Origin: Larkinella rosea
GTDB lineage: Bacteria > Bacteroidota > Bacteroidia > Cytophagales > Spirosomataceae
DNA length: 64,000 nucleotides
Assembly: GCF_003858635.1 (NCBI RefSeq)
Contig: NZ_RQJO01000007.1
Coordinates: 1,923,941-1,987,940 of the forward strand
Direction of reading: 5' to 3'
The notes below the pieces were generated by a model. That model was not told the origin of the DNA, ran no database searches, and worked only from the letters and a program-made list of their open reading frames with translations. Numbering within the stretch: position 1 is the first letter of the stretch; each line of letters opens with the position of its first letter. The translations under genes and the position numbers were made by a program. Shown here in pieces: positions 1 through 64,000 of this stretch.

Positions 1-1159
1 GGCCCCCCATCGAATGACCTGTCAAATAAATCCGCTGCGGATCGGGTTTGTATTGTTTTTTGGCGATAACAAACACTTCCAGCGCATCCAGACGCCCCCA
101 GTCTTCCCAGTTAAAACCGCGCGGACGACGGTTGGTAGGTGCCACCAAAACGCCCCAATCCTTTGGCTGATACGCCCGGGCCTGCCCACTGGCCTCAACG
201 CCAGCCCCGTGAACCGACAGGAACATGGCAGGTGCCTTGCCATCCGGTTTGGCTTGTGGGGCAACCCCGAAATACTGGACGCTACCGTCAATGGCGCTGA
301 CGAAGGTCTGGCTGTAATGTTCACCCGGTCCGGCTACGTTCAATGTCAATTCGTTTTCATCAATCGGCTTTCCGGATTGCAGCAGACTGATCGCCACCTT
401 GACGTCACCTTTTTGAGTAACCCCCGAAGCATCCATCCGAAAACCGACTTTTCGGATCGTCATGGGAGGCACCGTCGGCAGATCGGTCGTCAGGTCTTTA
501 CCAGCCAACCGGCTTTTCATTTTCAAACCGGTCAGTGCTTTGTTCGTTGTGTTGACGAGGACAACCGCACCCCAGAGTGGTTCGATCTGATTGCCTAAAA
601 CCACACTCGGTACGGTCGGGTCTTCAATTTTCAGGAAAACCGGTTTTTCCGGAAAAATCAGTTTGGTGGTCAAACCCTGGAATCGTGAAAACTGGGATGT
701 ACGGAGATATATTTCGTTTACTCCTTTTTTTAATGCCACCGGAATAACCAGCCAGCCGAGGGCATACGGATCTCCGGCGTGGGGTGCGCCATTGACATAC
801 ACCATGTTATGGCCGGTTGCGTGCAGCAAAGCCACCTCATCGCGGTCGGCGGTGTAGGTCAAATACAAATAGCCATTGTTGAAATTCCGGCCCCGGAACT
901 TGCCGTCTTTATCAGGAATCACCGTCTGCCAGCGCAGCGAATCGGTACTGGCTGCGGTCATTTCCTGCCCTTCGACCGGTTTTTTCAAATCCCCGCGGTA
1001 CAAATGATAGGCCAGCAAATCCGTGTACAAGGCCTCCCGACCGTACTGATGACAGGGGCCGATCGCCAGACCGGAGGCAAAATGATGGATGCGTTGCGCC
1101 CGAATCGTCAGACACCCACTCAAAAAGAATAAACAACACAAAAGAACTCGATTTCTCAT
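1..1159 (-). CDS. Secreted alpha/beta-hydrolase (prolyl-oligopeptidase-like), C-terminus outside window
   Basis: An open frame runs from an ATG at 1159 to the left edge without a stop, so only the first 386 codons are present. The N-terminus is a hydrophobic export signal; an LSGC at residues 13-16 could be a lipobox, but a type I cleavage after IRAQ is equally possible. A long beta-rich region follows, and the visible part ends in TGHSMGG (about residues 380-386), the nucleophile elbow of a serine alpha/beta-hydrolase, so the catalytic Asp and His lie beyond the edge. It starts 28 bases after the fucosidase stop on the same strand, so the two are probably co-transcribed and both act on imported or extracellular glycan or ester substrates. 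The exact substrate cannot be told; a carbohydrate esterase or an S9-type peptidase are both possible. Confidence 0.8.
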   Translation of the reverse strand, partial: MRNRVLLCCLFFLSGCLTIRAQRIHHFASGLAIGPCHQYGREALYTDLLAYHLYRGDLKKPVEGQEMTAASTDSLRWQTVIPDKDGKFRGRNFNNGYLYLTYTADRDEVALLHATGHNMVYVNGAPHAGDPYALGWLVIPVALKKGVNEIYLRTSQFSRFQGLTTKLIFPEKPVFLKIEDPTVPSVVLGNQIEPLWGAVVLVNTTNKALTGLKMKSRLAGKDLTTDLPTVPPMTIRKVGFRMDASGVTQKGDVKVAISLLQSGKPIDENELTLNVAGPGEHYSQTFVSAIDGSVQYFGVAPQAKPDGKAPAMFLSVHGAGVEASGQARAYQPKDWGVLVAPTNRRPRGFNWEDWGRLDALEVFVIAKKQYKPDPQRIYLTGHSMGG

Positions 1160-1187
1160 AGGGGCAGGCATTTCTTTCCTGATGTAA

Positions 1188-2627
1188 TTAGGCAATCTTA
1201 AAAACCCAAACCGGTTTTCCGGCCAGTTGCTGACGCAGTTTTTCGGGTATACTCACTTCGATGCCCGTGCCAGTTTTCTTCCATTTTAGCGCTTGCTTCG
1301 TTCCCAGAATCATCAGCGTGGCTTTCGGTTGAGCAGGCGCAATGGGGAGCGTAACCAGCGCCGGAAGCATGGTTTCAGTTTCGGTCGCCAGGTAGGAGGC
1401 ATAAGCGGTTTTTCCTTTCGACGTGAAGGCCCACTGGTTTTGCCGATATGGCGCCAGCGGTTTTGTTCCGTAAACAGACTCGCCATTGATTTGCATCCAG
1501 TCGCCGATTTCCTTCAGACGCGTATAGGCCTCTTCGTGCCACTCACCGTCCGGGCCAGGCGCGATGTTGAGCAGCAGATTGCCGTTTTTAGCCACAATAT
1601 CGACCAGCGTCTGCACGAGTTTACGGGCTGGTTTGAAATTTTCTTTCGGAATATACGACCAGCTATCGCCCATCGTCAGGCAGGTTTCCCACGGAATCGG
1701 CATGTAATGATCGGGAATCTGCTGCTCCGGCGTCACGTAATTTTCAAACTCGCCCGATACCGTCCGGTCAACGACCAGCAGACCCGGCTGGTTTTGCCGC
1801 CCCATTCCGGCAATTCGGCCCATATCGACATCCTGACTGTAGGGAATCGTGCGTTGCCAGCTCACCGTCGAGTCAATTGTACTGGCCGGACGCACCCAGC
1901 CGCCATCCAGCCACAAAATATCCACTTTTCCGTAACCGGTCATCAATTCCTGAATCTGGTTGTAGGTGAAGTCCTGATACTTCTTCCACATGTCTGGGTA
2001 CTTCTTCGGATCGTAGCTCACATTCCGGTCTTTGGGCGGAAAATACGGCCACCAGTACGAATCGACATTCCAATCCGGTTTTGAAAAATACGTTCCGACC
2101 ATAAATCCTTCGCTCCGAAACGCACCCAGAATTTCTTTCGTGACATTGCTGCGCGGATTCGACGCAAACGGCGATTTTGCTCCCGTGATTTTGTAATCCG
2201 TTTGTTTGGAATCAAACATGCAGAAACCGTCGTGGTGCTTGGTCGTAAAAATCATGTATTTCATGCCAGCGGTTTTGGCAGCTGCAGCCCAGCGCTCGGG
2301 ATTAAACCGGGTTGGATTGAATGTGGTTTGCAGATTTTCGTACGCCTTTTTGTAGCCAAACCAGTCGTTGGCGTACGGCCCCCGGCGCACACACCATCCT
2401 TCATCTTCCGGACAAAGCGACCAAGATTCGACGACGCCCCACTGGCTATACGTTCCCCAGTGCATCAGTAATCCGAATTTAATGTCCTGCCACTGGTTCA
2501 GTTTTTGCTTTACCAAACTATCTTTTGGCCAGACGTATTTACTGTGATTTTGTTCGGAATGCTGCTGGGCAATCGCTGATCCACTAAAAATTAATCCAAA
2601 TACTAAACCAGTAAGGAAGTACTTCAT
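1188..2627 (-). CDS. Alpha-L-fucosidase, glycoside hydrolase family 29
   Basis: A 479-residue exported enzyme of normal GH29 length that releases terminal L-fucose from glycans in the periplasm or at the cell surface. A signal peptide ends near residue 21 (SAIAQ). Family signatures are HWGTYS (56-61), the active-site KHHDGF (130-135), and ILWLDGGW (237-244), in which Asp241 is the expected retaining nucleophile; NGNLLLNIAP marks the end of the barrel. A small C-terminal beta domain follows. It is the first gene of a probable operon with the hydrolase 28 bases downstream, and lies head-to-head with a SusC/SusD uptake pair. The neighbourhood of a UxaA-type dehydratase and SDR suggests that the fucose is also catabolised here. 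The family call is firm; linkage preference is not visible. Confidence 0.93.
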   Translation of the reverse strand: MKYFLTGLVFGLIFSGSAIAQQHSEQNHSKYVWPKDSLVKQKLNQWQDIKFGLLMHWGTYSQWGVVESWSLCPEDEGWCVRRGPYANDWFGYKKAYENLQTTFNPTRFNPERWAAAAKTAGMKYMIFTTKHHDGFCMFDSKQTDYKITGAKSPFASNPRSNVTKEILGAFRSEGFMVGTYFSKPDWNVDSYWWPYFPPKDRNVSYDPKKYPDMWKKYQDFTYNQIQELMTGYGKVDILWLDGGWVRPASTIDSTVSWQRTIPYSQDVDMGRIAGMGRQNQPGLLVVDRTVSGEFENYVTPEQQIPDHYMPIPWETCLTMGDSWSYIPKENFKPARKLVQTLVDIVAKNGNLLLNIAPGPDGEWHEEAYTRLKEIGDWMQINGESVYGTKPLAPYRQNQWAFTSKGKTAYASYLATETETMLPALVTLPIAPAQPKATLMILGTKQALKWKKTGTGIEVSIPEKLRQQLAGKPVWVFKIA

Positions 2628-3188
2628 TTCTATTTTTCTATTGGGTTGTATGAATTGAATACCCTATTGTCATTCAGCAGGTATAGCCGGGAAATGTTGC
2701 CGACTTCGACCGCTTAGCGGAATGATTCTCCCCTTCTCCATCCGCCATTCCCGGCGTTCTCCCAGGCACCAGATCCAAATGGTTTGCCGCTTGAGAGAGA
2801 CCTTCGGGGCTCGTTATTGGGGGCATCAACGCTATTTGACGAATCAAGTTTTTAATTATTAATTGCCAATGTCCAATTTTTGACACCAAAATTAAAGAAA
2901 TTAAAAAAATTTAAAAATTATCGCCTGCTTACTGTATTAATTGCCTAATAAAAGTAGTAGTTTGACAAAAAATTCGAAATTAATTGCTTGTAAGTGCCTT
3001 CATTACCCAATAACTTATTATAATAACCTAAAACGAACATTGCCTATGACACCACCGTGTACCCCATTCCCATCCCCCAAAAAAGGACCTCCCAAGTTAA
3101 TACCCCATGGGTTTTTAGACGTTGAACATCTTTTCAGATGGATTGAACCTGCCGCAAAAATTTACTTAACCTCAAACAGTCAAAAATT
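2628..3188. other. Intergenic region between divergent fucosidase and SusC genes
   Basis: About 560 bases carrying the divergent control regions. The part from 2870 to 3030 is AT-rich. Short frames exist in it but overlap the SusC start or have no recognisable content. No clear TAnnTTTG promoter could be fixed for either gene, and no terminator or repeat is evident. Confidence 0.5.
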
Positions 3189-6100
3189 ATGAAAAGACAG
3201 CTAGAAGTAAAATGTCCGCTATGGATGAAACTTACGTTATATCAACTGGTCGTGTTTACGGCCTCCATTAGTGTAACGTTTGCCTCACCCGCGACGGCGA
3301 AGACCATTTTAAATCACAAAGTGAAGTCCGATGTTCTCGCAAAAACGGTTACCGGTAAAGTAAGCGACGAAAAAGGGGAAGCGATTCCGGGCTCTACGGT
3401 GGTTTTAAAAGGAGGTGGAGTTGGTACAACAACGGGATCAGATGGCCGGTATTCGATCCAGGTACCTGGCGATGAAGCCATTTTGGTTTTTTCCTCTATC
3501 GGCTTTACAACGAAAGAAGTGCCGGTTGGATCACAAACCGTAGTAAATGTGGTCCTGGAAGCCTCTTCTGCTCAGCTTGAAGAAGTCGTTGTGACCGCCC
3601 TGGGTGTCCAACGGGAAAAGAAAGCCCTGACTTATGCCACACAGCAACTGGGTGGTGACGAATTGCGACGGGCCTCCAACACCAACTTTGTTGATGCCCT
3701 TACGGGTAAGGCAGCAGGTCTGGACATCAAAATCAGTAGCTCGGGCGCTGGTGGTTCTACGCGGGCCGTCCTCCGGGGAAACAAATCGTTGCAGGGTTCC
3801 AGTGAGGCCCTTTATGTGATCGATGGTATCCCGATGGCCAACAACAAAGGCGGGCAGCCAGGCTCGTATGGTGGAACCGACGGTGGAGATGGTCTTTCAG
3901 CTATTAACCCCGGCGATATCGAGAGCATCAGCATATTGCGGGGAGCCAATGCGGCTATTCTCTATGGTAGTCAGGGGGCCAATGGCGTCATCCTGATTAC
4001 AACCAAAAAAGGCAAAGAAGGCAAATTATCGGTCGACGTCAATGCCAGTGCAGTTGTCGAACAGGTATCCGGTCTTCCCAAGTTTCAATACCGGTATGGA
4101 ACGGTGGGTGGCGATTACAGCTGGACACCGGTTGGAACAACGGTTGTTAAATCAGACAACTACCAGAAAGATTATATCAAAGATTTCTTTCAGACCGGTG
4201 TAACCTTTAACAACACGGTGGCAGTTACGGGCGGAAACGCAAAGACTAGTGTTTATTTCTCCTACGGTAATGTTTCCTCGAAAGGTGTACTGCCAACGAA
4301 TACCTACACGAAACATAACTTTTCGTTCCGGCAAAGTACCAAAATGCTGAAAGACAAGATTACGTTAAGCTCTGGTATTATCCTGTCTTCGGAAGTATCC
4401 AAAAACCGCCCGGGTGCCGGTTATTATAACAACCCATTGACCGGTTTGTATCTGTTCGCCAGAGATCGCGACTTCAATAGCTACAAGAATAATTACGCTG
4501 TCTTCAATCCCGACCGGAACATGGACAAAATGAACTGGTATTCGACCGAAGAAAAGCAAAACAATCCGTACTGGGAAATTTACAAAGATCCGAAGCTACA
4601 GTCCAACAAACGGATTATTGCCAACGCCAAACTCGCTTATGATATTACGGAGAACCTTCGCTTTGAGGTACGTGGTAACATTGATTACAATAATGTGTTG
4701 GATGACAAGCGCTACGCGGCCGGCGGTAACTCAGTGAGTGTCAGCCCGAACGGCACCTGGTCTTACAACCGATACACGGATCAGTCGCTGTATACGGACG
4801 GTATTCTTACTTATACCAAGAGTTTTGGCAATTTCAGTGTGAATGCACTGGCGGGTCTTAGCTACCAGAAAAACACCTACTACGATGGCATAAGTGTGGG
4901 TAACGGTACGGTTTCACTGCAGTATCCCAACGTATTTACGTTTGCAAATATGCCCTACAACGTCATGTTCAACAACGACGGACGTTACAGCAATACCATC
5001 AAACAGGGTGCATTTGCCAACTTGTCTCTCGGGTTCAAAGACTTCCTGTTTCTGGATCTGGCGGGACGGAACGACTGGGCTTCTACCCTGGCGCTTACCG
5101 GTAACCAATCGTACTTTTACCCTTCTATCGGAGGATCTGCGGTCATCAGCCAGATGGTTAATTTACCCCAGGCCATTTCATTCCTGAAAGTAAGGGCTTC
5201 CTTCTCACAAACGGCGAACGAAGTACCCTACAACGTGGTGAATCCGCTGAACACGATCGGTGGTGCCGGTGGGCCAACGGGCATTGGTGGGATCAACCGA
5301 AACACGCAGGTACCGTTTACCAATCTGAAGCCTGAAAAAATCGTAGCCAACGAGTACGGTATTGAAGCCAAGTTTTTAAAGGGACGTCTGGGTGCTGATT
5401 TTACGCTATACAATGGTGTCAGTACCAACCAGTTCCTTTCCCTGGCGGCACCTTCGGGCTCGGGATACACGACCTATTATGTGAATGCGGGAAAAATCAC
5501 GAACAAAGGATTTGAGTTTACCCTTACTGCCGAGCCTTTCCGTTCAAATCGTTTCAGCTGGAATACAGCGGTCAACGCGTCCCAGAACAAAAACAAGATT
5601 GTTGAATTGATCGCGTCCAATCCCAACTATCAGGTAGGTGGTGATAATGAAGGTTTTGCATCAATCATCAAAGCTGGCGGTTCGTTCAATGACGTGTACA
5701 TCTATAAGTTTGCCCGCAACGATGCCGGACAGATCATTCTGGACAAAAACGGCGTTCCCACCAAAGCCGCTACGCAGACAATCGTAGGTAATGTGAACCC
5801 GAAGCTCATGCTGGGATGGACCAATAACTGGAGTTATGGTAACTTCTTCGCGAGCGCACTGGTTAGCGGGAAATTCGGCGGAGTTGCTTTCTCCAAAACC
5901 GAAGCATTCCTGGATTCCTACGGGGTAAGTGAACGAAGTGCTGCGGATCGGGATGCCGGAACGGTGGCCATCAACGCTGTTACACCCGAAGGGCTGGCGG
6001 TTACTTCCATTGCCCCCTACACGTATTATTCGGCGATCGGTGACCGAAATAAGATCATGGAACCGTACGTATTTTCAAGAACCAACGTTCGGTTAGGCCA

Positions 6101-6317
6101 GCTTGTCGTGGGCTACAACTTCAGATCCAAGGGCTCAAACCCGGTGTTTAAAGATGCTTCGGTGTCGCTCGTAGGCCGGAATTTGTTCTTCTTCTACAAA
6201 AAAGCACCTTTCGATCCGGAACAGGCAATGAGTACCAACAACTCCCTGCAATCCACTGACGTGTTTGGTATGCCATCCACCCGATCGTACGGGATTAACC
6301 TGAAGTTAACATTCTAA
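3189..6317 (+). CDS. SusC/RagA-family TonB-linked outer-membrane transporter
   Basis: A 1042-residue outer-membrane receptor that, with its SusD partner, imports oligosaccharides or similar nutrients using TonB energy. After an N-terminal export segment (about 18-38) comes a carboxypeptidase-regulatory-like domain (about 53-125, beginning TVTGKVSDEKGEAIPG), then the LEEVVVTALG segment typical of the SusC linker and TonB box, and the plug with YVIDGIPM and the GANAAILYGSQGANGVILITTKKG signature. The rest is a 22-strand barrel ending in phenylalanine. The ATG at 3189 gives a good export signal and is kept. The SusD gene follows after 19 bases. Substrate is not readable from the sequence; proximity to the fucosidase makes a fucosylated glycan a reasonable guess. 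Confidence 0.93.
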   Translation: MKRQLEVKCPLWMKLTLYQLVVFTASISVTFASPATAKTILNHKVKSDVLAKTVTGKVSDEKGEAIPGSTVVLKGGGVGTTTGSDGRYSIQVPGDEAILVFSSIGFTTKEVPVGSQTVVNVVLEASSAQLEEVVVTALGVQREKKALTYATQQLGGDELRRASNTNFVDALTGKAAGLDIKISSSGAGGSTRAVLRGNKSLQGSSEALYVIDGIPMANNKGGQPGSYGGTDGGDGLSAINPGDIESISILRGANAAILYGSQGANGVILITTKKGKEGKLSVDVNASAVVEQVSGLPKFQYRYGTVGGDYSWTPVGTTVVKSDNYQKDYIKDFFQTGVTFNNTVAVTGGNAKTSVYFSYGNVSSKGVLPTNTYTKHNFSFRQSTKMLKDKITLSSGIILSSEVSKNRPGAGYYNNPLTGLYLFARDRDFNSYKNNYAVFNPDRNMDKMNWYSTEEKQNNPYWEIYKDPKLQSNKRIIANAKLAYDITENLRFEVRGNIDYNNVLDDKRYAAGGNSVSVSPNGTWSYNRYTDQSLYTDGILTYTKSFGNFSVNALAGLSYQKNTYYDGISVGNGTVSLQYPNVFTFANMPYNVMFNNDGRYSNTIKQGAFANLSLGFKDFLFLDLAGRNDWASTLALTGNQSYFYPSIGGSAVISQMVNLPQAISFLKVRASFSQTANEVPYNVVNPLNTIGGAGGPTGIGGINRNTQVPFTNLKPEKIVANEYGIEAKFLKGRLGADFTLYNGVSTNQFLSLAAPSGSGYTTYYVNAGKITNKGFEFTLTAEPFRSNRFSWNTAVNASQNKNKIVELIASNPNYQVGGDNEGFASIIKAGGSFNDVYIYKFARNDAGQIILDKNGVPTKAATQTIVGNVNPKLMLGWTNNWSYGNFFASALVSGKFGGVAFSKTEAFLDSYGVSERSAADRDAGTVAINAVTPEGLAVTSIAPYTYYSAIGDRNKIMEPYVFSRTNVRLGQLVVGYNFRSKGSNPVFKDASVSLVGRNLFFFYKKAPFDPEQAMSTNNSLQSTDVFGMPSTRSYGINLKLTF

Positions 6318-6336
6318 AATTTCTAAAATCATTACC

Positions 6337-7914
6337 ATGAAACGACTACTTATCGCGGTGATATCCCTGATTGCGTTCGCGGCCTGTACTGACAGTTTTG
6401 TCGATATAAACCAGAACCCCAATCAAATTTCGGATGAGCTCCTCAAGCAGGATTTTAACCTCGTAGGCTCTCCGTTTTCGAACATGATCTTCAATTTGAA
6501 TGGTCACCAGGTCGAAGAGGACCTTTGTGCCGACAACTGGATGGGGTACATGGGTACGCCGACCGATTTTGTTGGAAATGTGAATAACACGACCTACTAC
6601 ATCCGCTGGAACTCATTCTGGGGACGGGAGTACGGTAGCATCATGTCGCCGGCCAAACAGGTGATCAAACTGGCAGCAGACAATAAGCTACCCCTTTTTG
6701 CTACCTGGGCGAAATTGATCCGGGTGTTGGCGATGTCCAAACTGACGGCCATTCACGGACCGATCATTTATTCGCAATACGGTACGACGGCGAACTCGAT
6801 TCTATACGATAAAGAATCTGATTTGTATCCGATGTTCTTCAAACAGCTTGACTCGATCCAGACCGATTTTGCTGCCAACAAAGCGTATACCGGGTTTAAA
6901 AAATTTGACCCCTCAGCCTACGGTGGAGATCTTACCAAGTGGTCGAAAGTGGTCAATTCGTTACGTCTGAGATTGGCGATTCGCTTATCAAAAGTAGATC
7001 CCGCACAAGCCAAAACCCAGGGCGAAAAAGCGTTGAGCGATCCAGCCGGTTTGATTACGACCAATGCGGACAATTTTATCAATGCATTGAATGGAAACAA
7101 GATTCCGGTGGCTCAGATCTGTTACGAGTGGGATGATACCCGGATGGGCGCTTTAATGGAGTCTTTTTTGATTGGCTTAAATGATGGACGGCTCTCGAAG
7201 TATTTTGCCCCAATAACGAATGCCGCCTTGTATGCCGATCACCCGTCAGTGCCTTATAAAGGTGTCCGGAATGGCGCTTACATCAAAGCAAAAGCCGATC
7301 ACGTACCGTTCTCAAAAGTAAACGAGAGCTTCCAGACGGTTCAGACCCGTCGAAATTTTACCGCAGCGGAAGTGGCGTTTCTGAAAGCGGAAGCCGGACT
7401 CCGAGGCTGGGCCGGGGCTGGTGATCCCAAAACCAACTATGAGGAAGGTATCAAATTGTCCTTTGCCGATTGGGGTGCGGGTGGCGTTGATGCTTACCTG
7501 GTCGATAAAACCAGCAAGCCGATTAATTATGTTGATCCAGTTGATGCCCGGAATAATTTTACCGCTGTTTCAACCGTTACGGTGGCATGGAATGAATCCG
7601 ATTCGAACGAATTGAAACTGGAAAAAATCATTACCCAGAAATACCTCAACACCTTCACCAATACGCTGGAAGCGTGGGTGGATTACAGACGTACGGGTTA
7701 CCCCAAAATTCCGGTTGCTGCCAAAAATGACAGTAATGCAGACTGGGGTGTTATTCCAGCGGGCGAATCGATCAAACGCATGCCATTTGTAAACGCGGAA
7801 AGAACCGGTAATACGGCTGCGGTAACCGATGCGGTGTCAAAAATGGGTACTGGAGCTAAAGACGATATTGCCACTCGCCTGTGGTGGGATACGGGTAAAG
7901 TAGCAAACTTCTAA
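6337..7914 (+). CDS. SusD/RagB-family surface glycan-binding lipoprotein
   Basis: A 525-residue lipoprotein that caps the SusC barrel and binds the nutrient at the cell surface. The N-terminus has a short hydrophobic stretch and a lipobox (FAAC, Cys16), then the DINQNPN start common to the SusD-like group 2 family. TPR-like helices include KWSKVVNSLRLRLAIRLSKV, and the C-terminal part has WVDYRRTGYP, which recurs in this family. It lies 19 bases after the SusC gene in the same operon and is followed by a strong terminator, so the two form a two-gene unit. It is not closely similar to the other SusD in this window, so the two pairs probably handle different ligands. Confidence 0.92.
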   Translation: MKRLLIAVISLIAFAACTDSFVDINQNPNQISDELLKQDFNLVGSPFSNMIFNLNGHQVEEDLCADNWMGYMGTPTDFVGNVNNTTYYIRWNSFWGREYGSIMSPAKQVIKLAADNKLPLFATWAKLIRVLAMSKLTAIHGPIIYSQYGTTANSILYDKESDLYPMFFKQLDSIQTDFAANKAYTGFKKFDPSAYGGDLTKWSKVVNSLRLRLAIRLSKVDPAQAKTQGEKALSDPAGLITTNADNFINALNGNKIPVAQICYEWDDTRMGALMESFLIGLNDGRLSKYFAPITNAALYADHPSVPYKGVRNGAYIKAKADHVPFSKVNESFQTVQTRRNFTAAEVAFLKAEAGLRGWAGAGDPKTNYEEGIKLSFADWGAGGVDAYLVDKTSKPINYVDPVDARNNFTAVSTVTVAWNESDSNELKLEKIITQKYLNTFTNTLEAWVDYRRTGYPKIPVAAKNDSNADWGVIPAGESIKRMPFVNAERTGNTAAVTDAVSKMGTGAKDDIATRLWWDTGKVANF

Positions 7915-7941
7915 TTGCAGAACAGACCTACCTTTTTTGAG

Positions 7942-7975
7942 AATCGGGGTGGCATCCAGCCATCCCGATTTTTTT
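7942..7975 (+). terminator. Rho-independent terminator of the first SusCD operon
   Basis: A 12-bp stem (AATCGGGGTGGC with GCCATCCCGATT, one G-T wobble) with a 5-base loop, running into seven T, begins 28 bases after the SusD stop. Confidence 0.88.
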
Positions 7976-8050
7976 ATTCGGGCTTATGTAATCAAACGCA
8001 TTTCACGAGCATTTCCTGTGCGGAAAGTCCTAAAAATCAACTTTCACAGG

Positions 8051-8058
8051 TAACTTTG
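8051..8058 (+). promoter_or_regulatory. Putative Bacteroidota -7 element
   Basis: TAACTTTG matches the TAnnTTTG consensus, 110 bases before the cytochrome/FG-GAP gene. No convincing TTG is seen at -33, so this rests on the -7 box alone. Confidence 0.42.
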
Positions 8059-8168
8059 AAAAGCATCTGATAAGCGGATCGGCTGGTGCCTGCGGTCTAC
8101 TGCCAGCAAATTGCAGTCATTCGGATAAATTCAGATTATTAGAACTCTAGTCAGCAACCATCCACCTG

Positions 8169-9734
8169 ATGTTTTCGCTTAAAACCGGTCTGGTCTTTTT
8201 TTTCTCCTTTTGGGTGACCTCTTTTTTCGTGCTGAAAACGGAAAGCGTTCCGCCGGATTCAGGTCTTAAAAACGTGGCTTTGAACGATTCCGTTTCCAGC
8301 GGCAAACAACTGGCCATGCGCTATTGCGCGAGCTGTCACCTGTTTCCCGAACCGGAATTGCTGGATAAGAAGACCTGGGTTACGGGCGTACTTCCCAACA
8401 TGGCGATGCGGCTTGGCCTCAAACTGCCCGGTTCTGACACGTTAAAACCGCTTCCTCCCGACGAAGAGAAAGCCGTCAGCAAACTGAACGTTTACCCCGA
8501 AACCGCCCTGCTTTCGCTGGAAGAGTGGAAAAAGATCGTAGCGTTTTATGAAAGCACCGCTCCCGCCGAACCCCTGCCGCAAAAACCGCATCAGCCTACG
8601 ACCAATCAACTGCCGTTGTTTAAGCCCAGAGAACTCACCGTTGGTGATAAACAGGTGCCGCAGACGACTTTGCTGAAATACGACAAAAATACCGCCCAGC
8701 TTTACGTGGGCGACGCCCAGAATGCGCTGTACGTGCTCGATGGGAAGTTTCAACTGGCCAATACCTGGTGGATCGACACGCCACCCACCGATATTGATTT
8801 CCCGAAAAACGCGGCTCCCCGCTTGCTCACGATCGGCATTTTCAGCCCGTCCGACCAGCATCTGGGCCGACTCATGACATTGGAAAAATCCGCCAAACCG
8901 GGTACCAAACCGGTCAACATTCGGGACTTGCCCCGACCGGTTCAGTTTGCTACCGGCGATTTGAATGCTGATGGAAAAGAAGATGCGATCGTATGCGGTT
9001 TTGGGAATAATGCCGGAAAGCTGGTCTGGCTCGATGGTTTTGACCCCGCCAAAGAGCACGTCCTAAAAGCTATGCCCGGTGCCAGAAAAGTGGAAATTGC
9101 TGATTTCAACCGCGATAAAAAACCGGATATCATGGTCGTGATCGCCCAGGCGCGGGAGGAAGTAGCTATTTTTTTTAACCAGGGAAACGGAAAGTTTAAA
9201 GAAAAAACCGTGTTGCAGTTTTCTCCGCTGTTTGGCGGCAGTTATTTTGAATTAGTGGATTTTAATAAGGACGGTTTTCAGGATATTTTGCTGACGAATG
9301 GCGACAATTGGGATTATTCGTCGGTCAATAAAAACTACCACGGTGTCCGCATTTACCTGAACGATAAAAAAGACAACTTCAAAGAAACGTGGTTTTATCC
9401 GCTGTACGGAGCCAGTAAGGCCGTTGCCCGGGATTTTGACAACGATGGCGATCTGGACATTGCGGCAACGTCTTTTTATTCCAATCTGGCCCAGCCCGAA
9501 CAGGGATTTGTCTATTTAAAAAACGAAGGCCGGTTGAATTTTAAACCGTTCACAACCCCGGAGGGCGCGAACGGAAAATGGCTGACGATGGAAGCCGCCG
9601 ACTTCGATCGCGACGGCGATATCGATATTGTGCTGGGCTCTTATTTCCACACCGTCGGCGAAATGACTCAATTGATTTTCAAAGGAATTCTGTCATTTCC
9701 GCAATTGCTGGTGTTGGAAAATCAGGGGAAATAG
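8169..9734 (+). CDS. Exported cytochrome c / FG-GAP (VCBS) repeat protein
   Basis: A 521-residue exported protein. After a hydrophobic N-terminus it has one c-type haem motif, CASCH at residues 53-57, in a short cytochrome-like segment with possible axial methionines near 78-80. The remainder is a beta-propeller with acidic repeats of the FG-GAP/VCBS type: DFNRDKKPDI, DFNKDGFQDI, DFDNDGDLDI and DFDRDGDIDI, each a likely calcium-binding turn. The role is not known; proteins of this make-up occur in Bacteroidota and Planctomycetota and may be surface or periplasmic electron carriers or binding proteins. It stands alone between the two SusCD loci and converges on the second SusD gene, with a shared hairpin in between. 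Confidence 0.85.
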   Translation: MFSLKTGLVFFFSFWVTSFFVLKTESVPPDSGLKNVALNDSVSSGKQLAMRYCASCHLFPEPELLDKKTWVTGVLPNMAMRLGLKLPGSDTLKPLPPDEEKAVSKLNVYPETALLSLEEWKKIVAFYESTAPAEPLPQKPHQPTTNQLPLFKPRELTVGDKQVPQTTLLKYDKNTAQLYVGDAQNALYVLDGKFQLANTWWIDTPPTDIDFPKNAAPRLLTIGIFSPSDQHLGRLMTLEKSAKPGTKPVNIRDLPRPVQFATGDLNADGKEDAIVCGFGNNAGKLVWLDGFDPAKEHVLKAMPGARKVEIADFNRDKKPDIMVVIAQAREEVAIFFNQGNGKFKEKTVLQFSPLFGGSYFELVDFNKDGFQDILLTNGDNWDYSSVNKNYHGVRIYLNDKKDNFKETWFYPLYGASKAVARDFDNDGDLDIAATSFYSNLAQPEQGFVYLKNEGRLNFKPFTTPEGANGKWLTMEAADFDRDGDIDIVLGSYFHTVGEMTQLIFKGILSFPQLLVLENQGK

Positions 9735-9751
9735 ACAGCGGTTTTAACAAA

Positions 9752-9783
9752 AAAAGAGACAAACCAACAGGTCTGCCTCTTTT
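9752..9783. terminator. Bidirectional hairpin between convergent genes
   Basis: AAAAGAGACAAACC pairs with GGTCTGCCTCTTTT (two A-C mismatches, 4-base loop). The A-run before and the T-run after allow termination from both sides, which fits the convergent genes ending at 9734 and 9832. Confidence 0.6.
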
Positions 9784-9831
9784 GTATCCAACCAAATCTA
9801 AAATTCCTGATTTGCTTTCAATCTCCGGGTT

Positions 9832-11430
9832 TTACTTTACATCCCAGAACAGCTTGGTAGTCAGTTTGTCCGTTGCCCGAACAGCCTCATAATTTGCGGT
9901 GTTATAGGTAATTTCGTTACCCGGAATGGTCCATTTTACCGGCGGCAACGTCTGGTTATTGGCATTATCGGTCAGGAAGCTCAACACCGGCATATCCAAC
10001 CGACGCAGGTCGGCCCAGTTTTCATACGGTTGAACCACGTTATAATGCAACCATTTCTGCGTCGCAATCAGGCTCAGTTTCTGCGCGTTGGTCGTTGCCT
10101 TGCTCCAGCTCACGCCGTCTCCTGCCAGATAGGCCGTCACGGAAGCGGCCGTTGCGGGCGTCGGAATCGTCGAACCCGTAATCCCGGTTGCGTTGGTCAG
10201 GGACAGAATCTTGTTGTAGAATTCGACGGACTGCGTAATACCGGTTTCATAAGCGGTTTTTGCCAATGCATCGTTACCCGTCCGCAGGTAGTATTCCGCT
10301 TTGATCAGGTTCATCTGGGCGGCATTGATGATCACACCCGGGAAGAACTGGTTGTTGCTCGTCGTATAGCGGTTATAGATGGCGACCAAACCGTTATTAA
10401 ATTGAGCGGTTTGCACGGCTTCGGTCGCAAGTGGATCGATTCCAAAATATTTTCCGGCAGCTTTGGCACCCGGCTCAAACAGAATGGGCAGACGCGGGTC
10501 GTTATTGGCGTTCATATTGTCAATCATCGCTTTGCCCGCCGTGTTTCCGTACCAGCCGTCCGATGCCAAACCAGCCTGAAACCCTTTTGAGTTGATGTCA
10601 GTGTTGATATCGAACACATTAATCTGGATGTTCTGTGCGTTGGTTTCCACAATCGGATACGTCGCAGCGATGCCCAGAATCTCAGCGATTTCGGAATTGG
10701 ACCGTGCCTTCATGCTTTCGACATCCGATACCCGGTTCAGCATGCGCAGCCGCAACGAGTTCGTATACCGTTTCCAGGCGGTAATGTCGCCTTTGTTGAT
10801 AAAATCCTGCGTCTGAAACGATTTCTGATAACCAGCATTCAACGTAATGCCGTTCAACTCGGTGGCGATACGCTTTAGATCATCCAGCATAAAAGCGTAA
10901 ATGCTCTCGGCAGTATCGAACTTCGCGGTCGACTTTTCATACTCTCCGCCGTTGGTGCTCAGCATACCCGCTTGCGTAAATGGAATCGCGCCGTGAACGT
11001 CCACTAGCCGCTGCGTGTGATCATAGACATAAACCGCAGCCGCCAGCATGAAAATTTTACGGTCGGCTTGCTGATCCGCGGGCCGCGAAGCATAGATTTT
11101 TTGCAGTTCCCGGTACTGGGCCATCATGTCGTAGTAACTGTACCACACGTTTTCGACCCCCGCCGAACCCGGAACGTACAGACCGGATTGATTCAACCGG
11201 CCGATTGCCTGGGTGTACGGATTCAGGGAAAGCCGCAGGGTCGTAAAGTAGTGGGTGTATCCCGGCAACACATATTCCCGATTGGAATACAACACGCCGG
11301 TAAACTGCTTTTCAACGGTCGATTCCGAAATCTTGGCCGGATTGGGGTACGCTTCGGCAAACTCGGATTCCTTGCAGGAAACGGTTCCCAAGAGCAGCCC
11401 GGCGAAAAATAGGATTGATATTTTTTTCAT
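9832..11430 (-). CDS. SusD/RagB-family surface lipoprotein (second pair)
   Basis: A 532-residue nutrient-binding lipoprotein. The ATG at 11430 is preferred over an in-frame TTG four codons upstream, because it begins MKKISILFFAGLLLG with the lipobox TVSC right after. Features of the SusD-like family are FINKGDITAWKRYTNSLRLR and the C-terminal YENWADLRRLDMPV. It is the second gene of a minus-strand operon, 19 bases after the SusC stop, and ends 97 bases from the cytochrome/FG-GAP gene that converges on it. Many Asn/Thr-rich loops suggest a glycan or peptide ligand, but no substrate can be assigned. Confidence 0.92.
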   Translation of the reverse strand: MKKISILFFAGLLLGTVSCKESEFAEAYPNPAKISESTVEKQFTGVLYSNREYVLPGYTHYFTTLRLSLNPYTQAIGRLNQSGLYVPGSAGVENVWYSYYDMMAQYRELQKIYASRPADQQADRKIFMLAAAVYVYDHTQRLVDVHGAIPFTQAGMLSTNGGEYEKSTAKFDTAESIYAFMLDDLKRIATELNGITLNAGYQKSFQTQDFINKGDITAWKRYTNSLRLRMLNRVSDVESMKARSNSEIAEILGIAATYPIVETNAQNIQINVFDINTDINSKGFQAGLASDGWYGNTAGKAMIDNMNANNDPRLPILFEPGAKAAGKYFGIDPLATEAVQTAQFNNGLVAIYNRYTTSNNQFFPGVIINAAQMNLIKAEYYLRTGNDALAKTAYETGITQSVEFYNKILSLTNATGITGSTIPTPATAASVTAYLAGDGVSWSKATTNAQKLSLIATQKWLHYNVVQPYENWADLRRLDMPVLSFLTDNANNQTLPPVKWTIPGNEITYNTANYEAVRATDKLTTKLFWDVK

Positions 11431-11449
11431 TTTTAGAATCAAGTTAGAA

Positions 11450-14400
11450 TTAGAAACTGGCTCTCAGCATCACGCCCATGGTCCGGAAAGACGGGTTGTT
11501 ACCCGCGTTGCTGATGTTATCCGTCCACCGGGTACTGGAGTTGGTCTGTTCCGCATCCAGATCTTTGATGGTCCGGTAAATGAAGAACAGGTTCCGTCCA
11601 AACACCGACAGAGTCAGGTTCTGGGTGCCAATGCGCCGGGTCAGGTTGGCCGGAATCCGGTAACCCAGTGAAATTTCCCGCATTTTGATGTAAGAGTTTT
11701 CCTTCACGAACAACTCATAGCGGGCATTTCCGTACTGCGGGCCTCCCCAGTTGTAGGTCGCGTTGTAATACGTAGCCTGCGAAACTACATTCGTGTTGGC
11801 TTCGCCGTTGGCGAGTACGCCACTCATCAGCATCCCGTCGTGGTAGACAACCTGACCGGCTGGCCCGGCCGTTCCCGACGTCTGAACACCTTTGCCATTG
11901 GCATCGATGTAATAACTCAAGCCACCGTGTTCGGCATCCATCGCCGTCAGACTTTCTTCCGTCAAGCCTCTGGAAGTTAACCAGTTGATACCCGTTGGCA
12001 TGATGTAACCGCCGTAACGGAAGTCCGTCACGATGTCCAGATTAAATCCTTTGTAGCTGACGCTGTTGATCAAACCGCCCGTCAGTTTCGGCATCGAGTT
12101 TCCAACCTTGATCCAGTTGGCCCCATCCAGCTGATACAAACCATTCGTTCCAACCACAGGCTGTCCACTGGCATTTTTCAGAATGCCGTGGGCGTAAATA
12201 TCACCCATCGGTTGACCGACGACCGACCGCAACTGAGCGGCATTTCCGTCGTAATCCGCGTGTAGCAATTCCGTCGAGCCGTTGGCCAGTTTTTCTACTT
12301 TGTTGCTGTTTTTGGCCAGGTTCAGAATAATATCCCAGTTGAAATCATTGGCACCAACACCTTTAATCGGCGTGTAATTCAAGGCCAGTTCCAGGCCCTG
12401 GTTGCGCAGGGTACCGATGTTGGCCAGAACCGATTTGGCACCCGAGCTGGCGGCAATCGTCAGCGGCAGAATCTGGTCGACGATCTGAGCGTTGTAGTAG
12501 GCCAGGTCTAAGCCCAGGCGGTTTCTGAAAAACCGGGCTTCCAGACCCACTTCAAACTCCCGTTTTTGCTCCGGACGAATTTTGTCATTGCCGTAAGCAT
12601 TGCTGATGTTCGTATACAGTACTGAACTTCCTCCGGTTTGTTGTAAACTCAGGTTACCCTGATTGTAGGCGTTATTAGCGCTGTAGATGACCGGATAATT
12701 CCCCACGATCCCGTAAGACGCCCGCAGTTTTCCGTAGGAAACCACCACCGGCAAATCCAGAAAGTCACTGAAAACCAGACTCGTATTCACCGACGGATAC
12801 GTAAAGGCGTTGTTCCCCGTGATCAGTGTAGACGTCCGGTCTCTGCGGATTGTACCTTCAACAAAGAACGAGTTTTTGTAATCAAAATTCACCGTTCCAA
12901 AGTACGCATCCCGAACGTAGCGATCACGGGTGTTGCTACCTCCAGCCGTGTTTACCGAAGCCGAAATATCGTAGAAATTTTCCGTGCTCAGTCCTCCGTT
13001 CGTCGAACGGCTTACAAAGGTGTTCAATTGCTTGTTGGCCGTATAACCGGCTTTGGCCGAGAGCGTAATGTCGGTATTTAGTTTCCGGGAATAGCTCAAC
13101 AAGACATCACCGTAGACATTATTGTACAGGTTGTTGTTCATTGCGAAAGAACCTGAGTAACCAAAGGCAAGAGGTATCGAACTCCGCTGCTTGTCTTCAA
13201 TCCGCTCCGAGGTTATATCGGTTCCGATCCGGCCACGGAGGTTCAGCCCATCGATAATCTCCCAGTTCTGGGTCAGCGAAGCAATCACGCGGTTGCTGTA
13301 TTCATCGTAGGTGTTGGCGCGGGTACTCCATACGTAATCACCAATATCCGATTTGAAACCATTGCGGATGATGTTCTCACCCGGCGTCAAACTCTGGTTG
13401 GTTCCGGTGACGAACTTATAGCCCAGGCTGGTTTGGTATTTGTTGAAATACCAGTCGGCATTTTCAAACCGGTTCATCATCCCCGTAAAGTTGTTGATCA
13501 TCCGATCGACTTTATACGGGCGGTTGTGGGTGGTCTGATTCACAAAGTTTACCATCAAATCCGTCGTCAGCTTTTTGTTGATGTGAAAGCTGGAGTTCAG
13601 GTTCATGATGTTCTTGCTATTCTTCGCGTTGTAACTGATCATTCCGTTGTCCTGACGGGTGTAGGAAAACCGCAGGTTGGATTTGTCAGTCGCCTGCGAA
13701 ACCGCCAGGTTGATGTTCGAGCTGTGCGCATTCTGAAACAGATCGGCATAGCTGTTGTTGGAAGGCGAATATGGACGGATGACGCCGTCGAACGCCATTA
13801 CCGGCTGCCCATCGAATTTGGGTCCGAAGTTGACCGTGGCATTCAGCAAACCGCGGGTGTCGCCCACGCCATCGCCGTTGGTATCGTAGGAAATAAACCC
13901 GTTGGCATCCTGACCACCGTTTGAATAATTCAACATGTAACCCGGTCCCCGGACGTTTTGATACCGTGGAAGATAGGCGATTTTGTCAACGCTGTAACTC
14001 GCACTGAAATCAACGCCCAGCCCTTTTCCGGCTTTTCCCCGTTTGGTCGTCACCAGAACCACCCCGTTCACGGCTTCAGAACCGTACAGCGCGGCCGCCG
14101 AAGCACCTTTCAGGATCGAGATGTTTTCGATATCCGCCGGGTTCAAATCCAGCAAACCGTTCCCCCGGATGCGTTGATCTCCCCAATAATCGTTGTTGCG
14201 AACCTCGCCGTTGCGAATGGGAATCCCGTCCATCACGATCAACGGTTGTGTGTTACCGGTGATGGAGCTTAATCCGCGAATACTGATGCTCACGGCACTG
14301 GTCGCACCACCCGGTGTGGCATTGATCATCACACCCGGCGCTTTTCCATAAAGTGCCGTTGCAAAGTTTGGTGATGCGGTTTTTACGAGTGCTTCATTGT

Positions 14401-14773
14401 TGACAACCGCCGTAGCGTAGCCCAATGCGCGTTTTTCCTGAGAAACCCCGAAAGCCGTAACGACCACTTCGTCAAGGATGGAAGCATCTTCGTCGAGGGT
14501 GACGTCAATTACCGAGCGGTTTTCAATCGCCACTTCTTTCGATTTGTACCCGATGAAAGAGAAAACCAGCGTTCCGGATTTACCGGCAGACAAACTAAAT
14601 TTGCCACTTGCGTCCGTCGTAGTACCCGAAGTCGTTCCTTTTACCAGAATAGAAACGCCCGGCAATGCCTGACCGTCGGTACTCGCAGTAACCTTGCCCG
14701 TGATCGTCTGAGCGAACGCGGGAGCACTTACTACCAAACACATGATAATAAGCCTCAGTAGATTTTTTGCCAT
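11450..14773 (-). CDS. SusC/RagA-family TonB-linked outer-membrane transporter (second pair)
   Basis: An 1107-residue receptor. The signal peptide ends at APAFAQ (about 22), followed by a carboxypeptidase-regulatory-like domain (TITGKVTASTDGQALPG to about residue 95), the LDEVVVTAFG linker, a plug with IVMDGIPIRNGE and SILKGASAAALYGSEAVNGVVLVTTKRG, and a long barrel ending in SF. Unlike the first SusC it has the short, standard signal peptide, and its sequence is quite different. It is transcribed from a long AT-rich upstream region with a plausible promoter very close to the ATG, and leads a two-gene operon with the SusD. The next genes upstream are the SDR and UxaA-type dehydratase on the same strand, separated by a strong hairpin. 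Confidence 0.93.
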   Translation of the reverse strand: MAKNLLRLIIMCLVVSAPAFAQTITGKVTASTDGQALPGVSILVKGTTSGTTTDASGKFSLSAGKSGTLVFSFIGYKSKEVAIENRSVIDVTLDEDASILDEVVVTAFGVSQEKRALGYATAVVNNEALVKTASPNFATALYGKAPGVMINATPGGATSAVSISIRGLSSITGNTQPLIVMDGIPIRNGEVRNNDYWGDQRIRGNGLLDLNPADIENISILKGASAAALYGSEAVNGVVLVTTKRGKAGKGLGVDFSASYSVDKIAYLPRYQNVRGPGYMLNYSNGGQDANGFISYDTNGDGVGDTRGLLNATVNFGPKFDGQPVMAFDGVIRPYSPSNNSYADLFQNAHSSNINLAVSQATDKSNLRFSYTRQDNGMISYNAKNSKNIMNLNSSFHINKKLTTDLMVNFVNQTTHNRPYKVDRMINNFTGMMNRFENADWYFNKYQTSLGYKFVTGTNQSLTPGENIIRNGFKSDIGDYVWSTRANTYDEYSNRVIASLTQNWEIIDGLNLRGRIGTDITSERIEDKQRSSIPLAFGYSGSFAMNNNLYNNVYGDVLLSYSRKLNTDITLSAKAGYTANKQLNTFVSRSTNGGLSTENFYDISASVNTAGGSNTRDRYVRDAYFGTVNFDYKNSFFVEGTIRRDRTSTLITGNNAFTYPSVNTSLVFSDFLDLPVVVSYGKLRASYGIVGNYPVIYSANNAYNQGNLSLQQTGGSSVLYTNISNAYGNDKIRPEQKREFEVGLEARFFRNRLGLDLAYYNAQIVDQILPLTIAASSGAKSVLANIGTLRNQGLELALNYTPIKGVGANDFNWDIILNLAKNSNKVEKLANGSTELLHADYDGNAAQLRSVVGQPMGDIYAHGILKNASGQPVVGTNGLYQLDGANWIKVGNSMPKLTGGLINSVSYKGFNLDIVTDFRYGGYIMPTGINWLTSRGLTEESLTAMDAEHGGLSYYIDANGKGVQTSGTAGPAGQVVYHDGMLMSGVLANGEANTNVVSQATYYNATYNWGGPQYGNARYELFVKENSYIKMREISLGYRIPANLTRRIGTQNLTLSVFGRNLFFIYRTIKDLDAEQTNSSTRWTDNISNAGNNPSFRTMGVMLRASF

Positions 14774-14784
14774 ACAAAAATGTA

Positions 14785-14815
14785 GTAAAGTAGATATACA
14801 GGAAATTTAACACAA
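14785..14815 (-). promoter_or_regulatory. Putative promoter of the second SusCD operon
   Basis: On the minus strand, TTG (14815-14813) lies 20 bases before TACTTTAC (14792-14785), close to the Bacteroidota TTG/TAnnTTTG arrangement. Transcription would start only a few bases before the ATG at 14773, so the leader would be very short. Confidence 0.45.
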
Positions 14816-14927
14816 GATTAATAAATTTTTTTAAAATATACCCATACACTATAAAATATTTATTAAATATGACTTATATATTGTTTTTTTATAAAATATA
14901 TAGTACTTTGAAAATTTACACTATACA

Positions 14928-14977
14928 AAAGCGGGAGCTTCGTAATAGTACGCTGCCTATTACGAAACTCCCGCTTT
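14928..14977 (-). terminator. Long hairpin, probable terminator of the SDR gene
   Basis: Two 21-base arms (14928-14948 and 14957-14977) pair with a single mismatch around an 8-base loop. On the minus strand the stem is followed by TTTTG, 95 bases past the SDR stop. It separates the dehydratase/SDR genes from the AT-rich SusC promoter region. Confidence 0.72.
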
Positions 14978-15071
14978 CATACTGAGAGCAAGCGGTTAGA
15001 CAAGCGGGTAAAGACACAATGCTTTCCGCAAAACAGTCCCTACTCCCTTGCCTAACCTCTCCCTTCTTTTT

Positions 15072-15845
15072 CTAATTATTCAAGCGAACAAAACCGCCGT
15101 CGATTGGATAATCGCAGCCCGTGTTAAAACCGGCTTCATCCGAGCAGAGGTACAATGCCAGGGCGGCAATTTCAGCCGGTTTTGCCATCCGGCCGATGGG
15201 CTGGGTAGCGGCCAGTTTGGCAAACATCTCGGCTTCTTTTCCCGGGTATGTTTTGGCGATAAAACCGTCCACAAACGGCGTATGAACCCGCGCGGGCGAA
15301 ATACAATTGCAACGGATGTTGTGTTTCAGGTAATCCTTGGCCACCGACAACGTCATCGATACCACCGCGCCTTTGGTCATCGAATAGGCAAACCGGTCGG
15401 GAATCCCCACCGTAGCCGCAATCGACGCCATATTCAGCACGACTCCCCCGCCATTGGCTTTCAGATGGGGAATGGTGGCATACAGGCAATTGTAAGCGCC
15501 TTTAACGTTGACCGTAAAGACGCGGTCGAAATCCGCTTCCGTCGTGGTTTCAACCGTTCCGATGTGCGAAATACCGGCATTGTTGACCAAAATGTTGATG
15601 GCCCCGCCCGCAGCAATCTGCCCGATCACCTCAACTACCTGCGCCTGATTCGACACATCGACCGCGTGTGCATACGCGCGTCCACCCGTAGCGTTGATGT
15701 CTTCAGCCACGGTTTTCGCCAGATCGGCATTCAGTTCCAGAATGTGAACCAACGCACCCGCTTGCGCAAACGTCTGCGAAATCGCCAGCCCGATCCCGCT
15801 GGCCCCACCCGTAATGATGGCAACTTTATCTTTTAAGCTAAACAT
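15072..15845 (-). CDS. SDR-family NAD(P)-dependent dehydrogenase, probable sugar or sugar-acid dehydrogenase
   Basis: A 257-residue classical short-chain dehydrogenase. It has the cofactor motif TGGASGIG (13-20), the NNAG motif, the catalytic Ser in NMASIA and the YSMTK (Tyr-x3-Lys) pair, and the C-terminal PIDGGF typical of classical SDRs. It lies 97 bases downstream of a UxaA-type dehydratase on the same strand. In oxidative L-fucose pathways, such as that of Campylobacter jejuni, an SDR (FucX) and UxaA-like proteins are encoded together, so oxidation of L-fucose or of a 2-keto-3-deoxy acid is a fair inference here, supported by the fucosidase about 12 kb away. It could equally act on another sugar acid. 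No operator is obvious. Confidence 0.88.
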   Translation of the reverse strand: MFSLKDKVAIITGGASGIGLAISQTFAQAGALVHILELNADLAKTVAEDINATGGRAYAHAVDVSNQAQVVEVIGQIAAGGAINILVNNAGISHIGTVETTTEADFDRVFTVNVKGAYNCLYATIPHLKANGGGVVLNMASIAATVGIPDRFAYSMTKGAVVSMTLSVAKDYLKHNIRCNCISPARVHTPFVDGFIAKTYPGKEAEMFAKLAATQPIGRMAKPAEIAALALYLCSDEAGFNTGCDYPIDGGFVRLNN

Positions 15846-15852
15846 GGTTTTT

Positions 15853-15939
15853 GAATGAGTGATTGAGCGAATGAGTAATTGAGTAAATAGCTCCGTCAGT
15901 TTTGCATCCAGCGAAGCTATTCACTCATCCGCTCAATCA
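15853..15939. repeat. Intergenic imperfect palindrome of the ATTGAG/ATGAG type
   Basis: Left arm 15861-15892 (GATTGAGCGAATGAGT then AATTGAGT then AAATAGCT) pairs with 15915-15939, whose reverse complement reads GATTGAGCGGATGAGT then GAATAGCT. A related single-arm copy is at 23203-23240. It fills the gap between the dehydratase and SDR genes. Confidence 0.7.
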
Positions 15940-15942
15940 AAA

Positions 15943-17610
15943 TTAAAGTGAAACGCCCCGTTTCCAGGGGATAAAATCGTCCTGACCCAGTTGCTGGGCT
16001 TTGGTTTTCACTTCGCCACTGGCCAGCCGAATGACGTATTCGAGCATTTCCTCGGCATTGCTCTCAATGGTTTGTTCACCTTCGATGATCGGGCCGCAGT
16101 CGAAATCGATGACGTCGGGCATGCGCCGAAGCAGCGCGGTGTTGGTCGAAATTTTTGCAACCGGGCAAATCGGATTTCCCGTTGGCGTTCCTAAACCGGT
16201 GGTAAACAGAATGATGTTGGTGCCCGAACCTGCCATACCGGTCGTTGCTTCCACGTCATTTCCGGGCGTACAAAGCAGATTCAGACCGGGCGTCGTTGCC
16301 GGTTCGGTGTAATTCAGTACGTCCGTAACGGGTGAGGTTCCGCCTTTTTTGGCCGCTCCCGCCGACTTGATGGCGTCGGTAATCAACCCATCGCGAATGT
16401 TTCCCGGCGACGGATTCATGTCAAAACCGGAGCCGACGGCTTCGGCTTTGGCCGAATAATCCTGCATGAGGTGAATGAACTTCAGGGCTTTTTCGTCCGA
16501 AGTCGAGCGGTTGATCAGTTCCTGCTCCACGCCGTTCAGCTCCGGAAACTCCGCCAGCACGGTTTTGGCACCAAGCGTGACCAGAATATCCGATAAATGT
16601 CCGATGGCCGGGTTGGCCGATAGTCCCGAAAAACCGTCCGAACCGCCACATTTCAGTCCGACGGTCAGCGCGCTCAGGGGTGCCGGTTTCCGTTCGATTT
16701 TATTCGCTTCTATCAACCCCAGGAACGTTTCGCGAATGGCGTTGGTCAGCATCGCGTATTCGGTGCCGTCCTGCTGTTCGAAAATCAGCATCGGTTTGTT
16801 GAATTTCGGATTCCGTTTCCGAACCTCGTCTTCCAGCATCGACGTTTGCGTATGCTGGCAACCCAGGCTCAACACCGTGACTCCCACCACGTTGGGGTTA
16901 TTGATAAAACCGGCAAACAATCCACATAAAGCTTCGGAATCCTGGCGAGTGCCGCCACAACCCATTTCGTGGGTTAGAAACTTGATACCGTCTATGTTTT
17001 TAAAGGGCCGCTTGGTAACCGGTTCGTCGAGCGTTCGTACCTGGGAAGGATCGAGAAAAGCTTCCATTTTGTGAACCCGGTCCAGATCACCCACTTTATA
17101 CAATTGCAGCAATTCGTGTACCTGTTCGCGGTAAATCTCCGATTGAGCATAGCCCAACTCCCGCTCAAAAGCGTCTTTCAAAATCAGGATATTGCGGTTT
17201 TCGCAGAAAACCAGCGGCACCACGAGCCAGTAGTTGGCGGTTCCCACCTGGCCGTCGGCCCGGTGGTAGCCCATGAACGTCCGGTTTTTCCAGGCCGACA
17301 CATCGGGCGGCTGCCACGAATACGGTTGTTTTTTGTCGATGCCGTAGTGATCGGCATCGTGTTTCAGGTTGAACGTGGTGATGGGTTCGCCCCGCTTGAT
17401 CGGTTGCGTTGCCTTGCCAACCAGTACCCCGTACATAATTACCGAGTCGCCGGTTTGGAGGTCTTCGGTTACGAATTTATGTTTAATACCAACGCCGATG
17501 GGCAGCGTGTACGTTTGACCCTCAAAATCAATTTGTTCACCCGGTTTAAAATTTTGCAGGGCTACAATTACATTATCGGCAGGGTGTACTTTCAGAACTT
17601 TATGTTGCAT
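15943..17610 (-). CDS. UxaA-family dehydratase (altronate dehydratase-like)
   Basis: A 555-residue enzyme when started at the ATG at 17610 (MQHKVLKVHPADNV); the longer frame from 17694 adds 28 residues unlike the family. The N-terminal SAF domain (about 1-95) is followed by the large dehydratase domain, with conserved cysteine motifs EMGCGGTRQDSE, LGCQHTQTS, LKCGGSDGFSG and the glycine-rich MAGSGTNIILFTTG. Members dehydrate altronate, galactarate or related sugar acids using an Fe centre; in L-fucose pathways a UxaA-like protein dehydrates fuconate. The nearby SDR and fucosidase favour a deoxysugar acid, but altronate is not excluded. It is transcribed away from adenine deaminase from a shared 122-base region. 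Confidence 0.9.
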   Translation of the reverse strand: MQHKVLKVHPADNVIVALQNFKPGEQIDFEGQTYTLPIGVGIKHKFVTEDLQTGDSVIMYGVLVGKATQPIKRGEPITTFNLKHDADHYGIDKKQPYSWQPPDVSAWKNRTFMGYHRADGQVGTANYWLVVPLVFCENRNILILKDAFERELGYAQSEIYREQVHELLQLYKVGDLDRVHKMEAFLDPSQVRTLDEPVTKRPFKNIDGIKFLTHEMGCGGTRQDSEALCGLFAGFINNPNVVGVTVLSLGCQHTQTSMLEDEVRKRNPKFNKPMLIFEQQDGTEYAMLTNAIRETFLGLIEANKIERKPAPLSALTVGLKCGGSDGFSGLSANPAIGHLSDILVTLGAKTVLAEFPELNGVEQELINRSTSDEKALKFIHLMQDYSAKAEAVGSGFDMNPSPGNIRDGLITDAIKSAGAAKKGGTSPVTDVLNYTEPATTPGLNLLCTPGNDVEATTGMAGSGTNIILFTTGLGTPTGNPICPVAKISTNTALLRRMPDVIDFDCGPIIEGEQTIESNAEEMLEYVIRLASGEVKTKAQQLGQDDFIPWKRGVSL

Positions 17611-17732
17611 AGTTATTCGAGTAGGAATTTCGGTGGGTGCTGATGAACCAGTAACCCGATTTAATACAAGAGACAAAAGTCTGTGAATTATCACTAATAT
17701 TGAAATAAAAAAATCAAGATTCTTCCCTATAC

Positions 17733-19382
17733 ATGCAAGTTTCCGGCAATCTCCTTAATCTCTTCGACCGCACCATCCGTTTTAGCCAGTTGACCATTGA
17801 ACAGGGACGGATTCATCAAATTGACGAATTAGGACCTGAACAACCCGAAAAACCGTATTTACTGCCCGGTTTTGTCGATGCGCACGTCCACATTGAAAGT
17901 TCTTTGCTCACGCCCGCCCAGTTTGCCCGGATGGCGGTGGTGCACGGCACCGTCTCCACGGTTTCGGACCCGCACGAAATTGGCAACGTGCTAGGTGTCG
18001 AAGGAGTGGAATACATGATTGCCGATGGAAAACGTGTTCCGTTCAAATTCTGCTTTGGCGTGCCTTCCTGTGTTCCAGCTACCCCATTCGAAACCGCCGG
18101 AGCCACCATCGGCGTTCGGGATGTAAGAAGATTACTGGGATTAAAGGAAATAGGCTATCTGGCCGAAATGATGAATTTTCCGGGCGTCCTGCAGCAGGAC
18201 CCGGACGTGATGGCGAAAATTGCCCTGGCGAAGGCGTTCAACAAACCCATCGACGGCCACGCGCCCGGTTTGCGGGACAACGACGCGCAGCAATACATCG
18301 ACGCCGGAATGACCACCGACCACGAATGTTTCACCTACGAAGAAGGGCTGGACAAAGTGCAGCGGGGCATGAACATTCTGATTCGCGAGGGCAGCGCAGC
18401 CAAGAATTTCGAGGCATTGATTCCGCTGCTGAGCGGTTTTCCGGAGAAGATTATGTTCTGTTCTGACGACAAACACCCCGATAGTCTGCTGGAAGGCCAT
18501 ATCAATCAACTGGTTAAGCGGGCGCTGGCCAAAGGGCACGACGCGTTCGACGTGCTACGGGCGGCCTGTCTGAACCCGGTGTTGCATTACCGTCTACCGG
18601 TCGGCTTACTGCGTGAAGGCGACCCTGCTGACTTTATCGTGGTGGATTCGATTTCGGCATTAACTATTCTGAAAACATGCATCAATGGTGAAATCGTGGC
18701 CGAAAACGGTGTGTCGAAACTGCCGGATTTGCGCAGCGAGCACGTCAATCTGTTCAACTGCCAGCCGAAAAAACCGGTCGATTTTGAAGTCCTCGCAGAA
18801 TCCGGCGGACAACTTCAGGTTATTGAATGCCTCGACGGCCAGTTAATTACCAACAAGTTAACCTCCGCTCCGAAGCGGGTTGATAACCGGATCGTTTCTG
18901 ATCCGGCACGCGACATTCTGAAAATAACCGTGGTCAATCGCTACCGGGATTCGGCTCCGGCGGTGGCTTTTATCAAAAACGTTGGGCTTACAACCGGTGC
19001 CATAGCGTCGTCGGTCGGCCACGATTCGCACAACATCGTTGCCGTTGGCTGCGATGACGAAAGCATTGCTCAGGCGGTTAATCTGGTCATTGAAGCCAAA
19101 GGCGGCCTCAGTGCCGTCGCCGGCCAGACGGAAACCGGTGCGAACGATTCTCAATTTATCCCTCTCCCCATCGCCGGGCTCATGACGGACGCCGACGGAT
19201 ATACCGTAGCCGAACAATACACCGCCATCGACCGGTTTGTGAAAAACGAACTGGGCAGCACGCTGACTTCTCCGTTTATGACCCTCTCCTTCATGGCGTT
19301 GCTGGTGATTCCATCTTTAAAATTGAGCGACAAAGGCCTCTTCGATGGAGAAAATTTCCGATTTACGCCAATTGTTATCTAA
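17733..19382 (+). CDS. ade: Adenine deaminase
   Basis: A 549-residue cytosolic metal-dependent amidohydrolase that converts adenine to hypoxanthine and ammonia for purine salvage. Signature motifs are GFVDAHVHIESSLLTP (46-61, metal-binding His51 and His53), DGHAPGL, DHECFTYEE and CSDDKHPDSL, in the order known for bacterial Ade. The C-terminal lid domain (about 380-549) is present with GLTTGAIASSVGHDSHNIV. Length and motifs match the family fully. It is a single-gene unit, divergent from the UxaA-type gene and 160 bases before the sigma factor gene. No link to the sugar genes is expected. Confidence 0.95.
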   Translation: MQVSGNLLNLFDRTIRFSQLTIEQGRIHQIDELGPEQPEKPYLLPGFVDAHVHIESSLLTPAQFARMAVVHGTVSTVSDPHEIGNVLGVEGVEYMIADGKRVPFKFCFGVPSCVPATPFETAGATIGVRDVRRLLGLKEIGYLAEMMNFPGVLQQDPDVMAKIALAKAFNKPIDGHAPGLRDNDAQQYIDAGMTTDHECFTYEEGLDKVQRGMNILIREGSAAKNFEALIPLLSGFPEKIMFCSDDKHPDSLLEGHINQLVKRALAKGHDAFDVLRAACLNPVLHYRLPVGLLREGDPADFIVVDSISALTILKTCINGEIVAENGVSKLPDLRSEHVNLFNCQPKKPVDFEVLAESGGQLQVIECLDGQLITNKLTSAPKRVDNRIVSDPARDILKITVVNRYRDSAPAVAFIKNVGLTTGAIASSVGHDSHNIVAVGCDDESIAQAVNLVIEAKGGLSAVAGQTETGANDSQFIPLPIAGLMTDADGYTVAEQYTAIDRFVKNELGSTLTSPFMTLSFMALLVIPSLKLSDKGLFDGENFRFTPIVI

Positions 19383-19543
19383 CGGTCGATAAAACCGTAT
19401 GCAAGCATACCAAAATAAAAATAATCCTATTTATACAAGATTTTTTAAAAAAATGCCTGGACTGTTTTTATTACCAAGATTTGTTAATAAGTTTACATTC
19501 TGTACACTTAGTACATTCTTTCGACCCATCCTAAACCTTAACT

Positions 19544-20134
19544 ATGCCTCGCTACCGCACCCCGTCCGGTATAGACGAAGAGCAACTCTGGGATCAGTTC
19601 CGGAGTGGCGATGAAGTAGCTTTCGCCCGGCTTTACAAGGAATATGTTCAGGTGCTGTATCACTACTGCGCCCATTTCACCGCCGACCGGGCATTGATCA
19701 AAGATTGTATTCATGACCTGTTTGTCGAGTTGTGGAAACACCGGCAAACCATCGGCCAGACCACTTCGGTGCGGTTTTATCTCATGGCGTCGATCAAGCG
19801 GAAACTGGTTCGTCACCTGAACGCCGAGATGAAATTCAGTAGCCAGGACGACGTTGAAAATGACCGCGAATGGCTCCCCGGCTGCGCTCCCTCCTACGAA
19901 TCGACGCTGATTTCGTACGAAGAAGACGATCACGTCAATTCCTGCGTGGCCAAAGCCATCGAAAAACTCCCCCGACGTCAGCGCGAAGCCGTTTATCTGC
20001 GCTACTATCAGAATTTGAGCAATGAAGAAATTTCGTCGCTGATGCAGATCAACATCCAATCGGTTTATAACCTGATCTTTGGCGCGTTGACTAACCTCAA
20101 GAAATACATTTCGCCCGAAAAAGTGGTATTGTAA
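19544..20134 (+). CDS. ECF-type RNA polymerase sigma-70 factor (FecI-like)
   Basis: A 196-residue extracytoplasmic-function sigma factor. Region 2 lies at about 20-90 (FARLYKEYVQVLYHYC, CIHDLFVELWKHR) and region 4 at about 125-185 (LPRRQREAVYLRYYQNLSNEEIS followed by the helix-turn-helix). In Bacteroidota such factors usually respond to an outer-membrane receptor through an adjacent FecR anti-sigma factor, but none is encoded next to it; the genes on both sides are adenine deaminase and rarA. Its target is therefore unknown. A short inverted repeat (TGTAC, 5 bases, GTACA at 19501-19515) precedes the start by about 30 bases and might be a control site. Confidence 0.92.
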   Translation: MPRYRTPSGIDEEQLWDQFRSGDEVAFARLYKEYVQVLYHYCAHFTADRALIKDCIHDLFVELWKHRQTIGQTTSVRFYLMASIKRKLVRHLNAEMKFSSQDDVENDREWLPGCAPSYESTLISYEEDDHVNSCVAKAIEKLPRRQREAVYLRYYQNLSNEEISSLMQINIQSVYNLIFGALTNLKKYISPEKVVL

Positions 20135-20170
20135 CGCTACGTGACCTGTTCACTGGCGTGTTAACTATTG

Positions 20171-20242
20171 TTTGCCGTTTGAAGTTTACCCACTAAGCTT
20201 GGCTACCTTTGTAACCAGAACCAGTGAACTTCAAACGGCAAA
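20171..20242. promoter_or_regulatory. Perfect 16-bp inverted repeat flanking the rarA promoter
   Basis: TTTGCCGTTTGAAGTT (20171-20186) and AACTTCAAACGGCAAA (20227-20242) are exact reverse complements separated by 40 bases. The left arm overlaps the -33 TTTG and the right arm lies in the 5' leader just before the ATG. It may be a pair of operator half-sites or an mRNA-independent palindrome. Confidence 0.7.
20178..20211 (+). promoter_or_regulatory. Bacteroidota-type promoter of rarA
   Basis: TTTG at 20178-20181 and TACCTTTG at 20204-20211, 22 bases apart, fit the -33/-7 consensus. The predicted start is near 20217, giving a leader of about 30 bases. Confidence 0.68.
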
Positions 20243-20248
20243 TTCTGC

Positions 20249-21520
20249 ATGAACCCCATTACCACGCCCCTACCCGAACGCATGCGTCCGCGTACCCTCG
20301 ACGACGTCATTGGCCAGCAAAAACTGATTGGTCCAAAAAGTGCCTTGCGCCGGGCCGTCGAATCCAACCGCATTCCGTCAATGATTTTATGGGGACCACC
20401 GGGCGTCGGAAAAACCACCCTGGCGCAGCTGATTGCGGAAGCGACCAAACGCCCGTTTTTCAGCCTGAGTGCCATCAGTTCCGGCGTCAAGGAGGTTCGT
20501 GATGTACTGAGCCGGCCTTCCGGTTTGTTTCCTCCGATTGTTTTTATCGATGAAATTCACCGGTTTAACAAGAATCAGCAGGATGCGCTGCTCGGCGCGG
20601 TTGAAAAAGGAACCATTACGCTGATCGGCGCCACGACCGAAAACCCGTCGTTCGAGGTCAACTCGGCCTTGCTATCGCGTTGCCAGGTTTATATTCTGGA
20701 ATCACTCGGCGCCAGCGAACTCAGGCAACTGGTTGATAACGCGCTTCAGAAAGACAGTTATCTCAAGGAGAAAAAAATTACCGTTGAATCCTACGATGCG
20801 CTGATGCGGCTTTCGGGAGGTGATGGCCGGAAACTGCTGAATTTGCTGGAGTTAGTGGTAACGTCCCGGCCCGACAACCAGGCAATGACGATCGACGATG
20901 AACTGGTGACCACCGTTGCCCAACAACAGATTGCCCGGTATGACAAATCCGGGGAGCAGCACTACGACATTATTTCGGCCTTCATCAAATCCCTGCGCGG
21001 CAGCGATCCCAACGGAGCCTTGTACTGGATGGCGCGCATGATCGTGGCCGGTGAAGATCCCGAATTCATCGCCCGACGGATGCTGATTCTGGCTTCGGAA
21101 GACATTGGCAACGCCAATCCGACGGCAATCATCATGGCAACCAACGCCATGCAGGCCGTTAAGGCAATTGGCTATCCCGAATGCCGGATCGTCCTTTCGC
21201 AGGTAGCGGTTTATTTAGCTACTTCACCCAAAAGCAACGCCAGTTACGTAGCGATTGGCGAAGCGATGGCGCTCGCCGAACGAACCGCCGACCAACCGGT
21301 TCCGCTGCACCTGCGGAATGCACCGACGAAGCTGATGAAGCAGATTGGGTACGGCAAAAATTACCAGTACGCGCACGATTTCGAAGGAAATTTTGTCCAG
21401 CAAAACTTCCTTCCTGATGATTTGAAGGGAACGAAACTCTACGAACCGGGTCAGAATGCGCGGGAAAACGAAATTCGCAAGCAATTGCAGCGCTGGTGGG
21501 GCGAGTGGTATAACTACTGA
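20249..21520 (+). CDS. rarA: Replication-associated recombination protein A (RarA/MgsA AAA+ ATPase)
   Basis: A 423-residue clamp-loader-like AAA+ ATPase that acts at stalled replication forks. The first residues (RMRPRTLDDVIGQQKL) are typical. The Walker A motif is GPPGVGKT (49-56), Walker B is IDEIHRFNK (100-108), followed by sensor 1 in IGATTENPSFEVN and the tetramerisation domain with YDIISAFIKSLRGSDPNGALYWMARM. Length is close to that of the E. coli protein. It has its own promoter flanked by a perfect inverted repeat. Its TGA is immediately followed by the stop of the convergent small membrane protein gene. Confidence 0.96.
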   Translation: MNPITTPLPERMRPRTLDDVIGQQKLIGPKSALRRAVESNRIPSMILWGPPGVGKTTLAQLIAEATKRPFFSLSAISSGVKEVRDVLSRPSGLFPPIVFIDEIHRFNKNQQDALLGAVEKGTITLIGATTENPSFEVNSALLSRCQVYILESLGASELRQLVDNALQKDSYLKEKKITVESYDALMRLSGGDGRKLLNLLELVVTSRPDNQAMTIDDELVTTVAQQQIARYDKSGEQHYDIISAFIKSLRGSDPNGALYWMARMIVAGEDPEFIARRMLILASEDIGNANPTAIIMATNAMQAVKAIGYPECRIVLSQVAVYLATSPKSNASYVAIGEAMALAERTADQPVPLHLRNAPTKLMKQIGYGKNYQYAHDFEGNFVQQNFLPDDLKGTKLYEPGQNARENEIRKQLQRWWGEWYNY

Positions 21521-21904
21521 TCAAGGCGCAAAGAAAAGCGGTTTTCGGTCGTTTTCGACGTTGTAAGTATGAATGGAGCGAAGCAGTACGATGATGAGAA
21601 CCACATCGAACAGTTGCCAGGTTTGATGAATGAAAATACCATCCACAAACTTCACATTGACCTTTACAATACCAAATAATGCCCAAAGCCACTTGTAAAA
21701 ATAGCGGGGATTTTCGCACTGGGTTTCCCGTAAGAAAAGGAGAAAAAAGCCGAAGCAACACACCACGCTCATAATTCGGTAGACATTGAAAGGAAGACCG
21801 GGATAGATCGTAAGAACGGCCAGCATCGCACTCATGGCCAAAATCAACCATTCACCAAACGTTGGTTTGCGGAGAAATAACCCCCAAACTTGCTTATTTT
21901 TCAT
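21521..21904 (-). CDS. Small integral membrane protein of unknown function
   Basis: A 127-residue protein with four hydrophobic segments (about 18-35, 42-58, 70-86 and 93-110) and short charged loops; no known catalytic motif is visible. The ATG at 21904 begins MKNKQVWGLFLRKPTFGEW. Its stop codon abuts that of the convergent rarA with no gap. Base composition is like that of its neighbours, and the hydrophobic pattern is too regular to be chance, so it is accepted as a gene. The function is not recognised. Confidence 0.75.
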   Translation of the reverse strand: MKNKQVWGLFLRKPTFGEWLILAMSAMLAVLTIYPGLPFNVYRIMSVVCCFGFFLLFLRETQCENPRYFYKWLWALFGIVKVNVKFVDGIFIHQTWQLFDVVLIIVLLRSIHTYNVENDRKPLFFAP

Positions 21905-22028
21905 TCTTCTCGTTTAGGCAATACACGCTTATTCCTGATCGGAAACGTAATTACAGGAAATTAGGGCAAACGAAATAGAAGAATTTATAAAAAGGAACTA
22001 AAAAGTTACATGTTAATTGTAACCGGAT

Positions 22029-23201
22029 TTAATAGCGATCTCCGCTGCCGCCACCTCCGAACTCCCCTCCTCCAAACCGCAGATCATCTTTGGGGTCAAG
22101 ATGACCCGACGTGGCCTGAACAGTTGACAATAGTTCGGTAGAAAGCAGAAATGATTTCGGAGATTCGTCGTCGGGCTGATCCGTAAAACCGCTCCGTGGC
22201 ACATGAAGATACCGGATGAGGAAAACCGCTCCGATGAGCATCGACAAGCCATTGATGGCCAGGTAGATTTCCAGTGAAAACAAGGGATGAAAATACCGCC
22301 AGGCAGCCAGTGCCAGCCCCCAGCCAATGGCACTCATGATCAGCAGCGGGCGCTCTTTCTGGCGCAGTCCCAGGTAAAACAAAACCCCGGGAATACTGAA
22401 TGTCAGGAACCAGAAAAGACCGGCCCAGGCAATTTCGGGGGCCTCCGCCGGACGTTTATCCAGTAGCCAGTAATTCATTTCGCGAACGGCAAAGTAGTTG
22501 CAACTGATCAGTAACAGGCTGATGGACAGCCACTCCAGCAGTATAAAATTATCGCGCCAATAGAGCAGCTCTTCCCGGTTTTCATAGAGCCGGGCGATCA
22601 CATACAGACTCGCGGATACGGTCATTAACACAAAGGGAAGGAGTTGTTTGCCAAAGGAAAGCTCCAGTATCCCGTCGAAAATAGCCGTCGCCAGGGTGAC
22701 AAAAGCCGCCAGGGTGAGTAGCAGATCACTGTAGTACCAAATGGCCGCCAGCACCAGAGGCAGTCCCATGAGACAGTATTGCCAGAGTGGTAAATTGTTG
22801 GGAAATAGGCCAATAAATCCCGCACAGACAAGCGCAACAGCCGCGATAATCAACGCATTGTCAACGCCGGAACGGTAGTATCGACGGATGTTGATTAGGT
22901 ATCCGCCCAGCAATCCGATGCCTGCGCCAAATCCGATATTAAAGAAATGGTAGAACAGATCGACGTCGAATAAGCGGGATAGAAATGTAGCCAGCAAAAA
23001 ATAACTTCCACTGATGGCAACGATCGAAAAGACGAAAAGCCCGATTTCGATAAAACCGTTGGAATCGCGAAAGCCGACCGGAAATTTCGCCCGAATCAGC
23101 TCCATTTTCGCTTCATCGAGCAGACCCTGACGCTGCCAGCGCGCGGCCTGATCGAGGATGTATCGATTTCGAACCCAGGTTTCGTTGTAGGCTTTCATCA
23201 T
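22029..23201 (-). CDS. Polytopic membrane protein, DUF2157-like, with glycine-rich tail
   Basis: A 390-residue protein with a short soluble N-terminus (RNRYILDQAARWQRQGLLDEAKMEL, shown here as two parts: residues 10-20 and 21-34) and about ten transmembrane helices. The C-terminus is soluble and ends in a glycine-rich stretch, FGGGEFGGGGSGDRY, like tails seen on several bacterial membrane proteins of unknown role. It is followed by no clear partner other than the similar upstream gene (start 24242), which has the same N-terminal layout of a helical segment followed by many helices. The two are probably related and co-transcribed, with 69 bases between them containing a dispersed repeat. Function unknown. 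Confidence 0.82.
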   Translation of the reverse strand: MMKAYNETWVRNRYILDQAARWQRQGLLDEAKMELIRAKFPVGFRDSNGFIEIGLFVFSIVAISGSYFLLATFLSRLFDVDLFYHFFNIGFGAGIGLLGGYLINIRRYYRSGVDNALIIAAVALVCAGFIGLFPNNLPLWQYCLMGLPLVLAAIWYYSDLLLTLAAFVTLATAIFDGILELSFGKQLLPFVLMTVSASLYVIARLYENREELLYWRDNFILLEWLSISLLLISCNYFAVREMNYWLLDKRPAEAPEIAWAGLFWFLTFSIPGVLFYLGLRQKERPLLIMSAIGWGLALAAWRYFHPLFSLEIYLAINGLSMLIGAVFLIRYLHVPRSGFTDQPDDESPKSFLLSTELLSTVQATSGHLDPKDDLRFGGGEFGGGGSGDRY

Positions 23202-23202
23202 G

Positions 23203-23240
23203 GATTGAGTGATGGGGCGAATGAGCGATTGAGTGAAAAC
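23203..23240. repeat. Copy of the ATTGAG/ATGAG intergenic repeat
   Basis: The stretch reads GATTGAGTGATGGGGCGAAT then GAGCGATTGAGTGAAAAC and aligns with 15856-15887 over about 32 bases with roughly six differences. Confidence 0.65.
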
Positions 23241-23270
23241 CGGTTTCTATTTAAAATCACCCACCTTATT

Positions 23271-24242
23271 TCATTCTTTCTGTTTAGATAATTCGATTTT
23301 CCGGCTGTTCGACAGATAAACTGTGATGCCTATACCGGTTACAATCCAATAGAGATACGTAGCTTCTTCGCGCAAATGCAAATAATGAAAGACCAGATAG
23401 GTCACGCCAATGTAGCCGTAAAACGTACTCATCAGAATAAACAGGAACGAGTGTTCTTTCCGGGCATACCAGTCAAAACCGACGCAGGTTATGGCCAGTG
23501 CCAGCGAGAAGACCAGGTGCCGGTTTTCAAAATTGAACAGTCCGGCAACCAGCGCTACCAACAACAAATTTCCCGCAAAAGTCAGCGTTGTAATGGTGAA
23601 ATGCCGTTTAATCCGTTGCCGGTCGAGCCCGATCGCAACCACCATCAATACCAGACTCAGCGCGATGGCCGAGAGCAAAACGGTCATGTCTTTCAGGTTC
23701 CCCCTGAAATAAAATTCCAGCGGCCGAACCGTCACTCCGATCCACGAAATCAGGGCCGTTAAGCCCATCGCCAAAACACCCCGATGATCGAAAAAGTAAG
23801 CCAGGCTGACAAAAAGAATGGCCGGCAGGAAGGTAACTAAACCGTAGCGCGTCCCAAAAACCGTATATTGATATTGTAAATAGCCCTCCAGTGTCAAAAA
23901 AAGCAGGCAGCCCAGCAACAGGGCGTAATCGCCAAAGGGCGAACGGCTGTGGGTGCGAGCCGTTGAAAAAGAGCCTCGAAAACGAATGGCAAACGCAAAA
24001 CAAGCCGCACAAACCACAGACAGTGCCAGAATCAGCAGGTCGTGCCCGATCTGGTCAATGTATTTGTAAATGAGCAGCCCGGTTCCCGTTGTAAACAGCA
24101 AAATACCGGCATACAGCAACGACCGTAATTCCCAGTGAACCGAAAACAGCCGGTTGTCTTCAACCGACTGAATAACAGCGCGTTGTTTACTATCCAGAAG
24201 ATGTTGATCGGTAAGTGCCTGCAATACCCTTTTCGGGGACAT
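23271..24242 (-). CDS. DUF2157-like polytopic membrane protein
   Basis: A 323-residue protein. The N-terminal 35 residues are hydrophilic and helical (VLQALTDQHLLDSKQRAVIQ), then WELRSLLYAGILLFTTGTGL resembles the start of the DUF2157 membrane region, and eight to ten hydrophobic helices follow. The C-terminus is short and charged. Together with the following gene it forms a tandem pair of membrane proteins on the minus strand. No enzymatic motif is visible, and the family has no settled function. Confidence 0.82.
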   Translation of the reverse strand: MSPKRVLQALTDQHLLDSKQRAVIQSVEDNRLFSVHWELRSLLYAGILLFTTGTGLLIYKYIDQIGHDLLILALSVVCAACFAFAIRFRGSFSTARTHSRSPFGDYALLLGCLLFLTLEGYLQYQYTVFGTRYGLVTFLPAILFVSLAYFFDHRGVLAMGLTALISWIGVTVRPLEFYFRGNLKDMTVLLSAIALSLVLMVVAIGLDRQRIKRHFTITTLTFAGNLLLVALVAGLFNFENRHLVFSLALAITCVGFDWYARKEHSFLFILMSTFYGYIGVTYLVFHYLHLREEATYLYWIVTGIGITVYLSNSRKIELSKQKE

Positions 24243-24375
24243 ATTAGCGAAAAAAAGTGTTATTAGTTATAACAGTAAAGATGTAGAAATGGATTGAAAA
24301 AAAGGGAGAAAAGGAAGAGAGTGGACCTGATAAGTGCTATTTTCCGCCCTTCTTTTCTGCTTTTTCCTCAAGGAT

Positions 24376-26067
24376 ATGGCAACCAGACCGCAACAGATCG
24401 AACTCCCTCCCAAATATTACCTTGATTATTTCAGCTACCTGACTGATTTTGTCCGGCGCATGTACGGGCATCTGCTGAATGATGCCGAAAAGGAATTTAT
24501 CCACCGGTTTAATGAATTGACCGAGGATGCTCAGTGCATGTATGTGCGATTCAGCAACCGGCGGGGCACGTTCTTTCGGGTTCAGAAACTCCAGTATAAA
24601 GAAATCGACGACCTCCCGGCGGCAGTTGGGGAGTTGCTGATTAACGGTTTTATCGAACGATTGAATCCGCACCACGAAGTGCTGGGCGACGAAGTATTAA
24701 ACACCTTCACAAAACCCGAATTGCTGGAATTGCTACCGTTGGAACCGGAAGAAATCAAACCGCTGTCGAAGGCAAAAAAGGAAAATATTGTCCGCTATAG
24801 CCTGCACGAACTGGATTTCGGCCGGATTATTGAAAGCCTGACCCGCCACGAAACCGTAGTCAAACCCAATTTCGATGCGGAGGTCATGATGCTGAAATAC
24901 CTGTTTTTTGGGACGCGTTCCGGCGATATGTCCGAATTTGTAATCCGGGATCTGGGCATGGTGACTTTCGAACGATACGACGAATCGAAGCTGACGGCCC
25001 GGTTTGCCAACCGCAAGGAAGTTGAGGACAAATTGCTGATTTCGCTCACCAACGAAGAGTTTCACGCATTGAGAGACTCGGTAACTCCGCCCGAAGATGT
25101 TTTCAACTGGTTCATGAACTGGGACGAAACCAAGCCCGAACTGAGTGAGATTGCGCTGCCGGGTTATGCCAAACTGGTCACACACGTCGGCGGTTTTCTG
25201 GAACGCCAGAAAATGCCCGAGCAAGCCATGCAGGTATATTCGCTGACCGATCGGGTTCCCGCCCGCGAACGGCGTGTTCGGTTGCTGTTTCGCTCAGGGC
25301 TTACGGAGGAAGCTCTGGCCTTATGCGACGAAATTGCCCTCAATCCGCAGAACGCCGACGAGCGGTATTTTGCGAATGATTTCCGGGAGAAGATGCTGAG
25401 TGCCGGCGAGAAAAAACGTTCGCGTAAAGCAACGACCCGGTTTTTGTCCGATGCCGAAAGCGTCGGAATTCCCGCAATTTACCGGCATCATGTCGAAGCA
25501 GGTGTCATGAATCACTTTCTGGAAACCGGTTGGGAAGCGGCTTTTACCGAGAATTATCCGTGGCGCGGGCTTTTCGGACTGGTATTTTGGGACATCATCT
25601 ACGACGCCAATGTGCAGGCCATTCATCATCCGTTGCAGCGGTCTCCTTCCGATTTCTACCTCCCCGATTTTTACCTGAAACGGGAAGAATTACTGAAAAA
25701 GCGTCTGGCCGATTTGAAAACCCGGGACGATTGGAAAAAGCACATAGAAACGGTTTTCTTCGAAAAATACGGCATCACCAACGTACTGGTTGACTGGAAT
25801 GAAGAACTGCTCAGTCTGAATCTTCAGATGGCTGATTTGCTGGAACCGGCGCAACTTGGATTAATTTTGCTGGAGATGTCCCGGAATTTACGCGAAAATA
25901 CGCGCGGTTTTCCGGATTTGCTGATCTGGAATGAACAAGGTGAGTATGAGTTCATCGAGGTAAAATCGCCGACCGATCATCTGGGTGCGCAGCAATTGCA
26001 CTGGCTGGAGTTTTTCCAGATCATCGGCGTCCGCTCGCGCGTATTGCGGGTAATCTGGACGGTTTAA
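24376..26067 (+). CDS. VRR-NUC domain nuclease (FAN1-like)
   Basis: A 563-residue protein from the ATG at 24376 (MATRPQQIELPPKYYL); a longer frame starting at 24334 adds a hydrophobic stretch that is not expected. The C-terminus (about 500-563) is a VRR-NUC restriction-fold nuclease: GFPDLLIW, FIEVKSP, then QQLHWLEFF, giving the D...ExK...QxxW pattern of the family. The upstream part resembles the SAP-like and TPR-containing region of FAN1, a structure-specific nuclease that acts on interstrand crosslinks and branched DNA in eukaryotes and some bacteria. A role in DNA repair is inferred. It is alone, and divergent from the DUF2157-like pair. Confidence 0.85.
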   Translation: MATRPQQIELPPKYYLDYFSYLTDFVRRMYGHLLNDAEKEFIHRFNELTEDAQCMYVRFSNRRGTFFRVQKLQYKEIDDLPAAVGELLINGFIERLNPHHEVLGDEVLNTFTKPELLELLPLEPEEIKPLSKAKKENIVRYSLHELDFGRIIESLTRHETVVKPNFDAEVMMLKYLFFGTRSGDMSEFVIRDLGMVTFERYDESKLTARFANRKEVEDKLLISLTNEEFHALRDSVTPPEDVFNWFMNWDETKPELSEIALPGYAKLVTHVGGFLERQKMPEQAMQVYSLTDRVPARERRVRLLFRSGLTEEALALCDEIALNPQNADERYFANDFREKMLSAGEKKRSRKATTRFLSDAESVGIPAIYRHHVEAGVMNHFLETGWEAAFTENYPWRGLFGLVFWDIIYDANVQAIHHPLQRSPSDFYLPDFYLKREELLKKRLADLKTRDDWKKHIETVFFEKYGITNVLVDWNEELLSLNLQMADLLEPAQLGLILLEMSRNLRENTRGFPDLLIWNEQGEYEFIEVKSPTDHLGAQQLHWLEFFQIIGVRSRVLRVIWTV

Positions 26068-26211
26068 ATCGAAATTTTGGAATACGGTTGTGCCTGCACG
26101 CGACATTTTTATCAAAAAACCGTTCTCTCTTCTTTTTTATTTGGGAGAAATTAAACTTTCCTGAATATCAATTGTCATAGGGATGCAGATCAGGAAAAAG
26201 CCGGTAGAGTG

Positions 26212-26243
26212 TTGGTGTATTTTAAAGCAGCTTTTTAACTTTG
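26212..26243 (+). promoter_or_regulatory. Promoter of the small cytochrome c gene
   Basis: TTG at 26212-26214 and TAACTTTG at 26236-26243 are separated by 21 bases. The leader would be about 45 bases. Confidence 0.58.
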
Positions 26244-26296
26244 CCAGTCCAATACTCGTTGGTCATCTTAACTTACAAGCTTTTAATCGACATTAC

Positions 26297-26677
26297 ATGA
26301 AAAGAACGTTTGGAATTCTCATTGCGGTAGCCCTGACCGCAGGCATTTTCGCCAACAAAGCGCAGGCTCAGACCGTAATCCCCGAGGACGTTAAAGCATT
26401 ACTCCAGAAAAACATCTGTCTGGCCTGCCACAATCCGGACACCCGTCTGGTTGGTCCTCCGTATAAAGAGGTTGCAAAGAAGAAATATACCGATGCTCAG
26501 ATTGTCGAACTGATTTATGAACCCAAACCGGAACATTGGCCGGGTTACCCGCCGATGGCTGCCTTGAAAAACGTTCCGAAAGACGAAGCGTTGAAAATTG
26601 CCGCCTGGATCAACTCACTGGATGGTGGTGCCAAAAAAGCACCGGCGAAGAAAGCAGCCGGTAAGAAAACCACTTAA
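26297..26677 (+). CDS. Small periplasmic cytochrome c
   Basis: A 126-residue monohaem cytochrome. The ATG at 26297 is preferred because the frame from 26183 lacks export features, and a TAnnTTTG promoter sits just upstream. The signal peptide ends near KAQAQ (25), the haem motif is CLACH (41-45), and Met87 in YPPMAAL is the probable axial ligand. The C-terminus is a Lys/Ala tail (KKAPAKKAAGKK) of unusual charge. It is probably a periplasmic electron carrier. A terminator follows directly, so it is a single-gene unit. Confidence 0.88.
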   Translation: MKRTFGILIAVALTAGIFANKAQAQTVIPEDVKALLQKNICLACHNPDTRLVGPPYKEVAKKKYTDAQIVELIYEPKPEHWPGYPPMAALKNVPKDEALKIAAWINSLDGGAKKAPAKKAAGKKTT

Positions 26678-26692
26678 TTCGTATACCTGCAT

Positions 26693-26728
26693 AAAAAAGG
26701 AGCTTCTACTGACAGAAGCTCCTTTTTT
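26693..26728 (+). terminator. Terminator of the cytochrome c gene
   Basis: AAAAAAGGAGCTTCT pairs with AGAAGCTCCTTTTTT around a 6-base loop, beginning 16 bases after the stop. Confidence 0.88.
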
Positions 26729-26834
26729 ATGAGGTCTCGTCGCCACTTCAACAACAATTTTAGGTGAAAAATCGACGTACTTTTTGGAAATACCGGCACC
26801 CGGTAAAAAGCCTGATCAAAAGTGGCAATAAGGA

Positions 26835-27653
26835 TTAAAACCCTTCATCAACCGGCGGCTCATTATCGCTAAAAATCCGCTGCCGGACGGCTTCGTACAA
26901 TACCACCCCCGTGGCAACGGAAACATTCAGCGATTCGACCTGCCCCACCAGCGGAATCCGGGCGTGGTGATCGGCCAGCCGCAGAAGTTCATCGGAAATC
27001 CCATCATCTTCCGAACCCATGATAATGGCCGTTGGTCCCGACATATCGACATCGTAGAGGTAATGGTCGGTTTTTTCGGTGCACGCGATGACCTTGATTC
27101 CGGAATCTTTGAGGTATTTAACCGTCTCTTCCAAGTTGGTCTCGCGACAAACCGGCAAGTGGCTCAACGCCCCCGACGAGGTTTTCATGGCATCAGCATT
27201 GATCAGAGCCGCTCCCCGGGCCGGAATCACAATTCCCTGCACACCCGCACATTCGGCCGTGCGGGCGATGGCGCCAAAGTTACGGACATCGGTAATCCGG
27301 TCCAGCACCAGCAACAGCGGCACGTGGCCTTTTTCGTAAACACCAACAATGACGTTGGAAAGTTTGGCGTAAAAAATCGAGGAAACGAAGCAAATCGCGC
27401 CCTGGTGATTTTTTCGGGTAATCCGATCCAGCTTCTCGGGTGGAACCCGCTGGATTGTAACGCGCCGTTCGAAAGCGAGTTGTTGAATTTCGGGAAAACT
27501 GCCTTCTTTCACCAGATAAAGGCGATCGATATCCTTCCCGGAACGCAAAATTTCGGTAACAGATTGAATACCAAACACCATCTCCTCGCTGGAGTATTGT
27601 TTGGGTTTGGGAGTATGATACGTATTTATTCGCGAATTGCGCCGGTTCTCCAT
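26835..27653 (-). CDS. rlmB: 23S rRNA 2'-O-methyltransferase of the TrmH/RlmB (SpoU) family
   Basis: A 272-residue SPOUT methyltransferase, most like RlmB, which methylates a guanosine 2'-hydroxyl in 23S rRNA. The N-terminal substrate-binding domain begins at VFGIQSVTEILRSG (26-39). The three SPOUT motifs are present: DRITDVRNFGAIARTAECAG, AIIMGSEDDGIS, and VESLNVSVATGVVLYEAVRQ near the C-terminus. Its start overlaps the end of the upstream GWxTD lipoprotein gene by 28 bases, so the two are translationally coupled. The RlmB assignment over other TrmH paralogues is likely but not certain. Confidence 0.9.
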   Translation of the reverse strand: MENRRNSRINTYHTPKPKQYSSEEMVFGIQSVTEILRSGKDIDRLYLVKEGSFPEIQQLAFERRVTIQRVPPEKLDRITRKNHQGAICFVSSIFYAKLSNVIVGVYEKGHVPLLLVLDRITDVRNFGAIARTAECAGVQGIVIPARGAALINADAMKTSSGALSHLPVCRETNLEETVKYLKDSGIKVIACTEKTDHYLYDVDMSGPTAIIMGSEDDGISDELLRLADHHARIPLVGQVESLNVSVATGVVLYEAVRQRIFSDNEPPVDEGF

Positions 27654-28975
27654 GCTTCGACTACGGGATACCAGACCGGTTGATATTCAACATATCGCAC
27701 CAGTTCATAGTGATCCTCAACAAATTGATTAGGTTTTCGATTAAATGTAAAATTTATTTCGGACACATTGGCCCGCTGGTTATACACCCAGACCTCACGG
27801 TCGCGGCTGCGCTGCACCCGGTCGGGCGGTCCCAGCACAATGTAAATCATACCTTTGTCGGTTTTCCACCCTTCTTTATACGTTGTAAAAAGCCGGTTGG
27901 CATCTTCGACCCGACCGTAATAGGCTTTAATGGCACTTTTCGCCAGATTCTGATCACCGGCCATCAACGTCAACCAATACCGGTCGAGGGCTTTCTTAAA
28001 GTCCGGAGCGTTATTCAGGGTGGTAATTTCGGTGTTGGTACTCACATACAGAATCGGCTTGATCAATTTTTCGGGTCGGGTTATTTTCGGGAACCGGTTG
28101 TCGGCCACCACCAGGCCCATGCCATAAGCGTCGGCAGTATCTTCCAGAAAATAATACAATCCTTCCTTGGGCAACGAAAACGGCTGGTTCGTCATCACCG
28201 TCATGGCCGAATCCAGGCCGAGAACTTTTGCTGCGGGCCGGGGAGTGGTATTCATCGGCGATTGCGCGGGATCAAAATCGTGCTCGTAACGATACAAATG
28301 CAATGATTTTGAAACCGAACCCAACACATCCCGAACGACAATCGTATCGCCGGTATTCACAAAATGCTGTTGCTGAGGCAGGTTGGTTTTCGGATCGAAA
28401 AAAGCAAACCGGTCGCTGAGCTTGGTCGCCTTAAACCGGATGGGCATGTCGTTCAGCACTTTCCGGCCACTGCTGATTTCGGTGATTTCGGCCAGCATGA
28501 CCCCATTGATCGCATTGGCCGGTTTTTTGACATCAAAAAAGATGGTCAACACATCGCCCGATTCCGCCGAAGGTTCCCGAATAACCGACTCCGCCGTCAG
28601 CGGAATGTTGCCGTAGCCCAACCGCTCCCGGCTGTTGTAATCCGGATAAATGACGTAATTGAGCATAAACCGGGAAGTAAAATCGTCGACGGAGGCATGT
28701 TCACTGCCTTTCCGGACTGTCACGTTCAAATACACCCGGATGGACGTTGAATCTTTTCCCAAAAACCGGGCTTTGGTCGAAGCGACCCGCCAGGTAGACT
28801 GAGCTGGCTGGGCAGGCGGTGGAGTCGACGATGGACTCGTCCGGGATGCAGCCCGGTCCGATCGATCAGCCGGGCGGTCGGTTTGGCGGGTATTGTTCTC
28901 AGCCAGTTTACTCCGTTTTCCGGAAGCACAGGCCCCAAGTAAAGCCGCACAGAGTAAGATAATTGCTATTCTCAT
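27626..28975 (-). CDS. GWxTD-domain lipoprotein
   Basis: A 449-residue lipoprotein starting at the ATG at 28975 (MRIAIILLCAALLGACAS); the frame from 29047 adds 24 residues without export features. The lipobox is LGAC. After a Pro/Ser/Thr-rich linker come beta-rich domains and a C-terminal GWxTD domain with EGWKTDKGMIYIVLGPPD, which occurs in Bacteroidota lipoproteins of unsettled role. It is encoded first in an operon with rlmB and overlaps it by 28 bases. Confidence 0.88.
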   Translation of the reverse strand: MRIAIILLCAALLGACASGKRSKLAENNTRQTDRPADRSDRAASRTSPSSTPPPAQPAQSTWRVASTKARFLGKDSTSIRVYLNVTVRKGSEHASVDDFTSRFMLNYVIYPDYNSRERLGYGNIPLTAESVIREPSAESGDVLTIFFDVKKPANAINGVMLAEITEISSGRKVLNDMPIRFKATKLSDRFAFFDPKTNLPQQQHFVNTGDTIVVRDVLGSVSKSLHLYRYEHDFDPAQSPMNTTPRPAAKVLGLDSAMTVMTNQPFSLPKEGLYYFLEDTADAYGMGLVVADNRFPKITRPEKLIKPILYVSTNTEITTLNNAPDFKKALDRYWLTLMAGDQNLAKSAIKAYYGRVEDANRLFTTYKEGWKTDKGMIYIVLGPPDRVQRSRDREVWVYNQRANVSEINFTFNRKPNQFVEDHYELVRYVEYQPVWYPVVEAWRTGAIRE

Positions 28976-29064
28976 ACTGATTTTATGCTGTTCAACTTTA
29001 AAACGAACAAAACACCCAATACCGTCAAATGCAATTCGTTTTTTCAAAGCTTCTGCAAATGAAG

Positions 29065-29072
29065 TAACTTTA
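29065..29072 (+). promoter_or_regulatory. Possible -7 element of the methyltransferase gene
   Basis: TAACTTTA is one base from TAnnTTTG. It would give a leader of about 95 bases that contains the repeats at 29086-29169. Confidence 0.4.
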
Positions 29073-29085
29073 CGGAAAAAGAACT

Positions 29086-29169
29086 ATGATTAAGGTGATT
29101 CTTATGATTACGGTGATTAAAACGTTGTTATCATTTAATCATCAACATCATCTCAATCATAATTATCAC
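29086..29169. repeat. GATTA-rich imperfect inverted repeat in a 5' leader
   Basis: The left part (29086-29124) has repeated GATTA/GTGATT units and the right part (29131-29169) has repeated AATCAT/ATCATC units. They can pair partially: GTGAT..TTATGATT..G.TGAT on the left with the reverse complement of the right. Confidence 0.5.
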
Positions 29170-29174
29170 AGTCT

Positions 29175-29942
29175 ATGTATAAAACCACTGAAATTACCTC
29201 AGCCGAAATTGCTTCCGACAACCCGGTTCACCAGCGACTGTTGTTTCCGTATGTTGAAGCCGCCAAAATGGTAAGCGGCAACGTGCTGGAAATTGGCTGC
29301 GGCTGGGGTCGCGGACTGGAATTGCTGACGCAGGCGGCTGACCATTATACCGGTATTGACAAAAATGAAGCCCTGATTCAATCACTCCGTCAGGAATACC
29401 AGCAATCTACGTTTATTCAGGCCAATATTCCACCCCTAAGCGGTTTGGCCGACAATACCTTCGATTATATCGTTACCTTTCAGGTAATTGAACACATTCA
29501 GAACGACGATTTGTTCATCAAAGAAGCGTATCGGGTGTTAAAACCCGGCGGAAAATTGCTGCTCACGACCGTAAACCGTCTGTTTTCACTAACGCGTAAT
29601 CCGTGGCATGTTCGGGAATATACAGCCGATGAACTGAAAAATCTGATCGGGCGGTATTTTCCGACCATCGAAACCCGGGGCATTCACGGCAATGGGAAAG
29701 TGATGGAATACTACGATCAGAACAAAAAATCCGTCGAGCGAATTACGCGATATGACATCTTTGATCTGCAACACCGACTGCCCCGCTGGATGCTCCAGGT
29801 ACCTTACGATTTACTAAACCGCCTGAATCGCAACAAGTTATTGCAACAGGATGGTCTGGCGGCCCAGATCCATTACAAAGATTACATTCAGACGAACACC
29901 CCGGCCGGTAGTCTGGATTTCTTCTACCTGGCCAGGAAATAA
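29175..29942 (+). CDS. Class I SAM-dependent methyltransferase
   Basis: A 255-residue protein with the Rossmann-like methyltransferase fold. Motif I is VLEIGCGWGRGLELL (36-50), motif II is YTGIDKNE, then FDYIVTFQVIEHI and VLKPGGKLLLTTVNR, as in the Methyltransf_11 (UbiE/Coq5-like) group. The C-terminal 100 residues are basic and unrelated to known substrate domains, so the substrate is unknown. It stands alone and converges on the SDR gene with a palindrome between them. Confidence 0.88.
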   Translation: MYKTTEITSAEIASDNPVHQRLLFPYVEAAKMVSGNVLEIGCGWGRGLELLTQAADHYTGIDKNEALIQSLRQEYQQSTFIQANIPPLSGLADNTFDYIVTFQVIEHIQNDDLFIKEAYRVLKPGGKLLLTTVNRLFSLTRNPWHVREYTADELKNLIGRYFPTIETRGIHGNGKVMEYYDQNKKSVERITRYDIFDLQHRLPRWMLQVPYDLLNRLNRNKLLQQDGLAAQIHYKDYIQTNTPAGSLDFFYLARK

Positions 29943-29955
29943 ATAGTAGCGTTAG

Positions 29956-30002
29956 CCGCTGACAGCGCGGGCCGTCGATACGGTCGGAAACTCTGTCAGC
30001 GG
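29956..30002. repeat. Dispersed palindrome, copy 1; may act as terminator
   Basis: CCGCTGACAG (29956-29965) pairs exactly with CTGTCAGCGG (29993-30002), which is followed by TTTT. The loop holds a smaller hairpin, CCGT CGAT ACGG. The left arm and loop recur at 62792-62830. Confidence 0.7.
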
Positions 30003-30011
30003 TTTTGCGTT

Positions 30012-30899
30012 CTATCCCTCTTTCGCTGGTCGATTCGCCAGCTTGATGGCCTGCCCGATTTCATCCCATTGCTCCGAAGTTACATTTTCCAGGTGATTAA
30101 ATTCACCCGCCGAAAGTACCTCCCCCCCATCGATCGTCATGCATTCGCCGGTAACGAACGACGAATAATCGGACAACAGATAAGCCGCTATGTTTGCCAG
30201 TTCCTGATGATCACCCACACGCCTGAGCGGTATCCGGCTGGTTGGGTCCATCATTTTCACCAGCGGTTCCGGAAAAAGCCGGTCCCAGGCACCCTTGGTC
30301 GGAAACGGCCCCGGTGCAAGTGCATTCAGGCGAATACCGTATTTGGCCCACTCAGCTGCCAGCGATTTAACCAGAATCAGCGCTCCCCCTTTGGCCACAG
30401 CCGACGGTACTACATAGCCGGAACCCGTTGTGGCATAAGTCGTTGAAATGTTTAAAACCGTTCCCGGTATCTTGTTTTCAATCCAGTATTTTCCGACTGC
30501 CAGCGTAAAATAATACGTTCCCTTCAATACAATATCCACCACGACATCGAAGGCCTTGTACGATAAACGCTCGGTCGGGCTGATGAAATTTCCGGCCGAA
30601 TTGTTCAGCAGGCTGTCGATCCGGCCAAACCGCCCGATGGTCTGGGCAATAACCGCTTCAATCTCCGGTGGATTCCGAACGTCGCACGCCAGTGGCAATA
30701 CCTGCCCACCGGTTTCGTCCATCAATTCGGCCGCAGTGGCTTCCAGAACCGGTAATTTTCGGCTGCAAATGACGAGGTTGGCTCCCAGTTGTAAAAAATA
30801 GCGCGCCATCGATTTTCCGAGCCCCGTGCCGCCCCCCGTTACAATAATTGTTTTATCTTTCAATGCCCCTTCACGGAGCATACCTTCTGCTTTGATCAT
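30012..30899 (-). CDS. 2,4-dienoyl-CoA reductase-like SDR oxidoreductase
   Basis: A 295-residue SDR resembling the mitochondrial and bacterial 2,4-dienoyl-CoA reductases of unsaturated fatty acid beta-oxidation. It has the cofactor motif TGGGTGLG (21-28), NNSAGNF in place of NNAG, and NISTTYATTGSG ... VVPSAVAKGG, matching the DECR arrangement in which the usual Tyr-x3-Lys is replaced by Ser-x3-Lys with an upstream Tyr. PGPFPTKGAWDRLFP and the C-terminal TIDGGE also fit. It is a single-gene unit; no other beta-oxidation gene is in this window. Confidence 0.85.
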   Translation of the reverse strand: MIKAEGMLREGALKDKTIIVTGGGTGLGKSMARYFLQLGANLVICSRKLPVLEATAAELMDETGGQVLPLACDVRNPPEIEAVIAQTIGRFGRIDSLLNNSAGNFISPTERLSYKAFDVVVDIVLKGTYYFTLAVGKYWIENKIPGTVLNISTTYATTGSGYVVPSAVAKGGALILVKSLAAEWAKYGIRLNALAPGPFPTKGAWDRLFPEPLVKMMDPTSRIPLRRVGDHQELANIAAYLLSDYSSFVTGECMTIDGGEVLSAGEFNHLENVTSEQWDEIGQAIKLANRPAKEG

Positions 30900-31003
30900 G
30901 CTGTGTAACGTTTATGGTGTATGGTTCGTCGTTTTAAAATCTTAACCGTGAGGTTGTAAGATAACTATACACCCTAAACGATAAACGGCTCTTAAACTAA
31001 CCG

Positions 31004-31011
31004 TATTTTTG
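31004..31011 (+). promoter_or_regulatory. Putative -7 element of the PLP enzyme gene
   Basis: TATTTTTG fits TAnnTTTG 20 bases before the ATG at 31031. No clear TTG at -33. Confidence 0.42.
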
Positions 31012-31030
31012 TTTATAATCCGATAATCCG

Positions 31031-32164
31031 ATGCATCCTGAAACACTCGCCATTTACCAAAACCGCCCGGACGATGCCAATGCCGGGGCAGTAGCCCCGC
31101 CCATTACCCTCAGCACCACGTTTGAACGCGACGCCGACGGGTCGTTCCCACACGGACATGTGTATGCCCGCACCAGTAATCCCAACCGAAATGCGCTCGA
31201 AACCGCGCTGGCTCAACTCGAAGGCGGTTTTGCCGGACTGGCATTTAGTTCCGGCCAGGCTGCCACACTGACCTTGCTGCTCGCGCTCCGGCCGGGCGAT
31301 CACGTCCTTATCGGCGACGATGCCTACCACGGAACACCGGCCTTGCTGGAAGAGCTTTTCCATCCGTGGGGGCTCACCTACACCCGGGTTGATATGACCA
31401 ATCTGGAGGCTGTTCGCAGTTCCATTCACGAAAATACCCGCCTGATCTGGATCGAAACGCCATCCAATCCCTTGTTAAAAATTGCGGATATTCAGGCGAT
31501 TGCGGATCTGGCGCACGAAGCCGGAGCGTGGTGTGCCTGCGATAACACCTGGGCAACCCCCATTCTGCAACGCCCGCTCGATCTGGGTTGCGACGTGGTG
31601 ATGCATTCCACCACCAAATACATTGGCGGTCACAGTGACGTACTGAGTGGAACGCTGATTTTTAGAGAGGATAACGAGTTGTACCATCGGGTTCGGCGGT
31701 ATCAGCTTATCGGGGGGGCCGTTGCAGCTCCATTCGACTCCTGGTTGTTGCTGCGCGGGATTAAAACGCTGGCTACCCGCGTCAAAACACAATCCGCTAC
31801 GGCCAGGGCCGTAGCCGAATTTCTAAGTCGGCACCCGGCGGTCGAGGTGGTGCATTATCCGGGTCTGGAAAGTCACCCCGGTTTTGCCATCGCACAAAAG
31901 CAGATGCTGCTCTGTGGAGCCATGCTTTCGGTACAAATCCGGGATGGTGCCGAAGCTGCCGTACGGGTTGCGGGCCAGGTCCGGATTTTTACCCGGGCAA
32001 CGAGCCTCGGTGGCATCGAAAGCCTGATCGAACACCGGGCGTCGGTCGAAGGACCGAATACGACGACACCCCAGAATCTGCTCCGCATGTCGATCGGTCT
32101 CGAACACGCCGACGATCTGATTGCAGACCTGGATCAGGCTTTATTCCACGCAAAACCGCTTTAA
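31031..32164 (+). CDS. Trans-sulfuration PLP enzyme (cystathionine gamma-synthase/lyase-type)
   Basis: A 377-residue Cys/Met-metabolism PLP-dependent enzyme. The N-terminal [13 protein letters not shown] motif, the cofactor-phosphate region SSGQAAT and the PLP-lysine motif [12 protein letters not shown] (Lys at the S-T-T-K) are all present, as is the DNTWATP segment. Members form or cleave cystathionine, or make O-acyl-homoserine derivatives; the exact activity cannot be told from the sequence (synthase and lyase subfamilies overlap). A promoter lies just upstream and the stop overlaps that of the convergent SDR gene by 4 bases. Confidence 0.9.
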
Positions 32165-33045
32165 AACGCAACCTGATGTTGTTGTAGTTGGGTCAGATTT
32201 TCACTGAGTGTCCAGAGCTGGCTGGCATAGTATTTACTCTGGGCAGCCGCACTGGGCACTTTCGGGCGACATTTGGCAAAATACAGGCCCGTTACCTGGT
32301 CGACTTCGGGCGAAGAGGCCAAATAAATGGAGGTTTCCGCCCCTTTTTCCGAACTGATGAAAAAGGGGCGCATCATGTTGAAAAGCAATCCCTGCAGATT
32401 ACTGTAATTCTTTGCAAAACTGGTTTTCACAAGGCCCGGATGAACGCTGTTCGACGTGATACCGTAACCGGCCAAACGATCCGCCAATTCTCTGGCAAAC
32501 AGAATATTGCAGAGTTTGGAGGCACCGTACGCTTTCATCCCGTCATAGTGTGCCGGTTTGGGTAACTCGTCGATGATAAAACCGCTATCCCATCGGTGCG
32601 CTTCGGATGAAACCGTGATTACGCGGGCATGGGTGCCTTTCTGAAGTAAACCGGTCAGGAGATTGGTCAGGAGAAAAGCGCCGAGGTGATTGGTGGCAAA
32701 CGTCAGCTCAATGCCTTCGGGTGTATACTGTTCCTTTTCAATGTATAATCCGGCATTATTGATCAGGACATCGAGACGATCGTAACGACCCGTCACCTCG
32801 TGGGCGGCCTGAATTACCGACGTCTGCACCGCCAGATCGCACCACAACAAGTCGACCTGACCGGTTTTACTAACGCGTTTGATTTCCTGCTGAACCGGTC
32901 GGGCTTTCTTCAGATCCCGGCAAAGCATGACGATATCGAATCCTTTTCGGGCCAGTTCCAAAGCCGTTACTCGCCCAATGCCCGAATTGGCACCGGTGAG
33001 CAGACAGATTCGAGATTCCATTTGGACTTGATTCAGGTTGCGCAT
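32161..33045 (-). CDS. SDR-family oxidoreductase (retinol dehydrogenase-like)
   Basis: A 294-residue SDR; an internal ATG at 33021 (MESRICLLTG) is also possible. It has TGANSGIG, NNAGLY and YGASK with catalytic Ser in VSSEAH, and an insert typical of the retinol/WW-domain oxidoreductase-like group. This set is broad and its members oxidise or reduce diverse alcohols and ketones, so no substrate is given. Its 3' end overlaps that of the PLP enzyme. Upstream lies the AT-rich 1-kb region before the GTPase locus. Confidence 0.88.
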   Translation of the reverse strand: MRNLNQVQMESRICLLTGANSGIGRVTALELARKGFDIVMLCRDLKKARPVQQEIKRVSKTGQVDLLWCDLAVQTSVIQAAHEVTGRYDRLDVLINNAGLYIEKEQYTPEGIELTFATNHLGAFLLTNLLTGLLQKGTHARVITVSSEAHRWDSGFIIDELPKPAHYDGMKAYGASKLCNILFARELADRLAGYGITSNSVHPGLVKTSFAKNYSNLQGLLFNMMRPFFISSEKGAETSIYLASSPEVDQVTGLYFAKCRPKVPSAAAQSKYYASQLWTLSENLTQLQQHQVAF

Positions 33046-34093
33046 TCTTGTGTAACTATAACCGGTCGAAGCAGGCAGAAGTTTATTTCTGCGCTCTCAG
33101 AAGGTAAATTTTTGCAGACTAAAGTGAGTTAATCGCACGTGAAGAAAAAATATAGAGTGGATTTAATGTCTGATATTTGACTAATTAGTCCTCAATGAAA
33201 AGCAAGCTATTGATAAGCTATTGTAAAAACCAGTGTGGATATTTAACTTCCTTCTTCTTACCAGATATTGCATTGTTTCAATTTTCAGTTTTTTAATCCC
33301 ACGTAGGCAATGAGCAAATTAGTATAAAAGATGGTGATTTCGAAAATCTGAGGCCTTTGACTCCGAATCAAGTTTGAAAAAAAATCATTGTGAGAATATC
33401 GCTTTAGGGAAGTTGCGGCCAAAGGCAGAGCAAAAACACAGGGCAAGCGGCTTTCTAAAAAATGAAACACTCTGCATTTATTAGAATAAAAAGGTCTGAT
33501 AATAGCCATATAATAAATAAAGAAAAATATATAGTTATTTCTCCTGAGTATTTAAGTACGATTTAATACATTCGCTTTCATAACCCTTAGTACTTAACGT
33601 GTAGAACTTAAATGAATTCTTCAACTCTCCTCGCCTGGCAGAACGGTTTTTCGTTTGTGCCTAAAGTCCCGAATCCATTCCAGGACGCTTCCAAGGTTCC
33701 ATTGCTTGCGTTTTTTTCACCATTTTATTCGGGATAACCCCTGAACGTTTCCAACAACCCGCGTGACGTAACACAATTTTACTTTCAGCCTATTCACTCG
33801 GATGGTTTTTGCAAACTGTTCGGAAAATATCCTATTGACGTATATGTAATAGCGTTAGGGAATTATTCACTAAATACGCGTTGATTTTTCAACCGATGGG
33901 TCTGATTTAGTCGTGGATTGGGAAAAGTTCAGCGCGCCAAATTGAGATATTCCGGTGTAGTATTCACTTGCCCTTCCAAAAAATAACCAGTAAATACGAT
34001 TTCCGCCAAAACGCCAGCTGTTTTGCCCAACAGTTAATGAAAATAGTTGAAGATCGACTTTAGAACCGTGTATTTATAAATTAAATCAGCTAT
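33046..34093. other. AT-rich stretch without a supported gene
   Basis: About 1 kb of DNA with clearly lower G+C than its surroundings and frequent stop codons in all frames. One 74-residue minus-strand frame (33285-33509) has no recognisable content. No repeat ends, transposase or tRNA were found, so it is best read as a degenerate or regulatory spacer beside the accessory GTPase locus. Confidence 0.55.
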
Positions 34094-34354
34094 ATGGACC
34101 CGACCATCTGCGCAACCATCATGCATCCGGCAACGGGGTATCTCCAGCTTCGGCTATCGCAGCCTTCGATCGGTGCGGTTTTGGAGTTGTTGAACCTATA
34201 TGTTCAGGACGGCTATGAGGTATTGTCCGCCTTTTTGATCGATTCGTCGAGTTGCCTCCGACTCCCGCCCGAAGCCTTTGACGGTCAGCCAATCTGGCGG
34301 CCGATGCTACAACTCAAGCTCGAATGGCAACAGGTGTTGCGTGTTCAAACGTAA
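34094..34354 (+). CDS. Small hypothetical protein before the GTPase genes
   Basis: An 86-residue frame with genome-like G+C inside an AT-rich region, which favours a real gene. It has MHPATGYLQLRLSQPS and a mixed alpha/beta pattern with no export signal or known motif. It lies 291 bases before the first GTPase gene on the same strand and may be part of the same locus. Not recognised; it could be a chance frame. Confidence 0.5.
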   Translation: MDPTICATIMHPATGYLQLRLSQPSIGAVLELLNLYVQDGYEVLSAFLIDSSSCLRLPPEAFDGQPIWRPMLQLKLEWQQVLRVQT

Positions 34355-34453
34355 TGAAAAAGATAAAGTGAGTAGAAGGCCGGTATATTATCAGACATCC
34401 TATTGACCTAAGATATTAAATTAAAAAATACATGAAAAATAATTAATACAGCA

Positions 34454-34483
34454 TTGTTTAGTCAAATATCCTAAGTAACTTTC
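34454..34483 (+). promoter_or_regulatory. Putative promoter of the two-GTPase operon
   Basis: TTG (34454-34456) and TAACTTTC (34476-34483) lie 19 bases apart. The leader to the first GTPase would be about 155 bases. Confidence 0.45.
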
Positions 34484-34645
34484 CCGGCGAAATTAGTAAC
34501 TATTGTCGGGTAAATACTTAGAAATACCATTAGCTGAAGCGTTTTTCTATTTAAAATCTTCTATTTATTTCCCTGATTTTCACTATTTTCTCTGTCCAAC
34601 TTTTAGTCCGAAACGTGTCTATTTAACCCAAATCATAATCGATTA

Positions 34646-36859
34646 ATGACCTCTATTTTAATCCAGGAAAAACGGGAACAGCGGGTAGGTGCCATTGTCG
34701 CCAAACGGCAGTCTGTTGCGAAAAAATTGAATAATATCAGACAGGTTTTCAACTCGTTGAAGGCGACTATCGAAGTGATGGAGGAAAGGCGCACGGAGAT
34801 CTATCATTCCACGGATAACGAAACCATTCGATACCGTCTTTCCACGATTGATCTTCCGGGCCTTCGGCAACGGGTTGAAATAGAGGAGAAAAACGTGGCC
34901 CGGTATTATTCCCGTTTCGCCCGAAAAACCCTCAATATCGGAGCGGTTGGGTTGGCTCGACAAGGCAAGAGCCAGCTGTTGCGCAGTCTTTCCGGATTAG
35001 ATGACAGCGCTATTCCGGCGGGTCCGTTCGGTCATTGCACCGGGACCCGAAGTACCATTATCCATAGTCCGCTGGTGGAACCGCACGGCGAGATTGAGTT
35101 CTATACGAAGAACGAATTTGTGAAGGAAGTCATCGCTCCGTATTACTCGGAACTTCTTGATTCTGTGCAACAACCGACTACTTTGGAGGAGTTTGAGCAC
35201 CAACCCCTGCCACCGCTTCCGGCGGAAAAACAGCAGAGTTTGAGTGCCAAAATCAAATATGCGCAACTGGAATTATACAAAAATCAATTAGGCAATTACA
35301 AACCGCTACTGTCCAGAACCTCACCCCGTTACGTGCCAATCAACAATGTGCGGGAATACGTGGCGCAGGAGGATACGAGCGGCAAAAGAATCTTTTACAA
35401 TTATCTGGCGGTTCGGGAAGCGCGCGTCGTCTGTACATTCCCCCACGACAACGTCGGCGATTTGGCGTTTGTGGATATTCCGGGGCTGGGCGATACCGGT
35501 ATTGTGGCCGAAAACTGGCTCGGGAATACCTTGAATAACGACGTCGATATCATTCTGTTTGTTAAAAAACCGTCGGCTTTAGGGGAAGTCTGGAAACCAC
35601 AGGAAGTTGATTTGTACGATACGCTGCGGAGTCTGTTACCCGAACTGGATCTGGAACGCTGGTCGTTTCTGGTCATGAACCGCGTGCGTTCGTCCTCACC
35701 AAATGAAGACAATGTTCGAAATTGCGAACGGCTTATTCGGGAAAAATCGGAGCAAATGAAGTTTGCCGGTGAAGTCATCGCCGACTGTTCGGACAGCGAA
35801 GAGGTGAGCGAAATCATCCTTCAGGAAGTGCTGGATTACCTGACCCAAAATATCGAGAAAATTGATCAGGTGTATATCAATTCGTTGTACGATCGCTTGC
35901 GGGTTTTACACGGCCAGATCAAGACGGAAGCGCAGAAGGCGAAAGAGGCTCTCGGCGTCGTTTCGGAATCTACCCCTTTTAGTTTCAACAGCTTCAATCG
36001 CTTGTTTAAGGATGTCGTCAAAAAAGTATACAGCGGTTTTGAGCAACTAACGAAAGACTTGCGCGACAAACGCGAAATTCCCGATGCGGTTTTTCAGGAT
36101 TACGTCGCGCGGGCGCAGGAAAATGCGTATGCCGACTCCGGCATACCCAGTCTGGAAGAAATCGAGGACACCCGAAACTTGCTCGGGGGCTATAAATCGG
36201 CCTGCGAATATTACCTGAATTACAACCGGACGCACCTTACCCGGCATTTCGAGAGCCTGGAAGAAGGACTGAGCAAATCGGTTGAATCGGTTAAAATCCA
36301 GCTTGCCGATGTCCTTAAAAATGAGTTTCAGGGGCGCTTGAATCAGCTGAGTGCAGCCACCGGAACGGCTTTTTTCAAGGATGTGGTCAAACTATTGGGC
36401 GAGCAGTATCCGGCGTTGCACCCCGCTTTTGAAATGCTGATTGACTTTCAGCTCTCGTACCAGGGATTTTTCTATTACCGGCTCCGCCGACACCTCGATT
36501 ATCTGGCACCGGATACGGGCATTGTGGAATTGAGCGTCAAACCGTCGGCGAAAGAAATTCATGACCTGCTGACGGCCATGCACAAAATTGTTCTGGAGAA
36601 TTTAAAAGGCGAGTTGATACACTGGCCGATCGAGATCAACCACGCCATTTTTGCTACCATCGAGCAGTTTGTGGACAAGGTGTTGCGCTCGGAAAATGCC
36701 ATCGATGAATGGCAATCGTTTTACATCGAAAACCGCGCAAAGGTCTGGCCGGAAACATTTCAGGAGCTGTCTGTTAACAACGGTTTACGGTGGCAATGGA
36801 TCGAGGTAACGGAACGGCTCGGTACGATAAACAAATCCATTTTAACATTCGAAAATTAA
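34646..36859 (+). CDS. Dynamin-like large P-loop GTPase of unknown role
   Basis: A 737-residue cytosolic protein. Residues 8-95 are predicted coiled coil (charged, heptad-like). The P-loop is GLARQGKS (102-109); CTGTRST (131-137) is a candidate G2, and VDIPGLGDTG (276-285) is G3. The canonical NKxD is replaced by MNRVRS near 344-349, so nucleotide specificity is uncertain. A long helical region fills the C-terminal half, as in dynamin-like proteins, but there is no obvious transmembrane helix. It is coupled to a second GTPase gene only 5 bases downstream, so the two products probably act together. Bacterial dynamin-like proteins remodel membranes and in some cases protect against phage; the role here is inference only. 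Confidence 0.82.
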   Translation: MTSILIQEKREQRVGAIVAKRQSVAKKLNNIRQVFNSLKATIEVMEERRTEIYHSTDNETIRYRLSTIDLPGLRQRVEIEEKNVARYYSRFARKTLNIGAVGLARQGKSQLLRSLSGLDDSAIPAGPFGHCTGTRSTIIHSPLVEPHGEIEFYTKNEFVKEVIAPYYSELLDSVQQPTTLEEFEHQPLPPLPAEKQQSLSAKIKYAQLELYKNQLGNYKPLLSRTSPRYVPINNVREYVAQEDTSGKRIFYNYLAVREARVVCTFPHDNVGDLAFVDIPGLGDTGIVAENWLGNTLNNDVDIILFVKKPSALGEVWKPQEVDLYDTLRSLLPELDLERWSFLVMNRVRSSSPNEDNVRNCERLIREKSEQMKFAGEVIADCSDSEEVSEIILQEVLDYLTQNIEKIDQVYINSLYDRLRVLHGQIKTEAQKAKEALGVVSESTPFSFNSFNRLFKDVVKKVYSGFEQLTKDLRDKREIPDAVFQDYVARAQENAYADSGIPSLEEIEDTRNLLGGYKSACEYYLNYNRTHLTRHFESLEEGLSKSVESVKIQLADVLKNEFQGRLNQLSAATGTAFFKDVVKLLGEQYPALHPAFEMLIDFQLSYQGFFYYRLRRHLDYLAPDTGIVELSVKPSAKEIHDLLTAMHKIVLENLKGELIHWPIEINHAIFATIEQFVDKVLRSENAIDEWQSFYIENRAKVWPETFQELSVNNGLRWQWIEVTERLGTINKSILTFEN

Positions 36860-36864
36860 CGATT

Positions 36865-38031
36865 ATGAATGCAGAATTTAACATTACGGTTCTGGGCACG
36901 GCACGGGCCGGAAAAACCAGTTTACTTTCTTCAATTTATAGTCAATTAGCGCAGGTTATTGGAGAAGCTAGCGGTCTCGAAATTAAACCGGTAGCGGATG
37001 CCGATGTGTTGCTGGACCAGCAGGTTTCTAACCTACAGAGTGCCTTTAACAGCATTACGCAAATGCCACTGAATAACGCAGATGTGGTACAGCCGACAAC
37101 CATTCCGGAGGAAAAAGTGAAGCCTAAACCCCGGTATGAATTTAAATTTGGCATTGATAGTAAGAAGTCCAAAACTACCTTTAAAAAAAGCAGCATCGTT
37201 GATGTAGGTGCTCTTTTAAACCTCCGCCAAAACAGCAAACGAAGCCCGAACCGGCTGGATACCCATCATTCCGACATCGGATACCGGTTTAACCTGGGTC
37301 AGAAAAATAAAAAACCGAAAATGCAATTGGTGCTGCGGGATTATCCCGGCGAGCAGATTCTGGATAATTCCAAAGAAGTCATCAACCGAATTCGGGAATG
37401 TGCCGTTACGCTGATCACCATTGATACGCCCGCTTTGATGATTGAAGGCAATTCGGCCTTTCCGTGGTCGTTCCACAAGGAGCGCAACCAGCTGGAAAAA
37501 AAGAAAAATGGAACGACCAACATCCACAGCATTTTTCAGGAAGCCTACAAGGAGTTAAAAGACAAAAAACTGGTTATTCTGGCACCGGTTAAATGCGAAA
37601 AATGGATGAAAGAACCGGAATCGGCCAGTCTGCTACTGGAGCGGATCAAGGCCGGTTATGATAGCCTGCTTCAGTTGCTGGCGAGCGAAAACCTGAAAGA
37701 TAACGTCGCCGTTGTGGTGACGCCGGTCGAAACTTTAGGAAGCATTGTCTATGCATACATGGATAATCAGGATGTGTATTCTCCCCAGTTCATGAAGCGC
37801 AGTGTTTCCTCCAAATATGATCCGCGGTATGGCGACCAACCCTTGCGGTACATGCTGCGGTTTGTGTTAAAACGTTTTCTGGAAAAACCCGGTTTTTGGT
37901 TCGACTGGTTTGGCGATGATAAACCGTTCCTGAACGCCATTCATGATTTCGCGAAAGATTGCAAATCGGATTATTCGCAGGGAATTCAAACCAGCGGTTT
38001 TTCCGTCATTCAGGGCAGTCAGTTACTGTAA
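36865..38031 (+). CDS. Compact P-loop GTPase paired with the dynamin-like protein
   Basis: A 388-residue protein from the ATG at 36865 (MNAEFNITVLGTARAGKTS), preferred to 36790 because it starts 5 bases after the upstream stop and gives a P-loop right at the N-terminus (GTARAGKT, 11-18). A low-complexity basic stretch with Lys-rich segments spans about 75-120. The G3-like motif is LRDYPGEQI, with LILAPVKCEKW in place of a standard G4. This layout resembles the DO-GTPase-type family described from bacterial conflict systems, but the match is by eye. It ends at a hairpin shared with the convergent cysteine desulfurase. Confidence 0.78.
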   Translation: MNAEFNITVLGTARAGKTSLLSSIYSQLAQVIGEASGLEIKPVADADVLLDQQVSNLQSAFNSITQMPLNNADVVQPTTIPEEKVKPKPRYEFKFGIDSKKSKTTFKKSSIVDVGALLNLRQNSKRSPNRLDTHHSDIGYRFNLGQKNKKPKMQLVLRDYPGEQILDNSKEVINRIRECAVTLITIDTPALMIEGNSAFPWSFHKERNQLEKKKNGTTNIHSIFQEAYKELKDKKLVILAPVKCEKWMKEPESASLLLERIKAGYDSLLQLLASENLKDNVAVVVTPVETLGSIVYAYMDNQDVYSPQFMKRSVSSKYDPRYGDQPLRYMLRFVLKRFLEKPGFWFDWFGDDKPFLNAIHDFAKDCKSDYSQGIQTSGFSVIQGSQLL

Positions 38032-38033
38032 AA

Positions 38034-38059
38034 AATAGACCGCCGGATGGCGGTCTATT
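38034..38059 (-). terminator. Terminator of the cysteine desulfurase gene
   Basis: An 11-bp perfect stem AATAGACCGCC/GGCGGTCTATT around a 4-base loop; on the minus strand it is followed by TTTTT, 50 bases past the stop at 38110. It lies directly after the GTPase stop. Confidence 0.75.
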
Positions 38060-38109
38060 CCGGGATTCGTTTAGTGGGAAATGCAGAACGGGGACAATCC
38101 CGCTGTCCG

Positions 38110-39279
38110 TTATTTCACGGCTTCCTGTTCGCGTTTGAACAGGCCAACCAGCGTATTGACCACATAGTCGACTTCTTCGGCCGTGTTGTATTTACTGAAA
38201 GAAAACCGGATGGCTCCGCGTTCCGGATCGTTGCCGGGCAGCGCCGACAGAACGTGGGAGCCGAGGTTGGAACCACTCGTGCAGGCACTCCCACCCGAAG
38301 CCGAAATACCCGCAATATCGAGGTTGAAGAGCAGCATATCGCTCATATCCGACGCGGGCAGGCTAACGTTCAAAACCGTGTACAAACTCTCGGACAGGCT
38401 CGCCGACAGCCCATTGAAAGAGACGCCGTCCAGCCGTTCGCGGAGTTGGGTGATCATCCGGTTCTTCAGACTTTCAATGTATTGCCGGTGGCTTTCCATC
38501 TCGCGGTAGGCTATCTCCAGCGCCTTGGCCAGGCCCACAATCCCGTAGACGTTTTCCGTTCCTCCGCGCATGTTGCGCTCCTGCGAACCGCCGTGAATGA
38601 AGGGGTGAATAGCCCCACGACCGGATTTGGTGTTGGCATTGACGTACAGAAACCCGACGCCTTTCGGGCCGTGAAATTTATGAGCGGCACCCACCACAAA
38701 ATCGACCGGAAGCTGCTGTAAATCATGGCGATAGTGGCCCATTGTCTGCACCGTATCGGAATGAAAAACCGCCTGGTGTTCCCGGCAGAGAGCACCCACG
38801 GTTTCCAGATCGAGCAGGTTACCGATCTCGTTATTGCCGTGCATCAGCGACACCAGTGTAGTCGGATTGGCCTTCAGCAAGGCTTCCAGATGCGCCAGAT
38901 CGATGCGTCCTTCGTCGTCTACCTCCACCAGATTTAATTGAACAATACCCTGTTTATCAAGGTGCTGGAGCGTATGAAGAACGGCATGGTGTTCGAGCGG
39001 GGAGGTAATGGCGTGGGTCAGTCCGTAGGTCTCGATGGAACTGCGGATGGCGGTGTTATCGGCTTCAGTGCCACCGGACGTAAAGAAAATTTCGGCGGGA
39101 GAGGTATGAAGCAGCGTTGCGACGGTTTTTCGGGCCCTTTCCAACGCCGTCCGAACTTTCCGTCCGTGGGAGTGAATCGACGACGGATTGCCAAACTCCT
39201 CGGTCATCAGCGGGAGCATGGCTTCCAGCACCTCCGGGTCGAGACGGGTGGTCGCTGCATTATCAAAATATACGTGCAT
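38110..39279 (-). CDS. Cysteine desulfurase (NifS/IscS family)
   Basis: A 389-residue PLP enzyme that removes sulfur from cysteine for Fe-S clusters and thio-modified RNA. The ATG at 39279 (MHVYFDNAATT) is preferred to the GTG at 39300, because a TAnnTTTG promoter element covers that GTG. The family motifs are FTSGGTEADN, HKFHGPKG with the PLP Lys at 201, and the catalytic Cys in GGSACTSGS (about 333). It is a single-gene unit. The type (I versus II) looks like IscS/NifS. Partner Isc/Suf genes are not in the window. Confidence 0.93.
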   Translation of the reverse strand: MHVYFDNAATTRLDPEVLEAMLPLMTEEFGNPSSIHSHGRKVRTALERARKTVATLLHTSPAEIFFTSGGTEADNTAIRSSIETYGLTHAITSPLEHHAVLHTLQHLDKQGIVQLNLVEVDDEGRIDLAHLEALLKANPTTLVSLMHGNNEIGNLLDLETVGALCREHQAVFHSDTVQTMGHYRHDLQQLPVDFVVGAAHKFHGPKGVGFLYVNANTKSGRGAIHPFIHGGSQERNMRGGTENVYGIVGLAKALEIAYREMESHRQYIESLKNRMITQLRERLDGVSFNGLSASLSESLYTVLNVSLPASDMSDMLLFNLDIAGISASGGSACTSGSNLGSHVLSALPGNDPERGAIRFSFSKYNTAEEVDYVVNTLVGLFKREQEAVK

Positions 39280-39299
39280 GTGATGTTGTGTAATGGCCA

Positions 39300-39307
39300 C
39301 AAAGGTA
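39300..39307 (-). promoter_or_regulatory. -7 element of the cysteine desulfurase gene
   Basis: TACCTTTG on the minus strand (39307 to 39300), with TTGG about 17 bases upstream. The predicted start is near 39293, 14 bases before the ATG. Confidence 0.58.
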
Positions 39308-39373
39308 CAAAATTAGCAGGAACGCCAATTCCGATGCGACTCAATGTTACCAGTAGGTAGCCGGATAAACACA

Positions 39374-39421
39374 AAAATGCGGGAAGTGAGTTCTGCAAAA
39401 GAATCAGAACTTACTTCCCGC
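39374..39421 (-). terminator. Terminator of glmM
   Basis: GCGGGAAGTGAGTTCTG pairs with CAGAACTTACTTCCCGC (one G-T) around a 9-base loop; on the minus strand it is followed by TTTTTG, about 50 bases past the glmM stop. Confidence 0.82.
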
Positions 39422-39470
39422 GCTGGTTAAAACCGGGTTGCGGTTTTCTATCGTGACCTTAAACGAGGGT

Positions 39471-40880
39471 CTACCGTTTATCCGCAATCACTTCTTTAAT
39501 ATCCGAAATGATCTTGTTGGCAAGGTAATCCGCGGTCGACAGTGTATCCGATTCGGAATAAATCCGGATGATGGGTTCCGTATTCGATTTGCGCAAATGA
39601 ACCCATTCTTTATCGAACTCGATCTTGACGCCGTCGATGGTATTGATTGGATTTTTGGCGTATTTGGCCTTGATCCGTTCCAAAACCGCATCGACGTTGA
39701 TATCGGGCGTCAGTTCAATTTTGTTTTTGGAGATGTAGTAGTTCGGGTAAGTCCGGCGCAGCATCGACGCCGATTTGCCGAATTTAGCCAGGTGCGTCAG
39801 AAAGAGCGCAATGCCCACCAGCGCATCACGGCCCAGGTGCAGGTCGGGGTAAATGATGCCTCCGTTGCCTTCGCCACCAATTGCCGCATCAACTTCCTTC
39901 ATCATTTCAACAACGTTGACTTCACCGACCGCTGAAGCCGAATGCTTGCCGCCGTATTTCTGGGTTACATCCCGCAGCGCCACCGTCGACGAAAGGTTTG
40001 AAACCGTATTGCCCGGTTGTAAATCTTTCGAGCGGTTTTTCAGGACATAATCCGCAACGGCCACCAGGGTGTATTCCTCACCAAACGGGGATCCGTCTTC
40101 GCAGATCAGCGCCAACCGGTCGACATCCGGATCCACCACAATGCCAAGGTCGTATTCGTTTTTCTTGATTTCGAGAATAATGTCCCGCAGGTTTTCGGGC
40201 AGCGGTTCGGGATTGTGCGCAAAATGACCTGTCGGTTCGCAGTGTAACCGGTGAACGGTTTCGACGCCCAGGGCTTCGAGCAGCATCGGCACGATAATAC
40301 CGCCGGTGGAGTTAACCGCATCGACAATCAGCTTGAATTTCCGGGCGGCAATGGCTTCTTTATCGACCAGCGGCAGAGCCAGAATGGCATCAATGTGCTT
40401 TTGCAACCAGGTAGTGTCGGTCCGGTAACTTCCGAGTTTCCGGACATCTGCAAAATCGAACGCTTCCGATTCGGCGAACGCCAGCACTTCGGCGCCGTTT
40501 TCTTCCGAAATGAATTCGCCTTTTTCGTTGAGTAGCTTGAGCGCATTCCATTGCATCGGGTTGTGACTGGCAGTCAGGATAATACCTCCGGCCGCATTCT
40601 CACCCGTGACGGCCAGCTCAACGGTTGGGGTGGTCGATAAACCCAGATCAATCACATTCAGCCCCAGGCCTTGCAGCGTTGCTGATACCAGTTTCGAAAC
40701 CATTTCGCCCGATAACCGACCATCCCGCCCGATTACGATTGTCCGATTATCCGGATGCTGGTTTCGAATCCATTGTCCAAAGGCGGCCGCAAACTTTACC
40801 ACATCCAAAGGTGTAAGGCCATCGCCACTACGCCCACCAATTGTTCCACGAATTCCGGAAATCGACTTTATTAATGCCAC
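39471..40880 (-). CDS. glmM: Phosphoglucosamine mutase
   Basis: A 469-residue alpha-D-phosphohexomutase that interconverts glucosamine-6- and -1-phosphate for peptidoglycan and lipopolysaccharide synthesis. The phosphoserine motif is TASHNP (Ser105), the metal-binding motif is VVDPDVDRLAL (Asp250, 252 and 254), the sugar-recognition loop is GGEGNGG, and the phosphate-binding end is RKSNTEPIIRIY. The length is typical, and phosphomannomutase-like activity cannot be ruled out by eye. It has its own promoter and terminator. Confidence 0.92.
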   Translation of the reverse strand: MALIKSISGIRGTIGGRSGDGLTPLDVVKFAAAFGQWIRNQHPDNRTIVIGRDGRLSGEMVSKLVSATLQGLGLNVIDLGLSTTPTVELAVTGENAAGGIILTASHNPMQWNALKLLNEKGEFISEENGAEVLAFAESEAFDFADVRKLGSYRTDTTWLQKHIDAILALPLVDKEAIAARKFKLIVDAVNSTGGIIVPMLLEALGVETVHRLHCEPTGHFAHNPEPLPENLRDIILEIKKNEYDLGIVVDPDVDRLALICEDGSPFGEEYTLVAVADYVLKNRSKDLQPGNTVSNLSSTVALRDVTQKYGGKHSASAVGEVNVVEMMKEVDAAIGGEGNGGIIYPDLHLGRDALVGIALFLTHLAKFGKSASMLRRTYPNYYISKNKIELTPDINVDAVLERIKAKYAKNPINTIDGVKIEFDKEWVHLRKSNTEPIIRIYSESDTLSTADYLANKIISDIKEVIADKR

Positions 40881-40972
40881 GTTGAAGAGAGAATAGGAGT
40901 TGAGGAGTAGGGAAAATCAGCCGATTCGATCCCGTAGCTGAAGGCCCAGCTCCCCAATTCTTGAATTGAAAA

Positions 40973-40980
40973 CAAATATA
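40973..40980 (-). promoter_or_regulatory. Putative -7 element of glmM
   Basis: TATATTTG on the minus strand (40980 to 40973), about 90 bases before the ATG at 40880. The -33 box is not clear. Confidence 0.48.
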
Positions 40981-41002
40981 ATTCCTTTTTCCGATCTGCT
41001 GA

Positions 41003-41845
41003 CTATTCTGATCCGGTAATCGAAAGCGCGACCGTCATCGTCGAACGGGCTTGTCCCCGAAAGGAACCGGTCAGCGGAGACAGACGGTCATGGAAAAGCG
41101 AAGCCGCCAGAAAAACATGGTGATTGATGACTACCGAGCCTTCGGTCGGATCGAAACCGCGCCAACCCGCACCGGGCAGGTAGACTTCCGCCCAGGCGTG
41201 GAGCTCGTGCTCCTGCATCGGATCGCCGTAGAGATACCCGCTGACAAACCGGGCCGCAATGCCCAGACTTCGACAGGCCGCAATGTATAACACGGAATAG
41301 TCACGGCACGAACCTTTGCGCGAAATCAGGGTCAGTTCGGCGGAAGTTGCCGGACCTTCTTCCCGGACTTCATACGCAAAATTGTTGCGGATCGTCGTAG
41401 CAAGGTGCGACAGAAACGGCACGGTTTGCCATTTGGCTTCCGACGCAATCTGCCGGGCATATTGTTCGATCAGCGTCGTTACCGCCGTCCGTTCGAGATA
41501 TGGTTCGAGCAATTTCCGGTCGGCGTCGGGATAGGTGAACGGAATTCGCTGCGTCTCGAACGGAAACAGGAAAAAATCGTAGGCGTTGTACAAATCCGAC
41601 TCAACCTCCGTTTCGGCCCTGACAATCAGCGAATCGGTGGGGTTGTTGAAGTAAATCACCTGCTGGGTATTGCCTTCAATATCGACGTTGTTGACCAGTT
41701 TGCTGGGTTTGGGATCAACATGCAGCTCGAAATTTATCAACCGCTGGTGCGGGTAAATTCTGGGGTACAAATACAAGGTGTGCGGTTCCAGCGAAACCGC
41801 TGCGGAATAATCATACCGGAGTTCATGACTGACCCGAAGTTTCAT
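41003..41845 (-). CDS. Transglutaminase-like protease, Anbu-associated type
   Basis: A 280-residue protein. The N-terminal beta domain (about 1-120) and C-terminal transglutaminase core are the arrangement of the bacterial Anbu-linked family. The triad is Cys180 in GSCRDYSVL, His216 in EHELHAWAEVY and Asp232 in GFDPTEG. No signal peptide is seen. It is encoded 37 bases after the Anbu protease gene and is probably co-transcribed. In other bacteria this pair occurs with an alpha-E protein and an ATP-grasp protein, thought to make and process a small peptide; these partners are missing here. Confidence 0.9.
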   Translation of the reverse strand: MKLRVSHELRYDYSAAVSLEPHTLYLYPRIYPHQRLINFELHVDPKPSKLVNNVDIEGNTQQVIYFNNPTDSLIVRAETEVESDLYNAYDFFLFPFETQRIPFTYPDADRKLLEPYLERTAVTTLIEQYARQIASEAKWQTVPFLSHLATTIRNNFAYEVREEGPATSAELTLISRKGSCRDYSVLYIAACRSLGIAARFVSGYLYGDPMQEHELHAWAEVYLPGAGWRGFDPTEGSVVINHHVFLAASLFHDRLSPLTGSFRGQARSTMTVALSITGSE

Positions 41846-41882
41846 CGAAGTGTGGAAAAGTTTACGTCAAGTGCATTCCGAA

Positions 41883-42608
41883 TTAAACTATTTTATTAAA
41901 AATGGGATTCATCCAGGCGGTTGGAAGTTTACGAACCGAATTGTTCAGTAACGCGCTCCACTGGTTCGAAACCGCTTCCATGTCCTCTTTTTCGAGCCGG
42001 TGTTCGGCAAAATGAAAACTATCCTTCTCGTAAACCACCACGTCGAGCGGATAATCCACGTCATTTGCACTCACCCGCGTGGCATCGAACGCCAGAAAAC
42101 CCATTTTCAACGCATCCTGCAGCGAGGATTCGTACGTCAGATTCCGGTACAACAGCGGTTTTCCATAGCCCGAATTCCCGATGATTTTAAACGGCGAACC
42201 CTGATCCACTTCCACCCAGTTGCCTTCCGGATATAGCAAAAACAGCTTATGTTCCTCGTCGTCTTCGAGTTGCCCGCCCACGATGGCGTTGAGGTTGAAA
42301 TGCATTCCCGAGGCTTCCAGGGCCGCTTTGTCTTCAATGGCGACCCGCCTGACTTGTTCGCCAAACGCGTTAACGGCTTTGTATAACTTGTTGAACGAGC
42401 GGTCTTTCTCTCCGATCACCTCCCGAAAATAGGTGATGGCTTTGTCGCGGACGGAGCGCAGACCGGAGGTCATGATAAACAGGGAATGATTTTCCAGTTC
42501 ATGAACCGAAATTTTTCGATTACTCGAAACTTCGGAGCCGGAGGTAAGTCGGGTGTCGGCAATGGCGACTAAGCCGGAGGCTACTTTGATACCTAAACAA
42601 TACGTCAT
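41883..42608 (-). CDS. Anbu-type proteasome-like protease
   Basis: A 241-residue protein of the ancestral beta-subunit (Anbu) group of N-terminal-nucleophile hydrolases. It begins MTYCLGIKVASGLVAIADTR, with Thr2 as the expected nucleophile once Met1 is removed, and has GLRSVRDKAI and HFNLNAIVGG, as in the proteasome-type fold. It is the first gene of a two-gene operon with a transglutaminase. The upstream TATATTTG box is a likely promoter. Family call is firm; the substrate is not known in any system. Confidence 0.88.
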   Translation of the reverse strand: MTYCLGIKVASGLVAIADTRLTSGSEVSSNRKISVHELENHSLFIMTSGLRSVRDKAITYFREVIGEKDRSFNKLYKAVNAFGEQVRRVAIEDKAALEASGMHFNLNAIVGGQLEDDEEHKLFLLYPEGNWVEVDQGSPFKIIGNSGYGKPLLYRNLTYESSLQDALKMGFLAFDATRVSANDVDYPLDVVVYEKDSFHFAEHRLEKEDMEAVSNQWSALLNNSVRKLPTAWMNPIFNKIV

Positions 42609-42640
42609 TGAATCTGTAAACTACAAGCTATGGCGAATGG

Positions 42641-42648
42641 CAAATATA
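42641..42648 (-). promoter_or_regulatory. -7 element of the Anbu/transglutaminase operon
   Basis: TATATTTG on the minus strand (42648 to 42641), about 35 bases before the Anbu ATG. Confidence 0.52.
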
Positions 42649-42843
42649 CACGTTTCCGAAATTTGCCCCCCGATTTAAACCGGTTTTTGCAAAAACAACT
42701 CATTTTTGTTTCAAAGCCGCGGCAGCCAGGGGCGAAAAGTGCTCCCGGAATTAAAAATGAGTAGACTTTAAAAAAGGTTTGTTACTTGCGTTGCCGGATT
42801 CGCTGAGAAAGGCCGATCCCGAAAATCAATCGCTCCAAAACGA

Positions 42844-43524
42844 ATGCATATGAAAAAAGAATTGCTTGCCGATGCACCGAAATTCCGGTTCTGGCAACAA
42901 CAGGCCGAAACAAACGGACTGGTTATTAACCATATCCATGAATTTTACGTCCGCCACCGGCACAATGGTGAGGTGCTTTTTGCGATGCTGGAAGTGGACG
43001 CCAACACGCCCGAAGGGGATAAAATTCCACCCGCGCTGTTTCTGAAGGGCCACGCCGTTTCGGTGCTGGTGTGTCTGATCGATCAGGATACGAAAGAGAA
43101 ATACGTAGTGCTGGTTCGGCAACGGCGCATCTGCGATGGTTCCCACACGTACGAACACCCCGCGGGTATGGTCGATACCACCGACGATCCGCAGGAGGTG
43201 GCGGCCCGCGAGGTCGGCGAGGAAATTGGCCTGGCTCTCAAACCGGAGGAACTGACCAGACTCAATAACCGCCTGTTATTTCCGAGCACCGGCACGAGCG
43301 ACGAAGCCATGCATTATTTCTACGTGGAGCGCGAAATGCCGCGTCAGCAGATCCTGGATTTCCACCACAAAGACATGGGAGTAGCGTCGGAATTTGAGCG
43401 AATTACGACGGCTGTAACGACGCTGCCCGAAGCCCACAAACTCATTACCAACATCAACGGCCTACTGATTCATTTTTTATATTTGAATGCCGTTGGCGAT
43501 TATGAAACCATGAAGTTGCTGTGA
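42844..43524 (+). CDS. NUDIX hydrolase (ADP-sugar pyrophosphatase-like)
   Basis: A 226-residue NUDIX enzyme; MHM or the Met at residue 3 may be the start. The Nudix box runs from Gly108 to Leu130 with REVGEE (122-127); the Glu of GX5E is Asp, as in several ADP- and UDP-sugar pyrophosphatases. It probably hydrolyses a nucleotide sugar such as ADP-ribose or UDP-glucose, but the substrate is unknown. It is a single-gene unit before the tRNA. Confidence 0.88.
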   Translation: MHMKKELLADAPKFRFWQQQAETNGLVINHIHEFYVRHRHNGEVLFAMLEVDANTPEGDKIPPALFLKGHAVSVLVCLIDQDTKEKYVVLVRQRRICDGSHTYEHPAGMVDTTDDPQEVAAREVGEEIGLALKPEELTRLNNRLLFPSTGTSDEAMHYFYVEREMPRQQILDFHHKDMGVASEFERITTAVTTLPEAHKLITNINGLLIHFLYLNAVGDYETMKLL

Positions 43525-43685
43525 ATGAGCGTGAAAGGCGCGGAGCATGGGGTGTGACGCAGCAGGCCCAAAGGGCAATGGGGGCTGTTTAACAGGAAAA
43601 AAGAAGAAAAAAGAAAAAACCGGCTTGTGAAAACGGAGTAACAATCACTATATTTGCAACCCGAAACGGGCATCCGCCCGCGAAT

Positions 43686-43757
43686 GGACCCGTAGTTCAA
43701 TGGATAGAATTTCGGTTTCCGGTACCGACGATAGGGGTTCGAGTCCCTTCGGGTTCA
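43686..43757 (+). tRNA. tRNA-Arg (anticodon CCG)
   Basis: A 72-base cloverleaf without encoded CCA: acceptor GGACCCG pairs fully with CGGGTTC (G2-T and A3-T, G1-C), the D arm is GTTC/GAAT, the anticodon arm TCGGT/ACCGA encloses TTCCGGT so the anticodon is CCG (reads CGG), and the T arm AGGGG/CCCTT encloses TTCGAGT. A terminator follows 2 bases later. Confidence 0.92.
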
Positions 43758-43759
43758 CG

Positions 43760-43793
43760 AAAAGCCTTCTGCAGCAATGTGGAGGGCTTTTTT
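43760..43793 (+). terminator. Terminator of tRNA-Arg
   Basis: AAAAGCCTTC pairs with GAGGGCTTTT (one mismatch) and continues into TTT, immediately after the tRNA. Confidence 0.7.
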
Positions 43794-44118
43794 ACTTTTC
43801 GGGGATAAGGTACTTGTCCAAGCCGTTTCTGATGGAACTCAACGCTTTTGGCTCCCTTTGTTTGGAGTCATCTTTTTTTTCGCTTGGCTCGGCGATTGGT
43901 ATCGTCTCAGAATAGGTACGTCTACTGCCCAACAAGCCGACCGAGTGGTTGATTTGCAACCATTTTATACAGGTGCAGGCTGATAGGTATAGGTTCCGTG
44001 GCACCCGCTGGAGGCATTCTTGGTTGGCATTCCAGCTACGAAGGATTTTAATAATCGACGTCCTAAATAAGTAACTTTACCCGCCGGTTTGCTTCTTTTG
44101 CTCTGATGCCCCTCCCCC
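43794..44118. other. Region after the tRNA with no supported gene
   Basis: Short overlapping frames exist on both strands (up to 71 residues) but none has recognisable content. It contains a probable TAACTTTA promoter element at 44072-44079. No repeats of the tRNA 3' end were found, so there is no sign of an integrated element. Confidence 0.5.
44072..44079 (+). promoter_or_regulatory. Putative -7 element of the propeller protein gene
   Basis: TAACTTTA lies 40 bases before the ATG at 44119; no convincing -33 box. Confidence 0.38.
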
Positions 44119-45231
44119 ATGAATAACACGGTTTTCTTATTTCTCAGCCTGCTGACAGGCTTGCTCGCCAGTCAACCAGCGCTTTTTTGGGCTACCGGAC
44201 CTGTAGAAAGAAGAGCGGTTTCCGAGCCGGAAGTCCAGGTTGATTCGCAATACAACTCGTTTTTCACCCGCAACACTGCCTGGAACGGTGGTGACGGGGT
44301 TTACTCCACGCTCCTGCCCGACGGTCGGATTTTCTGGACATTCGGCGATACGTTTCTGGGTCTGGTCAAACCGGACCGCACGCGTTTATCCAATCAGAAC
44401 GTCATGGTTCGGAACTCGGCGATGATTCAGCAGGGCGAAACATTCGACAGTTTTCAAACGCTGAACCAGGGGGCGAAAACCGCTACGGCGGGACAAAGCT
44501 ATTTTGTTCACGCGAAGCAAAAAGGCGGCAACGACTGGTATTGGCCGTTGGATGCAACGGTTCACGACCGGAAGCTGCAAGTCGTGCTGAGTCATATCCA
44601 AAAAACCGGGTCAGGTTCCTGGGATTTTACGAATGAGTCGATTGACATTGCCATCTGCTCCCCAAAGACGGGCGCCATCGAAAAAATCATTGCCAACAAA
44701 TACCGGGGAAAGTGGGGATACGGTGGTGCTCTCTGTGAAGCGGCTGACGGTTATATCTACATCTATGGCGTAATTCATGGAAACCTCACAACGAATGTTG
44801 TCGTCGCCCGCGCTCCGAAAGGAAATCTGACCGCGACCTGGCAATTTTGGAACGGTAGCCAATGGGGAAACCAACCAGCGGATCATTCGATCTATAAGGA
44901 TGCTTCCGACCAGTTCAGCGTGTTTCGGCAGGGTTCCAAATACTATTTGTTCACGCAGGAAATCGTTTTCGGCCGGCGGTTATTTCTGTCGGAGTCGAAC
45001 AGTCCGATTGGTCCCTGGACCGCCAAGCGGGTCCTTTACACCGTTCCTCCGGAGCAGGGCACGGGCAAAGTGATTACTTACAACGCCCTGGTACACCCCG
45101 AGTTGTCGCGAAATGGCGACCTGCTGATTTCGTACTGCATCAATGCAAACGATTTTGCCGATCATTTCAATCATCCGGGCAGCGCAGATCGGTATCGCCC
45201 CTATTTCATTCGTGTAAAAAACTGGCAATGA
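44119..45231 (+). CDS. Secreted DUF5005-like beta-propeller protein
   Basis: A 370-residue exported protein. A signal segment at about 4-20 is followed by a domain rich in WTFGDTFLG, TAWNGGDGVYSTLLPDG and other blades, resembling DUF5005, a five-bladed propeller group found with glycoside hydrolases. The family is thought to bind or act on polysaccharides, but activity is not known. It has a promoter-like sequence upstream and no obvious partner. Other glycan-related genes in this window are not linked to it. Confidence 0.75.
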   Translation: MNNTVFLFLSLLTGLLASQPALFWATGPVERRAVSEPEVQVDSQYNSFFTRNTAWNGGDGVYSTLLPDGRIFWTFGDTFLGLVKPDRTRLSNQNVMVRNSAMIQQGETFDSFQTLNQGAKTATAGQSYFVHAKQKGGNDWYWPLDATVHDRKLQVVLSHIQKTGSGSWDFTNESIDIAICSPKTGAIEKIIANKYRGKWGYGGALCEAADGYIYIYGVIHGNLTTNVVVARAPKGNLTATWQFWNGSQWGNQPADHSIYKDASDQFSVFRQGSKYYLFTQEIVFGRRLFLSESNSPIGPWTAKRVLYTVPPEQGTGKVITYNALVHPELSRNGDLLISYCINANDFADHFNHPGSADRYRPYFIRVKNWQ

Positions 45232-45285
45232 ACGCGATGTGAGGCCCCGGCTACCGGTGGTATTTCACCCTGAAAAAGGTGTGGC

Positions 45286-45376
45286 GGGTTTAGTACAGCA
45301 GAAACCTAAAGTGGAAAAACCGTTAAACGCCGAACGGTTAAAGTCCCTCCTAAAAGGTACTAACCCATTCGGCGTC
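45286..45376. repeat. Nested imperfect inverted repeats
   Basis: AACCGTT/AACGGTT (45318-45339), ACGCCGAA/TTCGGCGT (45327-45334 with 45368-45375), and GGGTTTAGTAC/GGTACTAACCC occur one inside the other between the convergent genes ending at 45231 and 45396. They may terminate both transcripts. Confidence 0.5.
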
Positions 45377-45395
45377 CAAAATTTTACCAAAACCG

Positions 45396-46535
45396 CTAAA
45401 TCGAATTCACCTGAATCCGTCGGATGTACCAGCCCGCATTGACGAAGGTGTTGATGCTCACGTCGTTGATGATGCCGTAAAACCGCTGCTTGGTTCCAAT
45501 ATAAATCCAAAGGTTGACATTGGCCGGGAACGACATATTGGTGTACACCGTCAGGGTGCGCAGCTGGGCGGCCGGAACGGGATACACCACGCCCGGCGAA
45601 CTCTCCCCATCACCGTGTCCGTCCAGTCCCCACACAAAATGCAAATCCACCGATTCGGTTGCCGGAGTCACGTCCTCCCATTTCCAGAACACACTCGCCA
45701 CGGCGGCTTCGTTCGTCCAGGCCGTGTAATCCGACCAGCCCCATTCATCCCAGGTTTCGAGGCAATGTTGCGAAAACGCACATTCCACATCGAATCGAAT
45801 CCGCAAAATACCGTTTTGCGTCGTTTTGAACGGCACCAGAAAACCGTTTTCGCGGTGCGACATCAGGTAATCGAAATCGCCCGCATCCTTGTTTTTCGAA
45901 TGAATGCAGCTCCCCGAACGGGAAGCGTCCCACCACAAATAGCTGTCGTTCCGTTTGATCTGTCCGTCGCCCGAAGCACTGTTTTGGGCGCTGCGATCCC
46001 ACCAACCCGGATAATTAGGGAAAAAAGTTGCCTCGCTGACCAACGGATTGGGATGCGGCAAAACGAACGGTTCGTTAAAAACCGCCTGCTCCGGCTGTTC
46101 AACCGTTGTCCGGTGCGTCGCCGACTCAACCGGCTTGATCAATTTTTCAAATTCCAGACTGGCCGCCCGGCGAAGTTTGACCAACCCATTCAGATCCAGC
46201 TTGACATCCTGCGCAAACCGGAGCGACTGGATCCGTTGCCGACACCGTTCTTCCGCCAGAAAACCGCTTTCCAGCAGCCGGGAATCTTCGCCCGGCTTGG
46301 GGTCCGGACGACGGTTTTTCCGGGTGTATTCCGTCAGCTTTTCCCGCATTTCCGACCCGATCAGTTTCATTTCTTCCGCACGGTATTTTTCCTGCAACGT
46401 GTGCAGAGCACGCTCCAGACGGGCCTCTTCTTTCTGCCGTTGGGATTGCTCACTGGTGAGAAAACGGCCAAACCGTTTTGCCGAAAATTCCGCAGGGACA
46501 CGATTGTCGTCGATAAAAAACTTTTCGCCTTTCAT
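45396..46535 (-). CDS. Unrecognised 379-residue protein with coiled coil and beta-rich domain
   Basis: No signal peptide. Residues about 20-155 are charged and helical (likely coiled coil, with RQKEEARLERALHTLQEKYR). Then FFPNYPGWWDRSAQNSAS marks the start of a compact C-terminal domain of about 210 residues rich in Trp, Tyr and Asp, possibly a beta sandwich or jelly roll. No catalytic motif is visible. No family could be assigned by eye. It is a single gene, flanked by palindromes on its 3' side. It may be a structural or secreted-system cargo, but this is a guess. Confidence 0.7.
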   Translation of the reverse strand: MKGEKFFIDDNRVPAEFSAKRFGRFLTSEQSQRQKEEARLERALHTLQEKYRAEEMKLIGSEMREKLTEYTRKNRRPDPKPGEDSRLLESGFLAEERCRQRIQSLRFAQDVKLDLNGLVKLRRAASLEFEKLIKPVESATHRTTVEQPEQAVFNEPFVLPHPNPLVSEATFFPNYPGWWDRSAQNSASGDGQIKRNDSYLWWDASRSGSCIHSKNKDAGDFDYLMSHRENGFLVPFKTTQNGILRIRFDVECAFSQHCLETWDEWGWSDYTAWTNEAAVASVFWKWEDVTPATESVDLHFVWGLDGHGDGESSPGVVYPVPAAQLRTLTVYTNMSFPANVNLWIYIGTKQRFYGIINDVSINTFVNAGWYIRRIQVNSI

Positions 46536-46863
46536 TTGGATAGAAGTTAGTGGTATGGAATGTAAAAATGGATTTTAGCAGACACGCATCCGCCAGCATC
46601 CAACGCAAAGTAGATCATCAAATTCATTCATTGTCAGGAGTTTTGAGTAAGCGGACAAGGTTTTGACTGACCGGCAAAGCACTAATTACCCAAACGATAC
46701 CGCAGCTCCAAAACGCCCGTTGCGTTTACCCGATTTGTAGTACCGTTTGCCCAATTGCTCAAAAAAGCGTCCATTTTGCTAAAAAGAAATGGTGTTTTAT
46801 GTGTAACTTAGGCTGGAAATAAAAACCGTATTGCTGGGTATTGACTCCATTGACCCTGCCCCT
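46536..46863. other. Intergenic region between divergent hypothetical genes
   Basis: About 330 bases with no gene. A TAACTTAG at 46804-46811 could be part of a promoter for the secreted protein gene at 46864; no strong -33 box is seen. Confidence 0.4.
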
Positions 46864-47583
46864 ATGAAATACCGTTCGGCCTTATTAAGTGGGTTGGTTA
46901 CCTTGCTGAGTTCTGTAGCACACAGCCAGTGTGTCGTTTCGCAGGATGCCAAAAACCGGGTGATAACGACCTGCCAGTTTTACGCCCCCAAAAACGGTTT
47001 ATTAGTCAATCGGCCCGACCGCAGCCAGGCGCTGACGCAGGTTACTTTTCTGGGCAGCGAATACCTGACGTATCCGATCTGGCAGGACGGAACGCTGGAA
47101 TCGGGCGATCCGAAAAAACCGATTCCGTGTCAGATTGCCTTCAACATTGCGACCAACGTGGTCAAATGCCGGTTTGAAGGGGACGAGCAGGAATATGAAG
47201 TGCAGCCGGAAGCGTTCACCATCCATGACATGCGGTTTACCAGCCAGCTCCGCGACAAAGGCAGCAAGACCAGCCGCGTGTATTACATGGTTTTGTATGC
47301 CGGAAAAACCCGGTTATTGAAACAAATTCGCAGCAATCTGAGCGTCGTAAAAAGAGATGCCTACTCCCTGGAGCAATCATTCGACGGGACTTTTATCAAC
47401 AGCAAAACCTACTTTATTCAGCGGAACAATGAACGACTCCGGGTCGTGAACCTGTCCCGAAAATCCGTCCTCGGCGTTCTGAAAGACCCTACCAGCCAGT
47501 TAGATAACTATATTACCCAGCGTAAACTCGATGTCAATCAATTGGTTGATGTGGTAGCGTATTATGATGGGTTTCAAAAGTGA
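46864..47583 (+). CDS. Secreted hypothetical protein
   Basis: A 239-residue protein from the ATG at 46864 (MKYRSALLSGLVTLLSSVAHSQ), a clear signal peptide; the frame from 46831 lacks one. The mature part has alternating beta strands and conserved-looking Cys residues (CVVSQ, TTCQFYAP, PCQIAF, KCRFEG), suggesting two disulfides in the periplasm or outside. No known domain is recognised. It is a single-gene unit. Confidence 0.78.
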   Translation: MKYRSALLSGLVTLLSSVAHSQCVVSQDAKNRVITTCQFYAPKNGLLVNRPDRSQALTQVTFLGSEYLTYPIWQDGTLESGDPKKPIPCQIAFNIATNVVKCRFEGDEQEYEVQPEAFTIHDMRFTSQLRDKGSKTSRVYYMVLYAGKTRLLKQIRSNLSVVKRDAYSLEQSFDGTFINSKTYFIQRNNERLRVVNLSRKSVLGVLKDPTSQLDNYITQRKLDVNQLVDVVAYYDGFQK

Positions 47584-47692
47584 GCACAAAGAGTAGAGCC
47601 AAGAGACATAGAGACGGTTTTCGGGTATCAGTGCCTTATTCTGCCATAGCGAGTGCAAAAGCAGGAAAGGCCCGATTTTATTGACGGATCGT

Positions 47693-48013
47693 TTACGCTT
47701 CTGCTTCAAACAACTCCACATTCGTAACGGCCCATTCGCCCGCAATCATGGGCATGCCACGCAGCACCCCCCGGTTATTGGTGCAAATCAGGTACAGATC
47801 ACCGGATTGGAAAATGGCGACAATCGTTTCGCCGGACGTCTCCGACGGTTTGCCGACGGTTTCGGTCAGGCTGAATCCGTTGTCGTCGAACGTAATCGAA
47901 TAAATGCGCAGATCCGTGGTTTCGTAGCGGTGTTTCAGCATGGACTTCCGCAAAATGCCATGCACTTTCTCAGCCTCTTCGGGATTTTTGGTAGACGGAA
48001 CAAAGAATTTCAT
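47693..48013 (-). CDS. Small cytosolic hypothetical protein
   Basis: A 106-residue protein with an alpha-beta pattern (MKFFVPSTKNPEEAEKVHGI then VAIFQSGDLYLICTNNRG). Its G+C matches neighbouring genes and the start is a good ATG at 48013. No motif is recognised. It lies between a secreted protein gene and a GNAT gene, both on other transcripts, and a long palindrome is just upstream. Confidence 0.65.
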   Translation of the reverse strand: MKFFVPSTKNPEEAEKVHGILRKSMLKHRYETTDLRIYSITFDDNGFSLTETVGKPSETSGETIVAIFQSGDLYLICTNNRGVLRGMPMIAGEWAVTNVELFEAEA

Positions 48014-48028
48014 TGGTTGAAATAAGTT

Positions 48029-48120
48029 TACAGTTTTCAGTTTACGGTTCTCGGTTTACGGTGGCTAACGCGTCAGTCCTGGCGGGGAACCGCACCGAAA
48101 ACCGTAAACTGAAAACCGTA
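48029..48120. repeat. 27-bp inverted repeat built from TTTTCAGTTTACGGT
   Basis: Arms 48029-48055 and 48094-48120 pair with two mismatches across a 38-base spacer; each arm has two CGGTT/AACCG cores. A related palindrome is at 49491-49522. It lies between the GNAT and the small hypothetical gene. Confidence 0.68.
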
Positions 48121-48124
48121 CACC

Positions 48125-48607
48125 TTAATTAGGTCTCTTCCACATCAGCGTACTGCGCTCCTGATCGACGAAGCCGATCGATTCGTACAGTCGTTTGGCG
48201 CGGGGATTGTATTTTTCCGTTTGTAATAGAATGACCGAAACGCCCAGTTCGTCGGCGGTTTGCTGAATCTGCTGCAAAACCGTGCGTCCCTTCCCTCCTC
48301 CCCGGTGGCCTTCTTCAATAAACAATTCATCCACCAGAGCGGTTTTTCCGCCGAACTCCAGGGCAAAACCATACGTCAGCACCACATACCCCACCGGGCG
48401 GTTTTCGTCCACCACCAGCCAGAGCGAGCCCAGCGACGGATTTTCCAGCATTTGCCGAATAAGTTGTTGCCGGAGCGGACGGTCGAACGGATAGCTGAAA
48501 TGGTGGCAAAACGTTTCCATCATCTGCAGTAACGTGTCAACATCGGCGGTTGTGGTGGCCAGTCGAATCAGGTCGGGAATGGGGGTGCGGTTTTCCAATG
48601 GCGTCAA
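48125..48607 (-). CDS. GNAT-family N-acetyltransferase
   Basis: A 160-residue protein with the GNAT fold. Motif A is VDELFIEEGHRGGGKGRTVL (the pyrophosphate-binding loop), followed by the C-terminal NPRAKRLYESIGF motif. No ATG fits the expected start; a TTG at 48607 is preferred because it follows a promoter-like AAACTTTG. The acetyl acceptor is unknown. It is divergent from a MerR-TipAS regulator. Confidence 0.83.
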   Translation of the reverse strand: MTPLENRTPIPDLIRLATTTADVDTLLQMMETFCHHFSYPFDRPLRQQLIRQMLENPSLGSLWLVVDENRPVGYVVLTYGFALEFGGKTALVDELFIEEGHRGGGKGRTVLQQIQQTADELGVSVILLQTEKYNPRAKRLYESIGFVDQERSTLMWKRPN

Positions 48608-48654
48608 TAACTGCGGTAAAATACGGCAAAGTTTAAAAAAACTTCATTTTTTTC

Positions 48655-48687
48655 TTGACTCTCCCCTTACGTCATAGCCTACATTTA
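48655..48687 (+). promoter_or_regulatory. MerR-type promoter with 19-base spacer
   Basis: TTGACT (48655-48660) and TACATTTA (48680-48687) are separated by 19 bases, longer than usual and typical of MerR-controlled promoters. CTCCCCTTACGTCATAG in the spacer resembles known TipA/MerR operators, which suggests autoregulation. Confidence 0.62.
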
Positions 48688-48709
48688 CAACGTCAACAGC
48701 AGTAACGCA

Positions 48710-49483
48710 ATGAGTATGAGAACCTATTCGGTCAAACAACTGGCAAAACTGGCGGGAGTCAGCGTGCGCACGCTGCATCATTACGACCGCCTGGGTTTGC
48801 TAAAACCGTCCGTTCGCACGGAAGCCCGGTACCGGCTTTACGGCGAGAAAGAGTTAATCCGACTGCAGCAGATTCTCTTTTACAAGGAACTGGATTTTCC
48901 GTTGCTGGAAATCCGGCAGGTTCTCGACGACCCCGATTTCGATCTGGTGGTTGCGCTGAAAAGTCACAAAACCGCCCTGAAAGATCGTCGGGACCGGCTC
49001 ACAACCTTGCTGAGTACGATTGACAAAACCATTTCAAAACTAAAAGGAGAACAAATCATGGTAACAGACGAAGAATTATACGCCGGTTTCCCGAAAGAAA
49101 CCGCGGAAGCTTACCGGCAGGAAGCCGTCGCCAAATACGGCGAAAAGGTCGTGGTAGAATCGGAAAACAAGCTCCGTAAATTAAGCAAAGACGAACTGGC
49201 GCAGGTCAAAGCCGAGGGCGAGGAAATTGCCGGTACGCTGGCCGGACTCATGCACAAAGATCCAACCGACCCGGCCGTTCAGCAACAGATTGCCCGGCAC
49301 TATGCTTTCATTCGGAAAATGTGGGGGCCATCCGTCGGCAACGGCGACCCGCTGGCGGCTTACCGCGGACTCGGTCAGTTGTATGTCGATGACCCGCGCT
49401 ACACCAGCCAGAACGGCGTGCCCAATCCCGACTTCGCCCGGTTTTTGTGCCAGGCGATGCAGCATTTTGTAGACGGGCAATAA
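48710..49483 (+). CDS. MerR-family regulator with TipAS-type C-terminal domain
   Basis: A 257-residue regulator. The N-terminal winged helix-turn-helix (YSVKQLAKLAGVSVRTLHHY, residues 5-24) and the coiled coil (about 75-110) fit MerR. The C-terminal half (about 120-257) is TipAS-like, with WGPSVGNGDPLAAYRGLGQL and YVDDPRYTSQ, a fold that binds thiopeptide-type ligands or other small hydrophobic molecules and activates transcription. The ligand is unknown. It is preceded by a MerR-type promoter, so it likely controls itself, and is convergent with an esterase. Confidence 0.9.
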   Translation: MSMRTYSVKQLAKLAGVSVRTLHHYDRLGLLKPSVRTEARYRLYGEKELIRLQQILFYKELDFPLLEIRQVLDDPDFDLVVALKSHKTALKDRRDRLTTLLSTIDKTISKLKGEQIMVTDEELYAGFPKETAEAYRQEAVAKYGEKVVVESENKLRKLSKDELAQVKAEGEEIAGTLAGLMHKDPTDPAVQQQIARHYAFIRKMWGPSVGNGDPLAAYRGLGQLYVDDPRYTSQNGVPNPDFARFLCQAMQHFVDGQ

Positions 49484-49490
49484 GTTATAG

Positions 49491-49522
49491 TATACGGTTT
49501 TCAGTTTACCGAAAACCGTATA
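49491..49522. repeat. Perfect 12-bp palindrome between convergent genes
   Basis: TATACGGTTTTC and GAAAACCGTATA pair exactly around an 8-base loop (AGTTTACC). It shares the CGGTTTTCAGTTTAC string with the longer repeat at 48029-48120 and may terminate both genes. Confidence 0.65.
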
Positions 49523-49525
49523 CCC

Positions 49526-50350
49526 TCACCCCTTCTTATCAAAATACGCCCGCATGAACAGCAGCTGGTAGTTGATGGCGTTGTTCCAGTAATTCCAGTT
49601 GTGGGCGCCAGGGCGGGTGATGAAGTCGTGGGCGATGTTCATGTCCAGCATTTTCTGGTGCAGATTTGAGTTGACCCGAAAGAAAAAATCCTCCGTTCCG
49701 CAGTCGATGATCAGTGCCTGGGAGTTGGGCGTCAGCAGATGGAGCAGGTTGATAACGGTATTCTGGTTCCAGCGTTCGGGATTCTGGGCGTAGGTGCCCA
49801 GCCATTTCGCCATGTTCCAGTTGTTCGGGAAAGGGCGAATATCGACGCCCCCGCTCATACTGCCCGCGGCCCCAAACACATCCTGATGCCGGAATCCCAG
49901 GTACAATGCTCCGTGACCACCCATGCTCAAACCGGTAATCGCCCGGCCCGTGCGGTTTTTGATGGTTTTGTAGTGACTATCCACCCACGACACCAGTTCG
50001 CCGGAAACATAGGTTTCGTACCGCGACGACGGATCGACGGGGCTGTCGAAATACCAGCTGGAGACATTGCCATCGGGGCAAACAATGATCGATTGATAGG
50101 TGTCGGCGGCTTTGTGAATGGAGGGCGCTTTTTTCACCCAATCGCTGTAGTTACCACCGTGGCCGTGCAGGACATAGACCACCGGAAACTCCTGCCCACT
50201 CGAATACGAATCCGGCGTAATTACCACCGCTTTGATGGTTTTCTTCATGGACGCGCTGTACGTTTCCACGGTATCCACTTTGGACGCCCGAACGGTTTGG
50301 TGAATCAAAAAGAAAAGGATACAGATTTGGAAGAAGCGAGTCGTAGTCAT
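49526..50350 (-). CDS. Secreted esterase (esterase D / PF00756 type)
   Basis: A 274-residue exported alpha/beta-hydrolase from the ATG at 50350 (MTTTRFFQICILFFLIHQTV); the frame from 50395 adds an N-terminus without export features. The nucleophile motif is TGLSMGGHGA, the Asp lies in IIDCGTEDFF and the His in RPGAHNWNYW. It resembles secreted esterases such as feruloyl esterases; the substrate is unknown. It is divergent from an S9 peptidase gene, with which it shares 105 bases of upstream DNA. Confidence 0.85.
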   Translation of the reverse strand: MTTTRFFQICILFFLIHQTVRASKVDTVETYSASMKKTIKAVVITPDSYSSGQEFPVVYVLHGHGGNYSDWVKKAPSIHKAADTYQSIIVCPDGNVSSWYFDSPVDPSSRYETYVSGELVSWVDSHYKTIKNRTGRAITGLSMGGHGALYLGFRHQDVFGAAGSMSGGVDIRPFPNNWNMAKWLGTYAQNPERWNQNTVINLLHLLTPNSQALIIDCGTEDFFFRVNSNLHQKMLDMNIAHDFITRPGAHNWNYWNNAINYQLLFMRAYFDKKG

Positions 50351-50455
50351 TGAACGGTCAGGAATGTTTCTCGATTTGTGGGGTAATGGCTGCAAAATAA
50401 AACCATTTCCAAACTTTTTGTATCTTCATGGGCTTATTCCTCTTCAAAACAAACC

Positions 50456-52456
50456 ATGAAATCCATTTTCCTCGGCCTGTTCCTGACCGGCTCTGTGCTG
50501 GCTCAACCTCCCGTCAAACGCCCGATTCAACCCTCCGACATTCTGAGATTGCAGAACATCGCCGATCCGCAGGTTTCGCCCGAAGGATCGTGGGTGGCGT
50601 TTACGCTTTCGACGGTCGATAAAGAGAAAGACAAACGAAATACGGATATCTGGATGGTGAGTTGGGACGGCAAGCAGACGGTTCAACTGACGAGCAGCCC
50701 CGACGGCGAGTCGTCGCCCCGCTGGAGTCCGGACGGCCGCTATCTATCGTTTGTGGCCACCCGCAACGGCGATAAAGACGGCCAGTTGTGGCTCCTCGAC
50801 CGGCGCGGTGGCGAAGGCAAAAAACTGACCGACCTGAAAAGCGATCTGGAAGCTTACGAGTGGGCGCCCAATGGTAAATCCATTGCACTCGTCATCCGCG
50901 ATAAAGATTATTCAGACTCCGCGAAAACCAAAATCCGAAAACCGTACGTCATCGATCGCTATCATTTCAAGGAAGACACCAAAGGTTACCTCGACCGCCG
51001 GGCGGCCCACCTGTATCTGTTCAACGTTGAAACCAAAAAACTCGATACGCTCACGACCGGCAGTTACGACGAAACCTCGCCGGTTTGGTCGCCCGACAGC
51101 AGGCAGATTGCGTTTGTCAGCAACCGGACTTCCGATCCGGACAAGAACGAAAATACCGATCTGTACGTGATCGAAGCCCGTGCCAAAGCCCCAATGAAGC
51201 AACTGACGACCTGGGGCGGTTCCGATAATAACCCGGTCTGGAGCCCGGATGGTGCCCAAATTGCCTATCTGCGCTCGACGGCTGCGACCAATTTTATCAT
51301 GTACGACCAGCCGGTTTTGTCGGTGATTTCGGCCAGTGGCGGTGAGCCCAAACTGGTATCCGTTGCCCTGGATCGGCCGGTTCGAAACCCGCGCTGGTCG
51401 CCCGATGGCAAATCGATAGCGGTTTTGGTCGACGACGACCGCCGGACTTACGTCGGCGCGTACGATCTGGCATCGGGCAAACTAAACCGCCTGGCCGGTG
51501 GCGACCTCGCTTTTGCCGACCTGGAACAAAATTCCAAGGGCGGCTGGGCAACGCTGATGAGCAAACCGCAACTGCCGACGGAAATTTACGCCGTCGAAAA
51601 CGGTGAAACCCGCCGGTTGACCACCTTTCAGGATGCTTTCGTGGCTCCCTTAACACTGGCTTCGGTTGAAGGATTTACGTCCCGGAGCAAAGACGGCACG
51701 CAGGTCGAAAACATGCTGTTCCGCCCCGCCAACGTTCCGGCCGGGCAGAAATCCCCGACGATTCTGTTCATCCACGGCGGTCCGGTTGGGCAGGACAATT
51801 TTGGTTTCGATCTTTCCCGGCAGTTGCTGGCCGGTGGCGGGTATGTGGTTGCGGGCGTCAATTACCGGGGCAGCAGTGGACGAGGTCTGGCGTTTTGCAA
51901 AGCCATTTATGGCGATTGGGGCAACAAGGAAGTAGCTGATATTCTGGGCGCTACCGACTATCTGGTGGCCAACGGTATTGCCGATCCGGCGAAGCTGGGC
52001 ATCGGCGGCTGGAGCTACGGCGGCATTCTGACCAATTACACCATCGCCACCGATCAGCGGTTTAAGGCGGCCGCGAGCGGAGCCGGAAGTTCGCTGCAAC
52101 TGACCATGTACGGTTCCGATCAGTACGTTACACAATACGAAAGCGAACTGGGGCTCCCCTGGAAGAATACCGATAAGTGGCTGAAAGTTTCTTATCCGTT
52201 CCTGAAAGCCGACCGCATCAAAACGCCGACGTTGTTTATGGGCGGAGAAAAGGATTTTAACGTGCCGATTGCCGGAAGTGAGCAGATGTATCAGGCACTC
52301 AAGTCATTGGGTGTTCCGGCACAACTGATTGTGTATCCCGGCCAGTTTCACGGTCTTTCGGTGCCGAGTTACCAAACCGACCGGTTCGACCGGTATCTGA
52401 AGTGGTTCGATCAGTATTTGAAGACGTCGGTAGCGGTTTTGGGAACCGGAAAATAA
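50456..52456 (+). CDS. S9-family prolyl oligopeptidase-like peptidase
   Basis: A 666-residue exported peptidase. A signal peptide (MKSIFLGLFLTGSVLAQ) is followed by a beta-propeller domain (about 30-385) with repeated WSPDG blades, then the alpha/beta-hydrolase domain. The catalytic serine is Ser520 in IGGWSYGG, with the Asp in GGEKDFNVP and the His in GQFHGLS. It probably cleaves short peptides in the periplasm. It is a single gene. Confidence 0.92.
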   Translation: MKSIFLGLFLTGSVLAQPPVKRPIQPSDILRLQNIADPQVSPEGSWVAFTLSTVDKEKDKRNTDIWMVSWDGKQTVQLTSSPDGESSPRWSPDGRYLSFVATRNGDKDGQLWLLDRRGGEGKKLTDLKSDLEAYEWAPNGKSIALVIRDKDYSDSAKTKIRKPYVIDRYHFKEDTKGYLDRRAAHLYLFNVETKKLDTLTTGSYDETSPVWSPDSRQIAFVSNRTSDPDKNENTDLYVIEARAKAPMKQLTTWGGSDNNPVWSPDGAQIAYLRSTAATNFIMYDQPVLSVISASGGEPKLVSVALDRPVRNPRWSPDGKSIAVLVDDDRRTYVGAYDLASGKLNRLAGGDLAFADLEQNSKGGWATLMSKPQLPTEIYAVENGETRRLTTFQDAFVAPLTLASVEGFTSRSKDGTQVENMLFRPANVPAGQKSPTILFIHGGPVGQDNFGFDLSRQLLAGGGYVVAGVNYRGSSGRGLAFCKAIYGDWGNKEVADILGATDYLVANGIADPAKLGIGGWSYGGILTNYTIATDQRFKAAASGAGSSLQLTMYGSDQYVTQYESELGLPWKNTDKWLKVSYPFLKADRIKTPTLFMGGEKDFNVPIAGSEQMYQALKSLGVPAQLIVYPGQFHGLSVPSYQTDRFDRYLKWFDQYLKTSVAVLGTGK

Positions 52457-52547
52457 CCAATGAAAATTCCGGTTTCCCGTTCAAAGACGCTAGAAATTGG
52501 AACTATACACGTAAAATTAGTACAAATCCAACAAGCTGATCGTGCAA

Positions 52548-52579
52548 TTGTTCCGTTTGCCTAAAAACCCCTAAGTTCG
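52548..52579 (+). promoter_or_regulatory. Putative promoter of pgk
   Basis: TTG (52548-52550) and TAAGTTCG (52572-52579) are 21 bases apart, a fair match to the Bacteroidota pattern. Confidence 0.42.
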
Positions 52580-52613
52580 GGCGGATTTTGCCAACTAACA
52601 GGAAATCTGTCGT

Positions 52614-53801
52614 ATGAAAACTTTAGATTCTTATAATTTTTCCGGTAAACGCGCCCTGATTCGGGTGGATTTCAATGTTCCACTGAACAGTAAGTTCGAA
52701 ATTACGGACGACACCCGTATGAAAGCCACTCTGCCGACGATCAACAAAATTCTGAAAGATGGTGGCTCGTGCGTGTTGATGTCGCATTTGGGTCGGCCCA
52801 AAGGCGGTCCTGAAGATAAATTTTCACTAAAACACCTGGTTGGCCCCTTATCCATTATGCTGGGCGTTTCGGTGAAATTCGCCGACGATTGCATTGGCGA
52901 ATCCGCCAAAGAACAGGCCGATGCGTTAAAACCGGGCGAAGTATTGCTGCTCGAAAATTTGCGGTTTTATAAGGAAGAGGAAAAAGGAGACGTTGCCTTT
53001 GCCGAAAAATTGTCAAAACTCGGCGATGTCTGGGTAAATGATGCGTTCGGAACGGCCCACCGCGCCCACGCATCCACGGCGGTCATTGCGCAGTTTTTTA
53101 CGGATAAAGTCTGCGGTTACGTCATGCAGGCCGAACTGGACAACGCCCAGCGCGTTCTGGAAGATGCGGATCGCCCGTTCACGGCCATCATGGGAGGTGC
53201 CAAGATTTCGGATAAAATCCTGATCATCGAGAAGTTACTGGATAAAGTCGATAACCTGATCATCGGCGGTGGCATGGCCTACACCTTCACGAAGGCTCAA
53301 GGTGGTAAAATCGGTAAATCCCTGCTCGAAGCCGACAAACAGGATCTGGCGCTCGAACTGCTTGAAAAGGCCAAAGCCAAAGGCGTTCAGGTGTATTTGC
53401 CGGTCGATAACGTCATTGCCGACGGTTTTTCCAACGATGCAAACCGCCAGACGGTGAAAACCGGTGAGATTCCGGACGACTGGGAAGGGTTGGATATCGG
53501 TCCTGAATCCGTTGCCTTATTCAGCGATGTGCTGTCTAAATCGAAAACCATCCTCTGGAACGGACCGATGGGCGTGTTCGAATTCCCGAATTTCGCGATC
53601 GGTACCAACGCCATTGCGGATGTGGTGGTAAAAGCGACGGAAGAAAACGATGCATTCTCGCTGATCGGCGGTGGCGACTCGGCATCGGCGGTCAACAACG
53701 CCGGTTATGGCGACCGCGTGAGTTACGTTTCTACGGGTGGTGGAGCTTTGCTGGAGTACATGGAAGGCAAAACCTTGCCGGGAGTGGCGGCTTTGGGCTA
53801 A
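52614..53801 (+). CDS. pgk: Phosphoglycerate kinase
   Basis: A 395-residue glycolytic kinase of normal length that transfers phosphate from 1,3-bisphosphoglycerate to ADP. It starts [19 protein letters not shown], with RVDFNVPLN and SHLGRPKGG, the [10 protein letters not shown] loop and the GGGDSASAV phosphate-binding loop near the C-terminus. It has its own promoter and terminator. Confidence 0.97.
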
Positions 53802-53844
53802 TCATTGCAATTAGTTGGATACTAAATATCATTTAGATAATCAC

Positions 53845-53874
53845 AAAAAAGGTCACAAAAAGTGACCTTTTTTT
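53845..53874 (+). terminator. Terminator of pgk
   Basis: AAAAAAGGTCAC and GTGACCTTTTTTT pair perfectly around AAAAA, 43 bases after the stop. Confidence 0.9.
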
Positions 53875-53985
53875 ATGACTTTTCAATAAATACCCTTCAT
53901 GTGATGCAAATTTATTAAATGTATCTACACGATGTCACCAAATAGTATTTTGAATTTGGAGAATGTTACCGTATTTTTAAAAATC

Positions 53986-54018
53986 AAAAAAGCCACTCCT
54001 CAATGTGGGAATGGCTTT
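53986..54018 (-). terminator. Terminator of the outer-membrane receptor
   Basis: On the minus strand AAAGCCATTCC pairs with GGAGTGGCTTT (one T-G) around an 8-base loop and continues into TTT, about 90 bases after the gene. Confidence 0.75.
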
Positions 54019-54105
54019 CTGCTTTCTTAACCTAAACTAATTATCTATTAAAGTAACGGCGGGTGAACGGAAATTCATCCGCCGTTTGCTTTATTTAACT
54101 TTTAT

Positions 54106-56556
54106 TTAATTGTTGCCCCCACCGGCCCGGTTTCGCTCGGCCTCCGTGCTGGTGCTCCGCTGACGGGCGGCTTTCACGTTCTGGTTCCCGAACCGATACG
54201 TAAACGTCAGTCGGGCAATCCGGCTTTCCCAACGCGCCCGAACCCGGAAATTAATATCCTGATACGTGGCTTTCCCTTCGAATTTATTCAGCCAGAACGG
54301 GTCATTTACATTCAGTTTCAAGGTTGCTTTCCGGTTCATCAACGTCTTTTGAACACCGAGACTAAAAGCGCCCATCGGCTGCGTCCGGTAAAAACCGTAC
54401 ACATTTTTTGAATTATACCACCCTGCCAGTTCCGCGCTGAAACCTTTCGGTAACACAAAGTTCTGGGAAGTATACACGTTGTAAGACGCGAAACTAACGT
54501 TGTACTGTGCTCCTAAATACGGCGAATCGTACTTGTTGTAATTCACGCCGATATTGTTCTGCATGTTCCACCACTTGGTCACCGTCACCGGGAAACTCAT
54601 CGTCAGGTTCACATTGTCCTGCGTGGCCAGGTTGTCGGTGGTAACAAACGTGATGTTGTCTTCGGCAATCTGACCCGGCACCTCATTCACAATCACGTCA
54701 GTCGTCCGGCTGTACCCCAACGTGGTGGAGAATCTACCTTTGTACACGTGAGTCAACTGAAACGAATTCGTAAACTGCGGTTTCAGGTACGGATTTCCCT
54801 GTTGGTACGTATAGGGATCCAGATAAAACCGGAATGGATTCAGATTTTGATAATTCGGGCGATCAATCCGGCGGCTGTAGGACAGGTTCAGCACGTTGTT
54901 TGTATCGAGCTGTTGTGATAAGAACAGCGTCGGGAACAGATTAGTATAGTTTCGGTCCACAATTTTATTAAGCGTAACGGAATTACCCCGCGAGTGCGTA
55001 TTCTCCAGCCGCAGCCCCGCCTGAATAGTGGTTTTTCGGTACAGTTTCCCGGAAAAATTCGCGTAAACCGCGTTGATATTTTCGGTGTATTTAAACTGGT
55101 TGCTTTGCTTCGGATTAAAAACCCAGCGACCATCGACGTAATCTTCGTAGGTCAGGTTGTTGTCTGAATTGACAAAGCTGGTTTTGATACCGGTTTCAAA
55201 CTTCCCGATCTTTGTGGGATGGACATAATCCGACTTGAAGGCCCAGATGTCGATCGTCGAAGGCATGTTGTTGCGAACAATGGCCGTTGGCTGAACTATG
55301 CTGTCGTTGGCATTGGTGTAGGTCGTGCTCAGGTTATTATCCGATTGCCCGATAAACCGGGAGTAGTCCAGGTCGCTGGTAAATTCGCGCCCTTTGCCGT
55401 CAAAATCATACTTGTAGTTTACGTTCCCCGTCACGTTCGACCACTTGTTTTTTACCGTAACTTCGGTTGTTGGCTTCAGCGTAATCTGGTGTAGCTCATT
55501 GCTGATCACCGAGTGATTCACCCCGTTGGGTTGTTCCCAGTCGTTGATAAAACCGGTCGCCAGCACACCGATCGTGCTTTTCTTATTGATGAAATAATCA
55601 ACACCCGTCCGGAACGTGTGCCCGTCGAAGCGGTTTGGACGGTACGATGACTGATCGAAATAGGTGATTTTTCCGTTGTAGGGAATGATCCGATCCAGGC
55701 TGTTTTCCTGAAAACGACGGTTGTGAAAGTAGCTGTAATTGCCAAATGCGTTGATTTTTCCGACGCGGTGGTTCAGGTTCAGGCTGGCGTTGGCTTTCTC
55801 AAACCGGCCGTACCCCACCCCGGCAATCGCCGTTCCGTTGGTACCGAAATTCTTGTTCTTCTTCATCCGGATGTTGATGATTCCCACATTGCCAGCTGCG
55901 TCGTATTTGGATGATGGATTGGTGATGATCTCGATTTTCTCGATGTTATCACTCGGGGTGTTTTTCAGCAGATTGGCCACTTCCTGACCCGAAAGGTAGG
56001 TCTGCTTGCCGTCGATCATGACGATAACACCCCCTTTTCCCTTTAACTGAATGTTGTCGCTCTGGCGATCGATGGTTACACCCGGCGCTTTTTCCAGCAC
56101 TTCAAGGGCGGTGCTCCCACTCGCTACGATGCTGTTTTCGACATTGACAACCGTTCGGTCGATTTCCTGCTCAATGAACGGTTTTTTAGCCACCACCTTC
56201 ACCTCGTTCAGGCTTTTAGCTTCCTCGACCATCGTTAACGTTTTCACCTGAACCTCAGCATTTACCGCGTCAACTGCGAACGTTTCGGAGTATACTTTCT
56301 TGAAACCAACCAGTGAAGTGGCCACCCGATAACCGCCATCGGCCACGTTGTCGAACTCATATTGCCCCTTGTCGTTGGTGATAACGCCCTTGACCAGGGT
56401 CGAGTCTTTGGCCTTCAGCAGCAGGATCGTAACAAATTCCGACGGTTTTTGAGTGGGATCGATAACCAGTCCGCGAATCTTGCCTTTGGGTGGGGTTTGG
56501 GCCATGGCTGCAGTCATAACCAGCCACGTACACACTGCGGTGATAAACGTTTTCAT
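54106..56556 (-). CDS. Outer-membrane beta-barrel receptor (CarboxypepD-reg / OMP_b-brl_3 type)
   Basis: An 816-residue outer-membrane protein. The signal peptide ends at AAMAQ (20), followed by a carboxypeptidase-regulatory-like domain (about 27-105), a plug-like region with KNTPSDNIEKIEIITNPSSK and YDAAGNVGIINIRMKK, and a barrel of the OMP_b-brl_3 family. It differs from SusC in lacking a SusD partner. The tail after the last barrel strand is basic and Gly/Asn rich. Ligand unknown. It is a single-gene unit. Confidence 0.88.
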   Translation of the reverse strand: MKTFITAVCTWLVMTAAMAQTPPKGKIRGLVIDPTQKPSEFVTILLLKAKDSTLVKGVITNDKGQYEFDNVADGGYRVATSLVGFKKVYSETFAVDAVNAEVQVKTLTMVEEAKSLNEVKVVAKKPFIEQEIDRTVVNVENSIVASGSTALEVLEKAPGVTIDRQSDNIQLKGKGGVIVMIDGKQTYLSGQEVANLLKNTPSDNIEKIEIITNPSSKYDAAGNVGIINIRMKKNKNFGTNGTAIAGVGYGRFEKANASLNLNHRVGKINAFGNYSYFHNRRFQENSLDRIIPYNGKITYFDQSSYRPNRFDGHTFRTGVDYFINKKSTIGVLATGFINDWEQPNGVNHSVISNELHQITLKPTTEVTVKNKWSNVTGNVNYKYDFDGKGREFTSDLDYSRFIGQSDNNLSTTYTNANDSIVQPTAIVRNNMPSTIDIWAFKSDYVHPTKIGKFETGIKTSFVNSDNNLTYEDYVDGRWVFNPKQSNQFKYTENINAVYANFSGKLYRKTTIQAGLRLENTHSRGNSVTLNKIVDRNYTNLFPTLFLSQQLDTNNVLNLSYSRRIDRPNYQNLNPFRFYLDPYTYQQGNPYLKPQFTNSFQLTHVYKGRFSTTLGYSRTTDVIVNEVPGQIAEDNITFVTTDNLATQDNVNLTMSFPVTVTKWWNMQNNIGVNYNKYDSPYLGAQYNVSFASYNVYTSQNFVLPKGFSAELAGWYNSKNVYGFYRTQPMGAFSLGVQKTLMNRKATLKLNVNDPFWLNKFEGKATYQDINFRVRARWESRIARLTFTYRFGNQNVKAARQRSTSTEAERNRAGGGNN

Positions 56557-56960
56557 GAGATCTATTAGTAGGTTGTTGTTTACTTATTACTGTCAAAATC
56601 GTTGTTTACTGTCCGGTTTCGCCTGGAGTACGCAGCAAAATTAAGTAGTATGCATTACATAGAACCTGATCTTACATAGATGGTAATTTTTCCGGGATGA
56701 CTGGCAGGAAAGGCATGTTTCAGGTGTATAGGTTGTTTACAGTCGGTGATTGGGAGATGCAAAGATGGTTCACAAGGTTGCATGAGTTCAATCAAAAAGG
56801 GGTAAATGGGTGTTATAGGGGTTTAAACGGGCGTTCCGATCGCGTGAACCGTTAAAATCCCCGAGACGTTATTTTATTACGGATCGGATTTTATCCTGAA
56901 CCGAAAAAGTTGTTGTTTGCCGAATGAATTGAAAACCGATCAACCAGACATCCCTTTTAC
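56557..56960. other. Intergenic region between the receptor and nadE
   Basis: About 400 bases of divergent control region with no gene or clear promoter. One direct note: no repeat of the families seen elsewhere in this window occurs here. Confidence 0.45.
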
Positions 56961-58985
56961 ATGAAACTCATAAAAGTTGCCGCCGGTGTTGTCAACCAGA
57001 TCCCGATGGCCTGGGAACACAACCGCCGGACTATTGTCGATGCCATTGAAGAAGCAAAGAACCAGAATGTCAGCATATTATGCCTGCCTGAATTGTGTAT
57101 CACCGGTTACGGCTGCGAAGACATGTTCTTCTCGCACGAACTGATCGAGCAGGCCAAGCAAAGTTTGCTGGAAATTGTACCGCACACCGCCGACATTATT
57201 GTGGCCGTCAGTTTGCCGCTGCGGCTGGCCAATAACCGCACCTACGACACCGCCTGCCTGATCGCCAACAAACGCATTCTCGGTTTTGTCTGCAAGCAGG
57301 TACTCGCCAACAACGGTATTCATTACGAAACCCGCTGGTTTCAACCCTGGACACCCGGTGTTCGCGACGAAATTCAGATCGGTGAATTTTCCTATCCGGT
57401 TGGCGACCTCTTGTTCGATGTATCGGGCGTGAAAATCGGTTTTGAGATTTGCGAAGACGCCTGGATTTCGAACCGACCCGGCCGCAGTCTCCACGAACGG
57501 GGCGTCGATATTATCCTGAATCCGAGTGCCAGCCATTTTTCTTTTTATAAATCGCACGTTCGCGAACGGTTTGTGATCGATGGTTCCCGGGCATTCGGTG
57601 TCAGTTACATTTACTGTAACCTGGTGGGCAACGAATCCGGGCGTGCTATTTTCGACGGGGATGCCATGATTGCGTCCAACGGCCAGTTGCTGGTATCCGG
57701 ACCGCGTTTCAGTTACGCCGACCAGCTGATCATCACCGCCGTGATCGATATCGACGATACGCGGCTGAGTCAGACCCAGAACAAGGTCAATCTGGCGTAT
57801 TTGTTTCCCAATCTGCGGGTAGCGGCTCAGTTTGATTTTCCGTTTGTCAAACCGGTCGTGCAAAAAGCCGAACTGGAATACTGGGAAAACGGCAATCACC
57901 TGAAAGAAGAGGAATTTGCGCGGGCCGTTGCACTGGCGTTGTTTGATTATTTGCGCAAAAGTCGCTCCCACGGTTTTGTGCTGTCGCTGAGCGGGGGCGC
58001 GGATTCGTCGGCCATTGCGGCTCTGGTTTCGCTCATGATCCGAATGGCGGACGAAAGCATTGGGTTGGACGGTTTTAAAAAGAAACTGGGCCACATCAAG
58101 TCAATCCAGAAACTAAAAACCGCCGACGAAATCTGCGGAGCTTTGCTGACCACCATCTACCAGGGGACCGAAAACAGCTCCACCGACACCTACGAATCGG
58201 CGGAATCGCTGGCGAAATCCATTGGTGCAACGTTTTACAACATCAATATCAACGGTTTGGTGGAGACGTATACCAAACTGATTGAAGACCAGTTAGGTCG
58301 TCCATTGAGCTGGGAAACCGACGACGTGGCCCTGCAAAACATTCAGGCACGGGTACGCGCCCCGAGCGCGTGGCTCCTCGCCAACATTCAGAACGCCCTG
58401 CTGCTCTCGACCTCGAACCGCTCGGAAGCGTCGGTGGGTTATGCCACGATGGACGGCGACACGGCGGGCAGCATCTCCCCCATTGCCGGCATCGACAAAC
58501 ATTACCTGCGCGGCTGGCTCCGCTGGCTCGAAACCGTGGGCGTGGGTGGCACGATTAAAGTAGCCGGTTTACAAAAAGTGAATAATCTGCAGCCCACCGC
58601 CGAACTCCGCCCACTCGACCAAAAGCAGACCGACGAGGAGGATCTGATGCCGTACGATGTCCTGAACGCCATCGAAAAATTCGGCATTCGGGACAAACTG
58701 TCGCCGAAAGAAGTCATGCAGCAGGTGGAAGTGGTGTTTGAAAATCAGTATAACCGGGCTCAATTGTACACCTCCGTCGACCGGTTTTTCCGGCTCTGGA
58801 GCCGCAACCAGTGGAAGCGCGAGCGGTATGCGCCCTCGTTCCACGTTGACGACGAAAACGTGGACCCCAAAACCTGGTGCCGCTTCCCGATCTTAAGCAG
58901 TGGTTTTGAAAAGGAACTGGCCGAGTTGAAGGAATACGTTGATGGCAAAGACGGCCAGGGCCGGAAAGGAAAAATCGGGTTTTAA
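56961..58985 (+). CDS. nadE: Glutamine-dependent NAD+ synthetase
   Basis: A 674-residue two-domain enzyme that makes NAD+ from nicotinic acid adenine dinucleotide using glutamine ammonia. The N-terminal nitrilase-type glutaminase has the triad Glu44 (LPELCITGYG), Lys112 (KQVLANNGIHYE) and Cys164 (EICEDAW); the C-terminal synthetase has the pyrophosphatase loop SLSGGADSSA (343-351) and the NRSEASVGYATMDGDTAG region. Length and motifs match the long bacterial form. It is followed at its stop codon by a palindromic repeat. Confidence 0.96.
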   Translation: MKLIKVAAGVVNQIPMAWEHNRRTIVDAIEEAKNQNVSILCLPELCITGYGCEDMFFSHELIEQAKQSLLEIVPHTADIIVAVSLPLRLANNRTYDTACLIANKRILGFVCKQVLANNGIHYETRWFQPWTPGVRDEIQIGEFSYPVGDLLFDVSGVKIGFEICEDAWISNRPGRSLHERGVDIILNPSASHFSFYKSHVRERFVIDGSRAFGVSYIYCNLVGNESGRAIFDGDAMIASNGQLLVSGPRFSYADQLIITAVIDIDDTRLSQTQNKVNLAYLFPNLRVAAQFDFPFVKPVVQKAELEYWENGNHLKEEEFARAVALALFDYLRKSRSHGFVLSLSGGADSSAIAALVSLMIRMADESIGLDGFKKKLGHIKSIQKLKTADEICGALLTTIYQGTENSSTDTYESAESLAKSIGATFYNININGLVETYTKLIEDQLGRPLSWETDDVALQNIQARVRAPSAWLLANIQNALLLSTSNRSEASVGYATMDGDTAGSISPIAGIDKHYLRGWLRWLETVGVGGTIKVAGLQKVNNLQPTAELRPLDQKQTDEEDLMPYDVLNAIEKFGIRDKLSPKEVMQQVEVVFENQYNRAQLYTSVDRFFRLWSRNQWKRERYAPSFHVDDENVDPKTWCRFPILSSGFEKELAELKEYVDGKDGQGRKGKIGF

Positions 58986-59067
58986 CGTACCCACGGACTT
59001 TAGTCCGTGTTTTGATTCACTCAATGAGTAGCTAGAATTCCACGGGCAAAAGTCCGTGGGTACGTTA
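58983..59067. repeat. REP-like palindrome after nadE
   Basis: The first 27 bases (TAACGTACCCACGGACTTTA then GTCCGTG) pair with 59041-59067, with two mismatches, across a 31-base spacer. The ACGGACTTTAGTCCGT core is a short hairpin by itself. This style is typical of RAYT-associated REP elements. The repeat overlaps the nadE stop codon. Confidence 0.72.
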
Positions 59068-59172
59068 ACCGACAAAAAAACCGCATTAACCTCAAAAATC
59101 CGGACCACAGCAACGTTTGCCCGGTTGTCAGCGTATTGCCCAGTAAATAACCGGGTAAACTACGACACCACC

Positions 59173-60756
59173 ATGAATTTCAACCAACCTTTCACGAAGA
59201 AGCTGAACCGAACGTCAATTGCCCTGCTCACCATCCAGTTACTGGTAGCGGCTTCCTTGCTTTCCTGTTCCAAAGAAAGCGACGATTTGACGCCGGGCGG
59301 CACCACCACGCCCGGCAGTTCAACGACCACCGGCAGCTCCGTTTCCATCGACACCGTGAAGACAACGACCAGCAAAGCCGAAGGCAACACCGGCACAGCA
59401 GCCGACACGGAGGACCTTGTCGCCAATTCGACCTTTTCGTCCACAATCACCATTGCCTTCGGCAGTTCTGTCAACATTTCCAATCCGCTGGCGGGCAAGG
59501 GCGTTACGGTTACCGAAACCAACGGTGATGTCGTTATTAATGCCACCGTTGCGGAAGTGGCCTATGTGGTGTCGGGTACGACAACAAATGGTTCATTGAA
59601 AATCTACAGCGAAAAGAAATTCAAACTAACGCTGAACGGAGTCGCCATCACGAATGCCGACGGCCCCGCCATTAACATTCAATCGGGTAAACGAGCCTTC
59701 GTGGTGCTGGCCGATAACACGACCAATTCCCTGACCGATGGTTCGAAATATACGGCCAGTGGCACGGAAGACATGAAAGGTGCTTTCTTCAGCGAAGGGC
59801 AACTCATTTTCAGCGGAACCGGAGCACTCAACGTCAAAGGCAATTTCAAACACGCCATTGCTTCCGACGACTACGTCCGGGTGATCAGCGGAACGATCAC
59901 CGTAACCGGTGCGGTCACCGACGGTATCCATACGAACGACGCCTTCATCGCCGACGGCGGTACAATCAACCTCACCGCCACGGACGACGGTATTCAGTGT
60001 GAAGAAGGCTATATTGTGATCAACAACGGGGCATTTACGATCAACGTGGCCGGGAAAGGAATCACGGCTTCGTATGACACCGACGCTACCATTGACCCGT
60101 ATCTGACCATCAACGGCGGCACTTTTATTGTCAATTCGAGCAAAGGCGAGGGCATCGAGAGCAAAAGTACGCTGACGATCAACAACGGAAACTTCACCAT
60201 CAAAACCGCCGACGACGGCATCAACGCCGGCAAGGCGATCTACATCAACGGCGGAACCATTTATTCGTACGCAACCTCCAACGACGGCATCGACTCCAAC
60301 GGTCCCCTCACGGTGACAGGCGGGAAAATCGTGTCCGTTGGGGCGGCTTCTCCCGAAGAAGGCTTTGACTGCGACCGGAATACGTTCAAAATAACCGGTG
60401 GTATCATGGTCGGCATTGGCGGGGCCACCAGTGTTCCAACGGCCAGCGTCAGCACGCAGCCATCCGTCGTTCTCGGCGGAGGAACGGCCAATCAGTTGTT
60501 CCACATTCAGTCCAACGACGGCGCCGAAGTCCTGACGTTCCTGATTCCGCGGACGTACACCACGATGTTATTTTCCAGTCCGAAACTGAAAACCAGCCAG
60601 ACCTACAAGATTTTCACGGGCGGCAGCGTCGCCACCGGAACCAACCTGAATGGGTTATACACCGCCGGAACGTACACCGTCGGCACGCAATCGTCCAGTT
60701 TCACTGCCAGCAGCATGGTTACCCAGATCGGCGGCAGTTCAGGACCGGGCCGCTAA
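59173..60756 (+). CDS. Carbohydrate-binding lipoprotein of the Cthe_2159/DUF4353 type
   Basis: A 527-residue lipoprotein from the ATG at 59173 (MNFNQPFTKKLNRTS); the frame from 59056 starts inside the upstream palindrome and lacks a signal. The lipobox is LLSC, followed by a Thr/Ser-rich linker and a large right-handed beta-helix with repeated TLTINGGTF- and NGDI-like strands. This matches the Cthe_2159 family, which binds polygalacturonate and similar polymers. It probably attaches to cell-surface or host glycans. It ends at a strong terminator. Confidence 0.82.
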   Translation: MNFNQPFTKKLNRTSIALLTIQLLVAASLLSCSKESDDLTPGGTTTPGSSTTTGSSVSIDTVKTTTSKAEGNTGTAADTEDLVANSTFSSTITIAFGSSVNISNPLAGKGVTVTETNGDVVINATVAEVAYVVSGTTTNGSLKIYSEKKFKLTLNGVAITNADGPAINIQSGKRAFVVLADNTTNSLTDGSKYTASGTEDMKGAFFSEGQLIFSGTGALNVKGNFKHAIASDDYVRVISGTITVTGAVTDGIHTNDAFIADGGTINLTATDDGIQCEEGYIVINNGAFTINVAGKGITASYDTDATIDPYLTINGGTFIVNSSKGEGIESKSTLTINNGNFTIKTADDGINAGKAIYINGGTIYSYATSNDGIDSNGPLTVTGGKIVSVGAASPEEGFDCDRNTFKITGGIMVGIGGATSVPTASVSTQPSVVLGGGTANQLFHIQSNDGAEVLTFLIPRTYTTMLFSSPKLKTSQTYKIFTGGSVATGTNLNGLYTAGTYTVGTQSSSFTASSMVTQIGGSSGPGR

Positions 60757-60776
60757 TTCCGGAAATGACTCAATGC

Positions 60777-60832
60777 AAAAACCGTATTCCGAAAAGGGTG
60801 ACAGTCCCCTTTTCGGAATACGGTTTTTTTGT
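60777..60832. terminator. Strong bidirectional terminator
   Basis: AAAAACCGTATTCCGAAAAG then GG pairs with CC then CTTTTCGGAATACGGTTTTT, a 22-bp stem with an 8-base loop; A-runs and T-runs on both sides fit the convergent genes ending at 60756 and 60846. Confidence 0.88.
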
Positions 60833-60845
60833 ATAGCACTGGTTT

Positions 60846-61724
60846 TCAGATCAATTCCCCAACCCGGCTAAACGCTCCGGCGTGTTCGCGAACGAAGTCG
60901 GTATAAGACCGGGGGGCTCTTCCCAATAGGTTGGTTAACAAGTCGAGTTGTTCTGACGACGCTTTTAATCCCTTCGTTTGAAAAAACCGGTACATATGGA
61001 CCCAGTCGTCGACCATCCAGCCGGGCAGCCACTGTTTCGCATTCGTCGCCCAAACCTCCAGATCATTCCCGGCGTAGCGAACCTCATAGCCCAGTTGTTC
61101 CGTCAGGATTTGCGCGGTCGAATCGCCTGTCAACGCATCCGGCCCCGCCAGGGCAACCCGTTGCCCGTCGAATTCGTCGGTCATCAACACCCGGGCGGTG
61201 GCCTCAGCAATATCCCGCACATCGACCCGGCTCAACCCTCCGCTACCGATCGGCTGGGTATAAAGCCCGTGGTTCACAATCCCGTCTTTAAACCAGAAAT
61301 CGTTCTGATAAAAATTATTGGGGCAAATAAACGCATACGTCAGTCCCGACCAGATGACGGCTTTTTCAATTGCTACTTTGGTATGAAAGTGCGGAATGTG
61401 ATCGCCCGTGTGCACATTGTGAATACTTTGGTATACGATTTTACGGACGCCCGCCCGTTTGGCCGACGCCACGGCAAACGTTCCCTGAGCCACTTCAGCA
61501 GGACTCTGGCGATTGAGCAGAAAAACCTGGTCGATGCCTTCAAATGCCTTTGGCAGGGTCCCTGGTTCGTCCATATCGCCGATGGCGGCTTCCACGCCGT
61601 CGGGCAATAAAGCGGCCTTTTCGGCGGTTTTTACCAATACCCGCACATCCTGCCGGTGGCGCAGCAATTCCTGAACAATTTGACTTCCAACGGTACCGGT
61701 ACCGCCAATCACAAGTGTTTTCAT
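60846..61724 (-). CDS. NmrA-like NAD(P)-binding protein
   Basis: A 292-residue Rossmann-fold protein. The cofactor motif is VIGGTGTVGSQIV (5-17), and DIAEATARVLMTDEFDGQRVAL and PNNFYQN fit NmrA/isoflavone-reductase-like proteins. Some members are redox sensors and some are quinone oxidoreductases or sugar epimerase relatives; the substrate cannot be told. It is a single gene, divergent from an EamA transporter gene. Confidence 0.85.
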   Translation of the reverse strand: MKTLVIGGTGTVGSQIVQELLRHRQDVRVLVKTAEKAALLPDGVEAAIGDMDEPGTLPKAFEGIDQVFLLNRQSPAEVAQGTFAVASAKRAGVRKIVYQSIHNVHTGDHIPHFHTKVAIEKAVIWSGLTYAFICPNNFYQNDFWFKDGIVNHGLYTQPIGSGGLSRVDVRDIAEATARVLMTDEFDGQRVALAGPDALTGDSTAQILTEQLGYEVRYAGNDLEVWATNAKQWLPGWMVDDWVHMYRFFQTKGLKASSEQLDLLTNLLGRAPRSYTDFVREHAGAFSRVGELI

Positions 61725-61913
61725 GGTTAATCAGATGAGTGTTGTTTACCGGATCAAAATTGAATGAACCCGCCAAGGAACCCAACTTCCACCTCCATGA
61801 AACGGAAAAAGCAAGCGGTGAAACGCCACAGACGACCTTCCCGGCGACGAGCGGTTTTTTGGCTCAAAAGCCGAAAATAAGAGGTTCAGCTGGGACAAAC
61901 GGCTGCTTCGCCG

Positions 61914-61921
61914 TACCTTTG
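61914..61921 (+). promoter_or_regulatory. -7 element directly before the EamA transporter start
   Basis: TACCTTTG lies 4 bases before the ATG at 61926, so the transcript would begin at or very near the start codon. No good TTG is visible at -33. Confidence 0.55.
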
Positions 61922-61925
61922 CGGC

Positions 61926-62795
61926 ATGAAATCCCTCCTCCTCGGCCTACTCTTTGCCGCCTTGTGGGCCTCGGCTTCCGCAGCTACCAAATTTGGTGTT
62001 CTGTCGGCAGATCCGCTCGTACTGGCCAACATCCGGTTTTTAATTGCGGGCCCGCTCATGCTGGCCGTAGCCTACGGAATTCAGCGCGGCCCGTTGCCCA
62101 ACCACACCGAATTCAAACGCCTGACCATTTTTGCCCTGCTCAATACGACCATTTACCTCGGCGCTTTCGTGCTGGCCATCCGGCAGGTGTCCGCCGGAAT
62201 TGGCAGTTTGTCAACCGCCACCAGCCCGCTTTTCATTACATTATTTTCGGCCTTATGGCTCAAAAGGCCCGTCCGCTGGTACGAATTGGCTGGAATCAGC
62301 ATCGGGATGCTGGGTGTTCTGGTGGCCACCTACCCGCTGCTTCAACAAAGTTTTGCCACGATCCCCGGTTTGCTCATTCTGTTGGGCGGCATGATTTCCG
62401 TCTCGCTCGCAACCGTTTATTACACGCGGTTCCGGTGGAAACTGCCGAATCTGGTCATCAACGGCTGGCAGGTGTTGATCGGCGGTTTTCTGTTGATGCC
62501 CATTACGTTCCTCTTCGGCAATTTTGAACAGACTCATTTCGACGCCCGGTTCTGGGGATCGGTTTTCTGGCTTATTATTCCCGTTTCCGTCATCTCGCTG
62601 CAAATCTGGTTCTACCTCGTTCGCCAGGACGCGGTCAAGGCGTCGCTCTGGCTATTCCTTTGCCCGATTTTTGGCTTCACCTACTCTTCCATTCTGCTGG
62701 ACGAACCGCTCTCGGTTTACACCTTTTTAGGCACGGCGCTGGTTCTGGTCGGATTATACTTAGGGCAACGGGATAAGTTCAAACGCAAGTCCTGA
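61926..62795 (+). CDS. EamA-family drug/metabolite transporter
   Basis: A 289-residue inner-membrane protein with ten hydrophobic helices in two EamA repeats (about 5-135 and 145-280); conserved small-residue helix WASASAATKFG and the second-half signature SLWLFLCPIFGFTYSSILLDEPLS (in two parts) fit the family. It probably exports amino acids or metabolites, but the substrate is unknown. Its mRNA may be leaderless, because the promoter element is only 4 bases before the ATG. The stop overlaps the start of a dispersed repeat. Confidence 0.88.
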   Translation: MKSLLLGLLFAALWASASAATKFGVLSADPLVLANIRFLIAGPLMLAVAYGIQRGPLPNHTEFKRLTIFALLNTTIYLGAFVLAIRQVSAGIGSLSTATSPLFITLFSALWLKRPVRWYELAGISIGMLGVLVATYPLLQQSFATIPGLLILLGGMISVSLATVYYTRFRWKLPNLVINGWQVLIGGFLLMPITFLFGNFEQTHFDARFWGSVFWLIIPVSVISLQIWFYLVRQDAVKASLWLFLCPIFGFTYSSILLDEPLSVYTFLGTALVLVGLYLGQRDKFKRKS

Positions 62796-62830
62796 CAGCG
62801 CCGGGCCGTCGGTCGATACGGTTGAAAACC
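62792..62830. repeat. Dispersed palindrome, copy 2
   Basis: CTGACAGCGCCGGGCCGTCG then GTCGATACGGTTGAAAACC matches 29959-29990 with a 5-base insertion and a few changes. The right arm of copy 1 is missing here. It overlaps the EamA stop codon. Confidence 0.6.
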
Positions 62831-62848
62831 CAGCCAGTCGATTGTTGC

Positions 62849-64000
62849 TTATTTTTCAACCAGCACGTATTCCAGATCAACGGTTTTAGCTTGATGATTC
62901 GGAATCGGATTAATCCCAACTTTTGTCGGATTAAATGGCCCCATTTCGGCAAGAATCTGCTGCGATTTAATCAGCTTGGAGCGGCTAAATAAATCGCCCG
63001 GCTGGATGGGAAGGGCTGCGAGAATTTTAGCGGCAGATATTTTTTTATTGCCTTTCACAGTCACTTTCCCGATGGTGGCCGGGGCGCCTTCAAAAACCGT
63101 CAGCTTCAGATTTACCAGTTTGCCCATCCGGTTTTCTTTCACTTCGACGTTGAAGTACAAATACCCTTTGTCCATGTAAAGCGAAGCAACATCCGTCCCG
63201 ACGTGATTATAAAGGCGATCAGTAAAATCTTTTTTATTGTACAAATCACCCGGTTTTACGTCCAGCGCTTTGTTTAGCTCCGTTGTCGAATAAACCGTAT
63301 TGCCTTTCCAGCTAATGCTGCCAATAGGTATGCCATTAAGGGGTTTTCCCGTGCGGGATTGACTGCCAAGCCGGTTTTCGGCGGGTTGTAAGAAAGAACA
63401 TAAAACCGTTACAAGGGCCAGAACGGGCAAAATCAGCAGAAAAATTAGCTTGTGCATGGGTTTGGAAGGATTTTGGGTGAGCATGTGAATACGCAGAAAA
63501 ATGGGTTTCGTCGAGAAGGAATGCACCAGCGAATTCGGGCCTTGTTGCCGGGTTAATTTCACTAACAAATACCCGTACGTCCGGACATTTTTCCCGCTAC
63601 GCGTCATCAGGGCATCGACGACATATTCGTGTACCAGCCGAATCGATCGGCTGAGATAACCCACCAATGGATTGAACCAGAAGACGATGCCAAGGATTTC
63701 AAAAAAAAGCAGATCCAGTGTATGCCGATGCCGGACATGAAACCGCTCATGCTGCAGGACCTGCGCCCGTTCTTCCTCCGTCAAAGAGTGCTCATCGAAG
63801 TTGAGAAAAATGCCGTTCAGAAAAGAGAAGGTCGTTAACCGCGACTGGCAGTAAACGGAATAACAATGTCCCGATTCTATTTTCCGGCTGGTTCGAATGA
63901 CGTTGAAAATTGCCCTCAGATTCTGGCCGAAACGTGCGGCCTTATACAGGCAGCCAATCCCATACAAAACCAGCAGAATCGTGCCCATATCACTTGCAGA
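62849..64000 (-). CDS. BlaR1-type M56 metallopeptidase with C-terminal POTRA-like repeats, N-terminus outside window
   Basis: The frame remains open to the right edge, so the N-terminal transmembrane helices are missing. The visible part begins with a membrane segment, followed by the zinc motif HERFH (about residue 85 from the edge) in LQHERFHVRHRHTLD and the third-ligand region VHEYVVDAL, as in the M56/BlaR1 group. A second membrane segment (HKLIFLLILPVLALVTVLCS) leads to a periplasmic region of about 180 residues that looks like two POTRA-like repeats (ALDVKPGDLYNKKDFTDRLY and ALPIQPGDLFSRSKLIKSQQ). M56 proteins usually sense a signal and cleave a BlaI-type repressor, which would be encoded just beyond the edge. 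Confidence 0.82.
   Translation of the reverse strand, partial: SASDMGTILLVLYGIGCLYKAARFGQNLRAIFNVIRTSRKIESGHCYSVYCQSRLTTFSFLNGIFLNFDEHSLTEEERAQVLQHERFHVRHRHTLDLLFFEILGIVFWFNPLVGYLSRSIRLVHEYVVDALMTRSGKNVRTYGYLLVKLTRQQGPNSLVHSFSTKPIFLRIHMLTQNPSKPMHKLIFLLILPVLALVTVLCSFLQPAENRLGSQSRTGKPLNGIPIGSISWKGNTVYSTTELNKALDVKPGDLYNKKDFTDRLYNHVGTDVASLYMDKGYLYFNVEVKENRMGKLVNLKLTVFEGAPATIGKVTVKGNKKISAAKILAALPIQPGDLFSRSKLIKSQQILAEMGPFNPTKVGINPIPNHQAKTVDLEYVLVEK

Follow-up and report, generated by a model that had tools for sequence, protein, structure and literature searches.

The window, a stretch of 64,000 nucleotides of Larkinella rosea, contains two adjacent genes on the forward strand. The first (34646..36859, +) encodes a protein of 737 aa, here named DLP for dynamin-like protein. 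The second (36865..38031, +) encodes a small GTPase of 388 aa when counted from its ATG; the open frame begins at a GTG at position 36790. Both ORFs and the gap of only 5 bases between them were found as described in the original prediction. A hairpin just 3' of the second stop codon (38034..38059, +; -18.5 kcal/mol, z -4.5) is the probable terminator of a two-gene operon. No match to TTTG-N18-22-TAnnTTTG, which we take to be the Bacteroidota promoter consensus, was present near the operon, and two were found elsewhere in the window (1.1 expected). The genes flanking the pair are metabolic in appearance, as judged from their translations.

The operon lies within an inserted cassette spanning approximately 33086..38105 (no strand assigned), as delimited by comparing the spacing of the SDR and nifS-like matches with other Larkinella genomes. 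Its left end was placed by eye on a weak match and the true start is at about 33046-33086. The leader of the insertion (33086..34645, no strand assigned) carries no conserved gene and is AT-rich as noted before, with a GC content of 38.1% compared to 50.3% for the window. A structured RNA or repeat array was considered here and dropped, since the scan of the leader yielded nothing beyond short repeats and a single Rfam match under the threshold. An open frame of 86 aa (34094..34354, +) had been proposed as a possible upstream protein. Searches of Pfam, NCBIfam, PADLOC and PHROGs up to E 1 returned nothing for it, tblastn at E 1e-8 gave no match among 10 Larkinella loci, and the 1.55 kb around it are missing from the other 8 genomes of the genus. 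We therefore excluded it as a third component.

The DLP matched Dynamin_N with 28.4 bits (cut-off 27), and the same family was matched by all 24 aligned DLP members. The P-loop GLARQGKS (G1; residues 102-109, 34949..34972, +) and the motif DIPGLGDTG (residues 277-285; G3 DIPG at 35474..35485, +), both named in the original prediction, were confirmed and are largely conserved among the 24 sequences. Invariant residues include G102, G107, K108, S109, D277, P279 and G280; GKS, the G2 threonine T132 and DxPG are shared by all members. A canonical G4 motif ((T/N)KxD or NKxD) occurred in 0/24 sequences. Asn345 is invariant, with H or R as the next residue in 18 sequences, and as the aspartate is lacking the guanine specificity is unproven.

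In the AlphaFold2 model of the DLP (mean pLDDT 81.5, pTM 0.55) the C-terminus is helical, as had been expected from its sequence. Of the N-terminal coiled coil suggested earlier the helical character was recovered, in the form of three predicted helices ahead of the G domain (residues 3-55, 59-66 and 70-91). The top Foldseek matches by E-value were BDLP (6.8e-13) and SynDLP (6.2e-12), and the predicted fold is closest to these two and to IniA. TM-scores over the query were low (0.26 and 0.34 for BDLP and SynDLP, respectively). The rmsd was large (8-49 Å among the matches listed); both values reflect either domain orientation or a real difference. Hydropathy indicated no transmembrane segment in the DLP. 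A search of the PDB with the DLP-family profile gave IRGB10 as best match (E 4e-5), confined to the P-loop region. In its Dynamin_N G domain, helical stalk and best fold matches the DLP resembles the known bacterial dynamin-like proteins (BDLP, SynDLP, IniA, DynA, Cj-DLP1/2), but differs from them by an identity of 11-13% in the first seven fold matches and by a G4 without Asp. Judged from the sequence match to the G domain and the helical neck and stalk of the predicted model, the 737-aa protein is a bacterial dynamin-like protein.

The small GTPase matched PF19993 (DO-GTPase2) with 31.2 bits (cut-off 27). The match lies mainly in the P-loop region (best stretch residues 7-30), with no single stretch below E 0.01. 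Among 21 aligned members, which range from 308 to 424 aa, 19 matched DO-GTPase2 at E 0.01, and Dynamin_N was not among the families listed for the 21 at this threshold. The protein carries a G1 motif GTARAGKT (36895..36918, +), a G3 motif DYPG (37339..37350, +) and a G4-like KCE (37591..37599, +). The last belongs to an xKxE pattern (K243, E245) present in 20/21 sequences, a variant of xKxD. The proposed absence of a canonical NKxD from both GTPases was thus half right, holding for the DLP, while the small GTPase has this variant. Between a G2-like Thr78 and G3 the switch region is expanded into a loop of 80 aa (37099..37338, +), which varies from 24 to 81 aa across the 21 sequences. If the conserved Walker B Glu of DO-GTPases is the one after DxPG, Larkinella and one Siphonobacter copy (L009) have it, whereas the Dyadobacter copies and the remaining Siphonobacter ones do not. 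The small GTPase of the window gave no zinc-ribbon match, its structural model was poor (pLDDT 55), and the PADLOC models gave only weak PtuA matches. Based on the PF19993 match we assign the 388-aa protein to the DO-GTPase family.

DLP and small GTPase were each found in the identical 15 of 222 genomes of the family and are therefore not core genes. They are adjacent at 16/17 places with a DLP and at 16/16 places with the GTPase, and both gene orders occur. In Bacteroidota the two genes are -8 to 43 bp apart when the DLP comes first and 146-193 bp apart when the GTPase does, values that depend on the start codons chosen in the analysis. A single Bacteroidota DLP copy stands alone (L051), and in L009 the GTPase is accompanied by no more of the dynamin than a piece of its stalk. 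No other gene family was common to more than 4 of the 17 loci. The trees of both proteins correlate (r 0.88, n=20), which could also come from shared descent alone. The two-gene accessory locus between ordinary genes, put forward in the original prediction, is hence a real accessory module, in which the pairing of the two genes is near-obligate within the family. Homologues never found side by side, or universal core status, named there as outcomes that would speak against it, were not what we found.

A genome-contig scan with two peptide patterns (4-row alignment) identified 6 loci, all in Bacteroidota. Relatives were present in 3/390 genomes of the order sample, all of the same family, and the phylum sample (4-row profile) returned only the genome itself (1/395). 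The PF19993 search of this genome gave a sub-cutoff match on C11 only and missed the GTPase of the window. Family genome searches are therefore insensitive and our own profiles were used. Phage records and viral contigs contained no relatives. In a plasmid collection ten cyanobacterial or actinobacterial relatives were found, one of them on a conjugative plasmid. A DO-GTPase-like gene follows directly 3' in five of the ten, and four have no adjacent DO-GTPase (two Calothrix copies, a Pseudanabaena copy split into two ORFs and an Anabaena fragment). In the Nostoc, Nonomuraea and Streptomyces copies there is also a third gene, whose product has a hydrophobic segment at its C-terminus and no GAP1 family match in Pfam.

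The SDR and nifS-like matches are 5.06 kb apart in the window. Their spacing is only 111-265 bp in six Larkinella genomes without the pair, which thus show an empty site, as well as in two genomes carrying the pair elsewhere. For a second Larkinella site (DUF349/MreB interval) no clean empty site was found in seven other genomes; here the flank lacked both the pair and the MreB gene, and L100 was cut by the contig end. Both pair genes are under purifying selection (dN/dS 0.02-0.08 in four of six comparisons per gene, two giving no dS), with values of 0.04-0.13 for six neighbouring genes. Synonymous divergence between the window and Larkinella was higher for the pair (dS 2.5-2.7) than for these six genes (0.96-1.72), as expected of horizontal transfer. 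The cassette is a small, mobile and horizontally spread two-gene operon.

In our estimate there is an even chance that the operon encodes one machine, in which the small GTPase licenses or restrains assembly of the dynamin on a membrane. The DLP would assemble on membranes through its helical stalk, using GTP, and the DO-GTPase would act as a Ras/YcjX-like switch. Membrane damage, lysis or a phage protein, for example, could be the trigger upon which this switch binds the dynamin and licenses or restrains its assembly, with the expanded loop in the switch region of the small GTPase as candidate surface for contact or sensing. Where cyanobacterial and actinobacterial versions include the third protein, its hydrophobic segment may tether the complex to the membrane. 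Physical contact, the direction of control, the membrane as site of action and protection against phage or envelope stress are what we infer from this arrangement, and phage defence or membrane stress may be its purpose. The genomic surroundings speak neither for nor against an antiphage role. DynA is described to form membrane clusters and to delay phage lysis (PMC8844932, in part), and DO-GTPase systems to carry tubulin or HSP70 (PMC7159879, in part). The authors of PMC8844932 propose that DynA responds passively when membranes are deformed and needs no elaborate sensing of signals, so that such a role does not require a switch partner.

It is rather unlikely that the pair is a device for membrane maintenance without a phage role, serving envelope repair, vesiculation or tolerance of membrane-active antibiotics, with the small GTPase bringing the dynamin to sites of damage in the membrane. 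Membrane lesions are where DynA and IniA act (PMC8844932, in part), a DO-GTPase beside a psp operon was predicted to function in membrane stress (PMC11237479, in part), and the metabolic appearance of the neighbours in the window fits as well. The A6 small-GTPase profile found the stress GTPase YcjX (DUF463), with E 0.0055 only. However, just the N-terminal part aligns (profile 5-107), and the window protein itself matched DUF463 with 12.9 bits against a cut-off of 25. Moreover, patchy presence (15/222), mobility and plasmid relatives fit accessory conflict genes better than genes for maintenance.

A reduced DO-GTPase conflict system, in which the dynamin replaces tubulin or HSP70 as the effector that self-assembles and an unrecognised GAP1-like part lies elsewhere, is improbable. 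The systems of Kaur et al. 2020 (PMC7159879, in part) likewise combine a DO-GTPase2 family protein with a partner expected to self-assemble, and the third genes of the Nostoc, Nonomuraea and Streptomyces copies could be read this way. However, the Bacteroidota loci share no third gene, the window protein gave no match to a zinc ribbon, and GAP1-M (PF20014) was found in 0/15 pair-bearing genomes. This search may be insensitive, since one of the same type with PF19993 missed the GTPase of the window, and the control was positive in 1/14 known genomes (Corynebacterium glutamicum). We do not count the pair among the GAP1 systems. The word dynamin is absent from PMC7159879.

Bacterial dynamins are often, or usually, paired in operons (PMC6104087, in part), but here the partner is DO-GTPase-like and not a second dynamin. 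That the pair is nevertheless of the Eleos (LeoA/LeoBC) or Campylobacter type is very improbable. Eleos is presumably an operon of the dynamin-type proteins LeoA and LeoBC. The PADLOC model LeoBC was matched by 10/24 DLPs (best E 6.5e-8) and LeoA by four (best 1.2e-4), and the Nonomuraea partner GTPase touched LeoBC (E 0.0022). The DLP of the window, in contrast, gave no PADLOC match and matched neither Leo model at E 1, and the partners are proteins of 308-424 aa that match DO-GTPase2 in 19/21 cases, without Dynamin_N among the families listed at E 0.01. We thus ruled out membership in Eleos, even though Eleos and the DefenseFinder 'Dynamins' are likewise small operons with dynamin-type GTPases and an antiphage role (PMC11811056, in part). 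Two independent cargo genes travelling together by chance would suit accessory genes set between metabolic-looking ones, but are equally hard to believe given the identical presence in 15/222 genomes, both gene orders and the purifying selection on both.

No known two-gene system tested matches the pair, nor was the pairing of a DLP with a DO-GTPase described in the literature searched. Within that scope the pairing stands as undescribed, as originally proposed.

To our knowledge, the switching-on of bacterial dynamins is poorly known. DynA protects against phage only if it can bind and hydrolyse GTP, yet the step regulated by its GTPase is still called speculative by the authors (PMC8844932, in part). 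Where a dynamin gene is almost never without a separate gene for a switch GTPase, control of the dynamin can be tested directly with two proteins. We would tentatively propose a bacterial dynamin whose assembly on membranes is controlled by a switch GTPase of its own that is not a dynamin, with a split into regulator and effector as is reportedly found in the mammalian immunity-related GTPases. This mobile two-GTPase switch, serving immunity or guarding the membrane, would occur in Bacteroidota, on cyanobacterial plasmids and in actinomycetes, the latter two adding a third protein anchored by its C-terminus. If this is true, the DO-GTPase family would reach beyond GAP1-based systems to effectors that remodel membranes, and, if the pair is protective, a regulated dynamin would join the antiphage arsenal.

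The two genes are located on contig C10 of an 8.17 Mb Larkinella genome (G000). Both ORFs of the two-GTPase locus named in the original prediction were present on the plus strand: one of 737 amino acids (34646-36859), a dynamin-like protein (DLP), and one of 388 amino acids (36865-38031), here referred to as the small GTPase, with an intergenic gap of 5 bases. A strong hairpin (38034-38059; -18.5 kcal/mol, z -4.5) was found 3' of the pair. The additionally predicted upstream ORF of 86 amino acids at 34094 is regarded as spurious, as it had neither a family match nor a relative in the family searches and in the Larkinella loci and genomes searched.

The dynamin-like identity proposed for the larger protein was borne out by profile and predicted structure. 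Its Dynamin_N match was barely over the curated cut-off (28.4 versus 27 bits), and all 24 aligned DLP sequences matched at E 0.01. The AlphaFold2 model had good local confidence (pLDDT 81.5, pTM 0.55), and a Foldseek search against the PDB ranked bacterial dynamins first, namely BDLP (E 6.8e-13), SynDLP (6.2e-12) and IniA (2.9e-10), followed by MxB, Drp1, Cj-DLP and mitofusin/Fzo1. Because TM-scores over the query were low (0.15-0.34 among the 50 matches listed) and the rmsd large, it is the G domain, together with the overall helical stalk, that carries the assignment. The Asn of the G4 motif was invariant, with an NKxD in none of the 24 sequences.

Of the 21 aligned small GTPases, 19 matched DO-GTPase2 (PF19993) at E 0.01. 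The window protein matched with 31.2 bits at a cut-off of 27, but best in the P-loop region (residues 7-30). Its model was poor (pLDDT 55) and resembled translation-factor and Arl-type GTPases. The G4 motif read xKxE in 20 of 21 sequences. From the G2-like Thr to G3 runs a loop of 24-33 residues in 15 of the 21 and of 53-81 residues in six, these being Larkinella copies (80, 81 and 81) and related copies of the genera g5 and g16 (53, 56 and 58); two further g5 proteins had loops of 31 residues. In L. arboricola and G001 (L006/L007) the 11 residues NLGQKNKKPKV occurred twice within this loop (residues about 118-155), which suggests loop diversification by segment duplication.

A separate profile was built for each protein and both were run against the same 222 Spirosomataceae genomes. 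Each matched 15 genomes from 5 of 36 genera, and these were the identical 15 for both, so the pair does not belong to the universal core genes. The chance of such an overlap would be near 1e-23 for independent genomes; they are not independent, and the value merely illustrates the fit. The genes were neighbours at 16 of 17 DLP places and at 16 of 16 GTPase places, so the homologues are far from never being adjacent. The lone DLP (L051, 8272-10455) is a second copy in a genome which carries a complete pair too (G508), and is altered in otherwise conserved motifs (G2 HCTG to RGTA, P-loop RQGKS to RHGKS). At L009 (7589-9531; G027:C3) a full-length DO-GTPase-like gene was followed by the C-terminal dynamin stalk part alone, a 283-residue ORF without G domain. 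The order DLP-GTPase was found in Larkinella, Dyadobacter, g5 and g16, where ten of eleven gaps measured -8 to 9 bp and one 43 bp, and the reversed order in Siphonobacter, with gaps of 146-193 bp (starts chosen by us in both). In an all-versus-all comparison of genes around the 17 loci, any other family recurred at 4 loci at most; such recurring neighbours were either shared by closely related sites or were scattered matches. The DLP and the small GTPase are one module.

The flanks of the window pair (metC-like, SDR, nifS-like and phosphoglucomutase-like genes; these labels, like DUF349 and MreB, are our reading of the translations and not from a family search) were collinear in eight Larkinella genomes, of which six lack the pair and two have it at another place. 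In these eight, 111-265 bp separated the SDR and nifS-like matches; in the window the distance was 5.06 kb. Part of the insertion is an AT-rich leader (about 1.56 kb, 38.1% GC), which was missing from the other eight genomes of the genus. The pair of L. arboricola and that of G001 lie at a different site, next to a DUF349-type gene; in seven other genomes the examined flank of this gene carried no pair (one ends at a contig end) and the far flank was unmatched. In the dynamin tree g5 was scattered among other genera (supports 0.81-1.00). Between the window and two Larkinella relatives, synonymous divergence was 0.96-1.72 in six neighbouring genes and 2.5-2.7 in the pair, NG86 values this high being near saturation and indicative only. 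Four of the six comparisons made per gene yielded a dS, and in these dN/dS was 0.02-0.08 for both genes (neighbours 0.04-0.13); protein conservation of the DLP (76-77%) was not below that of the SDR neighbour (73-74%). Taken together, these observations point to a functional pair that was acquired separately. A tandem extra SDR copy was observed between the nifS-like and metC-like genes in the two genomes with the pair elsewhere (L084, L085), at the position which the pair occupies in the window.

A scan of genome contigs yielded six loci, all of Bacteroidota. In an even order sample 3 of 390 genomes were positive, all in the own family, and in a phylum sample a 4-row profile found the own genome alone among 395. 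Neither the 50,697 phage records nor the viral contigs searched contained a relative. A tblastn search of a plasmid collection with the dynamin gave ten records of 24-37% identity, eight cyanobacterial and two from actinomycetes (the Nonomuraea record is labelled a plasmid but is, at 11.85 Mb, of chromosome size). Directly 3' of the dynamin relative, five carried a DO-GTPase-like gene: Nostoc carneum (DO-GTPase, 35.9 bits, over the cut-off), Aulosira with the same layout, Nonomuraea (own profile, 2.1e-58), Streptomyces (14 bits, below the cut-off) and Stanieria (DO-GTPase1, 24.8 bits, below the cut-off and missed by the Bacteroidota profile). The latter two partners were 17-18% identical to the window GTPase. 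No adjacent DO-GTPase was found in four of the ten, two Calothrix, a Pseudanabaena copy and an Anabaena fragment. The dynamin relative on the Pseudanabaena galeata plasmid (L040, 8004-11371) is split into two ORFs, and the opposite-strand ORFs lying between these look like an inserted transposase.

Nostoc sp. ATCC 53789 carried three GTPase-like genes beside and divergent from the dynamin, the first matching DO-GTPase1 (40.8 bits) and the other two below the cut-off. Together with a vWA-domain protein and a large protein they lie on the mobilizable plasmid pNsp_h (L045, 1-10631), divergent from the 881-residue dynamin, and this gene set could be an undescribed larger system. A third gene in Nostoc, Nonomuraea and Streptomyces encodes a protein of 290-328 residues whose C-terminal part has a single, strongly hydrophobic segment (Kyte-Doolittle means 3.17, 2.94 and 2.45, respectively); the Nostoc and Nonomuraea proteins were weakly similar (E 0.002, three-sequence comparison), the Streptomyces version was not. 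Extra downstream genes of the cyanobacterial and actinobacterial versions were located at L038 11588-13059, L041 11028-11930 and L046 11196-12535, and a small fourth protein is encoded downstream in Nostoc, Aulosira and Streptomyces.

The known system Eleos is composed of two dynamins. It is described as a dynamin-like defence system (PMC11811056), and although 10 of the 24 aligned DLPs matched its LeoBC, four weakly LeoA, and the Nonomuraea partner touched LeoBC (E 0.0022), identity with Eleos was rejected, as the window DLP had no PADLOC match. None of the 15 pair-bearing genomes gave a match to GAP1-M (PF20014), in a kind of search which, with PF19993, missed the window's own GTPase. Bacterial dynamins are described as usually forming side-by-side operon pairs (PMC6104087), whereas the partner here is from another GTPase family. 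Among the titles and abstract starts listed from open-licence PubMed Central, none described a pairing of DLP and DO-GTPase, and the two papers there that use the term DO-GTPase did not contain the term dynamin. The pairing is real and, as originally proposed, undescribed within this literature.

Dynamins work by assembling on membranes. DO-GTPases have been proposed as switches, coupled to tubulin or HSP70 in systems described by Kaur et al. (PMC7159879). On these grounds and given the variable G2-G3 loop, beyond the observed families, pairing, co-inheritance, mobility and constraint of the pair, the small GTPase would be the switch, with the dynamin as effector. The hydrophobic C-terminal segment of the third protein suggests action at the membrane in some lineages. 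A precedent is DynA of Bacillus subtilis, reported to form membrane clusters and to delay lysis after phage infection, in what its authors see as a passive system (PMC8844932). Defence is a candidate role of the pair, and a response to membrane stress is a serious rival.
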